In this document: positions 1 to 64,000 of the stretch, one piece after another
Position numbering within the stretch: the first letter of the stretch is position 1
Layout: each line of letters starts with the position of its first letter
Assembly: GCF_000003815.2 (NCBI RefSeq)
Contig: NC_049982.1
Coordinates: forward strand, 18,653,534-18,717,533
Direction of reading: 5' to 3'
Length of the DNA stretch: 64,000 nt
Source: Branchiostoma floridae
Lineage: Eukaryota; Chordata; Leptocardii; Amphioxiformes; Branchiostomatidae
The notes under the pieces: model-generated
Told to the model about the DNA's origin: nothing
What the model saw: only the letters and a program-made list of their open reading frames with translations
Database searches by the model: none
Translations under genes and position numbers: made by a program

Positions 1-3000
1 ATTTTGTTGATGACTTTGTCTTCAGATCCCGGCAGCATAGAGAAGCAGTGTCTACACCTGTGATACAGGAAATGGCAATGATTAGTGTATAGAGGAAATA
101 GAATATGCGTCCTGTCGATTGTCGTAGCCGTTTCTATTCTAATTGTACAACGTATGCAGAGTCATTTATTCAGCCTTATGCAAGGCTTAATCACAGTGAA
201 ATGAAACAAAAGGGCACAGTTGCAAAGTTATTTGGATCTATTATCTATGGCTTACCAAAATCTGCCTATGGCGTTTTCTTTTATGGGGTTTGTTGCAAAT
301 CAACAGGGATGTAAAGAATATAAACATACTTGAGTTTTGGCAGTTTGTTCCGCGTCTGTAGATCCTGCACCATGTCGTAAAACAGCGGCCAGTTCTCCGC
401 ACACGGCTGGCAACTGTGGAACATGGACAGATTTTAGTGTAGTGGGTTGAGGCTGGGACATGCATAATAGATACTGTAACGCATAGCTATATATATATAT
501 ATATATAGCTGATTGGAGATACTGTGCAATCATCATCATGATCGACCTTGATACATAACACGACACAATGACATTGATCTGAAATGTTATTCAGTACAAC
601 TGACATTACGAACTTCACGAACTGTAGGCTAGTTCTTCAATCTTCGAAAAAAAGTCACAATCACGTATCTCATCAGCGATGATTTGTGATGAAAACTGAA
701 AAGATAAAACGGTGTTGGAAGCCTTGTTAGAGTAGCACTAACCTGCATTTGAAGAAATACTGCCCTGCCAGCTTGTACTGCCTCTCCATGCGGGACTGAG
801 TGGTGTACAGCACGCTGTAGTTCAGGGTGATCTACAGAAAAAAAACTACTATTACTATCCGGTAGCATCTATGAGCATCTACAGGGGTGCTTAGCATTTA
901 TAACTTCAGGAGTCGCTATGTGTTTACATTCAAAATTATTTACATAATCTTGATACACGATGCAATTGAGAGTCTTTCTCGAAATAAAATTTTCCTTTTA
1001 AACCTATGTCACGAGGTGATATCGTGATCACTCTGTGATCACCCCTGGTGTGGGGAGTGTCACCCGAGTAATTGGGAGCAGATGTACAGGGGTTTGAGAA
1101 GGGACACGTATGAGGGTAGGGGATTCCAGCTAGAGACGCCGACAGGGTAGGACGTGCCCAGATTGTCCTGAATAAAGGTTATCATCTCCGCAACATCATG
1201 CCTCTGTCCTGATCGTTGACTTGACTCACTACCAGGCCACCGTGACATCTGGTAGTACGGCTGGGGTGAGTCAAGTTCAACGGACGGGACAGGGGCAACG
1301 AGAGGGACAAGGAGAGTCGAGCGAGTGACGGTGACCGAGGCGGGCGAGAGGAAGGAGGAGGGGAGGTGTCTAGAAAATACAGGCTGAGTGACCCCGAAAC
1401 TGAGAGAGGCGCCGGCCCGGAGTACCGAGTCCGCGGGGTTGACCAGCAAGGGACTCTGACAGAGCTCCGACCCGGAGTGCCTGCGGCAGTAACGACCTGT
1501 GGTAGCGGCAAAGAGAGCGGCAGTGGCCGGCCGGGCAAGGCTGGACAGCCACGCGGCGGGCGGGATGGTGACCGGAGAAAGAGCGGGCCCGAGCAGAGAG
1601 TCCATACAGAGAGAGACACAGGAGGAAGGTCGGTGGGCTCGCATAATATCATTGGCGCACCGTGCACACCGGCCTAGTTCTGTTGTTACTTACTTTGCTA
1701 AATGATATGTTGTATTACTTTTAGATTCTGTTATTTTGTAGGCGACCTAGTTAGATTTGTGACATTGACTCAGATGAGCGATCGGGAGTTTGTGATCATG
1801 AGCGGCCAGGAGTTTACTGGGGTCCAACGTTTCCCGACCAAATCTGGGTCAGGAGGGAGTAGAGAGAATTTTATGTGTTTTCAGTCTGAGTTATGGAATA
1901 GAGTAGAGTAGCTTTAGCTAGGTTATTTTCTATATAGGAATGGGACAGCAAAGCAAGTATTTTGTGACAAACCTTCGGCCACGCGCTGGGCGGCGAGCAT
2001 TGTGTGGACGTGGCGGAAGTCAGTGGGGGGCGTCACCAGACGGGTCTGTTTAGATGTTAGAGACAGATGATAGAATAGTTTTGATGGATAAAGATATATA
2101 TGTGGGTTAGTGTACAGTTGAACTTAATTTAGAAAGCGGGTGGGTCTGACAGTAAGTGGGGGGAGGGGCTGAAGCTGTAGTGTGTCCAGGAAAGCCATAC
2201 TTCGGCGGATTCTACCGGCTAGCGGGAAAATCCGGACACATGAAGGCCGGCAGCGGATAGGAGATATGGGTCTTTAATAATCCCCGGGGGTACGAATACA
2301 ATAGTAACATGTAGTGCGTTTTGATTTCAATCTCGTATGTTTCCATGGAAGGTCAGATATGTCCGGCGTTTCTTGTAGTTGTCGTTAAGTCTGTATACGG
2401 TATGTTGTGTTTATGTATTGAGGAGACGTAGAGTGTCGTAGAGGAGAGAGCAGAGGAGATGAGTTGAGACGTAGTTGAGGTGTCGAGGTTAGGAGACCGG
2501 TGTGTGTGCGTCAGTGATTGCTTTGCGTGTCCTGTCCGACCCAACCTCTACAGGTGAGATTCTACAGTCAACTCGGCGGACAACGATGTCCCGAGGGCCC
2601 GACGTCGTATAGGAGTCGTCGTCGTGGGAGCATCCAGCCGGGAGGCCTCTGTGGACAAGACAAGCCTCTTCCCGACGGGCAGAGGGGTTCCTGTCGTTTC
2701 CCTGTGGTTCCGGGACACACCCGGAAGTGCGCAAGCCGGCCGCCGAGGAGGAAGTTGGCGCGGGACACCTGGCAACCATTGATGAACTTTTGTTGTTGTA
2801 AATTGTTATGTTTTTGTTGTTGTTTTGTGAATGTCGGACTGTCGCTGACCTGTTGTTGATATGTACGAGTATGTCGTTGTTCTTTTACCTTTTTTTATTG
2901 TTATCACTTATCTAAATTTGTTGCATTGTAGAAGAATTGTTATGGAAAAAAAAGGGCGGTGATGATCTTCATGATAATATGTCCCGGTAATCAATAATTG

Positions 3001-6000
3001 ATAACAGCTGTCAACAATGTGGAAATTGTTTTAAAAATGAGGGGTGAGGTGTCACGAGGTGATATCGTGATCACTCTGTGATCACCCCTGGTGTGGGGAG
3101 TGTCACCCGGGTAATTGGGAGCAGATGTACAGGGGTTTGAGAAGGGACACGTATGAGGGTAGGGGATTCCAGCTAGAGACGCCGACACGGTAGGACGTGC
3201 CCAGATTGTCCTGAATAAAGGTTATCATCTCCGCAACATCATGCCTCTGTCCTGATCCTTGACTTGACTCACTACCATGCCACCGTTAGGACGTGCCCAG
3301 ATTGTCCTGAATAAAGGTTATCATCTCCGCAACATCATGCCTCTGTCCTGATCCTTGACTTGACTCACTACCATGCCACCGTGACACCTACGCTTACACA
3401 AATCAATATGGTGCACCACTAAGCCACAAATGATTAACATTTCGGATATAATATTTCTAGTATATTCGATCAGACATTTTTGCCCCCCAGCACCTATGGT
3501 TTCTACCGGACCTCCCAGTAGAGTAGGAAAGTTGTAGAAATCGGGCAAGAATACAAGGTATGTCTTGGAGAGCGGCCTCCGAGGCTAAGTTCCGCCACCA
3601 ATCAATTATAATGCATCAAATTTTGGCCCAGTCAACTAGATGAAGACACTACTGGGCACCGACCTCTTCCCCTTTAGCGACAGGTCTGATGGCCCGTGCG
3701 ACCAACACGTCCCCGTAGAAGTTCCTATTGATGACCGGGTCGCAGGAGTGGTTAAACATCCCCAGCATGGTGCAGTGGAGGGCGGACGCTACCTCCAGGT
3801 ACCGGCACCGGTCTGGGTCGCCTCGGTAGAACTCAAACTCAGAAACCTGCAGCAGGCATGGGACGAGATTTGTAGTAAGCTTCTTATTACAAATTCTTGC
3901 CCCGGAGTTAATACCGACGGCTATCTTAGGGATGTATTAAAAAGGGTATCCACATATTAAAAGCCATGCACAGACAGGCAGACAGACATACGCACACAGG
4001 CAGACAGACAGACGCACAATCACGCACAATCACTCACGCACTTGTAAACGCACGAAGGCACAATAAACACACACAGACACACACACACAAATACTGAAAA
4101 AAAAACAGACACACACACAAATCCAGTGCATTGTTTCGTCAAAGATTGTATGACTTTCCTCCGGGAAAATGTCTTCCCTCATGTGCGTTACAGGGTATCA
4201 TCTGCAGATGTCTCAACAGATGAGAAGCTACGAGCAACTGGTCTTCTTCAGCCACTTCCTGCGCGGGAACCAGGAAGACCCCGCCATTCTGTAATATTCT
4301 CAACAGAAAAATCGCCATGACCGTCCTACGAAATAAGTCACTCGGTTTACGTTCTAAAGAATGATTCTCCAAGTTGTAAACACTGTTGTAGTCATTTGTA
4401 TACACTCCCTCGTCATTTAGACCTGGAAAATCTTTGTAGTCTGTATTTCCAGAGTTTCTGTCTTGGGCGTTTTTTTCTGGTTCATTTACTTTTCTCGAAA
4501 TGTTGTCTTCCAGCGTCCGCTCGAATTCTTGAAGAAAGTGGAATCCTGTCCTGTTGACAAGTCGTAAGGCCAGGTGGCCCATCCCCCCTACACCAGAGGA
4601 GTGGATGAGTCCCAGGTACTGACACTCCACACCGTGGTACTGTGTCCATGCCAGGTCCGCACACTCGTGGCTACAGTATCTGGCGGTGCTGCACTGCTGA
4701 CAGGGGAGCGGGGCCGACACCCTTCTGTTTTTGATCATAAGAAGACAATACAAGATTAAACCACACATCACAATGAGTCTATCAGCAATCATAGTTAAAC
4801 GCATGACCTTTTCTGGACGACGCAAAGTCAAAGCAAACGACGGTAACAAAAGTCTGCTATTATGGTTTGTCTGTAGTAAACACAGCATTTCTTGAATTTT
4901 GCGTTTCAAACGTAAGTCACAAGAAATAGACTCTATAATCACGATAATAACAGACTCTGTCCCAACATATGAGATATGAGAACAAGCTAATATAATATGA
5001 CAAGAATAATACCAATGTGCCATAAAGGTTGAAGTTTATATGAACTTACATTAAGAGATTTAGAATGAAAAATCGTATATTTCTTGACAGGCCGCGTTTA
5101 GGGTTAAAATACTGTCAGAAAAAAAATGGCCGGTCAGAGAAAGTAACGATTTCCCCCTTTGACGTGTGCGTGTAGATTTCGGTGCACTCTCCGAGCAGAG
5201 GTTGATGGGTTAAATCATGACCTTTTCTTTATATGGCGTCGTTTTCTGACGACCCATAAGGAAAGGGTAACGATTTTCCCCATCAGTCTCTGCTTGTAAT
5301 TTGCGGTGCTTGACCTGCAGCAGTAGTCACAGTGCGTATCACCCTGCTCCGGTAACACGACAGATCCGTACGGCTTCTCCACGATCAACACGTCACCCAC
5401 ACGGATGTCCTGGGCGGCCACTGCGTGACGACCCCTCTGTTCGCTCTGCCTGTACGGTAAGACAATAGCTTTGTAGCGATTGTAACGATTAAGGTCTCTT
5501 TAATGTAAGAACGATCTTGATCGAGAAGTATGGTCATGGGTTTAACCTAGTACTAGTATATATCTTACCACAGCTTCTGTATCTGAAAGACTCTTTGATG
5601 TTTGTGCCTCAAGAGTAAAATAATGATGAAATCAAACAATGAGGTATATCTCATATCTGTTGTCTATACGTATGTAAATATTCTCCTCACCTTATTTCTA
5701 CAGCAGTAGAGAGGGAGGGAAACGTGCTGTTTGTTCCATAACTCACGGAAGGGATGTTAGTGGTTGAGGATGGATCAGCAGACTCCACAGACGATGGTGT
5801 TCTCTGCAATGCCGCTATTTGTTTATCAACCGTCGCTTTCCACGATTTCCGCTTCTTGCTGTTTAGCGAAGATTTCGTCACGTGTTCCTTAGCCGTTAGA
5901 AAACTTTGCAGGGCTTCTTCGTCTCTTCCAAGATTCCAAAGACATCGTCCTTTCCGTTCGTGCAGCTTGTATGTCAGCTCCTTTGGGTAGCCGTGGTGCA

Positions 6001-6484
6001 ATGCCAGATCAATGTCCTTCATGCTGAGGTCGTATTTCCCCAGACTGAACAGCACGGCGGACCTGTTGGCTAACGCAAGTGAAAATTCATTCCCATCATT
6101 CGTCGTGACGTCATTTTTGTCACACTGCGCGCGCCCGTGACTACTGCCGTTCATGTTACCATGGGCAACCGGGTGATTGACATTTGGATCAAACGGTGCC
6201 TTGAGAACACTTTCACTATACATCTGTAGAGCAGAGTCATAGTCCTTTTGACCAAACATTTTATTCCCAAATTCTCGAAGTTTTGTGGCCTCCATTGCTG
6301 ACTTTCCCTTGAACATGGGTTTGACCTTGATGTAGCTGTGAACGCTGGGGATGCTGAGGGCATATGAGACTCGTTGCTGATTGGTCGAAAGCTGCAGAAA
6401 GTCGGAAGACATTTCCTGTGTAGACCGCTGGAGATCTCCACATATCCGGTCGAAGAGAGCTTGAAAGTACGCCATTTTCTTCAT
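1..6484 (-). CDS. SMYD4: SMYD4-like MYND/SET protein-lysine methyltransferase, 3' end beyond window
   Basis: Seven exons can be joined in frame: 5691-6484, 5315-5449, 4178-4724, 3664-3846, 743-831, 330-413 and 57 to the left edge (about 629 codons visible). Exon 1 encodes the N-terminal TPR-like helices (around residues 68-100 and 133-205). Exon 2 begins the split SET domain (GRHAVAAQDIRVGD) and supplies the first MYND pair C305/C308. Exon 3 completes the MYND finger as C318-x2-C321-x5-C327-x3-C331-x8-H340-x3-C344. Exon 4 carries the SET signature NHSCDP (524-529). Exon 5 has ITLNYS and the post-SET FFKC, continued by CxxC pairs in exons 6 and 7. The order TPR-SET-MYND-SET is that of SMYD4, a presumed S-adenosylmethionine-dependent methyltransferase. 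Start chosen at the first Met of the open exon; a second Met lies three codons later. Odd points: the donor after exon 3 reads GAG|GGAAGA instead of GAG|GTAAGA, and the intron between exons 4 and 5 contains an LTR element. Confidence 0.9.
488..507. repeat. TA dinucleotide microsatellite
   Basis: Ten TA units in the intron between exons 5 and 6 of the SMYD4-like gene. Simple repeat, likely length-variable between haplotypes. Confidence 0.9.
1007..1247 (+). repeat. 5' LTR (241 bp)
   Basis: Starts TGTCACG, ends CGTGACA. A candidate polyadenylation signal AATAAA lies within CTGAATAAAGG near 1169-1174. Nearly identical to the 3' LTR apart from a few substitutions, which suggests a fairly recent insertion. 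Confidence 0.88.
3050..3386 (+). repeat. 3' LTR (337 bp) with internal 96-bp tandem duplication
   Basis: Same termini as the 5' LTR but 96 bp longer. The extra length is a perfect-period tandem copy of the 3' portion of the LTR: copy one begins TAGGACGTGCCC at 3191, copy two at 3287. The duplication includes the AATAAA polyadenylation signal, so this LTR has two. 241 + 96 equals 337 exactly. Confidence 0.88.
3965..4115. repeat. CAGA/CACA simple-sequence tract
   Basis: Degenerate CAGACAGG and CACACA repeats in the intron between exons 3 and 4 of the SMYD4-like gene, directly downstream (in transcription sense) of the unusual GG donor at 4177-4176. Confidence 0.8.
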
Positions 6485-8862
6485 ATAGGAGATAAAAGGT
6501 AAGTGTTAAGAAATACCAGTCTGAGAAGAATCAAATCACTTTATCTACCACCTTCCCGTTTACTTTGCAACTAACTCGGCAGCCTTTTTCTGTCTATAAT
6601 GTAATGATATATTAAGATTTAAATGTGTTTGGAGTTACCCAAGAAAGCGTATTGCTTAACCATCGTTGTTGTCGTCTTGAACGATTCTAAACGGAAATTG
6701 ATGTTACATTGTCTAGTACCCGTAGTGCCCTTAGATCACATCTGTATGAGGGCGTGGTTAGCAAACGCAGTGGACCTTCCGGTTCCACCTGACAGCGTGC
6801 GTAAACCCAGAAGCCAGCTCACATGACAGCCACTCACTGACCCGTCAAACAACAGTCAATAAATACGAGCTCTTCGGTCAACTAACCAACACCCATTAAA
6901 AACTAGGGCAAGCACGTTCGGTTAAAAAGAAGGCACGCCATTTCATTCAAATTTGTTGCTATGTCATACTATAGCGTCTACCGTGGAGTTAATATATGGA
7001 TTTGGATTACCATTTAAAGGGACGATCCATAACATGAAGAAACACGGCCCCACAGCCTAACACCAGACGTGAACAAATTTGGACTGTCCCCTCCACTGGA
7101 CGTGATATCTGAAATATGATCCTTCTGGTGTCTTTTGTACATTTGGTATCTACTGTATGCGGCGAAGTCTGGCGGTTGTGAAAAACGGCCTTCAAAAGTT
7201 TATCGAGCACTGTCAATGACAAAGGACCCACATTTTTCTGTTATTTTCATCATTTACAACCTCATGTCTCAAGACAACGTGACAGCCGTCACGTGACAGC
7301 AAGGTCAGAGATTATGACGAAATTCCACAGATAACCTGGGAATGTTGAACTGTAGGTTCAACTCTGCGATACTGTGTCTAACAATACATATATACGGATG
7401 CCGTGCAACAGCAGAATGTCACCTACCTTGTCTCCTTGTACCCTGGAATGACTAGAATACACGGTTTTATCTGCCGACAGTTTCTGATCTGACGCAGTTT
7501 CTTTTACACCATGCGTGTTCAATCAAAGCTGGGCGGCAACTGTCGTCTGTCACGAGGGTGTGTGGAGGGTTTTCTGCAATATTATTACAGGAACTGGGGA
7601 TTCCTATTCGGGGTCAAATCATAGTTGAGACAGTGCAGAATAATTCAAATATAACAAATTGTCGAATCGACAGTTAAATTAGGAAGAGGCGTCATGTTTT
7701 AGCCATACATGATGACATTTGGTGTGATTCTTTCTCCTGAAATACTCCCTCTTGCCCCCACGCGTTATTCTCACCCTACCATTTTTGGCCTTCGGGACCA
7801 AAGACTGAAAACAAACCTCCGTGCCTGGCATGCCTGCACGCAAGTGGACAAAACAACAACTGGCGACTGTTGGTTCTGACGTGACAGAAGCCACCCCTGG
7901 CTTTAGGCATGGAGAAGGCAATTTCTTAGTTCACATCTTTATTAGTGCACCGGCCACAAAGGAGGCGTTCGGCCGTGACATTGATCTTAAATCTATAGAT
8001 AGTTCAAAGCTTACAATCTAGAAATAAACTAGAGATAATATTATAAATAATCATCATAATTTGCTAATACATTTGTTTCTAACCAAAAGAAACATTGGTA
8101 TCGATGCTGATATAGGTCCTCTGGCATTTTAGATCATTTTAGGCCTTAGGGTGGAGTGTTATGCCCTGTAAGTTACTGGTTAGTAAATTGTAACATGATG
8201 ATACATGTGCATGACGATTAACAATCACCCCTTCTGGCTTATCTTAATCCTGATCATAAAAAAAGAATTACCAATTTCATATCTTAGTTGCTCCTGAAAG
8301 CACAATATAAGTTATAATGAGCGAAACGTGCGCCAATAGCTATCAATATTATTGGAATGGTTATTGATTAATTCAATTGCTATCATCAGAAAAAGGGACC
8401 GCTGAAATGAAACTGACCAGAATCACGCGAAGCCATATTTACGTATACATTAGTTACTATATAAACGTGAGAATTGTGCGGATGGTGTTTGCCTTGCATT
8501 TAATTTCGCGAAACATGATCCTCCCTCTGGTGGAAGGATTGCGCAACTACTATAGGGATCGTACCATTCATCACACGGGTATGTCTTATGATGGTATGAT
8601 GAAGAATCTTTACAAAATTAAAAGCCTCTGCCTGTACGAATATATAGAATAAGATGAAACTGCTGTTTTCGATAGATCACTACGCCAAGTTAGTGGTCCT
8701 TTATCTACTTTGCAAGATTGGATTCTAATCTTTTAGTAAAAATATTTAGTCCCCCTTATAAGTAGTCGTGTCGTCCAATATGGTGGTCCATGTGTTCTAT
8801 GTTTGTGAATGTCCGTAGAGCAGCAGCTTTTGTAACCCTTTCACCTGTTTATCCGTGATATA
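6485..8862. other. Intergenic DNA between divergent SMYD4-like and DNAJC24 genes
   Basis: About 2.4 kb that must hold the promoters of both divergent genes. Short open frames occur but none has recognisable domains or paired splice sites. No TATA box, tRNA or mobile element is evident to me. Confidence 0.6.
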
Positions 8863-11789
8863 ATGGGTACAGGTTCTACAGAAACGGTCCCAGACCTATA
8901 CTCTCTTCTACAAGTACAAAGGTGTGCTTCACATGACGAGCTGAAGCAGAGTTACCAACGGCTGGTTCTGAAGGTACGTGCCCCCCTCCCACCCCATATT
9001 GCAGCCAGTACTACTAGTAGGTACCCAATCTGAGTGAATTGTACTAGGTTCACCCTGTAGCCACCTCTTCCCAGTAATAGACATAATTTTCCAGTGCTAG
9101 ATCGTGCTTCTTACTCTAGTACTGTTATGAAATTTTGTTCCACTGTGCAGTTGTGTTCTGCTGGTACAGTGGATTTGGACATTTAAGAATTGTAACATTA
9201 GAATTTAGAAAATATTTCTATTTGTTACTGTGATACTTTGTAGACAGGGTACTAAGATCATACATTGTTGCTTGCAGTATCATCCAGACAAGATAGCCCG
9301 GCACCAGTCTCCTGAGGATCAGGCAGCAGCACAGGACATGTTTGTGGCCGTGGACAAAGCCTGGAAGACTTTGGGTGATCCAACTCTGAGGAAGGAGTAT
9401 GATGCAAAACTTAATGGTAGAGTTATTAGACATCATACCCCCTTTTCATATACTGTAATTCACTTTGTCTTCTCGGTACCAAACTTTCACGGTCTGAGAA
9501 AATTTAACTTCTCGTCGCGGCAAGTGCACATAAAAAAATTCTGTGAATTATTAGTTATCAGTAATGATAAGGTCTTGTTACAGTCGTCACTGCGAAAACC
9601 GTGAATATAACATTGAAAAAATCAGGAATTACAGTAACAGTATATTTTTGTGGTAACAGTAACAGTACTAGTAATGGTAAGATGAAATGAAATTGCTCAA
9701 TGTTGAAATACTAGTATGGCCTATGAATATCAATAACAGTCCCAGGGCTAGCCTTTAAACTACCCATTGGCTAGCTATTGTTGGGAAGACCTAGCAAAGG
9801 AAAAGAGAAGGCAATGGGAGATTCTTGATTCAACAATACCAATTCCCTGTGTAGACCCTGCATGTATTTTACCTTGTAGTGTATATAACATGTTTGTATA
9901 GTGAATCTTGCAGTTCAGCCTTTTGGCTGGAGTTTCATTCAATAAACCAGTCAGTAAACCAGTCTATAGTTGACTGGTAATGGGTTGGAAGCAATCATTT
10001 ATTTCAGAGGCATAATAACAGATGTAATTACATATCTACAGAGAAAACTATCAGCCAAGAGTTTCCAGTTGATGAAGAGATCACGCTAGCAGATATGGAT
10101 TATGATGAAGGTAGGATACCTTTGTCAGCTAGATTTAGTTTATTTTGTTGTAATGTATACAATGTGTCCAAGTAATTGCACCTCGTTCCTACTCTGAGCT
10201 TATGTTTGATAGCCAAAATACTTCACCATTGCAGGCCACCATAACTTTCAATTCTCTTCTGTCCATTGCCCAAGTATTGCATGGCAATGGACTTGATTGC
10301 ATGCTACAATGAATGCAAGTTGGTGAATTCCATCCTTTGTTTTAATACTTGCTTCCTTTGTAGGCTTTCACCAAGTTGGAAATGACCATACAATGTTAAG
10401 CCCCGGTCACAAGAATCGTACGATTGACTGCGATGGAGGTTTTATGCGCGGCATAAGCGCAGTACGTCGTAAGTCGGGGAAGAATCGGAAGCAATGGTTT
10501 AAATATATGAAGCCGTGGTCACAAGGATCGTAGTGCGTCGTACGATGAGGTCATTAGAGCGTATCTGCGTCAATCGCAGGTAAATCATAGTAAATTGGGG
10601 AGCGTCCTATGACGAAAATAGAGCTAAAATGGATTTTGAACATGTTCAAAATTTCGCTATCGTCGTAAGATTTTATTTGCCCCAAAAGCAGACTTCATTA
10701 CGGCAATTTTTGTCTACTGATGAGGTTATAGATTTATGAATTGTTAGCATGTTGTGATGGTTTCAGTTTTCCCTGATATTGTCGATATTGACGAAAAGGG
10801 AAAATATATCAGTCGCAACTGCCACAATCGCAACCAGAGAACAGCGCGCCACGCACAGGTGATGCAGACAATTGTTTGATCGCTGCATGCACGCAAGTTT
10901 ATAATTAGATCAAATCTCAGCTCTCGTCGGTCTTGGGTCAGTTTACCATAATCGTAATAACCATGGGGACAACTCAAACATAAAGGCAGGCTCTATGAGT
11001 CGGAAATATATATGATATAATGCTTATGATATGATTTTTGTATGATGGCATCTTTTTGTTGATAGCATATCATGATACAATCTTCGAAAGAGCCTGACAC
11101 GCAGAGCCGGCAAGCAGGCCAAGATAACCATACCAGTACTCACGCTTAATTTGAACTTTTCCTTGTAATAATCTTGTTGTCATGGTCTTTTTTAATTTAT
11201 TTTTAGTTAAAGATATTATAGGAAGGTATTCAACAGCTATGTCCACATTTTGTTGGTTAAAGAAGCACAAAAACGGCCAGACGGCTATACAGAAGAGACA
11301 CAAGTGAAAAATCGTACGACGCTGGAAAAATTTTGAACATCATCCGATGCTCTGCGATGGCTGATTTTGCTTACGATTTAGCTGCGATCCACTGTGATCA
11401 TCGTGCAATAGGCGTAATATGCCATCGCAAGGACGTCGTACGATTCTTGTGACCGGGGCTTAACTCCTAAAGGAAAGAGGGCTGGCATTTCAAAAGTTGA
11501 CCTATACCTTGCCCCCTTGCCATTGTGCTGATAAGCTATGGTTCCCAAGATCTGTCTATGGAACACATCCTAATGTATGACCTGTTATCTGTCTGTGTCT
11601 ATTCCAGGTGAAGGTGTGTACTCGTACCCTTGTCGCTGTGGTGATGACTACTCAGTGTGTGAGGATGAAGTAGAAGATGGGAGAGATGTTGTGATCTGTT
11701 GTAGTACCTGTAGTCTCAATGTGAGAGTACAGGGTGTGAGTAGTGCAGATGTGCAGGATGGTACACATCAACAGGAGGAAAGTAGATGA
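8863..11789 (+). CDS. DNAJC24: DPH4/DNAJC24, J-domain protein of diphthamide synthesis
   Basis: Four exons, 8863-8973, 9278-9416, 10042-10110 and 11608-11789, give 501 nt in frame (166 aa). Exons 1-2 encode a J domain beginning LYSLLQVQ with the diagnostic HPD motif at residues 39-41. Exon 3 carries the acidic linker FPVDEEITLADMDYDE that is typical of this family. Exon 4 encodes the CSL-type zinc finger: YPCRCG (C115, C117) and CCSTCSL (C138, C141). In eukaryotes DPH4 stimulates Hsp70-type ATPase activity and binds iron through the CSL domain, supporting the Dph1/Dph2 radical step of diphthamide formation on elongation factor 2. Length is close to vertebrate DNAJC24 (about 149 aa). The exon 3 acceptor was set at CTACAG (10036-10041) because an upstream CAG at 10016 breaks the frame. 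The last intron carries a DNA transposon. Confidence 0.93.
10396..11463. mobile_element. Non-autonomous DNA transposon with TTAA target site, in DNAJC24 intron 3
   Basis: Flanked on both sides by TTAA (10396-10399 and 11460-11463). Terminal inverted repeats are identical for 24 bp, beginning GCCCCGGTCACAAGAATCG, and keep partial similarity inward (TGCGATGG on both arms). A degenerate extra copy of the terminal motif lies internally near 10510 (GTGGTCACAAGGATCGTA), and the octamer-like GTCGTACGAT recurs near both ends. No transposase-like open frame is seen. TTAA duplication is characteristic of piggyBac and Kolobok elements; which of these applies is not decidable here. Confidence 0.85.
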
Positions 11790-12582
11790 CAACAAGTCAC
11801 AAAGAAAATGTAACTTATATATATATTAGGGTTACACAGGAAGAAAAACACTGCATATAATATATAAGATTCTTTGCTGTTGTTTTCTTTAAGAAAAGCT
11901 CAAAAAAAGAAGATGTTGCAAAGCGCAGATAATTTGAACTTGTATTTTATTACTTTTGAAATGGCTTGATACATTCATGCAACTGGTACAATGCCACAAA
12001 CAAAGAAGAAAGGTTACAGACAAATGTGCCCTTAGCAGTCAGACATTGATACACTAGAAGTCACTGGTACAATACAAGTTGGCACAATGTCCTAGTTTTC
12101 AATTTGATAAATATATGTACATGCAATCTTAGCTTAATTTAAGAACTCACAATTTTTATTTTGTATTTCACAATTGTCTAACTTCCAAATATATCTTAGC
12201 CTCTATCTACTACTACTGCTTTCTTGTCATTACTGTTTAAAATATACTCTTGAAATCTTCAAACCAGCAGCATTTACTCATTTCGGCTTAAAATACAAAA
12301 AATCATCTGTGGAGTACTTAATATGTATTTATGCACTACATCAAAATTCATGGTGCCTGATAGATTATAATGATACATAGACTATGTTTACAAAATGCAT
12401 ATTTCGTGTTCCACAAGTAAAACGAAAAGGTTTAACCTACTTAAAAGAAGATTTGGAATAAACAAACTTGTCTCATATGCTAAACACGTCTACAGCATTA
12501 GGATGGCAAGCAGGTACTTACTAAAGATGTCCTATGCTCACACCTGTCTGGTAGGTACTTGCTAAAGATATGGTCCGTATGC
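11790..12582. other. Convergent 3' region between DNAJC24 and the peroxidase gene
   Basis: AT-rich 3' untranslated and intergenic DNA. TTTATT (AATAAA on the minus strand) occurs near 11948 and 12156 and could end the peroxidase transcript. A roughly 40-bp imperfect tandem duplication (12511-12590) overlaps the peroxidase stop codon. Confidence 0.55.
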
Positions 12583-15500
12583 TCACACCTGCCACTTGGT
12601 CAGATCTATCTGGTGCAGAGCCGAGCACGCCACTATGTCGTTCCCAGCGCGGGGGAGTCGGAAGACGTCAGGCTGCATGTGTGTGGTGCCGTCCGTGTTG
12701 TCGCACAGAATACGGGCCAGCGTTGTGTTCTTTATCTCAGCAAGTTGATCTGATTGAAAATACAGAGAACGAAATTATGTAGCTTCGTGTAAATACATGT
12801 ATAGTTATTGGAGACATAAAAAAAAATAAGCAGTATATGACTACCGCTATGGGACAGCCCTGTAAATATCTTGCTACTAGTACATGTAGATATCTTTAGG
12901 CTTCTTGTCATAGCTTTACCAGTAGGGAACAATGAATTAGGTCTAGGATAGACATTTATCTCGTAGACTAAGTAAGCAAATTATACCAGAATATGAATTA
13001 CCTGTGGTGAACTGTCCGCTGTTCTCAAACCAGAAGCGGTCCCCCACCCTCAGTTCCTGGAACTGCAGGCCGATGAGACAGGCGAAGGTGGGGCCGACTA
13101 CACCGCCCGGCACGGACTTCTCGGCAAGACCTCCGGCAAACAGGTCGATGTCGTCTACGTCACTGTAGAGTAAAGGACGTACAGCATGACGTTAGAAGAA
13201 TAAAGGCGAATGGTGTTTTCAAAGTAATGGAAATGTGTTTAACTTAGTTGAGTGTCAAAAACACAGATGTGTGTATGCACGGAAACGATATGTAGCCACT
13301 ACTCACGTGTACACACTAGACAGCCGATGTCTGGTCACCCAGTCGGGGATTTCTGCTTCCAGGTCGTCGAAGCCATGTGCCCTGGACAGGCCGCATCTCT
13401 CCCGCCAGGCGTTGTACCCGGGCAGTCCGTGGTCTCGCCCCCGCTGGATGTTCAGGGCGGCCAGGTCCAGCCCCACCGACCCGGGAGGATCCGCGAACAG
13501 GTGCTTGGTCAGATCGCTCACCATGAAACGGTCGAACAGCCCAGAAGCTTGGCTCACAAGACCACGTATGATGGAGTCGGGGCCGCCTTGGTCATTGTCG
13601 AAGATGTGGGACGGATTGAAGAAGCTCATGGCCAGCTGGATCGGGCATTTGGCGCCTGGGGCATAGTCTGGAGTCGCTCTGGTGAACTTCTCATCAACAA
13701 GACTATGGCCGAAACGGTAGGCTGCTGTGGAGAACGCGTTAGAGATGGTTGGGTTCGCGTTCTCGTCATACCCATGGTAGAAGCCATTCTCGGTTAGTGA
13801 CAGGTTAAACTTGGCCATGGCATCCGGACCGAGAACGTTAGGCAGATCCTCTCCGTACACGATCTTCTGCATCAGCGCGCCAATGATTTTCCGGGTTTCC
13901 AAGAAGACGCGGTCCTCGTTCCAGAGTGGGTTGAGGGTGGAAAGCTGCCTGGCTATCCGGTTGTGCTCGCGGAGGAAGACGGTGTGCATGGACGTCAGAC
14001 CTGGCTGTTCGTTCACGCGGACGTCACCTGCCTGAGAACACGTCTCCGTCCCGTCCGACTCGTGCTCAGGACACCCCATCTCAAACTCCTCCGCCATGGC
14101 ACCCGGCAGCAGCTCCTTCTTCTCTGAGTCTGCAGGGTTGGGTCGGGACTTCAGCAGGCCGCGAGCTGCAGAGAGAGGAACAGGTATTTGGTTTGTTAAC
14201 TCTTCATGCCGATACACTACAAATCACAGAACATGCCAAAAGTAAGCTATCAACAGTGGTGAAAACAATCTTATTGTCCTTCTGTTCAAGTAAAGAAGCC
14301 AATTTTGGGATAGAAAGGCATTAGAATAGTACACCAATATCTTTGCTTATCCTGTTCAATTACTTTTTTTCACCAAGAGGGAATTAGGTGACAACTGCAA
14401 CTATGCACAGTGGGGGTATAAACAAGCATGAGTTTGCTAAGATATCGAGACGTGACTTACGAGACTTTGAGATCAGCTCGACTTGACAGATGTATCCCCG
14501 GCGCCTGCTGCAGGGCACGTCGTTCCATTTGGAGCCCGACGTCCCTGCCAGGAAGTTCACGCAGTCCTCCCGCCCCGAAATCTCAGGTTCTCCCGGCAGC
14601 CAGTTCGTGAAGGCACCTGTAGATCACAAATATTAAAACTTAGCAAAGTCATGGTACATGTATATCCTTTTTGAAGAACATGGCATAGAGAGCTATGTCT
14701 CTATTGGTTCCACAATAATTTAGATATCTACTGAGTCTCACATCATGTCTATCGCTTTACTGTCTTTACTGTGTGCGGTTTTACGCGCTGTTGGGCGTTA
14801 TTTTCGCATACCAACTTACAGCGCTAGAGATAGAGATATACATTTCAAACTGGTGGACCGGACCAAATGATCTCGTGATAGTCCGTACCATCTTGAAGTA
14901 TAGTCCCGTCTTCCCATCGCCATTCTCCCTCGACCTGTCTGTCGCTCAGGCCGAACCAGAAGGGGACTTCTGTAGAGACTTGGTTCTTCAGGTGCACCAG
15001 GAACGTGTTCGTGTCGTTGTCTTTGGGCGTGGCGAGGATTCCGCCATCTTCCGCACAGCTTGCCGCGGCGGAGTCGAAGTCTTTTGCCGTTTGAGTGGCC
15101 TTGAAACAGTTGCGTCTATATCTGGTGTATCCTAGAGGACACAGCCCTTGTTCTGATTGAAGGAAAAGAGAAGTGTATTAAGAGTACGTCTTAGATCTAT
15201 TTCAACCGGTGTAATTTCTCTACCACGTCTTTAAAAGGGGACATTAAGATATGATGATGATCGAATTAGGTCACAGGTATCTATAAAATGTTGTAGGGAA
15301 GAAAACATTACATTGCAAAATCCGTTAACGCCGTGCTTTGTGAGGTTAATTTTTCACATACAGTGGTGACTAAGATTCATACCTTCGTACACCTGTACCT
15401 CACAAAGTGTGAGGGGCTGTCTGGCCGGCAGGAGAACTCCCACATAGCGGCCCTGGCGACCGCCACAGTCCACGGTGATAGTTTCCTGTCCCCTGGTCAC

Positions 15501-17904
15501 TACGTGGTTACCACCACACGACGGGTTGGACGCCACGTTTGGAGAGTCGCCCACGTGAAGCTGGAAGGAGTTGAGTCGTTCCGTGCAGCAGTCCTGCCGG
15601 TTGAAGATGACGACCTCGTCGATGTAGTGTGAGCTTCCCAGGTCGACATACCACCAGTTGTTGTCAGTGTTCTCTGTGTGGGTACAGGAACTGGAGCTGT
15701 ACACGGCGTTAGTGTTGCCGTCCACCGCGCGTCCAGGGACGCCACCGAACGCTACACTAGACTGTTGCGTGGCACGTCCTAAGGCAAGGTTAGGACCACG
15801 CATTTCTGGAAAAAAATAACCAAAACATTACATAACAGCAAAATTTTTATTTGCTTACCGTTCATCTAACTTGTAATCCACTGACGTTCAAACATTGCTT
15901 CTAGATTGACCCTTGTCTCAAATTCTCAATGATTGGCTCTAGTCATATGAGGACCTTTGATGTTTTTGATTCTGTGATCATGAATCACAACTGTTGATAT
16001 AGGATCCATGATAAGATGACTGCCTCACCCTCGTGCTTATCCATGTCTCTAAGAACCTCCATCTCCTCCTCCGATGAGCCGTAGACGTTGGAGGCGTCTA
16101 TGAAGGCGGTGATCTGGTTGATCTGCTGCCGCGGACCCATGCGGCACCCTTCGTTCGGACTGGATCGCGAGCGGGAAAACGTTATGCACGGCTCACTGGC
16201 GAAGTCCTCATCATCGGTGGGAACGGGGATGTTGAAGCAGCGGTCGTCCTGCGAGCCGCATTCGCAGACCAGACCTAGAAAAAAAGAGGAGTGTTACAAC
16301 TATCATTTCAAAGTTAGACGGATGTAATTTCACTCGAATGTAAGTTCATCTGTGATGGTAATCAATATTATAATTTCAGTTATATTTCCCGAGTAGCCTC
16401 GTAATGTATAGCATATAGAATCCACGACTATTGCATTTTGAAACGGAATTCCTCAGGCAAAGCATCAATACGATTTTGGCGCATTTTATACGACTCATTT
16501 TACCACGCTGGTAATGGCTTGTCTTGGAAACTCAGGATGATAGGGGTACCTCACCTTCTTCCTGGAAGTTTGGAGTCAGCGTGATGTCGTGGTCCAGGAA
16601 CTGGCCGAACTGCATGACCATGTTGGAGTTGACGGAGCTGGACTTCCTGAAGTCTTCGTGCAGGGTGGAGCTGACCAGCCTCGCGCTGGGGAGGGACGCG
16701 CCACTCCGGGCAGTCATCCGGGGCACCGTGAACCCTGGGAACACATGGTTACCACATCAGGTGCTAGGTAATGGTATTACGGCATATATCACGTACTGCA
16801 AGGCGTAACTTTAATTCTGCAAGATGTACACTTACATTTTACCATGTGTACCTACACTTTAACACGGGTGTGTTTATGTACGTATACGTTACAAAACATT
16901 TAACCGAGGACAGGTGAAAGATGGGAACCGACAATAATCATAAAGTTAATATTGATGGCAATTGCATTAATGAGGGATTGCAGAAGTGCTCATACATTGG
17001 CCCGCTATTAAAAGCTTCAAATAGTACAAACATATGGCACATACCATCGCTGTACTCTGACGGGAGCAGTCTCTTCTGGGGTTGTTCAGCACTTCCCCAA
17101 AGGGGGTGAGCTCTGTTGTTGCAACGGCCGTCTGCCGACCGGAACTCTGGGATAGCTGGTGGGTCGCAGGTGACTGGTTTCATCGATGTCACGTCACACA
17201 AACTCGTCAAGTTTGTAGATTCGATCCTCGTCAGCGCCTCAAAACTGACATTGTATTCACTGAAACACAGCGAACAACTTGTTTTAGATGCTGCAAACGT
17301 TACAGAATGTGTACAAATATTTCAGAAATAATCACATCAGTTTATCAAAAATGTTAACAACGAGAAATCTTGCTCACCTGCCCATGAAATGCTCTGCCAC
17401 ATTCTCCAAGACCCAGGCGCATTGGCTGAGCTCCACAGACATGGGCGTGGACCTGTGAATAGTGCCGAGTTTCAGCTGCACCGAAGTCGGTACGGGCATG
17501 TTGTCTCCTTCAATGGTAAAAAAAAATACTTGTTATTCAAAAACAAAATTGAGGTCAATTGAAAATTTTGCGGATATCTCGATAAAAAGAATGTGATATT
17601 TACATGCAGAAAATACGTATATTGCATATCATGTTTATGTCTTTTTATTATATGTAAATTCCTGTTCGCCTAAGCACGCCCACCCTCCCCTGACGCGTAT
17701 ACTCTGCGCTGGTTAGAATAAGAGTTTTGTTCGCTTACCACCAGAGAGGGCTTTAGTCCTTTGCTCCAACCTTTCCTTGGCCAAGTCGATCGCTTGCCGT
17801 AGTTCCTCGTCTGTTGGAATCCGCGCGACAGCCGTCCATGATATCATGGCAACTATAACCAGCAGAATCTGGGCCAAACTGGATGGAGACAACATGTTTG
17901 ACAT
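12583..17904 (-). CDS. Secreted haem peroxidase with nested fucolectin and C-type lectin domains
   Basis: Eleven exons in transcription order: 17739-17904, 17378-17507, 17045-17259, 16555-16734, 16029-16274, 15383-15805, 14889-15152, 14461-14616, 13307-14165, 13002-13162, 12583-12749. They sum to 2967 nt, 988 aa. Exon 1 encodes a hydrophobic signal peptide (start at the first Met, residues 1-25 or so). The animal-peroxidase domain runs from about 95 to 312 and resumes at 594 to the end. Distal haem side: GQFLDHD with Q215, D218, H219 and calcium ligand D220; second calcium loop TAFIDAS; VYGS; catalytic R643 and haem-ester E646 in DVRVNE; proximal H747 in RFGHS; RGRDHGLPGY near the end. Residues 313-453 (exon 6) form an F5/8-like fucolectin/tachylectin-4 module with NLALGRATQQSS, DCC and RxDx4R (RQDCCTER). 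Residues 454-593 (exons 7-8) form a long-form C-type lectin domain with six Cys, FWFGLSDR, EPE and WND. Both inserts fall in the loop between VLRDMDKHE and RGLLKS. Role as a lectin-targeted oxidant generator in mucosal or haemal defence is inference. Confidence 0.92.
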
Positions 17905-18010
17905 AACTTTTATTTCCGCTACCGCGTTTGAAAAATGGATTCCCTTCCACATGCACGCAAATACTTGGTCGTTGTATGCTACAGTATGAAGCAACCGAAC
18001 AAGTCGGCAG

Positions 18011-18055
18011 ACTACAGGATCAGACTACAGGATCAGACTACTGGATCAGACTACT
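18011..18055. repeat. Short tandem repeat, unit about 16-17 bp
   Basis: About three copies of ACTACAGGATCAG-type units (the third reads ACTACTGGATCAG) just upstream of the peroxidase coding start, possibly within its first intron. Confidence 0.75.
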
Positions 18056-18612
18056 GTACTGAGTACTGGATCCAGGACGTACAAGGCGTACGTTTGTTAC
18101 ATGCACAGATGAGGCATCATAATCACTTCGTTAGTTTCACCTGCGTTCACAGTCAGTGAAACAATCAGGTTAACGCTCATTTGGCTATTATTAAACTGGT
18201 TTGTTCTAATCTCACGTCGCTACCAGCTAGCAAAGCAGAAGGATTTCCATCTAGATATAAAAAAATAAAAAATTCAGGCCAAAAATGATGCACAATTGCC
18301 CATTGTACATTTCAAGTGAAATTATGGCCATCACATGCAGAATCATAGCCACACGCAAATAGTGGTCAATTTTGGAGAATAGGGCTACGTATGCCCGGTG
18401 ATAAGTCTCCGTATGTCAAGAAAGAGCTACGGCGTGATCAAATCATGAGTCCAACCTGGATACAATGCCATTTAACAGTACCGTCTTTTCCCGCAAAGAT
18501 AACTTTGTGTCTAAACCGTGCTGTTTATCTGTATGCGTTCAGAGCGCCGACAGCTGAACAGTTTGGATAAGGAATCACTACAAATCACAGGAAAAGGAGA
18601 CGGAAGACTTAC

Positions 18613-18731
18613 CTGGCTTTCATGATGTCCAACGAATAGCGAATCTGAAGGTAGAAGATACCGTCTTGGTGGTCTATCGTCCGATACACCTGTCTTTCTG
18701 AAGTTTTCCTGCACCGTGCCCTCATTTTATA
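18613..18731 (-). promoter_or_regulatory. Probable core promoter and untranslated first exon of the peroxidase gene
   Basis: On the minus strand a TATAAAA box (18731-18725) is followed about 110 bp later by a strong splice donor CCAG|GTAAGT (exon end 18613). The transcript start would lie near 18700. The exon contains one short upstream ATG (ATGAAAGCCAG) not in frame with the peroxidase start. It is about 0.7 kb upstream of the coding start and in the same orientation, so assignment to the peroxidase is an inference. Confidence 0.5.
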
Positions 18732-20501
18732 AGCCCAGCACCCATTGTCCGATCGATAATTATCATGACGTAGGCGCTATCACGAAGACTACTTCCCCTC
18801 ACCTCTGACGTCATCAACGTAGCCCAAAATGTCTCTTCGGAGAAGACGTGTATGTCCCAGAGGGCTGCAAGCATCGTTGCAGAAACTTTCCGCTTATTTA
18901 CATGTATTCTATTTCCTCAAATGATGACGTCCCACGGGCTCGTGACGAACTACCAAAAATCACGCCCGCCCAGCTGATAAGAAAGTGCTATTGTTTGTTT
19001 TCAATTAGATCTGTAATTACACGATAATTGGTCTTTTATGTCACCTAACGACGCATTTATATCCAGTAATAAGGGTCTCCGCCCAAGAAATTAGCGATGT
19101 GTTGCGGGACGATCACTGCTGGTAACCGGTACCTGTGTGACCAAGGTCCAAGTTATTTCTCCAACCTAAATTCTGAGTGTAACATAGCATACAGTGGATT
19201 GCAAATCTTCTCCAGTAAAGACTGGTACAATGAAGGACGACTAGTCACCACTGCATTAGATTACTGCATTGGAGACTCGTTCTTAGAAGTAACTGTTTAT
19301 TGTTCATTAAGATTTACAAAACAAAGTCGAAAGGTGACCCAATCAGGTACAGATCCTGGAACCGACGCCATGACGTAGGTGACGTCACGTGGACCCTCTC
19401 CGGTTGGAACGGAAGCTTCTAAGGTTTGTAGTGGGTTGAGATTTCGGCGTCACGTCTGAAGGTTCAGAAGAACGAAACATCATTCTGAGAAATCACTTGG
19501 ATTCGAACAAGAACAAATAAGATGCGTCAATGCTACACGGCGTTGGAGATGTAGATAAAGTACAACGCATGTATTTGAGTACATTTGACATCTTTATTTG
19601 CCACGAACGCTAATTTTTTTAACTTCTTATATCTTAAACAATGTATATCAGAAGCCCCAGCAGCTATCAAGCTCTTCACAAAGCGACAGCCTGGACAGTA
19701 CCTCAGGTATTTACATAACGTCCCCGATCCTAAGCACCTGATCTGACCTAGCTAGGAACAGACCTAGGGACAAACATTGTCCGACATGTACAGGTGCTTC
19801 TCGGTTACTTCGCTCTTGCCGACTCTTCGGAGACATGGAACCAACGGCAAGTCATGCATGGTAGGAACGTCATCTATATTGTGTATCTGTGTTTATGGTA
19901 GAAACAGCAGCGTACGTCACTGGACACTGCCCTCATCCCCACGTCGTGACGTCACTGTTCCTTTTCTTCCTCATGACTGACCCGAATCTATGCCATGTTT
20001 TCATGTATCCTAGCCTCCACCAGGCAGTCCTACGGGGGTACGTGGATAGTAGAATTAGGCACAAACCGGGAGTCAGTCCACGCTAAAGGTTTGAGCAAGG
20101 TTTGAGTACAACAAAAACGGATTCGGAGAGAACGTAGTAAAAGTTACTATCTCATGGGCACAAGTGTTCAGACTTGAATAAATAAGAATAACTGTACGCC
20201 CCAACTCCTGTTAGACCCTCCATACAAATAGCTCAAAGTTAGTCAAGCTAAGCCCTTGACCAGGCTGCAGTACGCTCTCATGAACCTTGGCTACTACTCG
20301 TGGTCGGCTGCTGATATCATCCGTGATTGAAATCCAAGTTTTAGAATGGTGCGCGTGCGGTCAGAAACCAATTTAGAACTTACTTTGTAACGTTAATAAG
20401 AAAACATATTTTATGCGCTTCGACTTTATATCACACTTGTCAACTGACTTTCATGATGAGCACCATATCCTAATACTCTTGGCCTCATTTCGATAGCAGA
20501 G

Positions 20502-20712
20502 TAGCCTGGGTACTATCCGGATATTAGTTTGCTCCTATGTTCGATTCTACTATCCGTCTGGAGACCTGCACATTCAAACCTTTTGGTGTTAACGTCGGTT
20601 AATGAGGAATGAAAACGGAACAACAGAGAAGCGAATGTCAGAGCTAGATTCGACTGTATATAGCATATAATGAACGCCGGGGCGAACTACTTTCCGGATG
20701 GTACCCAGGCTA
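20502..20712. mobile_element. MITE with TAGCCTGGG termini and 9-bp target duplication
   Basis: Left end TAGCCTGGGTACTATCCGGA, right end TCCGGATGGTACCCAGGCTA: an inverted repeat of about 20 bp with one mismatch. Flanking 9-mers ATAGCAGAG (20493-20501) and ACAGCAGAG (20713-20721) agree at 8 of 9 positions. A 9-bp duplication is characteristic of Mutator-like elements. No coding capacity. Confidence 0.75.
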
Positions 20713-20846
20713 ACAGCAGAGAACATGTAGGGCATATTATCATTTTTGGTCTCATTTCTCTATTAATTGGTCTTACAACCATGTCACCCTAGGCCTACGC
20801 CTTTGACTTGTTTGAGCGGCCGGCCGCACACGATTGTGTAGAATAG

Positions 20847-20992
20847 TATTCTCCACGCAGAGGTACCGTGGGTCGGCCGGGTCGCAGAGATAGTAACGGC
20901 CGGGATTCTTACCCTCTCGCTCCTCTCGTGAGGGGGACGAGTCGGTGAAAATTCCGGCCACTATCCGTCACCCAACCTCTGCGCGGAGAACA
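20847..20992. mobile_element. Small MITE with 8-bp target duplication
   Basis: Perfect 8-bp direct repeats TAGAATAG (20839-20846 and 20993-21000) bracket a 146-bp unit with imperfect terminal inverted repeats: TATTCTCCACGCAGAGG at the left, CCTCTGCGCGGAGAACA at the right. An 8-bp duplication fits hAT or Mutator-like elements; family unresolved. Confidence 0.65.
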
Positions 20993-21182
20993 TAGAATAG
21001 CACAATATCCCAGACGAAATTTCAACCCGGTCTACCAACGATTCTCTTATCAATTATTACATCAATACGCAAATCTTACGTAAATGTGCCATCGTATTAG
21101 TTGACAGCACTGACGTCATTACCTATCGTTCCATTAAGGCAGCTATTGTCATATAATTCAGTGTAATTATTGTGAACTACAT

Positions 21183-21242
21183 GTACTAGTAATTGGGGCT
21201 ACTTAGGCCATTGTACTAGTAATTGGGGGTACTTAGGCCATT
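21183..21242. repeat. 30-bp tandem duplication
   Basis: Two copies of GTACTAGTAATTGGGG followed by a shared tail ending TTAGGCCATT; one or two differences between copies. No function seen. Confidence 0.85.
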
Positions 21243-23176
21243 GTGTGGCGAAGCCTCTATAAAAAACCCTGATGGTAAATCCAAACTTTAACTAATTGTA
21301 AAACCTACAACTATGTCAGCAGAAGCACAAATGATACTCCACACAGTTATTGTACAGGAAAGGTGGAAAATTTATTAAGTGCAATTGTCATTGCAGTTTA
21401 TCATATCACAAAGCAGCAAGCATCCTCAGGCAGTAGTGTGATACCCAACATTTCCAAAGCACAAGCAATTTTTATAACTGTCAAGAGTGCATGTAGTCAT
21501 TATATAAAAACCCTACCTATTTTCATGTTAGAGGTTTGCACAGTGGTTGTGATGGCACAAATTTCAGCTACAAGAAAGCAAGAGGAGCTGCTGACCATTT
21601 GGCAAGTTTTAGCAGATCAAAATAAGTTGGCATGAACATTTCAAAACTTAGAAAAGACATGCCTGGATGAATTTAAAACTAAAATTTAAAACAAAAGTGT
21701 AGATGTGTTCACCATCCTCTCCCAGCTAATCATGACCAAATGGTTTATCAGACTCCATAGTACGGAAAAGTGAAAGGCACAGAAAAAAAGTAAAGGAATG
21801 TTAGATGAGGGATTCCATGATGTCATTGTGGAAAGTAAATCTGGCACATATAATTCTACAAAGAAAGCCAGAAAGAGTGCGGCCGCAGGGAAGCCCTGTG
21901 GAACATCCTCAAGGAGTATTCAGGAAAGACGGTGTTTCATGACCAACAGAGGTGTACAACCTTTCTGGATGGACAGACTGCCCATACGTCTACGGCAACA
22001 GCATAACAATATTCTTGGCAAACTGCACTGCAAAAATTGTGTTTGTCAGAAACCATCCGTCCACACTATGTACAATACATGGCTTTCTATCTTAGTCTAC
22101 TGCTCTACAATGTATGTTTCCATGTTTTATAGTGAGTTGCATAGAGACTGCACCCTGGCATTATTGTAGTTCATATTGTGTTAGATACAAAAATTCATTC
22201 GAAAAGCACAAACTAACGAAAGTGTTGCACCAGCTCTTTAGCTAGATTAGGATGTTATTAGAGCACCCCCCCTCCCCACATCCTAGTGAACTGGGAAGTT
22301 CCATGTAGGACATATCCTTGTAAGTTATAGCCTTCACATAGATGGGAGAGTAGAGCTATGTTACTCCTGGCTTCGTGCTGAGGATGGACACTGTACACAT
22401 GTGAAACGCTGTTGTAGAGAAATTGTTTATCTGGATCTGAGTTGGTCAACCGGTGTAACTGCCATTTGGCATAGCACACCAAAGTCAACATGGTCTTACA
22501 TCATTCTGTACTTCATGCATTCTTTGGCAACCTGACATTGTATGGCTGCCACTGTATATTGTTACCTCTATGCATTATACATGTATTTTATCCTGTCTAA
22601 AATTTTCAAGTTGTCCGGTAAGTCCTACCAACCATCATATGACCAAGTAACAAGAAATTACAAAAAAAAGCTTGCTGGGGGCAAAGGTGGGAATAGCTCC
22701 AGTTAAAATGTAATGTATCATCGGCTCTGTCCATAGCGGAGACTATGCTCCCCACAAAATATTTTGAAAAAATATTTACGGCTCCTTATGAAAATGTATC
22801 AAAATCAACATAATTTTCCTCCTCAACATACCCTTTCCTAGCATAGCACAAAGTGCTCAACAAACAAACATACTCTTCAATTTGCTTTTACCCCGGTAGC
22901 TATCTGAATTAAAACATTCCGCAAAATACACTACTTGAGGTTACTCTAATACAAATGTATCACCAAACATAATTTACTGTCTGCCAATCATATTTTGTAA
23001 ATTTTAGGTTAAAGGCTGTAAAAGAAAAAATTCCAACACCTATAGCCTACATGTAGTTAATAATCCCCTTCATCATGAAAGCTATAATAAAGAGAAGATA
23101 TTTATATTCTCAATAGGACAATGTAAGGCAGTTGTAGTTGGCATTAACCCTTCCCAATCTGTAACTTTTGAATTCC

Positions 23177-26100
23177 CTAAGGACCCTGTGTGCTGGAGAT
23201 GCGCAAGTACTGGAGGAACTTGAAGCAGAGGCTGACGACCAGGTGCCAGATGTTACGGGCAATCTTCGTCCGTGCGATCAACACACGCCAGAACACAACA
23301 ATCAGAATGGTGTTGAATCCCCATCGGATGTTACGAAGCCTGTGGAAAATTCAAAATCATGGCTTAAAAAGAGAATTTTGCTTTTAATAAATGTCCATAG
23401 AACAAAAATTTCTAAAAATCTCCACAATACCAAAAGCACATAATGAAGGGGGAAGGGAGAGCTGCACATACATGTAAGGTCGGCAAAATGAAAGAATGGA
23501 AAACAACCATGTAAAATGAGTTGTACAAAGAAAACCTGGCTCTAACCAAGGAAACAAAATGGCCTAAATCTGATAGACGTTGATGGAAGTACAATAAATA
23601 ACATGTACAGCTTACTTGTTCAGATTTGCCTTTGCTATTGGGAGCTGGTCCATGTCCTCCTTCAGTACATACTTCTTGGTGCCCAGGACATAGTTCTCCA
23701 TGTAGGTTGGCCAGTGGAGGCCACGGCAGTCAAACTTGAAGATCTGCAAAGTGGTAGAAATATCATTGGTACTAAATAGGGCACAAGGATTCAATTGCTA
23801 GGATGTCTGCATTAATTTTGGCAAGCTCTCCCAACACTCTCTGTCAATACATAGTTAGAAAATAAAATGTACAATGCTGTCCCTAGTTAATATAAATGAG
23901 GGATTATAGATCCTTGTTTCTGACTGGTGATCTGATAACAATGCTGAGGTGAGGTACCTTCTTGTCTTCTTCACCCATCTTGGCCATCAGTGCATCTGCA
24001 TTGTCATGGCTCCACTCCCAGTGGTGAGATGTGAAGTAGTCCAAGCTCTGTAGGGCCCTCTCTAACTTGTTATACATCTTAACAACCCTGTAACAAAGCG
24101 AAACAATTGCCCATTGTGTCATCAGGTAGTAAGATTAAGTGCTGTGACGTGCCTGGCAGCAACACACGTTTTATGGATGTGGCTTTTGTTCTTTTAATGG
24201 TTACAATAATTGGAATGTCTGACACATGACTTCCTAGCTTCCAGGCTGTGGACAAACAAATGATACTGACCTGGGTTTCTGTCCGATCATCCTGAGCCAG
24301 ATATCATACAGGTAAGCCGGTCCCTTGTGGCTGACGATTTGCCAGTACTGGTACATGAAACTAGAGAAAACATGCCACAGGTTATCAAAGACTTTCCTTT
24401 CACTGAAAAGCATGGTGCTTCTATAAGAAATGGATGTCACAGGCTGAGAAGGGTTATAATGGTACCAGAGGAAGAGGGAAGTGTTTTTTTTTTCCTTCAG
24501 AATCATCTCAAGGAGATTTCTTTCCCAATACATTCTTACAAAGGAGCGTCATACTAGTACCATACGGTATTTGCGAAAATAACATCTTTCTTACAATTTG
24601 TGCCCAAAAAGGCAAAAAAATCCAGCCACTTCACACTCTCTGATATTTTGTGACTAAAAGTTGCATTTCATGACCACCTTTCTGTTATTCTACCAAAAAC
24701 TACAAGCATACTGACCTGTTGCTGACAAATGCACAGTTGGGTCTCCTGAAGGGCTTATCAAGAGGGTATTTCTTGAAGTATGTTACCAGCATGCCCTCTG
24801 TGTAGAATATAACAGTTTTGATACATAAAAATTACCCATAGAGGCTCTTCATTTGACATCATTTGTGACAAGTTGGCTTACAGTGTACAGATATGTTAAA
24901 CACATGCAATAATCCAATTACTGACAAGATGCCAGTGAAATATATTGACGTGAAATACAAAAACATGGCCACAACGTATAAAGTATTACTGTACAGAATG
25001 ACGATGCAGTTATCTTATATCATGGCACAAACAACCATTTTGCTGTACAAGGTCCTGCACCTTTCTAATGATTAATCATAAATACAAATTTAGTGACATG
25101 GAGCTTTTCATGTGCATTGAATTTACAAACTTCAGTCCTTTTCCTGGTATATGTAACAGTATGTTATTGCTGAAGTGATACCAGTTATCAAGCAGTAATC
25201 ATATGCAGGGCATTAGCATTCTTGCTGTAATACTTGACCAAGATGCATTAGACAGTACGTACCGATCTCTCCCCATCTAAACGGGTTGACACCACCTGAT
25301 GTTGAGTTGTACACAGGGATGTTCTCTGGCCTGGATAACAGGGACAACAAATTATTATGCTAGGGTCCATCAGTACAAAGTTTGCTTCAGACCAAACAGA
25401 CAAAAGTGAAGTAGACTGTTTCACGTTTGCTAGTTTCATAACAAGTGACTCAACTTTCATGTAGAAACCAGCAAACTTGTCCCAAGACAAGGAGTTTAAA
25501 ATGTTTGGGTGCTTGATACTCATTCCAAGGGTCACTTTTCTTATAATACAAAAGAAGCAAGATGTTTTGTATTGTGTTTTAGTTGTGGTACATACAGACA
25601 GTCGGAACCTCACCTCGAGACAGCTGTGTCCCAGGCAACAGCAATCATCAGGTTGGCAGGTAAATCTACTGGTATGATATCGGCATAGGCATTGTACTCT
25701 CCCCGCATGGTCCGCAGCAAGCCCTTTCCAATCTACAGATTGTGGAAAGAAAAGGGTTAAGACAGCTAACACAGCAGAAAAAATCAACGCAAAAGTTCCA
25801 AAATAGTTTTCATACAAAATTTACCAAAGTCCTGTGTCTCTGGTATTGAACATAGACATAGGATGTAGACAGTTCAAAGAGCATACTTACTGCAACAAAA
25901 AGCCCACTGGGTCCATTGAAGTTGTCACACCAGCCCTGTACAGGAATCCCACAATATGACTATTGCCTGACATGTTCAGTCTACACTTAGACTCATTATC
26001 AATAGTTGGTAACTTAATAGAATATCGACAGACTTTAGAAGTTATATACCATTTGACATGTGTCAACTTTGTTCACCTTGTAGTACAAAGACTATTGTGT

Positions 26101-28464
26101 AGTAGTGGTAGTACAAGTTGTCAGCTTTCTCATCAATTTTATCAAGTATAGTTAGAATATTGTCCAACTTCAGCTAATCAAAATTTCTTCACAAATTTTC
26201 ACCTTTAGATGATAGCTATAAGGTTCGCTACTATGTATACAAATGCCAAGAGCCAACCCCTCCCCTAACTTGGTACACGTACCACCAGAGGCTCTCTCCA
26301 AGAGGCACCAATGATAGAAGGCCTGACGATGGACAGTGGCAGGTCAGCTGCCTCCTGTGTCAGTAGGTACTCCGCACATGCCTTGGTGAAGGTGTAGGTG
26401 TTGGGTCTTTTGCCTATCAAGTCTGGAGTCAACTTAGTCACCATGGTGTCATCCATCCATCTGCAGAAACATAGCACGGCATTGGTGTGCGACATACAGA
26501 CCCACAGCCATGGTAAAATACCACTCTGAATTCAAAGAAACTCCATGATATAACTTCACATTAGCTAAAGGGCATAGACAGCTGCATAAAGACACAATGC
26601 TCTTTATTTAAAAAAATAGAAACTACAGTCTCTTCACTTACTCCAGAGCATCAATCAGCTTCTGAGGCTGCACAGGGGGAGGGTAGATAACCTCTTCGAT
26701 GTAACTCCTGTCACAGTTGGCATAAGCAGTTGAAACATGCACAAAAGCCTGTAGGAAATACAATTACTTGAGTTCTGGGCAATATCAACTTTACCAGGTA
26801 GATTTAAATCCCAACATAAAGGATTAAGAATTAGGATATTAAGTGTGCTTGAAGCATACTTGGAGATTAATCAGTATTCAGTGTTAATAAGAAAAGTTTC
26901 TAACAGTACATAAGCAAGTCAGTAACAAAAGATGTTTGTTCTAACCTGAAGGTGTTTGAGTTTGTGGCACAAGGCGATGACATACCGTGTCCCCACAACA
27001 TTCAGCTGCATGGAGGGTCTGGAAGGGTGTTCCAAGATTATAACTCACTAGTAACATAAACATGTAGCACCTACAAATACCTCTTTTGATCCCATCTATG
27101 TACAAATATTATACAGATGCAACCAGTATAGGTACTATATGAATTAAAAGATGGCAAAATGTACAAAATCAAAATGCATGTACTTGTGTTCTCTTCATGT
27201 GAAGGGCCTTTCTCAAAAAGGAATATACTTGGGGCACTGAACTGGCTGTTTGGACAGGGATATTCTTGCACCCACACTTCAACTACTAGGGGAGCAGATT
27301 CTCTGACAAGCATAAATGTTACGTGTATAGTCTTGAAAATCACCTGACAGTAATCCTCATGTAATCTTCCTTCTAGAAAAAAACCCTGAATGAGTACACA
27401 GTACTGATCACAGTAGGGGTATAGAACAATGAATGTCTGGAGTAAATAAAGCAAAAAAACAAATTACAGTGATGTATTATTCGACTTACTTCAGGGGATC
27501 ATCAAATCTAACTGTTGCTGCAGAGTGGAAAACGATGTGAATCTTTGACACCAGCATGTCCTCATCTGATTGGCTAATGCCTAAGGCGGGTTCACACATA
27601 TCTCCGGGGATGGCGTGCAGCTTGCGGTGGAAGGTTGGCTGTTCATGACGAACTTTGTCAAAGAGCTGTAAACACACACCAAAGAGGTTAACATTTTTTT
27701 TAAACTACTAGTGCTACTATTTACTTTTAGATCATTTTTATTTTTGAAAGTACAATTTTATCATTTTTCTTCTTCTGAGAAAAGTGACATTGGCTCTCCA
27801 GCTATGAGGAGACAGACTATGCTAATATATACTTCTAATTGATGAGATTGCTGGGGATGCTGGGGATGTCTTATTACTTCTTCACCTTCCTAGTTGTTAC
27901 CATATATGCTATGTAGAAAACAATATGATTTATGATAAATTATAGTTTATCATGCAAAACGAATACACAAGACAAGACCTGAGCCACAAAAACACGTCGA
28001 TAATGCTGTATATTCATCTACTTTTGCAGTGGTGTTACTTTGTGGTAAAAAGGAGGTTTTGATGGAGTTATAAACTATGGTTCATCATCATATCATTCCA
28101 TGCCAATAAACTCTGGTTGAAACCATTTTATACTGTTGTCTTGCATTGGAAATGTAGAGTCACAAATTTTGCAGGGTAAAACCAAACCAAGTTTCAAGAT
28201 TTACAGTATCTTAACATTAAAATTTACAACCACAGATCTAGTTGGGAATAAGCCTGTTCATAGCCGACCTACCTTACACTCTACAATCTTGTTCAACCTC
28301 TCTTGGGCAGTCTGGTCTCCTCTTGGCCTGATCAACAAGTAAATTCCCTCCACTTCTGGGCAGGAACGTAGCAGCTTCTCAACAAGGACCTTCCCGAGGA
28401 ATCCCGTTGCCCCGGTAACGAAAACATTCTTGTCCTTGTAAAAGTCGGCAATAGCAGATGCCAT
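23177..28464 (-). CDS. FAR1: Fatty acyl-CoA reductase (alcohol-forming), FAR1/FAR2-like
   Basis: Thirteen exons in transcription order: 28273-28464, 27490-27665, 26946-27018, 26642-26748, 26283-26460, 25891-25935, 25614-25732, 25263-25330, 24716-24797, 24271-24360, 23958-24087, 23616-23743, 23177-23339. Total 1551 nt, 516 aa, matching the usual 515 aa of vertebrate FAR1. The N-terminal Rossmann domain has the NAD(P) motif TGATGFLG (17-24) and the extended-SDR catalytic pair Y205-x3-K209 in RPNTYTFTK, followed by [14 protein letters not shown]. Exons 9-12 encode the FAR_C (male-sterility) domain, with [15 protein letters not shown] and [11 protein letters not shown]. The last exon is hydrophobic (about 470-508), the expected tail anchor in the peroxisomal membrane. 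The enzyme reduces fatty acyl-CoA to fatty alcohol with NADPH for ether lipids and wax esters. Start placed at MASAIADF; an in-frame upstream Met at 28497 exists. FAR1 versus FAR2 cannot be separated here. Confidence 0.95.
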
Positions 28465-29202
28465 TTTGATTGTCTTAAGTTGCACTATTTCCTTCACTTG
28501 TCAGTGAAAATTTCTATATAGACTCTTCCTTAGATTTTAAATATCTATGTTTATAAAAATATTGCTTTAAGGTTATGTCTACTGCACACGATTGTCAGCA
28601 AGTTCAAGTTTCCTTTTGTCTACATAAGTATTTCACAGGTGTCCCAACAGGTGTCCTAGACGTTGTGGCAGGTGTCAACAGGTGGTCCTGCTGTGGTGAA
28701 TATTTATGATGGTGGGAAGGATGCTGATGTCATCTTGTCATGGCCAGCCTATCTACAGAACAAAAACAATTGGCATAAATAATTAATGAAGGTTTACCAT
28801 CTAAAGTTGGACTATCACACCATGTGTTGCCCATGTCTAGTATATATAAATGTTCCCACCTCAAGTTGACAGACATGTACTGAGTCTGAGAGTAAAAAGA
28901 TGTATTGCTGAAAACTCAGTCTAACATAAATGCTATGCTTTAAAGTTTAAGTCTCACATAAATGATACATCTTCTGTAAATATAATGCTACATGTATGAT
29001 TCTGGTCTGTAGAGTGAGTGGAAAGCAACATCCTCCACAGTAAATGCTTTCAGATGAATGAACAAAAAAAAAAAAACATTGTCTACAGCTGACAGGTACG
29101 GACAAATATGTACTTGCCTGACAACTTGAACTTGTGACAATATATCAACATTTATGCTGAGATTGCTGACACTATACTTGCCTCATTCCGTAGCTAATCA
29201 GC

Positions 29203-29316
29203 TAGCCTGGAGTTGAGTCTTATTTAGCTTTGGTCCACTCTCAATAGTCACTACCTCTATAGGTGGGGTAGCAACTGTCGGGAGTGGGCTAAAGCTAACA
29301 AGTTTGGACTCCACTA
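29203..29316. mobile_element. Short foldback MITE with 9-bp target duplication
   Basis: Begins TAGCCTGGAGTTGAGTC and folds back on a right arm whose reverse complement reads TGGAGTCCAAACTTGTTAGC; both arms share a TTAGCTTT(G/A)GYCCACTC core. The extreme right end has lost a few bases. Flanking 9-mers CTAATCAGC (29194-29202) and CTAACCAGC (29317-29325) match at 8 of 9. Mutator-like by target-site length. A related sequence recurs at about 33690-33750. Confidence 0.65.
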
Positions 29317-32300
29317 CTAACCAGCGGCATAAGACTTCTAGTTCACGGTTTTTCACACTCACCGGCTTCTGTTTTTTGTTTAAACCAATACACAACATGA
29401 TGTGTTTACATTAAAAATAAATGAAGGGACTATCCTGAAGATGCATGAATAAATAAAATCAATAAATGTATTGGACGAGAGAAGCAGTTTTCACTAAATC
29501 TAGCATAGGATGTAGCGGGCAATAAGAACAAAATCAAATTGCTGACAGGCTTTTGTTTTTCTGGGTCATCTTTAGTCTATATGGGGCCATGTCCACAGCT
29601 CATACATTGCTGACAGATAGACTTCAGTTCACTGTTGCCGAGAAATCAAGTCTACAAAATACCCTTAACTGCAACAATCTAAAAATCAGCAGGCATATGC
29701 ATGGATTATTGTATAGGCTGTGGAGACAAAACCTACCAACCCAACCTGTTTAAACTGCTGAAAGGCAAATTCTGTCTGACCTGGTGGCCCTGTCAGGAAC
29801 CTTCACCTAGGACTAACAATGTGTCTAGTGATGCAATTGCAATGGAACATTCCAGAGCATTGGATTGGAAAGACAGACATGGCATTTACACTAGCCCGTA
29901 GGTTATGCTCTACCCATAGGTTCAGGATCCAGGGTAGGGTAGGATTATCCGATAGGATATACTGGGATCAGCAAAACACTGATCATGCACAGAAATTTCG
30001 ATTTCCACTTTGTTGAAGAAAATTCTCTAATTAACTTTATATTAAGTTCATGATTAACTTCAAGCAGAACAGACTTGAGTTTGAGTGACCACTGTAACTG
30101 ATGAAGTTCACAAATACAAATTGTGAGTACAAGGCACAAAGGTGTGTCATTATGGGCACTCCCAGTTCAGCCTATTGTGTGACATGCTGCCATTGTATAC
30201 GTGCCAAGCCAACCACAAAACCGACAGAGAAATCTGATCATGTTTGATTACTGGTATCCTGGCGATAGTGTAAATACCGCCAGTACTTGAGTTGCGTCAT
30301 TCTGTGTGACCTATGTCCTTAGTGACCTGCCCTGATATATGTGTGTTACAAAATAAGAAATTATTATGATGCTCACTGCTACAACATATGCAGGAGTTTC
30401 TACATGTACATCTATTGGCAGGAAATAACACATTCTGTTGCACATACAATTGTAAATGTATAGCACACTTACAACTTGTTACATCCAGACACTGTGATTT
30501 CACCAACTTGACATGACCTCTGAATTTTTAACAAAGTTTAAGTAACTCTTTGTAGGTTCTGAAACCAATTTGTCTTTATGGTTCCTTGGCGCCATTGCAT
30601 AAAGTTTTATTTTGAAAGTTTGATTGTATTTTGCCCATTCTGAGACTGTAACAATTAGGACACAGCCACACTGATTGAATATGCTGATATACTGCAAACA
30701 GATTCATTAGGTTTCATGGTAGAACATATAACAAGCCCTCTGATCATGATGATGCTGGCCTTTTCTTGCCATTATGAGTTGGTACAGTCTTGAGTCCGAA
30801 TGCATTTCAGTTTACTATGTCTCACTTACTGCTTAGTCACTAGACTTTGGCCAGCCTAAAAAAATTACAAGCAAAAAAAAAAGAAGATAATCCCTACCTA
30901 CCGACCCTAATTTTTTTCCTAGGCCCAAGCCTGTGAGCCCGCAGACAGGAAGGTTCTATATCAACGACTACACCTGAAGACTACCGGTATGTGCTGTTCG
31001 CATTGTTGGGGTGTCATGTTTGACTTTGAGTAAATGCTTTAGTTCAAGCATTGAATGCCTGACACCGTCCTTAGTATTTGCGTTCTAATCTTTAATTCAT
31101 AGAAAATGCCTTAAATTTGCTGGGCCTTAATTTTGAAGAAGAGAGAAATGAAGAGGGTGGTTGAAACAAGGCAGTAGGCGGGCAGAAGACAAAACAAGCA
31201 TTTCGTGCCTGTTTTAATTTTTCTGTTCATTGGTGAAGAGGTAGCAGTGAAAACTACAGCACATACATTAAAGCACAGCAAGATTAATAACAGGTAAGTG
31301 CAGGCTTGTTTCGTATCTCCATATCTCATTATCAAAGCTATGTCTAGATTAGTCTCACCCTCAGAATTTTATTATGATCTATTCTAGTTTGTATACTGCA
31401 TATTTCAATTAATCATACATGAACATGTACAACTTTTAGAAGGTTGCTCGTAAACGTGTACAACACTACAACACAGTTTGAATACATCTGGCCTAGGTCA
31501 TGACGGAAGCAAAGTAACAAAATGAGAACACCGAAAATAATTTATGGCACACATAAAATTATATGGACACGCCCTGCACATTACAGCCATGTGGGTGAGT
31601 GGGAGGGGGGCGTGCCTTATGAGCACGGTTCTGAATCTCCCCGACGGATGTACTGCTACTTCAGCACTAAAACAAAGACAGTAAGTCGCTAAATAAACCC
31701 TGTACAGATGATGAGGCAGTTACTACGTGGTCAAGGGTCGTGGTGCTCTGGCCTGTCTTACCTAACCGGCGTACCGAACCCGGGTGCGCGGTCAGCCACC
31801 GGTCTGTCTGTCAACTTCTCCTGTAGTAAAATGTACGAGAAAACGCCCCCAGAAAACTTGATTTTCGCAACTTTTTACAACATGATATCTCGCTTACCTT
31901 ATTACATCTCTGTACCTGTCGGTCTTGCTGTAAAACTTTTAAGATGATACAAAATTTGGGGAAAATGCTGACCAGTTGCATGTTACACTAGCCCTGCTCC
32001 CTGCCTCTCTGTTGAAGGGAGACGGACAGATCACGTGATCCCTTCGCCCGTTATGATTGGTCCGCTCAAACGTTAGATGGGTGAAATTTGATAAAGCGGC
32101 GTCTGGCGGAAAATCTCTCAACTGCACCACAGCTTGCCATTTTATGACGTACTTGTATCTCCTACATGTATAGAGATGCATAGCAGCAAAGAATAGGTAC
32201 ATTAGATTTGCATGTTTAAAATTTTTGATAAGATTTTGTGATCGACTTGAATGAAATGAATGAAATTTAGCTATCACGCCAGTGAAGAACAAAGATAGTT

Positions 32301-32345
32301 TTAACTTTAAAAAGCAAAGTTTGACACTGAAACCTCTATGATTGC

Positions 32346-32378
32346 AAGGAGCTTTTATATCTGATATAAAAGCTCCTT
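32346..32378. repeat. Perfect 16-bp inverted repeat, 1-nt loop
   Basis: AAGGAGCTTTTATATC, one T, then its exact reverse complement. No neighbouring gene end that would make it a hairpin terminator; function unknown. Confidence 0.85.
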
Positions 32379-32579
32379 GATGATTGAAAAGGTTTGTTGA
32401 GGGCAATGCTCCTGCAACATAATCAACTACATTGTCTATACTGTTTAATTGATCAAACTTGATTGGATTAGATAATTTTTAGTAGCAATAATACATAGTT
32501 CAATTCCCATGTACATATACATAAATTGTACCCGATACAATTGTCGCGTAATAAAATTCTTCTTCTATATTCTTATTTG

Positions 32580-33001
32580 GCAACCTTACATTGTACGGCC
32601 CACAACTTTGTGTATTGTAACTCTGTCCATTATATTCTGTCCCGAAAACTCCCGACACCATGCCTTTCACATTACCGATGTAAATAAAAAGTGTCTACGG
32701 CTTCTTATGAAAATGTATCAAAGCCACACACACTCTTGTTAGCATAGCACAAAGACCTTAAAAACAACAAACTCTTCCAGCTCACTCTTAGCTATCTAAA
32801 TAAAAACGTAATTATGCAAAATACACTACTGGAGAATACTGTCTGTTGTCACAGCATGGTTGAAATGATATTTTGATTGATGGCTCGTACATTACAGTAC
32901 AGCTTGCTTCTTCAGATCATGCTTAAGGAGGTTTTAACCTCCTTGTTCCGATGTGCTCGCTATTGGGAGCTGGTCCATGTCCTCCTTCAGTACATACTTC
33001 T
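32580..33001 (-). pseudogene. Relic of a duplicated FAR 3' end
   Basis: Bases 32959-33001 are identical over 43 bp to 23634-23676, part of coding exon 12 of the FAR gene (codons around [14 protein letters not shown]). Bases 32580-32850 also resemble 22540-22945, the FAR 3' flanking or untranslated region, sharing stretches such as CTTATGAAAATGTATCAAA and GCAAAATACACTACT. Both copies have the same orientation. Sequence between the two blocks is largely deleted relative to the intact gene, and a SINE begins exactly where the exon match ends. It cannot encode a protein. Confidence 0.7.
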
Positions 33002-33240
33002 CGCCTAACTGGTAGAGCGTTCGGTTCGGAATCTATACTCCCGAGTTCGGTACTCGCCGTGCCCCTGACGTTGTGTCCTTGGGAAAGGCACTTAACATGA
33101 CCTTCCTCACTGCATCCAGGTGTAAAAATAGTTGAGAGGTCAACAGCATATAATGTTGTGTCTCTATATGTACGTCAACGGCATGTAACTAGAGCAGCTG
33201 GGGATGGACTTTCATTATATATTATCCATGTAACGTTATG
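33002..33240 (+). mobile_element. tRNA-derived SINE
   Basis: The head resembles a tRNA: A-box-like CTAACTGGTAGAGCG near 33005 and B-box-like GAGTTCGGTACTC near 33044. It is followed by a tail motif TGTCCTTGGGAAAGGCACTT common to several invertebrate tRNA-SINE families. Right boundary is approximate. It appears to have landed in the FAR relic. Confidence 0.65.
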
Positions 33241-33917
33241 GATTGAAATCAATACTTTCTAAGACCTATTTCAAAAAGTGAAAAAAATTTGAGAGGTATT
33301 TGCTAGATCTTTGTGTGATACCACATTTTGTCAAAATCGTTACTCGTAGAAAAACCCTTTTCTAGATCTTTTTTGTGTTATTGTCAAGAATGCGTGTAAC
33401 GTTAATGGGGGTCGTTAATAGATATGAAAAAAAAACTATCTTTCATGTAAGAGGTTTGAAGGGACTGCAAGCAGGTAGAGAGTTCGAAAATCTAAAAGTT
33501 AACTTAAAGTAGTACTAGTGACATGCACGGGGATGAACTAGAACTGGTATATTAGGGAAAAATGCAGGATCACGGTGTTCACCATTTTCGGCAGCTTATT
33601 ATGGTCTATTATGACTAATTGGTTCATCAGACTTCATACTAACGTTGCATGTAACAGTTAGGAATCTACGTGTCTCCTGGCTGGAAGATAGGGGACGGTA
33701 GTGACCTTTGGCAGTGGACCAAAACTAACATGGCTGGACTTCAGGCTACATCAATTTCTTTTAGAGAGTCTTTAGAGAAGGAAGAAAGTTTCCTTCACAA
33801 GTCAGACTAGCTGCGGTACACTTTGTATAAAGTCCGCACGAGGTCGTGATTACTGTAACCGAAAAGCAGGGTGGGAAATTCTGACCACGTGACGTCCTCT
33901 TGCTACCAGCCGCCATC

Positions 33918-37470
<3,553 letters not shown>

Positions 37471-37495
37471 ACTCCCATTCGTAAAAATGTCCTGA

Positions 37496-37501
37496 AATAA
37501 A
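37496..37501 (+). terminator. RPS13 polyadenylation signal
   Basis: AATAAA 26 bp after the stop codon; a second AATAAA occurs at 37662-37667. The proximal one fits the short 3' untranslated regions of ribosomal protein mRNAs. Confidence 0.75.
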
Positions 37502-38231
37502 TTGGGAAAGTAATACCCTCATACCTCTGTTTCAAGTTCATTTTTGTGTTTTTGAAAAGAGTTGTGTGTTTGTGACTGTGTGTTGTAATGGCATGACTTA
37601 ATTATATGGATGACATTCTCTGACCTCAGGGAACGCCAAAATTGTCTGGTGTGAGCATGACAATAAAAAAACTTTGGAAAGAAAAGTTGCCTTCATTTGG
37701 TTAGGAAGGTGGAACAAATGACTACATACAGAGAATGGTATGCTGAACATAGATAATTTATCTTCTTCCACTTACTCTTTGACTTTGGGACTGACATAAG
37801 TAGCCGTATTTCAATATACAGCATATACATGTATTTTCTCATTACACAGTATAGTTGAGAAGGCCGAAAATTGAGGTACACATAGATGTCATCCATATAA
37901 TCATATCAACATGGCCTCACGAGAAAAAGTGGTACCAGTATTCACACAGGTATTCTGTGTGTCTGTTATGGATTTATTTGCAGGAGTAAACTAATCTCCA
38001 ACCAGATCCACGGTGCATAATGTATAACAGAGCAAAGTTTCTTTATTTTCCTCTGACTCCTGCCATGATAATTTCATCTGGTATATCATGTAACAAATAC
38101 TAGTGTGGTCTAGGGAAAATAAATCAGCAGGGTGCATATTGAACATGTGCATGGTGAAAAGTTGCAAATGTACAAGTTCATCTCAAGCTTGTTGAATAGG
38201 CTATATAATCTGTTCCTTGACAGCTAAGTAA

Positions 38232-38750
38232 GGCCACAGCAAGTAAATTTTATGGATGACATCCTCTGCAGACTGCAAAAAAAGTGCGATAGGGCGAAAA
38301 AAAACAAGATGGGTGAAAAAAACAAGATGGCTACATCTTCAAAAGTAGGCATCATTAAGTTGTGATGACTGTTGTAAAAAGAACTAAAGGGACAAAACAT
38401 GGTATCAGAGCCAACAAGGCATTCATTCCTGTATTTAAGACATGTACTGGTGTGGTAAAAGTGACACTAGTGTGGTAGATTGGCATCACCAACACACCAC
38501 ACTCATAGCTTCCATATTGGTGTCACTTTTACAACTATCCAATAAGTTTCAACTACAGTCTCGGGTACCTTGCAAGTGTCACTTCTACAAGTACAACTAT
38601 TAGGCTACAATACAACATATTTGCTCATTTTGGTACTTCATCGTCATGTTGACCATCCCTGCAGAAAAAAAAAATTCATGTTTTTTTCTGAAATCAGGCG
38701 AAAATTAATGGGAGCGCTGATGTCATCCATAAAATTTACTTGCTGTGGCC
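38232..38750. mobile_element. MITE, GGCCACAGC termini, TAA target duplication
   Basis: Left terminus GGCCACAGCAAGTAAATTTT and right terminus AAAATTTACTTGCTGTGGCC are perfectly complementary, and pairing continues through TATGGATGACATC for about 32 bp. TAA flanks both ends (38229-38231, 38751-38753). The interior holds further small palindromes around AAAAGTGACAC. A 3-bp TAA duplication fits PIF/Harbinger. Confidence 0.8.
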
Positions 38751-39215
38751 TAAACTGAAAAAGCATGCAAAAGTGAGATATGTGTATATATTTCTAGTTG
38801 CTTCCATAAAGTTTTGTACTTGTGTTCAACACAAGCAAACGTAGCTATGTCCGAACTTTGTTGCTTCTGTGTTGACAGGCAATCATTACAAAGTACAATG
38901 AAGTAAACATAAGCTTGTAATGTTTATTCTAGCTAACATCTCTGAGTCTGTTCCATCAATCCCATTCTTACAGCTTATAACATTGATAAATATGCTCTAT
39001 CATTCATACTGATAATTAAAATTTTTAAAGCAATACATTACTTCTTTCTTAGACACACATAATAATTGTCATCAAATATATAAATTTATATATTTCATTA
39101 TCATCATATGCAAGAACAATTTGTAGGCACGCTGAATACTTATTAAGCCGTCGGTGGATTCAATCGTTTGTCATTTCCATGAACAAGTACACAAAGACGA
39201 GATGTCAACAAAAGT

Positions 39216-39776
39216 TAGCCTCCATAGCAGGCTTTCTGGGGCCTTTTTTGGCTCATAATACACTTTTGCTGGCCATTTTTATTTGTACTCGGTCGCTGAT
39301 TGCTGGCGTGTTCTGATTGCCGGCCTCCAAAAGCCTGCATTCAAACGGCGCATGAAAGTGATATAAAAAAACGATTAGGGTGATTAACTAGGAGGTGTGC
39401 ATTTCCTGCCTGCCATGGACGGCTAATAAACTGCACGCATCTCTACCGGCAAAGCGCTTGCAGCCGAAACTGCACGCATCTCTACCGGCAAAGCGCTTGC
39501 AGCCGAAACTGCACGCATCTCTACCGGACAGAGCGCTTGCAGCCGACATGCAAATTGCCTCTCACGGAGTTATGAATTCCTAACGTATGTGTTAATAGGG
39601 CAGATGAATGGCTAATCGTGTTTTAATATCACTTTCATGCGCCGTTTGGATGCAGGCTTTCGGAGGCCGGCAATCAGAACACGCCAGCAATCAGCGACCG
39701 AGTACAAATAGAAATGGCCAGCAAAAGTGTATTATGAGCCAAAAAAAAGGCCCCAGAAAGCCTGCTATGGAGGCTA
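39216..39776. mobile_element. Long-arm foldback element with three internal 39-bp repeats
   Basis: Arms of about 145-150 bp (39216-39362 and 39628-39776) are near-perfect reverse complements, starting TAGCCTCCATAGCAGGC. The loop contains three tandem copies of a 39-bp unit (39428-39545; AAACTGCACGCATCTCTACC...). Flanking 9-mers AACAAAAGT (39207-39215) and AACTAAGGT (39777-39785) match at 7 of 9, suggesting an old 9-bp target duplication as in Mutator-like elements. No coding capacity. Confidence 0.75.
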
Positions 39777-40069
39777 AACTAAGGTGTGGTTTTAAAATTA
39801 ACAGTAATTCATGCATGTACTTCTAACTATGTGGGATTGCACAAATCCCTATAGAATTACAATATTCCTGATCTGACTAACTAAACAACCAATAGCATTA
39901 TGCCTCGTATTGTAATTCTATCTTCTGGGGATATAATCTTGTGCAAATACTAGTAGAAGCTGAGGACCATGTTCAACATATGATTTGACTACTAGTATGT
40001 AACCTGAAAGATATGGAATTACACAACACAAGCTTTTGATATGTATGATTTGACAGACACGGTATGTTG

Positions 40070-43000
40070 CTATGTTGAGTCTGTTTCCTCTGTGGTGTTC
40101 TCTCTAGGAGGGCTGTTGTCCATCAGGGTCCTGATTTGCTGCAGGGCGCCTGACAGGAACAGTTCCACCCCCGCCAGCGAGCGCTGACGAACAGCCTGGT
40201 CAGCCTGCAGAGATGAGAACATTAGGCTTGACTAAGACTGTCTTAGTCCTAGAATGTCACTAGTACATATGTCTTAGTAAGACATATGTACTAGTGACAT
40301 TCTATACATTAGCAACCATAGACCCATCCAAACTAAAACCCTAATGAAAGTACACGTATAAGTGTTTGAGAAGCACATTATGTTGCAGCAAAAAACATGA
40401 CAGCAATAGATTTAAGAACGTCTAAGAGGCCATTTAAAAAACTACTGCCCAGATTGTAGTTTGATAAGCAAATCTTTCATGTTGTTATATTTAACAACCC
40501 ATGCTTGATGCGAAATCTGTCAAAGATTGATCCAAATGCTTTGCTTGCAAAATACATTATGTACTATTAGTTTTTACCCACGTGCTCTGTCTAGTTGACT
40601 AGAAAAAGATCAAGGTGTCGGAAATGAACCTTCCAAACTGTTCTTAAAAACATATAAGTGAACAACTGTGCATTTTATTTTCTATAACACATAAAACTAG
40701 GCATATGAACGAATATTGTATGAAAAGAGGACATCCATTGCACAGTACAGGACAGGGTTAGTTCAGAAAGACCTCTGGGAGATGCAGATATGAGGTTGGT
40801 ACCTTTCTCTGTTCTGTGATGTACAGTTTCATCTCCTGCTGTGCCTGTTCTACTGCCCGGCTCACTGCCTCCCGGCCGCGCTGTCTCTCCTCCTCCACAG
40901 CAGCTGCTGTAACATCCTGAGGAAACAAACACAGCAACTTAGGTCCAGTGGAGCTGAGGCAAGCCTTCAGATATCATCATCGGTTGGCTGCAGAGCGGGC
41001 AATCACAAGTCTTGTGTATATAACACTAACACCAGATGTACATAGTAACAACTATGGAGAAAATTGTTTAAACGTGATGATCTGATGGTAATTCTTAGCC
41101 ACAATATACCCAACTGTTATCATAATATTGTAAATGAAAGTGTATTGGGGCTTGGAATGCCCTGCTTTTTCTGATGTACAAAGTTTTAAATGTAGCCTGG
41201 ACTGTATGGTATCAGTGACAGGAAGTGAGTACTGTACCTTTGCCCTTTTCCTCTCCTCCCTGACTGCCTCTTCCACAGCCTGCCTGCCTCTGTCTCTCTC
41301 CTCCTGAAGCAGCCCCTGGAGTTCAGCCTGGCAAGGGTTAACAACTGAGATCAGCTCTTGTAGTATGGATGTTTATTCTATAATAGTCATTGTTCATTAA
41401 ACAAGCTTTATTCACAACTGGTATGGCAAGGTTGCATGTTTATATGGGTTTGCAAAAACGGGGGCCGTGTCAAGAAGGATTTCCTTGGCTCTGTCTGTAC
41501 CAAGCTATTGTACTTATTGGTTTTGTCCAATCAATCTAGCAGTAAGCCAAGCAATAAATCAGACATGACTAATGCTGTATCTTTCACTGGATATTTCTCA
41601 CCCTCTGTTCTTCCAGTAGGTCCCTACTTTTGCCCCTCTCCTCCTGTAGAGCTGCCTGCAGTGCATCTCTCCCGGCTTCCTGCTCAGCCTTTGGAACACA
41701 TCAAACCTTAATATATGTTCCTCATGTTACAGAGCCTGACCAAACCTCACGGCAATTCTAATACCATGACAATTAGCAGGAAAGGGGACCAACACATCAT
41801 AACAATATGATTCTACCCTTAAAACAAATACTGCATCAACATTTAACATCATACTATTATAGAGCTTAGTTTATTTTCTTTATACCACACTAGTTTCTTT
41901 ACTCTAGTACTGCACACTACCTTCACTGCCTCCTGTATGGCCTGTTGACTCTTTTCTCTTTCTTGAGCCAACACCTTTTCAAACTCCTCCTGAAGGATGG
42001 CAATAAATCATAAATACAAAAGATTTAATCCAGAAATAATAGCCCAATAAGTCCTATAATTTAAAGTGGCAAGAAGCAGAAGGAAAAAAAACATTTCTGC
42101 ATCACATGATGGTCAGTATTGGGAAAAAAGACACCAAGCATTGTGAGAGCAAGGAGGTTGAAAGAAGTAGGTTCCTAAATTTTGTTTCTATTGTGCTGAA
42201 TCATAATACATGGCAGTATCAGTAACAAGTTGAAGAAACAGTAATTTTTGTTTCAATAAGGCCACACCAATTTAATTTCTTGGTTCACGGATTTTTTCAC
42301 AAAAAATATGGAGCGAGAGGGCGAAATAAAAATAAAAATAAAAATCGTAAAATGGTTGGGATAAAGGTAACGGCTAATCCAAAACATAAAGAAAAAAGTT
42401 TTCAGCTTGAAAAAAGTACAAAAACACTATTTTTGTACAGTAACAGCACCTGTACCCACACTTTAAGGAGCTTATAATATAAAGGCCAATTTGCTACACC
42501 AGAAAGTTGGTGAATGGTTTCATTAATGGTGAAAATTTGCTGAGTGGTAATTTTTATTTTTTTTCCCAAAAAATAGGAGCGAGCGAATCCGTGAACCAAG
42601 AAATTAAATCGGTGTGGCCTAATGTGTGTGTTACGTATTGTGTTAAAGTATGTGTGGCATATAGTGGTTTTGCATTTAATGCCTGACAAAAAATTGGAAA
42701 TTAAACACTTGAGCCCCAATTCAACAGGTTTTAGAAATGCTGTACTATCAAAGTTAGAAACAGTCTGGAGCCTTTACCTGGTCTTTCTGTTGCTGCTGTT
42801 TGATGGCTACCTGGACTCTCTCCTCTGTCTGGCCTCTGTCTTCTTCTAACTGTTGTAACAGCCGATCATGCTGGGGTGAGGGGTGGGGTGTCAGTTACTG
42901 TTAAATTTTTCATTTACTCTGTACTTTTCAAAAGTTTTGGTTGCTTTATGTCCCATTTCTAACATTTTACTTCTCCCTCTCTTATCATCTGTATATTTTG

Positions 43001-46000
43001 AATCAAACTACATTTACAATTTTTTCAGTGGGACACTTGTTCAGCAGATATGTGTTGATTTGATAGTTTGCATATGAGTCAATAGGTTCCCAGAGTTAGT
43101 TATGTTAAGACAAGAAACATTTAACATAAATTGGATGGATCTGTTCAGTACTGAATTGAAGCTACATCAGTGAATAGTTTCATCAGTTATGTCATTGAAT
43201 ATAGAGACTCTTTTCATAAAGCTGTAGTTGTGTAAAAAAGAGTCGCTGAATTGAAGTTTGTGCCCACCTGTTTCTGTAGGAGCTCCTCACATCTCTCTGT
43301 CTCCTTGGTGAGTGCTGCCTGCAGCTGTTTCTCACACAGTTCCTGCTGCTGCAGCACTGCAGTCTTACACAGCTCCTGCAGACAGGCGGAGAACAGGTCA
43401 CTGTACAGGTGTACAAAACTTGACAAAATGTGCTGTACAGCTACAACCATAGTAAACATGTATATCCAATGTTAGTATTGATATGTAATACTTTATAGTT
43501 TACAGGCACAAAAAAGTATGCACCAAAGTGAAGCATTTTTTTCATCTTAGCTATTAGTTTGCCTAACCAAGGTAATATTAGTCTGTGTAACACAAACTCC
43601 ACTGTCCAGGGCTGTAACTGGCCCCTCCGGCGGATGTTGGGCGGGCTGCTATAAGCGAGATTTAATCAGGCTAAGGTAATATTATAACCACTTTCTGCTT
43701 CACAAATCCCGTAGGACCCTAGTGCAATGAAAATGGCAAGCAAATAAAAAACCTTGTATTCCTCAACAATGACAGCCAAAGCGTCATGTCCCGCCTTCCT
43801 GATATCTGCCAGCTCTTCCAAATGTTTTTCCTAGAAAATAGAGAATATACTGGTATAGAAGATTCATAGAATAGCATTCAAAATAACCAAGGCAGTAGAT
43901 ATTCTACATCTCCATTGGTGAACAAATACATTGTTATTTTTTAATCTTCACTCTGCTGACACAAGCTGGAAATCCAAAATCAAATTGGCTTTACTGTATG
44001 ATAGGGTCATTACATGCTACACATTTTTCATGATACCACTTTTGCACTAGACGATGTGAAATATACGTGTGTGTACCTGTAGTTGTTGGTACTTTTCTTT
44101 TTGCTGTTCAGACAGTAATGTCTGGTCAGACAGCTGCTGTTCAACAGCCTGTTGTTTCTGTAGTAGATCTTGAAGGTCCTATTTACAGCATAAAATAAAT
44201 CATGGTTCAGTTGTCAGCATAAAAAAGGCTCATAAGGATATCTAAAACTATCAAGCAATAACTAAGCATCAGGTGCTAGACATTTATTTGACAGGTTATT
44301 GTTGAAAGAATAATGACAACTTAAATCAGTCCATGACATGTCTTATTCTTTGCATTTAGTAGTACTGCCCCTTTCTTTTATTCATTTCATACCGGTTACT
44401 TAAGTAATGGTATCATAAAGTAACCATGCACAGTCTGAGGAAATGCATCTCCAGTGTGCAAATTGCTGGCTGTTTTACTTTTAACTGTATTGGATTCGTG
44501 ATGTGAAATATTCTGTAACAAATGAAGAAGAAAAGTCACCTGCTGAATCGCAAGCTTTTCTCTCTCTGCTGTGGACAGATTGTCATGCAGCTTTTGGACT
44601 TGATCTTTTAATTCTTTGTTTTCTTCCAGTATTGCAGTGGGAACATGCTGTGGGATGACTGCATCTCCCTGTTGGCTTTGGTCAGGTGTTGCTGTGCTCT
44701 CATTGGTTGAAGAAGTAGGAATGCTTTCCTTTGATTGGTTATCACCAGAGTCTACTGACACTTGGTTGGGTTGTGGAATTGCTGGCTCAGTGCCAGATTG
44801 GCTAGCAGCAGATTGTGGTACAGCCTTATTGGCTGGCAGAACTTCAGCAGGTGCATCTAATTGACTGAAGTCAGTGGGGAAATGGATTTGATTGGCTGTT
44901 GCAGTGGGTTCTGCCTCTGATGAAGCTTGGGAGGTGCCTGATATAGTTCTTGACCTCTGAATGAATAAAAGAGGAACAGAACTTGATGTATGACATATAC
45001 AAAATGCAAGTCTAAGTGTATAGGCCAGGCGATGGTAATGACACTGCAGAAATGCATGAAATATACTTCATCCAAATAATTCAATGGACATGTACAAGGC
45101 AAAGTGGAAACATTCATTATAAAAGAATTTCTATCATTTTGCATTTATAATGAATATTTATCAATGCTGCAAAAAAAATGATGGTTCAGGTGGTAACATT
45201 ATCACAGTATACTATACTTTAAGCCTTATAAGAACACTACACCATGTATATTCCATGTTGATAATATCATCTTTGCTTTTGAAGGGTAGCACAATGTATC
45301 CATATCCATGGGATACATTAGAATCATGTATGTATAAATCAAGAATCATGTGATACCTGACTTTCAGGTGTTTGACTCCCCCCATCATGGAATGGTACGC
45401 CCTGAGCTGGATCAGTGTTTACCCCACCAGGAGATTGATTAGCAGTGCCCCCAGGGGATACCTGTGGAACTGCACCTAGAAGGGGAAAAAATGTCAGTGT
45501 ATGGATTTGCCAAATGATTTGAAACAATCTATAGCTATATGTATCTGTACTCCAGACTAGGTAGCTAATATTTTCACTTCATCATGTATTTCAATCTTAG
45601 ATAACAAGTGGTTGATATAAACTGCATGGTGTGCAGTACCTGTGCTGAGTTGTGCCCAGATAGAGGGCGTTGCTGTGATGCCCTGCTGGACTGGTTGTGC
45701 CATGGCTGGTTGGATCGGTTCAGCGGCTTCGAACCCTCCAAAGTCATCCCCCCAGTCATCATCAACAGCAGCAGATGCAGTTGCCTAGGGGAAAACAGCA
45801 GTTTTCATTGATCAGACCTCACAAGGCCAATATTGGGTAGGAATGCAACATGACATTCACATTCATGGCATACATGACCATGCATTCAATACAATGGCAC
45901 ATCTTGACTCTGATTTTGAGCTCCAAAACTCAAACTAGTCCAAGGCAGAGCAGAGCAGACCATTCAACATAAACATGTATGACAACCAACATTATTTGCC

Positions 46001-46447
46001 GATATTATCAGGGCAGAGACATTTAGAGCTAAGGAAGAAGTTTTTCCTGCCAAATATTCTCTCATTACTTTGAATCTAAACTTTTAAAAAATTACTCGCA
46101 ACTGCACTGATGAGGGCAGACAAAAGTATCACGTCTTAGCTAGTTAAGAGTGTCTCAAATCGTTGTTTTCTCGCAAAAGTTCTTTAAAAAAAGTTTGCAG
46201 AGGCTTCAAGTATTGAACCATATGGCTTCAAGTATTGAACCATATGGTCATAAACGTCATATGATGAATACTGGGAAACGATATGGACGGTTCTGCTATG
46301 CACGAGCTGTGCGTGGGGAGGGGGGTTCCTGGACACGCCCCTTCTTCAGGTGAACATGTCACTTCCTTTCTGTGCTTCTCAGTTACTTATAGCAAAATAG
46401 ACGTATTTGTCTGGTACCTGAGGATCTTGGCTAGGCCAGTCTGCCAT
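40070..46447 (-). CDS. CCDC91: CCDC91/p56-like GGA- and AP-1-binding coiled-coil protein
   Basis: Thirteen exons in transcription order: 46418-46447, 45640-45784, 45357-45475, 44540-44956, 44077-44178, 43753-43830, 43268-43375, 42778-42870, 41921-41989, 41602-41688, 41238-41327, 40803-40916, 40070-40204. Total 1587 nt, 528 aa (mammalian CCDC91 is about 441). The N terminus MADWPSQDPQ is followed by DDDWGDDFGGFEAAE (residues 18-32), which contains the acidic-Phe motif DFGGF that in mammalian p56 binds the ear domains of GGA and AP-1 adaptors. Residues 40-200 are low-complexity Pro/Gln/Ser. From about 205 to the end it is heptad-rich coiled coil (QQQ, EEER, KQLQ). The C terminus VELFLSGALQQIRTLMDN follows. 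The role is as an accessory protein in trans-Golgi clathrin traffic, by family. From exon 4 on, nearly every intron is phase 0, and exons 9-12 look like repeats of one another. Divergent with the cathepsin D gene. Confidence 0.85.
40251..40303. repeat. Perfect 26-bp inverted repeat, 1-nt loop
   Basis: AGAATGTCACTAGTACATAT continues to a 26-bp arm whose exact reverse complement follows after one G. A second small perfect palindrome (GACTAAGAC-T-GTCTTAGTC, 40229-40247) lies just before it. Both are in the last intron of the CCDC91-like gene. Confidence 0.88.
42260..42619. mobile_element. MITE, GGCCACACC termini, TAA target duplication
   Basis: Ends GGCCACACCAATTTAATTTC and GAAATTAAATCGGTGTGGCC pair with one mismatch and extend through TTGGTTCACGGAT. 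TAA flanks both ends (42257-42259, 42620-42622). Similar organisation to the element at 38232 but different interior. In intron 8 of the CCDC91-like gene. Confidence 0.8.
46202..46245. repeat. 22-bp tandem duplication
   Basis: Two exact copies of GGCTTCAAGTATTGAACCAT+AT in intron 1 of the CCDC91-like gene, close to the shared promoter region. Confidence 0.9.
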
Positions 46448-46944
46448 GGCACACTTAGTTCGGCTCGTACGGGTGAATATTTGGGCCTCGCCAGGTGTCC
46501 TCCTGCCAACTTCCGTGTTGGCAAAGGCGTCTTTGCGATGAGCTTTGGTGCAACTCTTATCTAAATCGATAGATGTCGCCCATTCAAGGCAAGATCTCTT
46601 TCATTTTTGGGGCATCTATTTGTCTGTTTCCATACTAACGTGATGCGGCAGGTCATGTTTGTTGTTTCTAATGTACTCATTCTCAGAAATGAGATTTTCA
46701 GTCAGTTTATATAATGGAATTCCACAGGCATGTAACGTTAACGTTAACCTTTTAGGTAATGTTACCCCTATGAAAATAATGGGTCTATACCAAATTTAAC
46801 CTTTCACCTCTCATCACATGATACTCAGCTGTAGGCGTGACTCATCAGGGACATCACCGAGCCGTCCTGTTCAGAACAACAACCCGTCCTTTTCTCGTCC
46901 TGTTCCCGATCACTGCTGTACCGTAACACAGAGTCTCCGGCACG
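46448..46944. promoter_or_regulatory. Shared divergent promoter region of CCDC91 and cathepsin D genes
   Basis: 497 bp separate the two start codons. The sequence contains GTAACGTTAACGTTAAC (about 46733-46749), an E-box-like palindrome ATCACATGAT (46814-46823) related in form to lysosomal-gene CLEAR sites but not an exact match, and TGACTCAT-like GTGACTCATCAG (46837-46848), an AP-1-type site. No TATA box is obvious for either gene. That it acts bidirectionally is inferred from spacing. Confidence 0.55.
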
Positions 46945-53841
<6,897 letters not shown>

Positions 53842-55430
53842 ATGTATGGTGGTCATCTGCTGTCAGGTTTATACTACTGACTGGTATGGAAGTGTAATGT
53901 ATGCAGTGTTTGTGCTTAAAAATAAGGAATTTGAACTGTAGTCAACATTTTATTTCTGAATCTAAAAGGTATGAACTTCAAAATGTTCAGAAGTAAACTT
54001 TTATTGACTTTTATGTCTGTGATTCTGCACTTTTCACAAATGTAATGCTGCTGAAGGGGAAAGTTGATGGGTTTTGTATGTACATGTACCAAGTACATGG
54101 AACTAGTCAATGTTAGTCATGATAATTGTGCATAAAAACTAGCCTTTTTATACTCCACAAATATTCAGAAGTCATAGTTTGCAATGTTTACTCACTGCTG
54201 CATATAAATGGAGATCTAGTCCTCTTTTTTTACGAGTTAACATTTTTGCAATGCCATCAATGCAAGCATGAGAATATTCCACTGTTCTCATAGCAGTAGA
54301 CACTAGAAGCTTTTAGTATAGTATGCTGTGGCAATATTTCATTGTGACTACTAAGTGCAGTACACTGGGAAATAGCAGTCGATGCACAGGTCTTTGCACA
54401 CACTTTAGTTACAGTGTTTTAAACGGTGTAATTACTCCTAATTGAAAAGGAACAAGACAAATGTAATTGACGAGTACTGACAATTAAATCTTGCCACAGG
54501 ATACAAATCTACTTCGTAGATGCTTAGCACGAAGAAGCACACAAATAAAGATGATTCTGGAAAGTGTAGAAAATTTTGTGTGAGAGATGATGTAATAAAT
54601 ACCATTGAAACAATTAAATGTGATATCACAAAATTAAGATAGCAGGAATAATTGTCATTTTAGCATGTCAACATGTCTGAGGTTTTACAGAATGTGACTT
54701 AGTAAGGCTTAATAATGTGACTGTCAGGTGTGTATGAAACAACAGTTTTTAATCACACTTAAATCACATACTTTGCTCTATGCATGTATTCCACTCCAGA
54801 CTCTTTAGATCGCTGCATATTCATTTTATGTATAACCTTGTGGCTGGTTTTAGAACTTGAATAAATCTGTGGTGTTTTGGGAAACCTCTTTTGTGTTATA
54901 TTATTTAGATCCAGTGAATTAAGTTTTAGTGTAACTATGGGTTGTGTAACAAGGATTGTGGAGAGGCTAATTTGGTGCCCCAACGAGACACGAAGAGATC
55001 AAGAGATAGGCGAGGTGAGTAACTATGGGTGGCTATATTGAAAACCTCGGATAGCTTGTCTTTAGAAGAGCAAAGATCCGCTACTGGCCCTTGACTAAAT
55101 GTTATCACACTTCCACACATCCCTACATTTTACAGACTGTACTACCCTTACATGTTTGCAGGTATTTCCAGTATGAGTGTTTTAAAGAAATTTAGCAATC
55201 CGTTGATTTCAATTGAAAGAAAAAAGACAATACACCAGATAGCCGTGGATTGATAATGACAAGTGCTTTAAAATCTATTGGAAAGGGTCGGCTTATGACT
55301 TGAAAGACACCCCCGAAGTCAAATGGACAACATCTGTATACACCAACATACACGCCTAGACCACGTAGTCAATCTGCCCTCGTGTTTCTAAAGTTTTCAC
55401 CAATCAATATGTAGAATATTGAAGTAGTCT
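53842..55430. other. Cathepsin D 3' region and intergenic DNA
   Basis: Mostly AT-rich untranslated sequence. A single open stretch at 54937-55014 (MGCVTRIVERLIWC...) ends at a good donor GAG|GTGAGT but no partner exon in matching phase was found. Confidence 0.5.
54860..54865 (+). terminator. Candidate polyadenylation signal of the cathepsin D gene
   Basis: AATAAA about 1 kb after the distal stop codon. The interval 53842-54859 is AT-rich and has no coding features, consistent with a long 3' untranslated region. Confidence 0.45.
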
Positions 55431-56276
55431 TCATCGCTTTTCTTCTTTATGGGGCCAATTCGTCCATGTCTGCTGAAGGACGTCAATGTCTTTGGTGGTG
55501 TTGAAATGGTAGTTGCACGGGACTGTAAAATCGGAAAATTAGCTATAGATATTAGATTGAAATTAAAATTCTATATCAGAAATGTACCCTGATATCAAAG
55601 CCGGAATGCTTTTCCACGATAAGTCATATTTTACCTTACCTCTAGAAATAAGTTTATACCACAGACAACATTTCCCAATATTTACCATTGAAGTGTGCAA
55701 TACCAGCATCTGGCCTATGCGGGTGGGTGAGCAACAGTGTATTGTCGGTACGGCTGATACATGTAGTGCGTACAGGATTCAGCCATTGTTTTATGAGATT
55801 ATGGTAACAGGATCAAGTACCTGCAAGTGCATTACGTCCATAAAAAACACATGCCCTGATTTTACGACTAGAATTACTTCGTGCCTTCGTGTCTAATACT
55901 TGATTTTGAATGAGATATGTCCATTTCTTAGCTCTATCTATGCCAACGGACGTGGTGAAAGTACATATTTTATATTCTCATGCTGGTAATGTTATGTGAT
56001 TGGGAAGTTTTAGGACAACTTTTAACGCGCGTTTTGCATTTGTCCTGAAGAGTACGATGCGTTTAGAATTACAACTCTTTAGCGAAGACACTTTCATATT
56101 TTTCTCTATAGCAGTGACGACTTCATTACAGGCACTCCCCCTGCAAGAAAACAGTGCAGTAAACAACTCGGTCCAAATTGACTGACACCTGCACGTGCTC
56201 ATACCCACAATTGGTCTGTCAGCAGCCGAGTTGTCATCTTCTATCTGCGGATTCCACTCTTCTGGTAATTGCATTA
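55431..56276 (-). CDS. 3' end of an unrecognised minus-strand gene (two exons)
   Basis: Two exons join in frame: 56205-56276 (acceptor CTTTTTAG, donor TGTGG|GTATGAG, phase 1) and 55431-55522 (acceptor TTTTACAG) with a stop. They encode MQLPEEWNPQIEDDNSAADR followed by PIVVPCNYHFNTTKDIDVLQ and QTWTNWPHKEEKR. Residue use is protein-like (hydrophobic and charged residues alternate) and frame and splice phase agree. The Met may be a true start or internal; earlier exons, if any, lie to the right and were not found. The tail faintly resembles C termini of class V PLP-dependent aminotransferases (a polar NT-x-x-DID segment), but that is a weak impression, not an assignment. Confidence 0.45.
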
Positions 56277-58681
56277 CTAAAAAGATGACCCAAGAATTAA
56301 ATTGTCTCCAGTGATATGATTCTTCATACCCCGGATGAGACAGTGGATCTCTTGACAACACAGGTGGTGTATTTTTTTAAAGATATTCATACTTTCCTAT
56401 TCAACTTAGATTTCCTACCAACGATGTTCCTGAAGAATTTGTTATTTGTAAGAAAACACATGTACAGCCAGAGCAAGGTAAGAGACCGCTGTGATGTCTT
56501 TTCTTAGATACCACTGATTTGTGTAGAATACCGGGACATAAAAATGGGGCTAGAGTAAGGCGGTGATCAAAATAGTTTCGTTGCTACAATGATCTACATA
56601 GTGTGCAGTAGCATCATGCAACTTTATTGGGGTTTTTACTGCGACGTTGCTTATGACTGGGCGTTTGATCGCTAAGTTGAAATATAAGAAAAAGTATTTC
56701 ATTTACACCTTTTAATAGCATAATGTTTAATATCGTAATGCTTGTAAGGCTCTGTTTTCGTCTAGTATGTGGATACGTTAAGGTTTGTTGTCTTCTACGA
56801 GCCAGATCCATGCGTTCACTGTTTCCTATAGTAGTAGCGTGTGACACGGTGTATTTTATCATCTTGTATTTACTGTGTGCAGACTTTAAAAAAAATGTCA
56901 TAGGACAAAATGTAGATTGGAAAGTGGAAAGTGGCGGAGCTGAGCGTCAACATTGTTCGTTTTTCTTGCTTTGTCGCCATCGCTTCATAGAGACAATCTC
57001 AGACATAATTCCACTTCGCAAATGCTCAAAGAACTGCGTAGATCCCTATATGATCGTCTCATCCATACGACTGGATTAGAAACAAGACTTACATTTTCTT
57101 TGATTTGTGGGCCGTCACCAGTCATAGATCACGCCTTAGTTTTTAACATAACTATAGTTTTGCTTCAGAAAATACACGGCCGCGGATAGCGATTTCTAAT
57201 ATGGTTACGAAGATACATATTTGACATGTTAATAGAAAAAAAAATCTCATCTTTTTTAGATATCTCTTTTTGTGTAACTTGTAAGAGGCGAAGACCTTGT
57301 CAAGTTTTCCTAAAATTTATACAAAAAAGCGCCACGTATACCCTTTCCACATTAGCGCGCCAAATAAGAATGTTGTATTGTAACGTCCATTATAGTTCTA
57401 TATATTTGCCGTGTCCCACGTCACTGTCAATGCTGTGTGCTACCCCCCTCCCATCCTAGCCCCACCCAGACTGTTCCATCTAACAACTTCAAATGTCAGA
57501 GTAACGCGGAATCTATTCTTTTTACAAAGGAGACCAAAAGTAGTTTGGTTACCAGACAATCATGTGTAGTTTGTGACATTTCTTGCGGATTTAGTAAAGG
57601 AAATTAAATTCTGCAGAGCGGACGCACTTCTGATATTGCCCAACTCCCGGACGTAACCCCGCTGGATTATGATCGGGGCGGCGGTTTTTGTGCCTGAAGC
57701 GCAGGTCCCAGACGTATCAAATCGTAATCACCAGTTGGTTAATTTTCCTGCTTTTCATTTGCTGGGTTGGGTAAAGCGGATAATCCACATATTAGTGTTA
57801 TGTAAACAACCACCACACTTTGAAACCGATGCCGAAACGCTTGTATTACACACCACGAGGTTAACGTTGGTACGGTTGTTTTCTCAACTTAGACCGAATT
57901 CGACTTTTGTTTTCTCGCCTTATCCATTGTTGTTTCTGATCTGGAATACCGTAACTGTTATCAGTTTTACCTATAGTGCTAAACGTACATCTGGTCAACA
58001 ATACAACAGAAAATTGTCACGTTTTATGCGCTTTAGAAAAGACAACATGGTACAATTTGGCCGCACACCGCCGTTTACACATCCCATGAATCCCAATTAT
58101 TTTTAATCTCGATGTGTTACAATCGTCGCGGATAACGCATGTATCTACAGAACACAAGAAGAAACGAATATTTTCCAGTTTTGCAAACAAAACAATTAAA
58201 ACACCTGCCCATGCAGGAGTGCCTTACATGCCATTCCGGTTGGTACAAAGTAGATATGACGTCTTATTATCCCTTACATATAATGAATAATCATAGAGTA
58301 ACCTATATGTAGATTTAATAAAAGAAAGCCAGTAGATCTGTTTATTTCATTTCATTCCTAACAAAAGCTTCGTTTACTCGACTTCACTGTGTGAGGTAAA
58401 GTGTCAAATTATTGCCTCGTTTTCCGCGTCACTGTGCGGTAGAACAGATCCTGTCTCATTTCTTAATTTGCCAAAGAAAGCAGCTTAGTTCGATTATTTA
58501 CGCTCTTGTATTTACGGCATTCGGCAACTTTTGAAATTCCTCCCCTTTCGAAGGTTAAGCCGTAGTGCTAGCAACCTTCACAAATCGAATTGTCGTCCAG
58601 TTTCTCCGTAATTTGTAGCCAATTCTTGCGAGCTTATCGCTTGTTGTTCTACCCACCTATTAGCCACACACAAGCATCAGT
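56277..58681. other. Upstream region of the homeobox gene
   Basis: About 2.4 kb. It includes a 145-codon open frame at 57669-58106 without recognisable domains, a C-rich stretch near 57445, and the probable 5' untranslated region and promoter of the homeobox gene. No TATA box close to the start was recognised. Confidence 0.5.
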
Positions 58682-61600
58682 ATGTCAGAGGTGACCGGCA
58701 GCCCGTGCGACCCTGAGACCGCCGGACGCGACAGCGGAGAGGTGAACGAAGTCCTACGGGGGGAGGACTCACCCGTCGCCGAAGAGATGCCCGAAGAGTG
58801 CGGTGAGGGCAGCACGGAGAATACTCCCGAGGACGCGCTGGCAAATTTTCGTCATAGATTCTCCATCCGAAGTCTTCTCGGGATAGAAGCTCAGTCGTCA
58901 GCTGACATGATGAGAGACGGGACCAGGAACCAACAGGAAGACATGAGGAAGGAAACAGGTATGGGGGTTGCAACACATACAAACCACGCACTTGGCTTTT
59001 CGCAGTTGTTTGAAGACCTCAAAAATATATTCAACATACCATTCAAAAATTACTCTCCTCAAAATACTTACTTTTTAAAACCATACTATGTTGTCTGAGA
59101 TGACAATCCTTCAATCTTTTGGTACACTTGCAACTGAGAAACACAAATCATATAGCATATCGACGAGAACGCACCTAATGGACAATCGAAACGTGCTGTA
59201 CTTGACCACAGAATACTAGAGTCTCTGTCGCCATAATTCATCGTTAATTAGTGTATTTATCCAAATACACACTGTCATCAAAGAGGGTTTAAACTAACCA
59301 AGTGCACGGCTGGTATTTGTTGACATAATTATGCGTTATTTCTTTACAGAGCGATATAGTTGAAGCTATCTTGATTGCATAAAGTCTTAAGATGGTTAAT
59401 GGAAAAAATATTGGATGTGTTGCGTTGAAGTTCATCTGTGGTTCTCTAAGTGCATCGCTCATTGCATCTTGGCTATTCAGCTTAAAGCGAAACTAAAGCG
59501 AAAACAGTAGGAAAACCACGAACGTTAAAAAATCTTTCTGGTATGGTCATTGGAAGGCAAGACGCCAAGCGGCGTACAGTCGGAAAGTACTATATTTTGT
59601 AGTAGCCAAAAACGCTTGTTTCGTGAGATATGAGTGATCCCATGACAGTGGCCAGTGTTCTGTCAGATGAGTAGGACTCAGATGCCATGATATTTGACAG
59701 GGCATACGCATCAGAGGCGTTTATTCAGCCACAATGTTACTAAAGCTAAAATCTAGACAACGTGGATAATGAATATAATGTGCTTGATACCTTCATATGG
59801 AGCTTATAAATTCGAAAAAAGCTCGTCGGGAAAATAAAAAGTAGGTTGTTTCATGATAAATAGTAGGTTGAATCTCCTCTGAATCAAAGTGAAAAGCTCA
59901 CAGGCATATCATAACTTCTTAATTCGTCTTTATTTACAACTTATCAGTATTGACTATATGAGACACTAATATGTTTCTGCTTATCCTGGAGTTTTCTTTC
60001 TTACCAAATTTCATACTTCATCCACAAGGTTGTAAAGTGTTGTTTTAGGCATGCCTGTCCGTCTCAGTGGATTTATGTGAAAGGCCTAGGGTTGAAGTCT
60101 GCCATCTCTGATTGCTTTGTTAGTCTCAGTTTTCATTTCATAGATATTTTGAAGGAGAATCTTTTCCTACGAGCGAATACGAAAAAAGAGTAATTTTGAT
60201 TGATTTCTCTTTCACGAACTGATTCTCAGCGACCTGCAGGGATATGTATGTAATTGTCGCGATCAGCGCAAGGTTTGAAAGGGAAAAGGCAGGGTCGCTC
60301 CCAGGCGGAGGATGCAGTAGCGGTTTAATAGAAATGACTGGCGAGTACTAGCCTCCTTCACCGGCGTCTCTAGGGCCTTGGCGAAGGTTTTTTTTGGGGG
60401 GGGGGGGGTGATGGGGGTGCTAAGGCCGGTACAAGCCCCCTGGTATATATTCCTCTCCCGGCATTTTTCCTTTCCTTTCCATATTTCCTTTCCCGTCGTA
60501 TTCCCGGATAAAAATCGCGAATCGACGTCCCTAGAGACGCCGGTGAAGGAGGCTAGGCGAGTACACATATCGGTAGTGCAAAATAGGAAGTCTGTATTTC
60601 CTAGGCCTGTGTCTCAGATGCATAGTGAGTGTGTCCCGGATGCTCAGATTGTATCCACAGGACAATAACCATGTGCCAAACCTCACTAGAATATGAAGAC
60701 CAAACAATGTTGTGTATATATATATATACAACCGTTCAAATATAACAGCACACTTTCTTAACATTTGCACATATTCTGATCAAACTTTCTGTTTGTCATC
60801 TGTTTGAGTTTCTATCATAACAGATTTTAATATAAACACTAAGAAAGCACAAAGACTTTTACCCCTTTATGAAATACTGATTTGTTTTCACCTCTTGTGC
60901 GTATTCAAAATACAAAGACGGGAAGTAGACCTGATTAAAGAATGCCAAATGCTGAAGGCTATTTCATGCAGACCCTCCCCCGTACATTTCTCCCCGTCTG
61001 ACAACTTATGAATTCTGTAAGAACTACAGTGAGAAAACGATAGCCGGTATGCTGGGTCTGGATACAGAACGTTATTTCTAGTTGCCTCATATTTGGAGAT
61101 TTCTGTTTTATCTTGTAGCACTGTATCTTACATATCTGTGTAAAGATGGACTCTCACTGCACTTGGGACACTGGTGCGGCACTGCGGGGTTCGTTCACGG
61201 CGGCACTATTTTGTTGTTTTCGCGATGTTTTATGATTTAGATATTGCGTAATACATAAAAGTGTGACTTAGAAGACAACAAAATACACAAAACGGAAGAA
61301 AATTTGTTCTTTATCGCTGAAATTCGTTGTTGAGTCATCTACGAACTCCTCAGTGACGCACCGGTGCCCCAAGTGCAGTGAGAGTCCACCTTTAGTGTTC
61401 TCACAATGTATACCTGAAAGATCGCTTGTTTCTTCTTATGCATCGGGTAGATTAATTGCTGATTTGGTGCAAGACTACCGTTTTTAGTGCAGAGAATGTA
61501 ATATGTAGCTTTTGTCAAAGAATGGTATTGTTGCATTGTTTGTTTTCGTAGCCATTCAGTGATATTTGCATGGACATGAATTCCATGTATATAAGAATGT

Positions 61601-62777
61601 AGAACTATCCTATTCATTCCATTGGGCTCAACTCGATATTGCTTTTATTGTAATTGTACGTATGGTGCGGTATAAAGATGATTTCATGATTAGACCAACT
61701 TAAAAGCCGAGTCATAACTTAAAAGTCATTCAAGGAACATGTGTAACTAATATTTTTATTCACATTTTGTTAGCTACATCTTGAGCACTTGCTACCTTCT
61801 TATACTTCATGTTTATTTTCTACAATATTTTTCTAGGAAAAGAGATGAGCGAAGACGATAAGAAATCAACCAAACCTGCGACGGGCGAGAAGCCGAAAAG
61901 GAACCGGACTTCTTTCTCGACCAGACAGCTGCAAGAGTTAGAGAGAGCCTTCCGTCAGACGCACTACCCTGATATATTCATGCGAGAGGAGCTGGCCATG
62001 AGGGTGAACCTGCCGGAGTCACGTGTGCAGGTTAGGATAAACATTGTCATTACGGTTTACCCCAATAATAGAGGAGGTGAAGTTTTATGCACATCATGTT
62101 TAAATTCAGCAAGTGAATATCGTCATTTTTTGCACGTTTTTGCAATCGCACATGTCCACATGTTCTAAATGAAGTCGACTATTGGTATTACATGAAAAAC
62201 TAAAGGTAAATATCACTACTTGTATACAATGGGAGAAACAAAACAGCTAAAGCTAAGCTACCACTAAATCTATTGTTACACTAAATCTATTGCCCTCTCC
62301 TCTCATTAAAACTAGTGTATGCGAATTTTCTGACAGCTTTTACTGTTACAACAAATAGACAGGTACATGTATAGCTTCAATTTGCTCCTGTCGGAAACTA
62401 CTTCCAGGTACCAGCAAAGTTTTGAACACTATTTCCCACAGGTCTGGTTCCAGAACCGCCGAGCAAAATGGCGGAAGCGGGAGAAGCACCTGCACGACAT
62501 GGGAGACGTGGAATTTCCCGACGGTACCCGGGAACGTCTCCACTACGGACCCTTTTCACGGTTCGACCCCCTCGGGCATTTACCACCCTACCCCCTGCTA
62601 GGTCTGTACCCACACCTCTTCCCGGCCCAGGGCAACCCTCTGCTCCTCAACATACCCAAAGCAGTGGGCTACGGAGCACCATTCATGGCCTTCCCAAAAA
62701 AACCTGCCGAGAACGTTACTTGCCAGGCGCAGGAAACATCACCGGCTGAGTCAGAAAAGGAAGAAAAAGAGGACTGA
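58682..62777 (+). CDS. PRD-class (paired-like, Q50) homeobox transcription factor
   Basis: Exons 58682-58958, 61837-62030 and 62442-62777 give 807 nt, 268 aa. Exon 1 encodes an acidic N terminus and [10 protein letters not shown] (60-69), an octapeptide/eh1-like motif expected to recruit Groucho/TLE repressors. The homeodomain spans residues 112-171: [39 protein letters not shown], then [15 protein letters not shown]. Gln at homeodomain position 50 (Q161) and Asn51 (N162) are present. No paired domain and no OAR tail is seen. The C terminus is Pro/Leu-rich ([14 protein letters not shown]) and ends in an acidic/Lys stretch. The intron between homeodomain codons 46 and 47 (RVQ|VWF) is the standard PRD-class position. 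The homeodomain looks closest to Arx and Otp types, while the N-terminal motif recalls Rax/Isx; orthology is unresolved and an amphioxus-specific Aprd-type gene is possible. Confidence 0.9.
60349..60555. mobile_element. Mutator-like MITE in homeobox intron 1, perfect 9-bp target duplication
   Basis: Perfect terminal inverted repeats starting TAGCCTCCTTCACCGGCGTC and continuing to about 27 bp. Exact 9-bp direct flanks GGCGAGTAC (60340-60348 and 60556-60564). The interior includes a run of G residues near 60395-60408. The exact flanks suggest a young insertion. Confidence 0.88.
61147..61388. mobile_element. Inverted-repeat MITE in homeobox intron 1
   Basis: Left arm TGGACTCTCACTGCACTTGG and right arm CCAAGTGCAGTGAGAGTCCA are exact reverse complements over 20 bp, and similarity extends to about 48 bp with several mismatches (through the GTTCGT segment). 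Target duplication not clear. No coding capacity. Confidence 0.7.
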
Positions 62778-63646
62778 ATGTGCTAAAAAGATATACTACA
62801 TTGTATTAGGCTAGCGCCTGAGGCGTCGCCAAAAACAATGAAATTTCTTTATGTGTATATTGTGCTAGATTTCCACATATTTGTGATATCCACTGCTAGA
62901 TTTTATTTATTTTCTATTGGCTATTAATTATTTGTCTTCGAGCAATTTGGCATCCGACATCAGTTCTTTACATGCTTTAAAATTAAGTGCAACGTGAGAT
63001 ATTTTCTCCGTGTCCTTGGACCGGAGTTCGAAAACAGCTGCAGTCACTTGATGTATACTATAGCTCCTCTAGTCTGTTTGATAAACCATTGGCAGTACAA
63101 CGTTAAACGTTCATCATAAAGAATTGAATGCTAACGTTTGCTACTGACTTTAGACACTTTTGTATTTATAATTAGGAGGAGAGTAGATCTAGGTTTACCA
63201 AATTGTGTAGACAATGTTCCATCGTTCGTAAGTTCGTCAGGGAAGAGAGAACATTGCTATCTCTAACCTTAAGAATTCACGAGTGCTTAGTTCTGATGTC
63301 GTGTTGTCAATTATTGCCTCTTGTACGATATTCCACTTAGACGTCGTGTATATTACTATGTCTAAAACATCCACTCCCACCTTTTTTCACACCTGTAGAG
63401 AATGGCATGGAGTGTTGGCTGCATCGTACAAATTTGCGACAAAAATCATCAGTCAATACTGTGTTTGGCGTCTAGCTGACATTATTATGACTCTTGAGTA
63501 ACAAACACGAACGTGTACATTCCTTTATTAAGAAGTGAATAAATGTCTGGTGTGACAAATGTGTGTATATATGATAGAACTGTCTTTATATACCTGGCCA
63601 ATTCTAACATTGCAACATAAGCCGTAGAAAAGATATTGTGACATAC
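62778..63646. other. 3' untranslated region of homeobox gene
   Basis: AT-rich, no coding signal on the plus strand. Ends near the AATAAA at 63538-63543. Confidence 0.55.
63538..63543 (+). terminator. Candidate polyadenylation signal of the homeobox gene
   Basis: AATAAA in GTGAATAAATGTC about 760 bp after the stop codon, followed by a GT-rich stretch (TGGTGTGACAAATGTGTG), the usual downstream element. Confidence 0.55.
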
Positions 63647-63912
63647 CTTTGAAGATGCTGCGGTTGTAGGGATATACTGTTTACTACAACATATATCAAG
63701 AGTGCAAGAAGAAAGGGACTAATAATCTATACGCAGACTTTGTAAATTGCTCAAACACGACTTCAAGTCACCTGCCACTGGGCATTTTTGTGCGTGGTTG
63801 GACCGGATTTTCTCGGCGGTGGGCGAATCCTGCTCCGAATGAATTTGTAGTCCTCTCCGATGTTGTAGTGAGAGTCCCCGGGGCCAGGCGCGGCGATACC
63901 AGCCGCTGACAT
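63647..63912 (-). CDS. Possible 5' exons of an unrecognised minus-strand gene
   Basis: An ATG in context ACGATGTCA (63912-63910) opens 47 codons (MSAAGIAAPGPGDSHYNIGE, then DYKFIRSRIRPPPRKSG) ending at a good donor GGCAG|GTGACT (exon 63772-63912, phase 0). A small in-phase exon 63647-63676 (YIPTTAASSK) has matching acceptor and donor. Beyond it no exon was identified with confidence; reading straight through the second donor stays open for about 44 more codons. It overlaps, in antisense, the 3' end of the homeobox gene. No family is recognised. Confidence 0.33.
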
Positions 63913-64000
63913 CGTTATGTTCGTGTGTGGCTAATAAGCGCGTACAACAAAACACGATATGACCACAAGAATTGGCTCCAATTATATAGAAACTAGACGA

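Follow-up and report, generated by a model that had tools for sequence, protein, structure and literature searches.

The window analysed here is the whole 64,000-nt stretch of Branchiostoma floridae NC_049982.1 from 18,653,534 to 18,717,533, and all exon coordinates are positions within it. A sequence-only reading of this DNA had placed, between 12583 and 17904, eleven exons of a single haem peroxidase of 988 codons. A check of the gene model found all of these exons on the minus strand at the places given, with GT-AG borders at all ten introns and, from a start at 17904, a joined reading of 988 codons plus a stop (Table 1). In particular, the junctions 16029/15805, 15383/15152, 14889/14616 and 14461/14165, leading from E5 to E9, are exact on the genomic sequence. 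Downstream of E11, an AATAAA lies at 12160.

The start of the gene probably requires revision. Specifically, the start codon is probably located not at 17904 but at 18623, in a small upstream exon (E0) that probably supplies the N-terminus. The in-frame splice of E0 to 17878 would yield the N-terminus MKASLAQILLVIVAMISWTAVARIP, MKASLAQILL..., and the resulting gene model has 12 exons and 983 aa. A TATAAA sits 108 nt before the proposed E0; among the 32 minus-strand TATAAA of the 64-kb window, a single one has an ATG..AG/GTAAG 60-160 nt on. In C6, the sole paralogue checked for E0, no equivalent exon with a TATAAA was found. A bacterial-type promoter scan of the upstream region (7 matches versus 3.3 expected in shuffles) was set aside as inapplicable to an animal gene.

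Table 1. Coding exons of the lancelet peroxidase gene (positions within the window)
Feature	Position	Strand	Basis
E0, proposed first coding exon	18613..18623	-	ATGAAAGCCAG then GTAAGT; TATAAA at 18731
E1, signal peptide and propeptide start	17739..17878	-	Earlier version begins at ATG 17904
E2, N-terminal propeptide region	17378..17507	-	Gene model
E3, peroxidase homology begins	17045..17259	-	Gene model, Pfam
E4, distal His motif GQFLDHD	16555..16734	-	Gene model, Pfam, MPO alignment
E5, calcium loop TAFIDAS; phase-1 end at insertion point	16029..16274	-	Gene model, MPO alignment
E6, fucolectin (F-type lectin) domain, phase 1-1	15383..15805	-	F5_F8_type_C_2 1.7e-22; FBP32 3cqo 1.9e-52; 3cqo and 1k12
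E7, C-type lectin domain part 1, phase 1-1	14889..15152	-	Gene model, Pfam, PDB relatives
E8, C-type lectin domain part 2 (EPE, WND), phase 1-1	14461..14616	-	Gene model, Pfam, relatives
E9, DVRVNE catalytic Arg/Glu, proximal His RFGHS, NIQRGRDHG	13307..14165	-	Gene model, Pfam, MPO alignment
E10, C-terminal peroxidase	13002..13162	-	Gene model, Pfam
E11, C-terminal peroxidase and stop	12583..12749	-	Gene model

A lectin cassette within the peroxidase domain

A Pfam search of the 988-aa model detected An_peroxidase (PF03098, cut-off 25 bits) in two stretches (2.5e-185, 617.5 bits), separated by matches to F5_F8_type_C_2 and Lectin_C (2.5e-20). The insert comprises residues 313-593 (281 residues), the fucolectin exon being followed by a C-type lectin domain encoded by two exons. 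E6, E7 and E8 are each of phase 1-1, and E5 and E9 join likewise in frame. The order of the Pfam matches, the phases and the single reading frame thus bear out the earlier claim that lectins are nested within the peroxidase fold. The form that would result from the E5-E9 join has 707 aa (702 aa, by subtraction, with the start at 18623) and matches An_peroxidase in a single stretch, positions 1-530 of 530, with a slightly higher score than the full form (633.3 bits). As the omission of E6-E8 preserves both the frame and a continuous peroxidase match, the insert is a cassette. The phases, the in-frame E5-E9 join and the presence of lectin exons at the same intron in paralogues (see below) place this architecture beyond chance.

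By its full-length profile match and its motifs, the protein is assigned to the animal haem peroxidases (PF03098), in the MPO/LPO/TPO branch. Its closest solved structures are those of MPO and LPO (MPO 3.7e-110 for the skipped form), and the alignment with MPO extends into the propeptide. The distal GQFLDHD, the catalytic Arg and Glu, the proximal His and the calcium loop, whose residues we take to play their usual roles in peroxidases, all align with MPO, which agrees with the earlier proposal that these motifs are intact despite the split. The nearest known enzymes are thus MPO, LPO, eosinophil peroxidase and TPO, from which the lancelet protein differs in carrying the two-lectin insert inside its catalytic domain. 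The Met of myeloperoxidase forms a sulfonium link to the haem, whereas the corresponding column holds a Gln in the lancelet protein (rvNEQpg versus rssEMpe). On this residue the protein is not a myeloperoxidase sensu stricto, and chloride oxidation is therefore less likely.

In the alignment with human MPO, the insertion point falls between Asn358 and Gln359, adjoining the glycosylated Asn355, and hence, as had been suggested, in a predicted surface loop outside the haem-pocket motifs. Where MPO has the NMS sequon the lancelet protein has RDM, so that the glycan biology of this site is not common to both. Between intron 5 and intron 8, both included, a search for direct repeats of at least 14 nt found none; the insert is flanked by an inverted pair of 15 nt, too short for a mechanistic claim.

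The two lectin domains

On the evidence of profile, fold and predicted fucose-binding motif, E6 is an F-type lectin. Among its PDB relatives is striped bass FBP32 (3cqo), which is also, together with the eel fucolectin 1k12, the top Foldseek match of a single-sequence model of E6 alone, whose modest confidence (pLDDT 64.9) restricted its use to fold support. The motif HX26RXDX4R (His-X26-Arg-X-Asp-X4-Arg), which we take to be the fucose-binding motif of F-type lectins, is present in E6, and its residues align with domain 1 of FBP32. The likeness to these lectins consequently covers sequence, modelled fold and presumed fucose-binding residues, while the lancelet module differs in being a single domain within an enzyme.

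The C-type lectin domain had been described as complete. Lectin_C is matched over positions 2-106 of 107, the PDB relatives belong to the mannose receptor family and WND is kept; EPE, however, occupies the EPN position. EPN or QPD together with WND presumably form the sugar and calcium site of C-type lectins. All six lancelet relatives compared, namely the three best-scoring (C10, 53-54% identity) and three from L029, have EPN. The domain thus resembles its counterparts in DC-SIGN and the mannose receptor family in profile, PDB matches and WND, and departs from them in its EPE, which may mean that sugar binding is altered or lost. As this domain was found in only one of the peroxidases compared, the dN/dS comparison gives no support to its being part of this gene.

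Paralogues and origin of the insert

The sequence-only reading knew of no other peroxidase of this build. Within the genome, it is not a one-off: two paralogues, C6 and C17, hold other lectin sets at the same peroxidase intron, a finding that is new here. C6 combines, in one open frame, a Pentaxin match (4-192 of 194, 2.1e-37) with a fucolectin; C17 has a fucolectin alone, split over two exons with splice sites read by eye. The slot is therefore occupied by lectins in three of the nine peroxidases compared, and fucolectin, C-type lectin and pentraxin were not found there in five other paralogues. Each of the three peroxidases retains the presumed fucose-binding residues in its fucolectin, the spacer of C17 being two residues longer. 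Pairwise dN/dS is low, at 0.24-0.35 for fucolectins (n=6 pairs from four sequences, one of them from a non-peroxidase locus) and 0.22-0.35 for peroxidase exons (n=4 pairs).

In a tree of 27 fucolectins, E6 stands beside the domain of C7 (71% identical, support 69), at whose locus peroxidase exons were not detected. The C6 domain pairs with a copy at C4:1.33M (support 95), where peroxidase exons were likewise not detected, and C17 joins this pair at 94. The AU test rejected a clade of the three peroxidase fucolectins alone (p 0.001) and did not reject a single origin shared with the C4:1.33M copy (p 0.41). In the tree of the nine peroxidases, C16a, in whose gene a lectin was not found, groups with C6 and C17 (support 68), with C4 outside at 72; this grouping requires either a loss or a second gain. 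High turnover of domain pairs and fast shuffling of 1-1 exons are already known for lancelets from PMC4284660, which accounts for the origin of the cassette.

Proposed function and alternatives

On balance, we favour a single secreted peroxidase with a shuffled-in lectin side head, which would put short-lived oxidants at glycan surfaces. Fucolectin and C-type lectin would have entered one phase-1 intron through exon shuffling. Once the exons were joined in vivo, the catalytic domain would fold around the haem with the lectins held clear of the pocket; the head would most likely bind fucosylated, possibly other, glycans, on microbes or in the animal's own mucus, and the bound enzyme, if active, would generate its oxidants at the target surface. 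Such targeting of oxidant chemistry, put forward in the sequence-only reading, is a reasonable proposal. As the cassette can be skipped in frame, an untargeted, plain peroxidase could arise from the same gene.

That same property invites the view that E6-E8 are mostly skipped in vivo, or make up a gene of their own, nested on the same strand, with the plain 707-aa peroxidase as the working enzyme. The uninterrupted and better-scoring Pfam match of the E5-E9 join would agree with this, as would an AATAAA within intron 5 (15851), which would permit a transcript to end ahead of the lectin exons. However, E6 begins in phase 1 and on visual inspection lacks its own signal peptide, AATAAA and ATTAAA were not found in introns 6, 7 and 8, and the uniform 1-1 phases, the lectin exons at the same place in paralogues and a fucolectin dN/dS of about 0.3 all make it improbable. 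This ratio, together with the presumed fucose-binding residues kept in all three peroxidases, also speaks against the lectins being near-neutral passengers tolerated in the loop, a reading that draws on the high rate of domain-pair turnover and 1-1 shuffling in lancelets (PMC4284660) and to which we give similarly little credence.

A possible, though less likely, alternative is that the lectins tether the enzyme to fucosylated mucus or matrix made by the animal itself, in endostyle or gut, for cross-linking or iodination and not for attack on microbes. The Gln that replaces the Met of MPO would be in line with such a role. Moreover, amphioxus has an endostyle capable of iodination and expresses orthologues of thyroid peroxidase (PMC13078365). 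On the other hand, no finding here links the gene to the endostyle, and paralogues with such different lectins would suit the recognition of diverse targets no less well.

Beyond the single gene, there is perhaps an even chance that one intron of lancelet MPO-like peroxidases acts as a recurrent docking slot, which has taken in fucolectin, C-type lectin and pentraxin heads, joined them in different sets and perhaps swapped them. The outcome would be a modest set of oxidant enzymes directed at glycans, each of which might also have an untargeted skipped form.

Relation to known peroxidases and significance

The extra modules of peroxinectins and peroxidasin lie outside the peroxidase domain, whereas those of the lancelet protein lie inside it. 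Like the lancelet protein, they are haem peroxidases of invertebrates; they serve in adhesion or in the matrix, and peroxinectin couples a peroxidase with an integrin-binding motif (PMC4420034). The word "lectin" is absent from the main text of that review, as are words beginning with peroxidase or lectin from the main texts of PMC2575513 and PMC4284660; in the available part of a paper on the Oikopleura house, peroxidase and lectin domains sit in different proteins. Full-text searches of open-licence papers brought up no work that we recognised as a description of a peroxidase with an internal lectin.

The gene clearly exemplifies 1-1 exon shuffling that reached the inside of a catalytic domain and not its ends, and it would be a natural template for building binding domains into an enzyme while leaving it intact. 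Peroxidases of the MPO-like class make diffusing oxidants, and how these are confined to their targets remains a question, for which enzymes with the same catalytic loop and different lectins would provide a natural family for a direct test of glycan-targeted oxidant production. With different lectin sets occupying this slot in its sister genes, the animal may thus aim its oxidants at particular sugars.

Gene structure and the nested lectin cassette

The eleven exons of the minus-strand peroxidase gene (E1 to E11), when spliced together, give 988 codons and a stop, in agreement with the sequence-only reading; the borders are GT-AG at 10 of 10 introns. The earlier proposal that a fucolectin (E6) and a C-type lectin domain (CTLD; E7 and E8) are nested within the peroxidase is borne out by Pfam, which on the 988-residue model recognizes An_peroxidase, F5_F8_type_C_2 (residues 338-435), Lectin_C (476-586) and again An_peroxidase. 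E4, E5, E6, E7 and E8 are each of phase 1-1, and E9 is 1-2. Deletion of E6-E8 keeps the frame and leaves a single An_peroxidase match over 1-530 of 530 residues (633.3 bits vs 617.5 with the insert). Therefore, the insert is a self-contained 281-residue cassette and the peroxidase surrounding it is complete. The inverted repeat bracketing the cassette (Table) could favour exon skipping or circular RNA, and is short enough to have arisen by chance; the intronic AATAAA could give rise to a truncated transcript.

As for the start of the protein, the minus strand has a TATAAA at 18731 and, downstream of it at 18623, the sequence ATGAAAGCCAG/GTAAGT; joining this exon to the acceptor at 17878 gives a protein beginning MKASLAQILLVIVAMISWTAVARIP, whose secretion signal, judged by eye, is better than that of the N-terminus read earlier, MSNMLSPSSLAQ. 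An ATG exon of this type lies 60-160 nt downstream of just 1 of the window's 32 minus-strand TATAAA elements. In the C6 paralogue, the sole one checked, none of 3 candidate first exons has an upstream TATAAA, so the start through a small first exon is probable rather than certain.

Comparison with human myeloperoxidase (MPO) and with known lectins

The best MPO chain matches the skipped form at 3.7e-110. The distal GQFLDHD, DVRVNE and RFGHS motifs, previously described as intact, all align with it, as does TAFIDAS. We assume for these residues the roles of their MPO counterparts, including that of Met in the third haem link; the window peroxidase has Gln where MPO has this Met, so the third link would be expected to be absent. 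The insertion point falls between MPO Asn358 and Gln359 (full-length numbering, counted by hand on chain 6bmt_A), three residues past Asn355. The latter is described as part of a flexible loop near the active site, the glycans being distal to that site, and truncation of the Asn355/Asn391 glycans as altering MPO activity and ceruloplasmin inhibition (PMC7857493). By analogy, a loop carrying a glycan in MPO could plausibly also bear an inserted domain.

The closest PDB relative of the fucolectin is striped bass FBP32 (1.9e-52); bacterial modules related to fucolectins come next, together with eel fucolectin 1k12. With a single-sequence AlphaFold model of E6 (pLDDT 64.9), Foldseek likewise places fucolectins on top (3cqo, 4.5e-07; 1k12, 8.2e-07). 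The motif HX26RXDX4R, which we take to be the fucose-binding motif, is exactly preserved. The nearest PDB relatives of the CTLD are mannose-receptor-type domains, and its best-scoring genomic relatives, self excluded, are three on contig C10 (53-54% identity; best 150 of 1252 candidates). The window CTLD carries EPE and WND, whereas these three and three relatives at locus L029 carry EPN and WND.

Paralogues with lectins in the same slot

The main new result is the existence of lectin-bearing paralogues. One assembly (513 Mb, 431 contigs), in which the window occupies C4:18653534-18717533, was searched for eukaryotic relatives, and the An_peroxidase matches (92 rows; best 81 of 128 candidates) were grouped by hand into at least 23 loci, several fragmentary. 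Their spans were compared by eye with lectin matches (fucolectin, best 150 of 480 candidates; CTLD, best 150 of 1252; pentraxin, 129 rows). Among the matches listed, a fucolectin occurs in at least 3 of the 23 loci (the window gene on C4, and one each on C6 and C17) and a CTLD in at least one (C4); a pentraxin occurs in one (C6). When 15 loci around peroxidase matches, the window's own excluded, were scanned for the three lectins, the fucolectin profile matched solely the C6 and C17 loci (L009 and L016), the pentraxin query solely C6, and the CTLD profile none.

The C6 gene, once joined, has no internal stop from its E3 equivalent through to the gene end. Between its E5 and E9 equivalents sit a pentraxin encoded by two exons, with phase 1 at both outer ends, and a fucolectin exon of phase 1-1; Pfam matches Pentaxin (2.1e-37), F5_F8_type_C_2 (5.6e-21) and An_peroxidase (6.6e-189). 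The C17 gene has a two-exon fucolectin in the same slot (splice sites by eye, partial frame assembly). Matches to fucolectin, CTLD and pentraxin were found in 0 of 5 further paralogues (L010, L011, L012, L013 and L014); their inter-exon ORFs were inspected by eye, and a domain of another kind may lie there. In L022 (C2:7.08 Mb) one ORF spans the insertion point.

History of the slot

Nei-Gojobori dN/dS is 0.24-0.35 for the fucolectins (six pairs: C4, C6, C17 and the non-peroxidase C7 copy) and 0.22-0.35 for peroxidase exons (four pairs), so the fucolectins are under constraint. Synonymous divergence between C4 and C6 is similar in lectin and enzyme (fucolectin 0.85, E9 0.72, E5 0.62), consistent with a single insertion long ago; yet the C4-C7 fucolectin value is 0.83 too, and the C4 copy is sister to the C7 copy in the tree (support 69). 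No peroxidase exon was detected around the C7 copy or at L030, whose fucolectin nests among those of the C6 and C17 peroxidases; this position suggests that a module moved between unrelated genes. With one non-peroxidase copy admitted to the clade, a single origin was neither chosen nor rejected by the AU test. Whichever history holds for the fucolectin, separate additions of pentraxin and CTLD are the simplest reading, and the slot would therefore have been used more than once.

Other features

The TPR/MYND ORFs are suggestive of a SMYD4-like gene, SMYD4 being the name we take this combination to bear. The homeodomain likeness of the 12-residue stretch is our presumption; its ORF gave no Pfam match at 1e-3. 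The two frames on C2 are probably one, representing another lectin-lectin combination.

Table. Further features of the window and of related loci
Feature	Position	Strand	Remark
TPR and MYND ORFs	window 4142-6505	minus	domain matches
DnaJ domain over two ORFs	window 8836-9601	plus	one ORF under family cut-off
ORF with 12-residue stretch like homeodomain end	window 62334-62774	plus	motif likeness
15-nt inverted repeat, introns 8 and 5	window 14248-14262 / 15985-15999		93% complementary
AATAAA, intron 5	window 15851	minus	5' of lectin exons
Tandem partial copies of last peroxidase exon, C6 paralogue	L009 7500-8580		ahead of copy reading to stop
Fucolectin exon	L027 4540-5049 (C7:8.308 Mb)		71% identity to window's; neighbour ORFs resemble galactose-binding (SUEL-type) and WSC-like domains (by eye)
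Fucolectin	L030 4747-5370 (C4:1.33 Mb)
Adjoining pentraxin and C-type lectin matches	G000:C2:10522329-10523201		each in 404-aa open frame

Implications

The main text of a review of the peroxidase superfamily (PMC4420034) contains "lectin" 0 times. Lancelets, in turn, are reported to have the fastest metazoan exon shuffling, biased to 1-1 exons of promiscuous domains (PMC4284660), which explains the origin of such genes and is why the finding is not regarded here as categorically new. The best reading of the sequence is a secreted, glycan-targeted peroxidase: spliced as modelled, the protein would fold around its lectins, bind glycans and direct a putative enzymatic activity to its target. Since the lectin set differs among paralogues, recognition of foreign glycans is slightly favoured over anchoring to self mucus.
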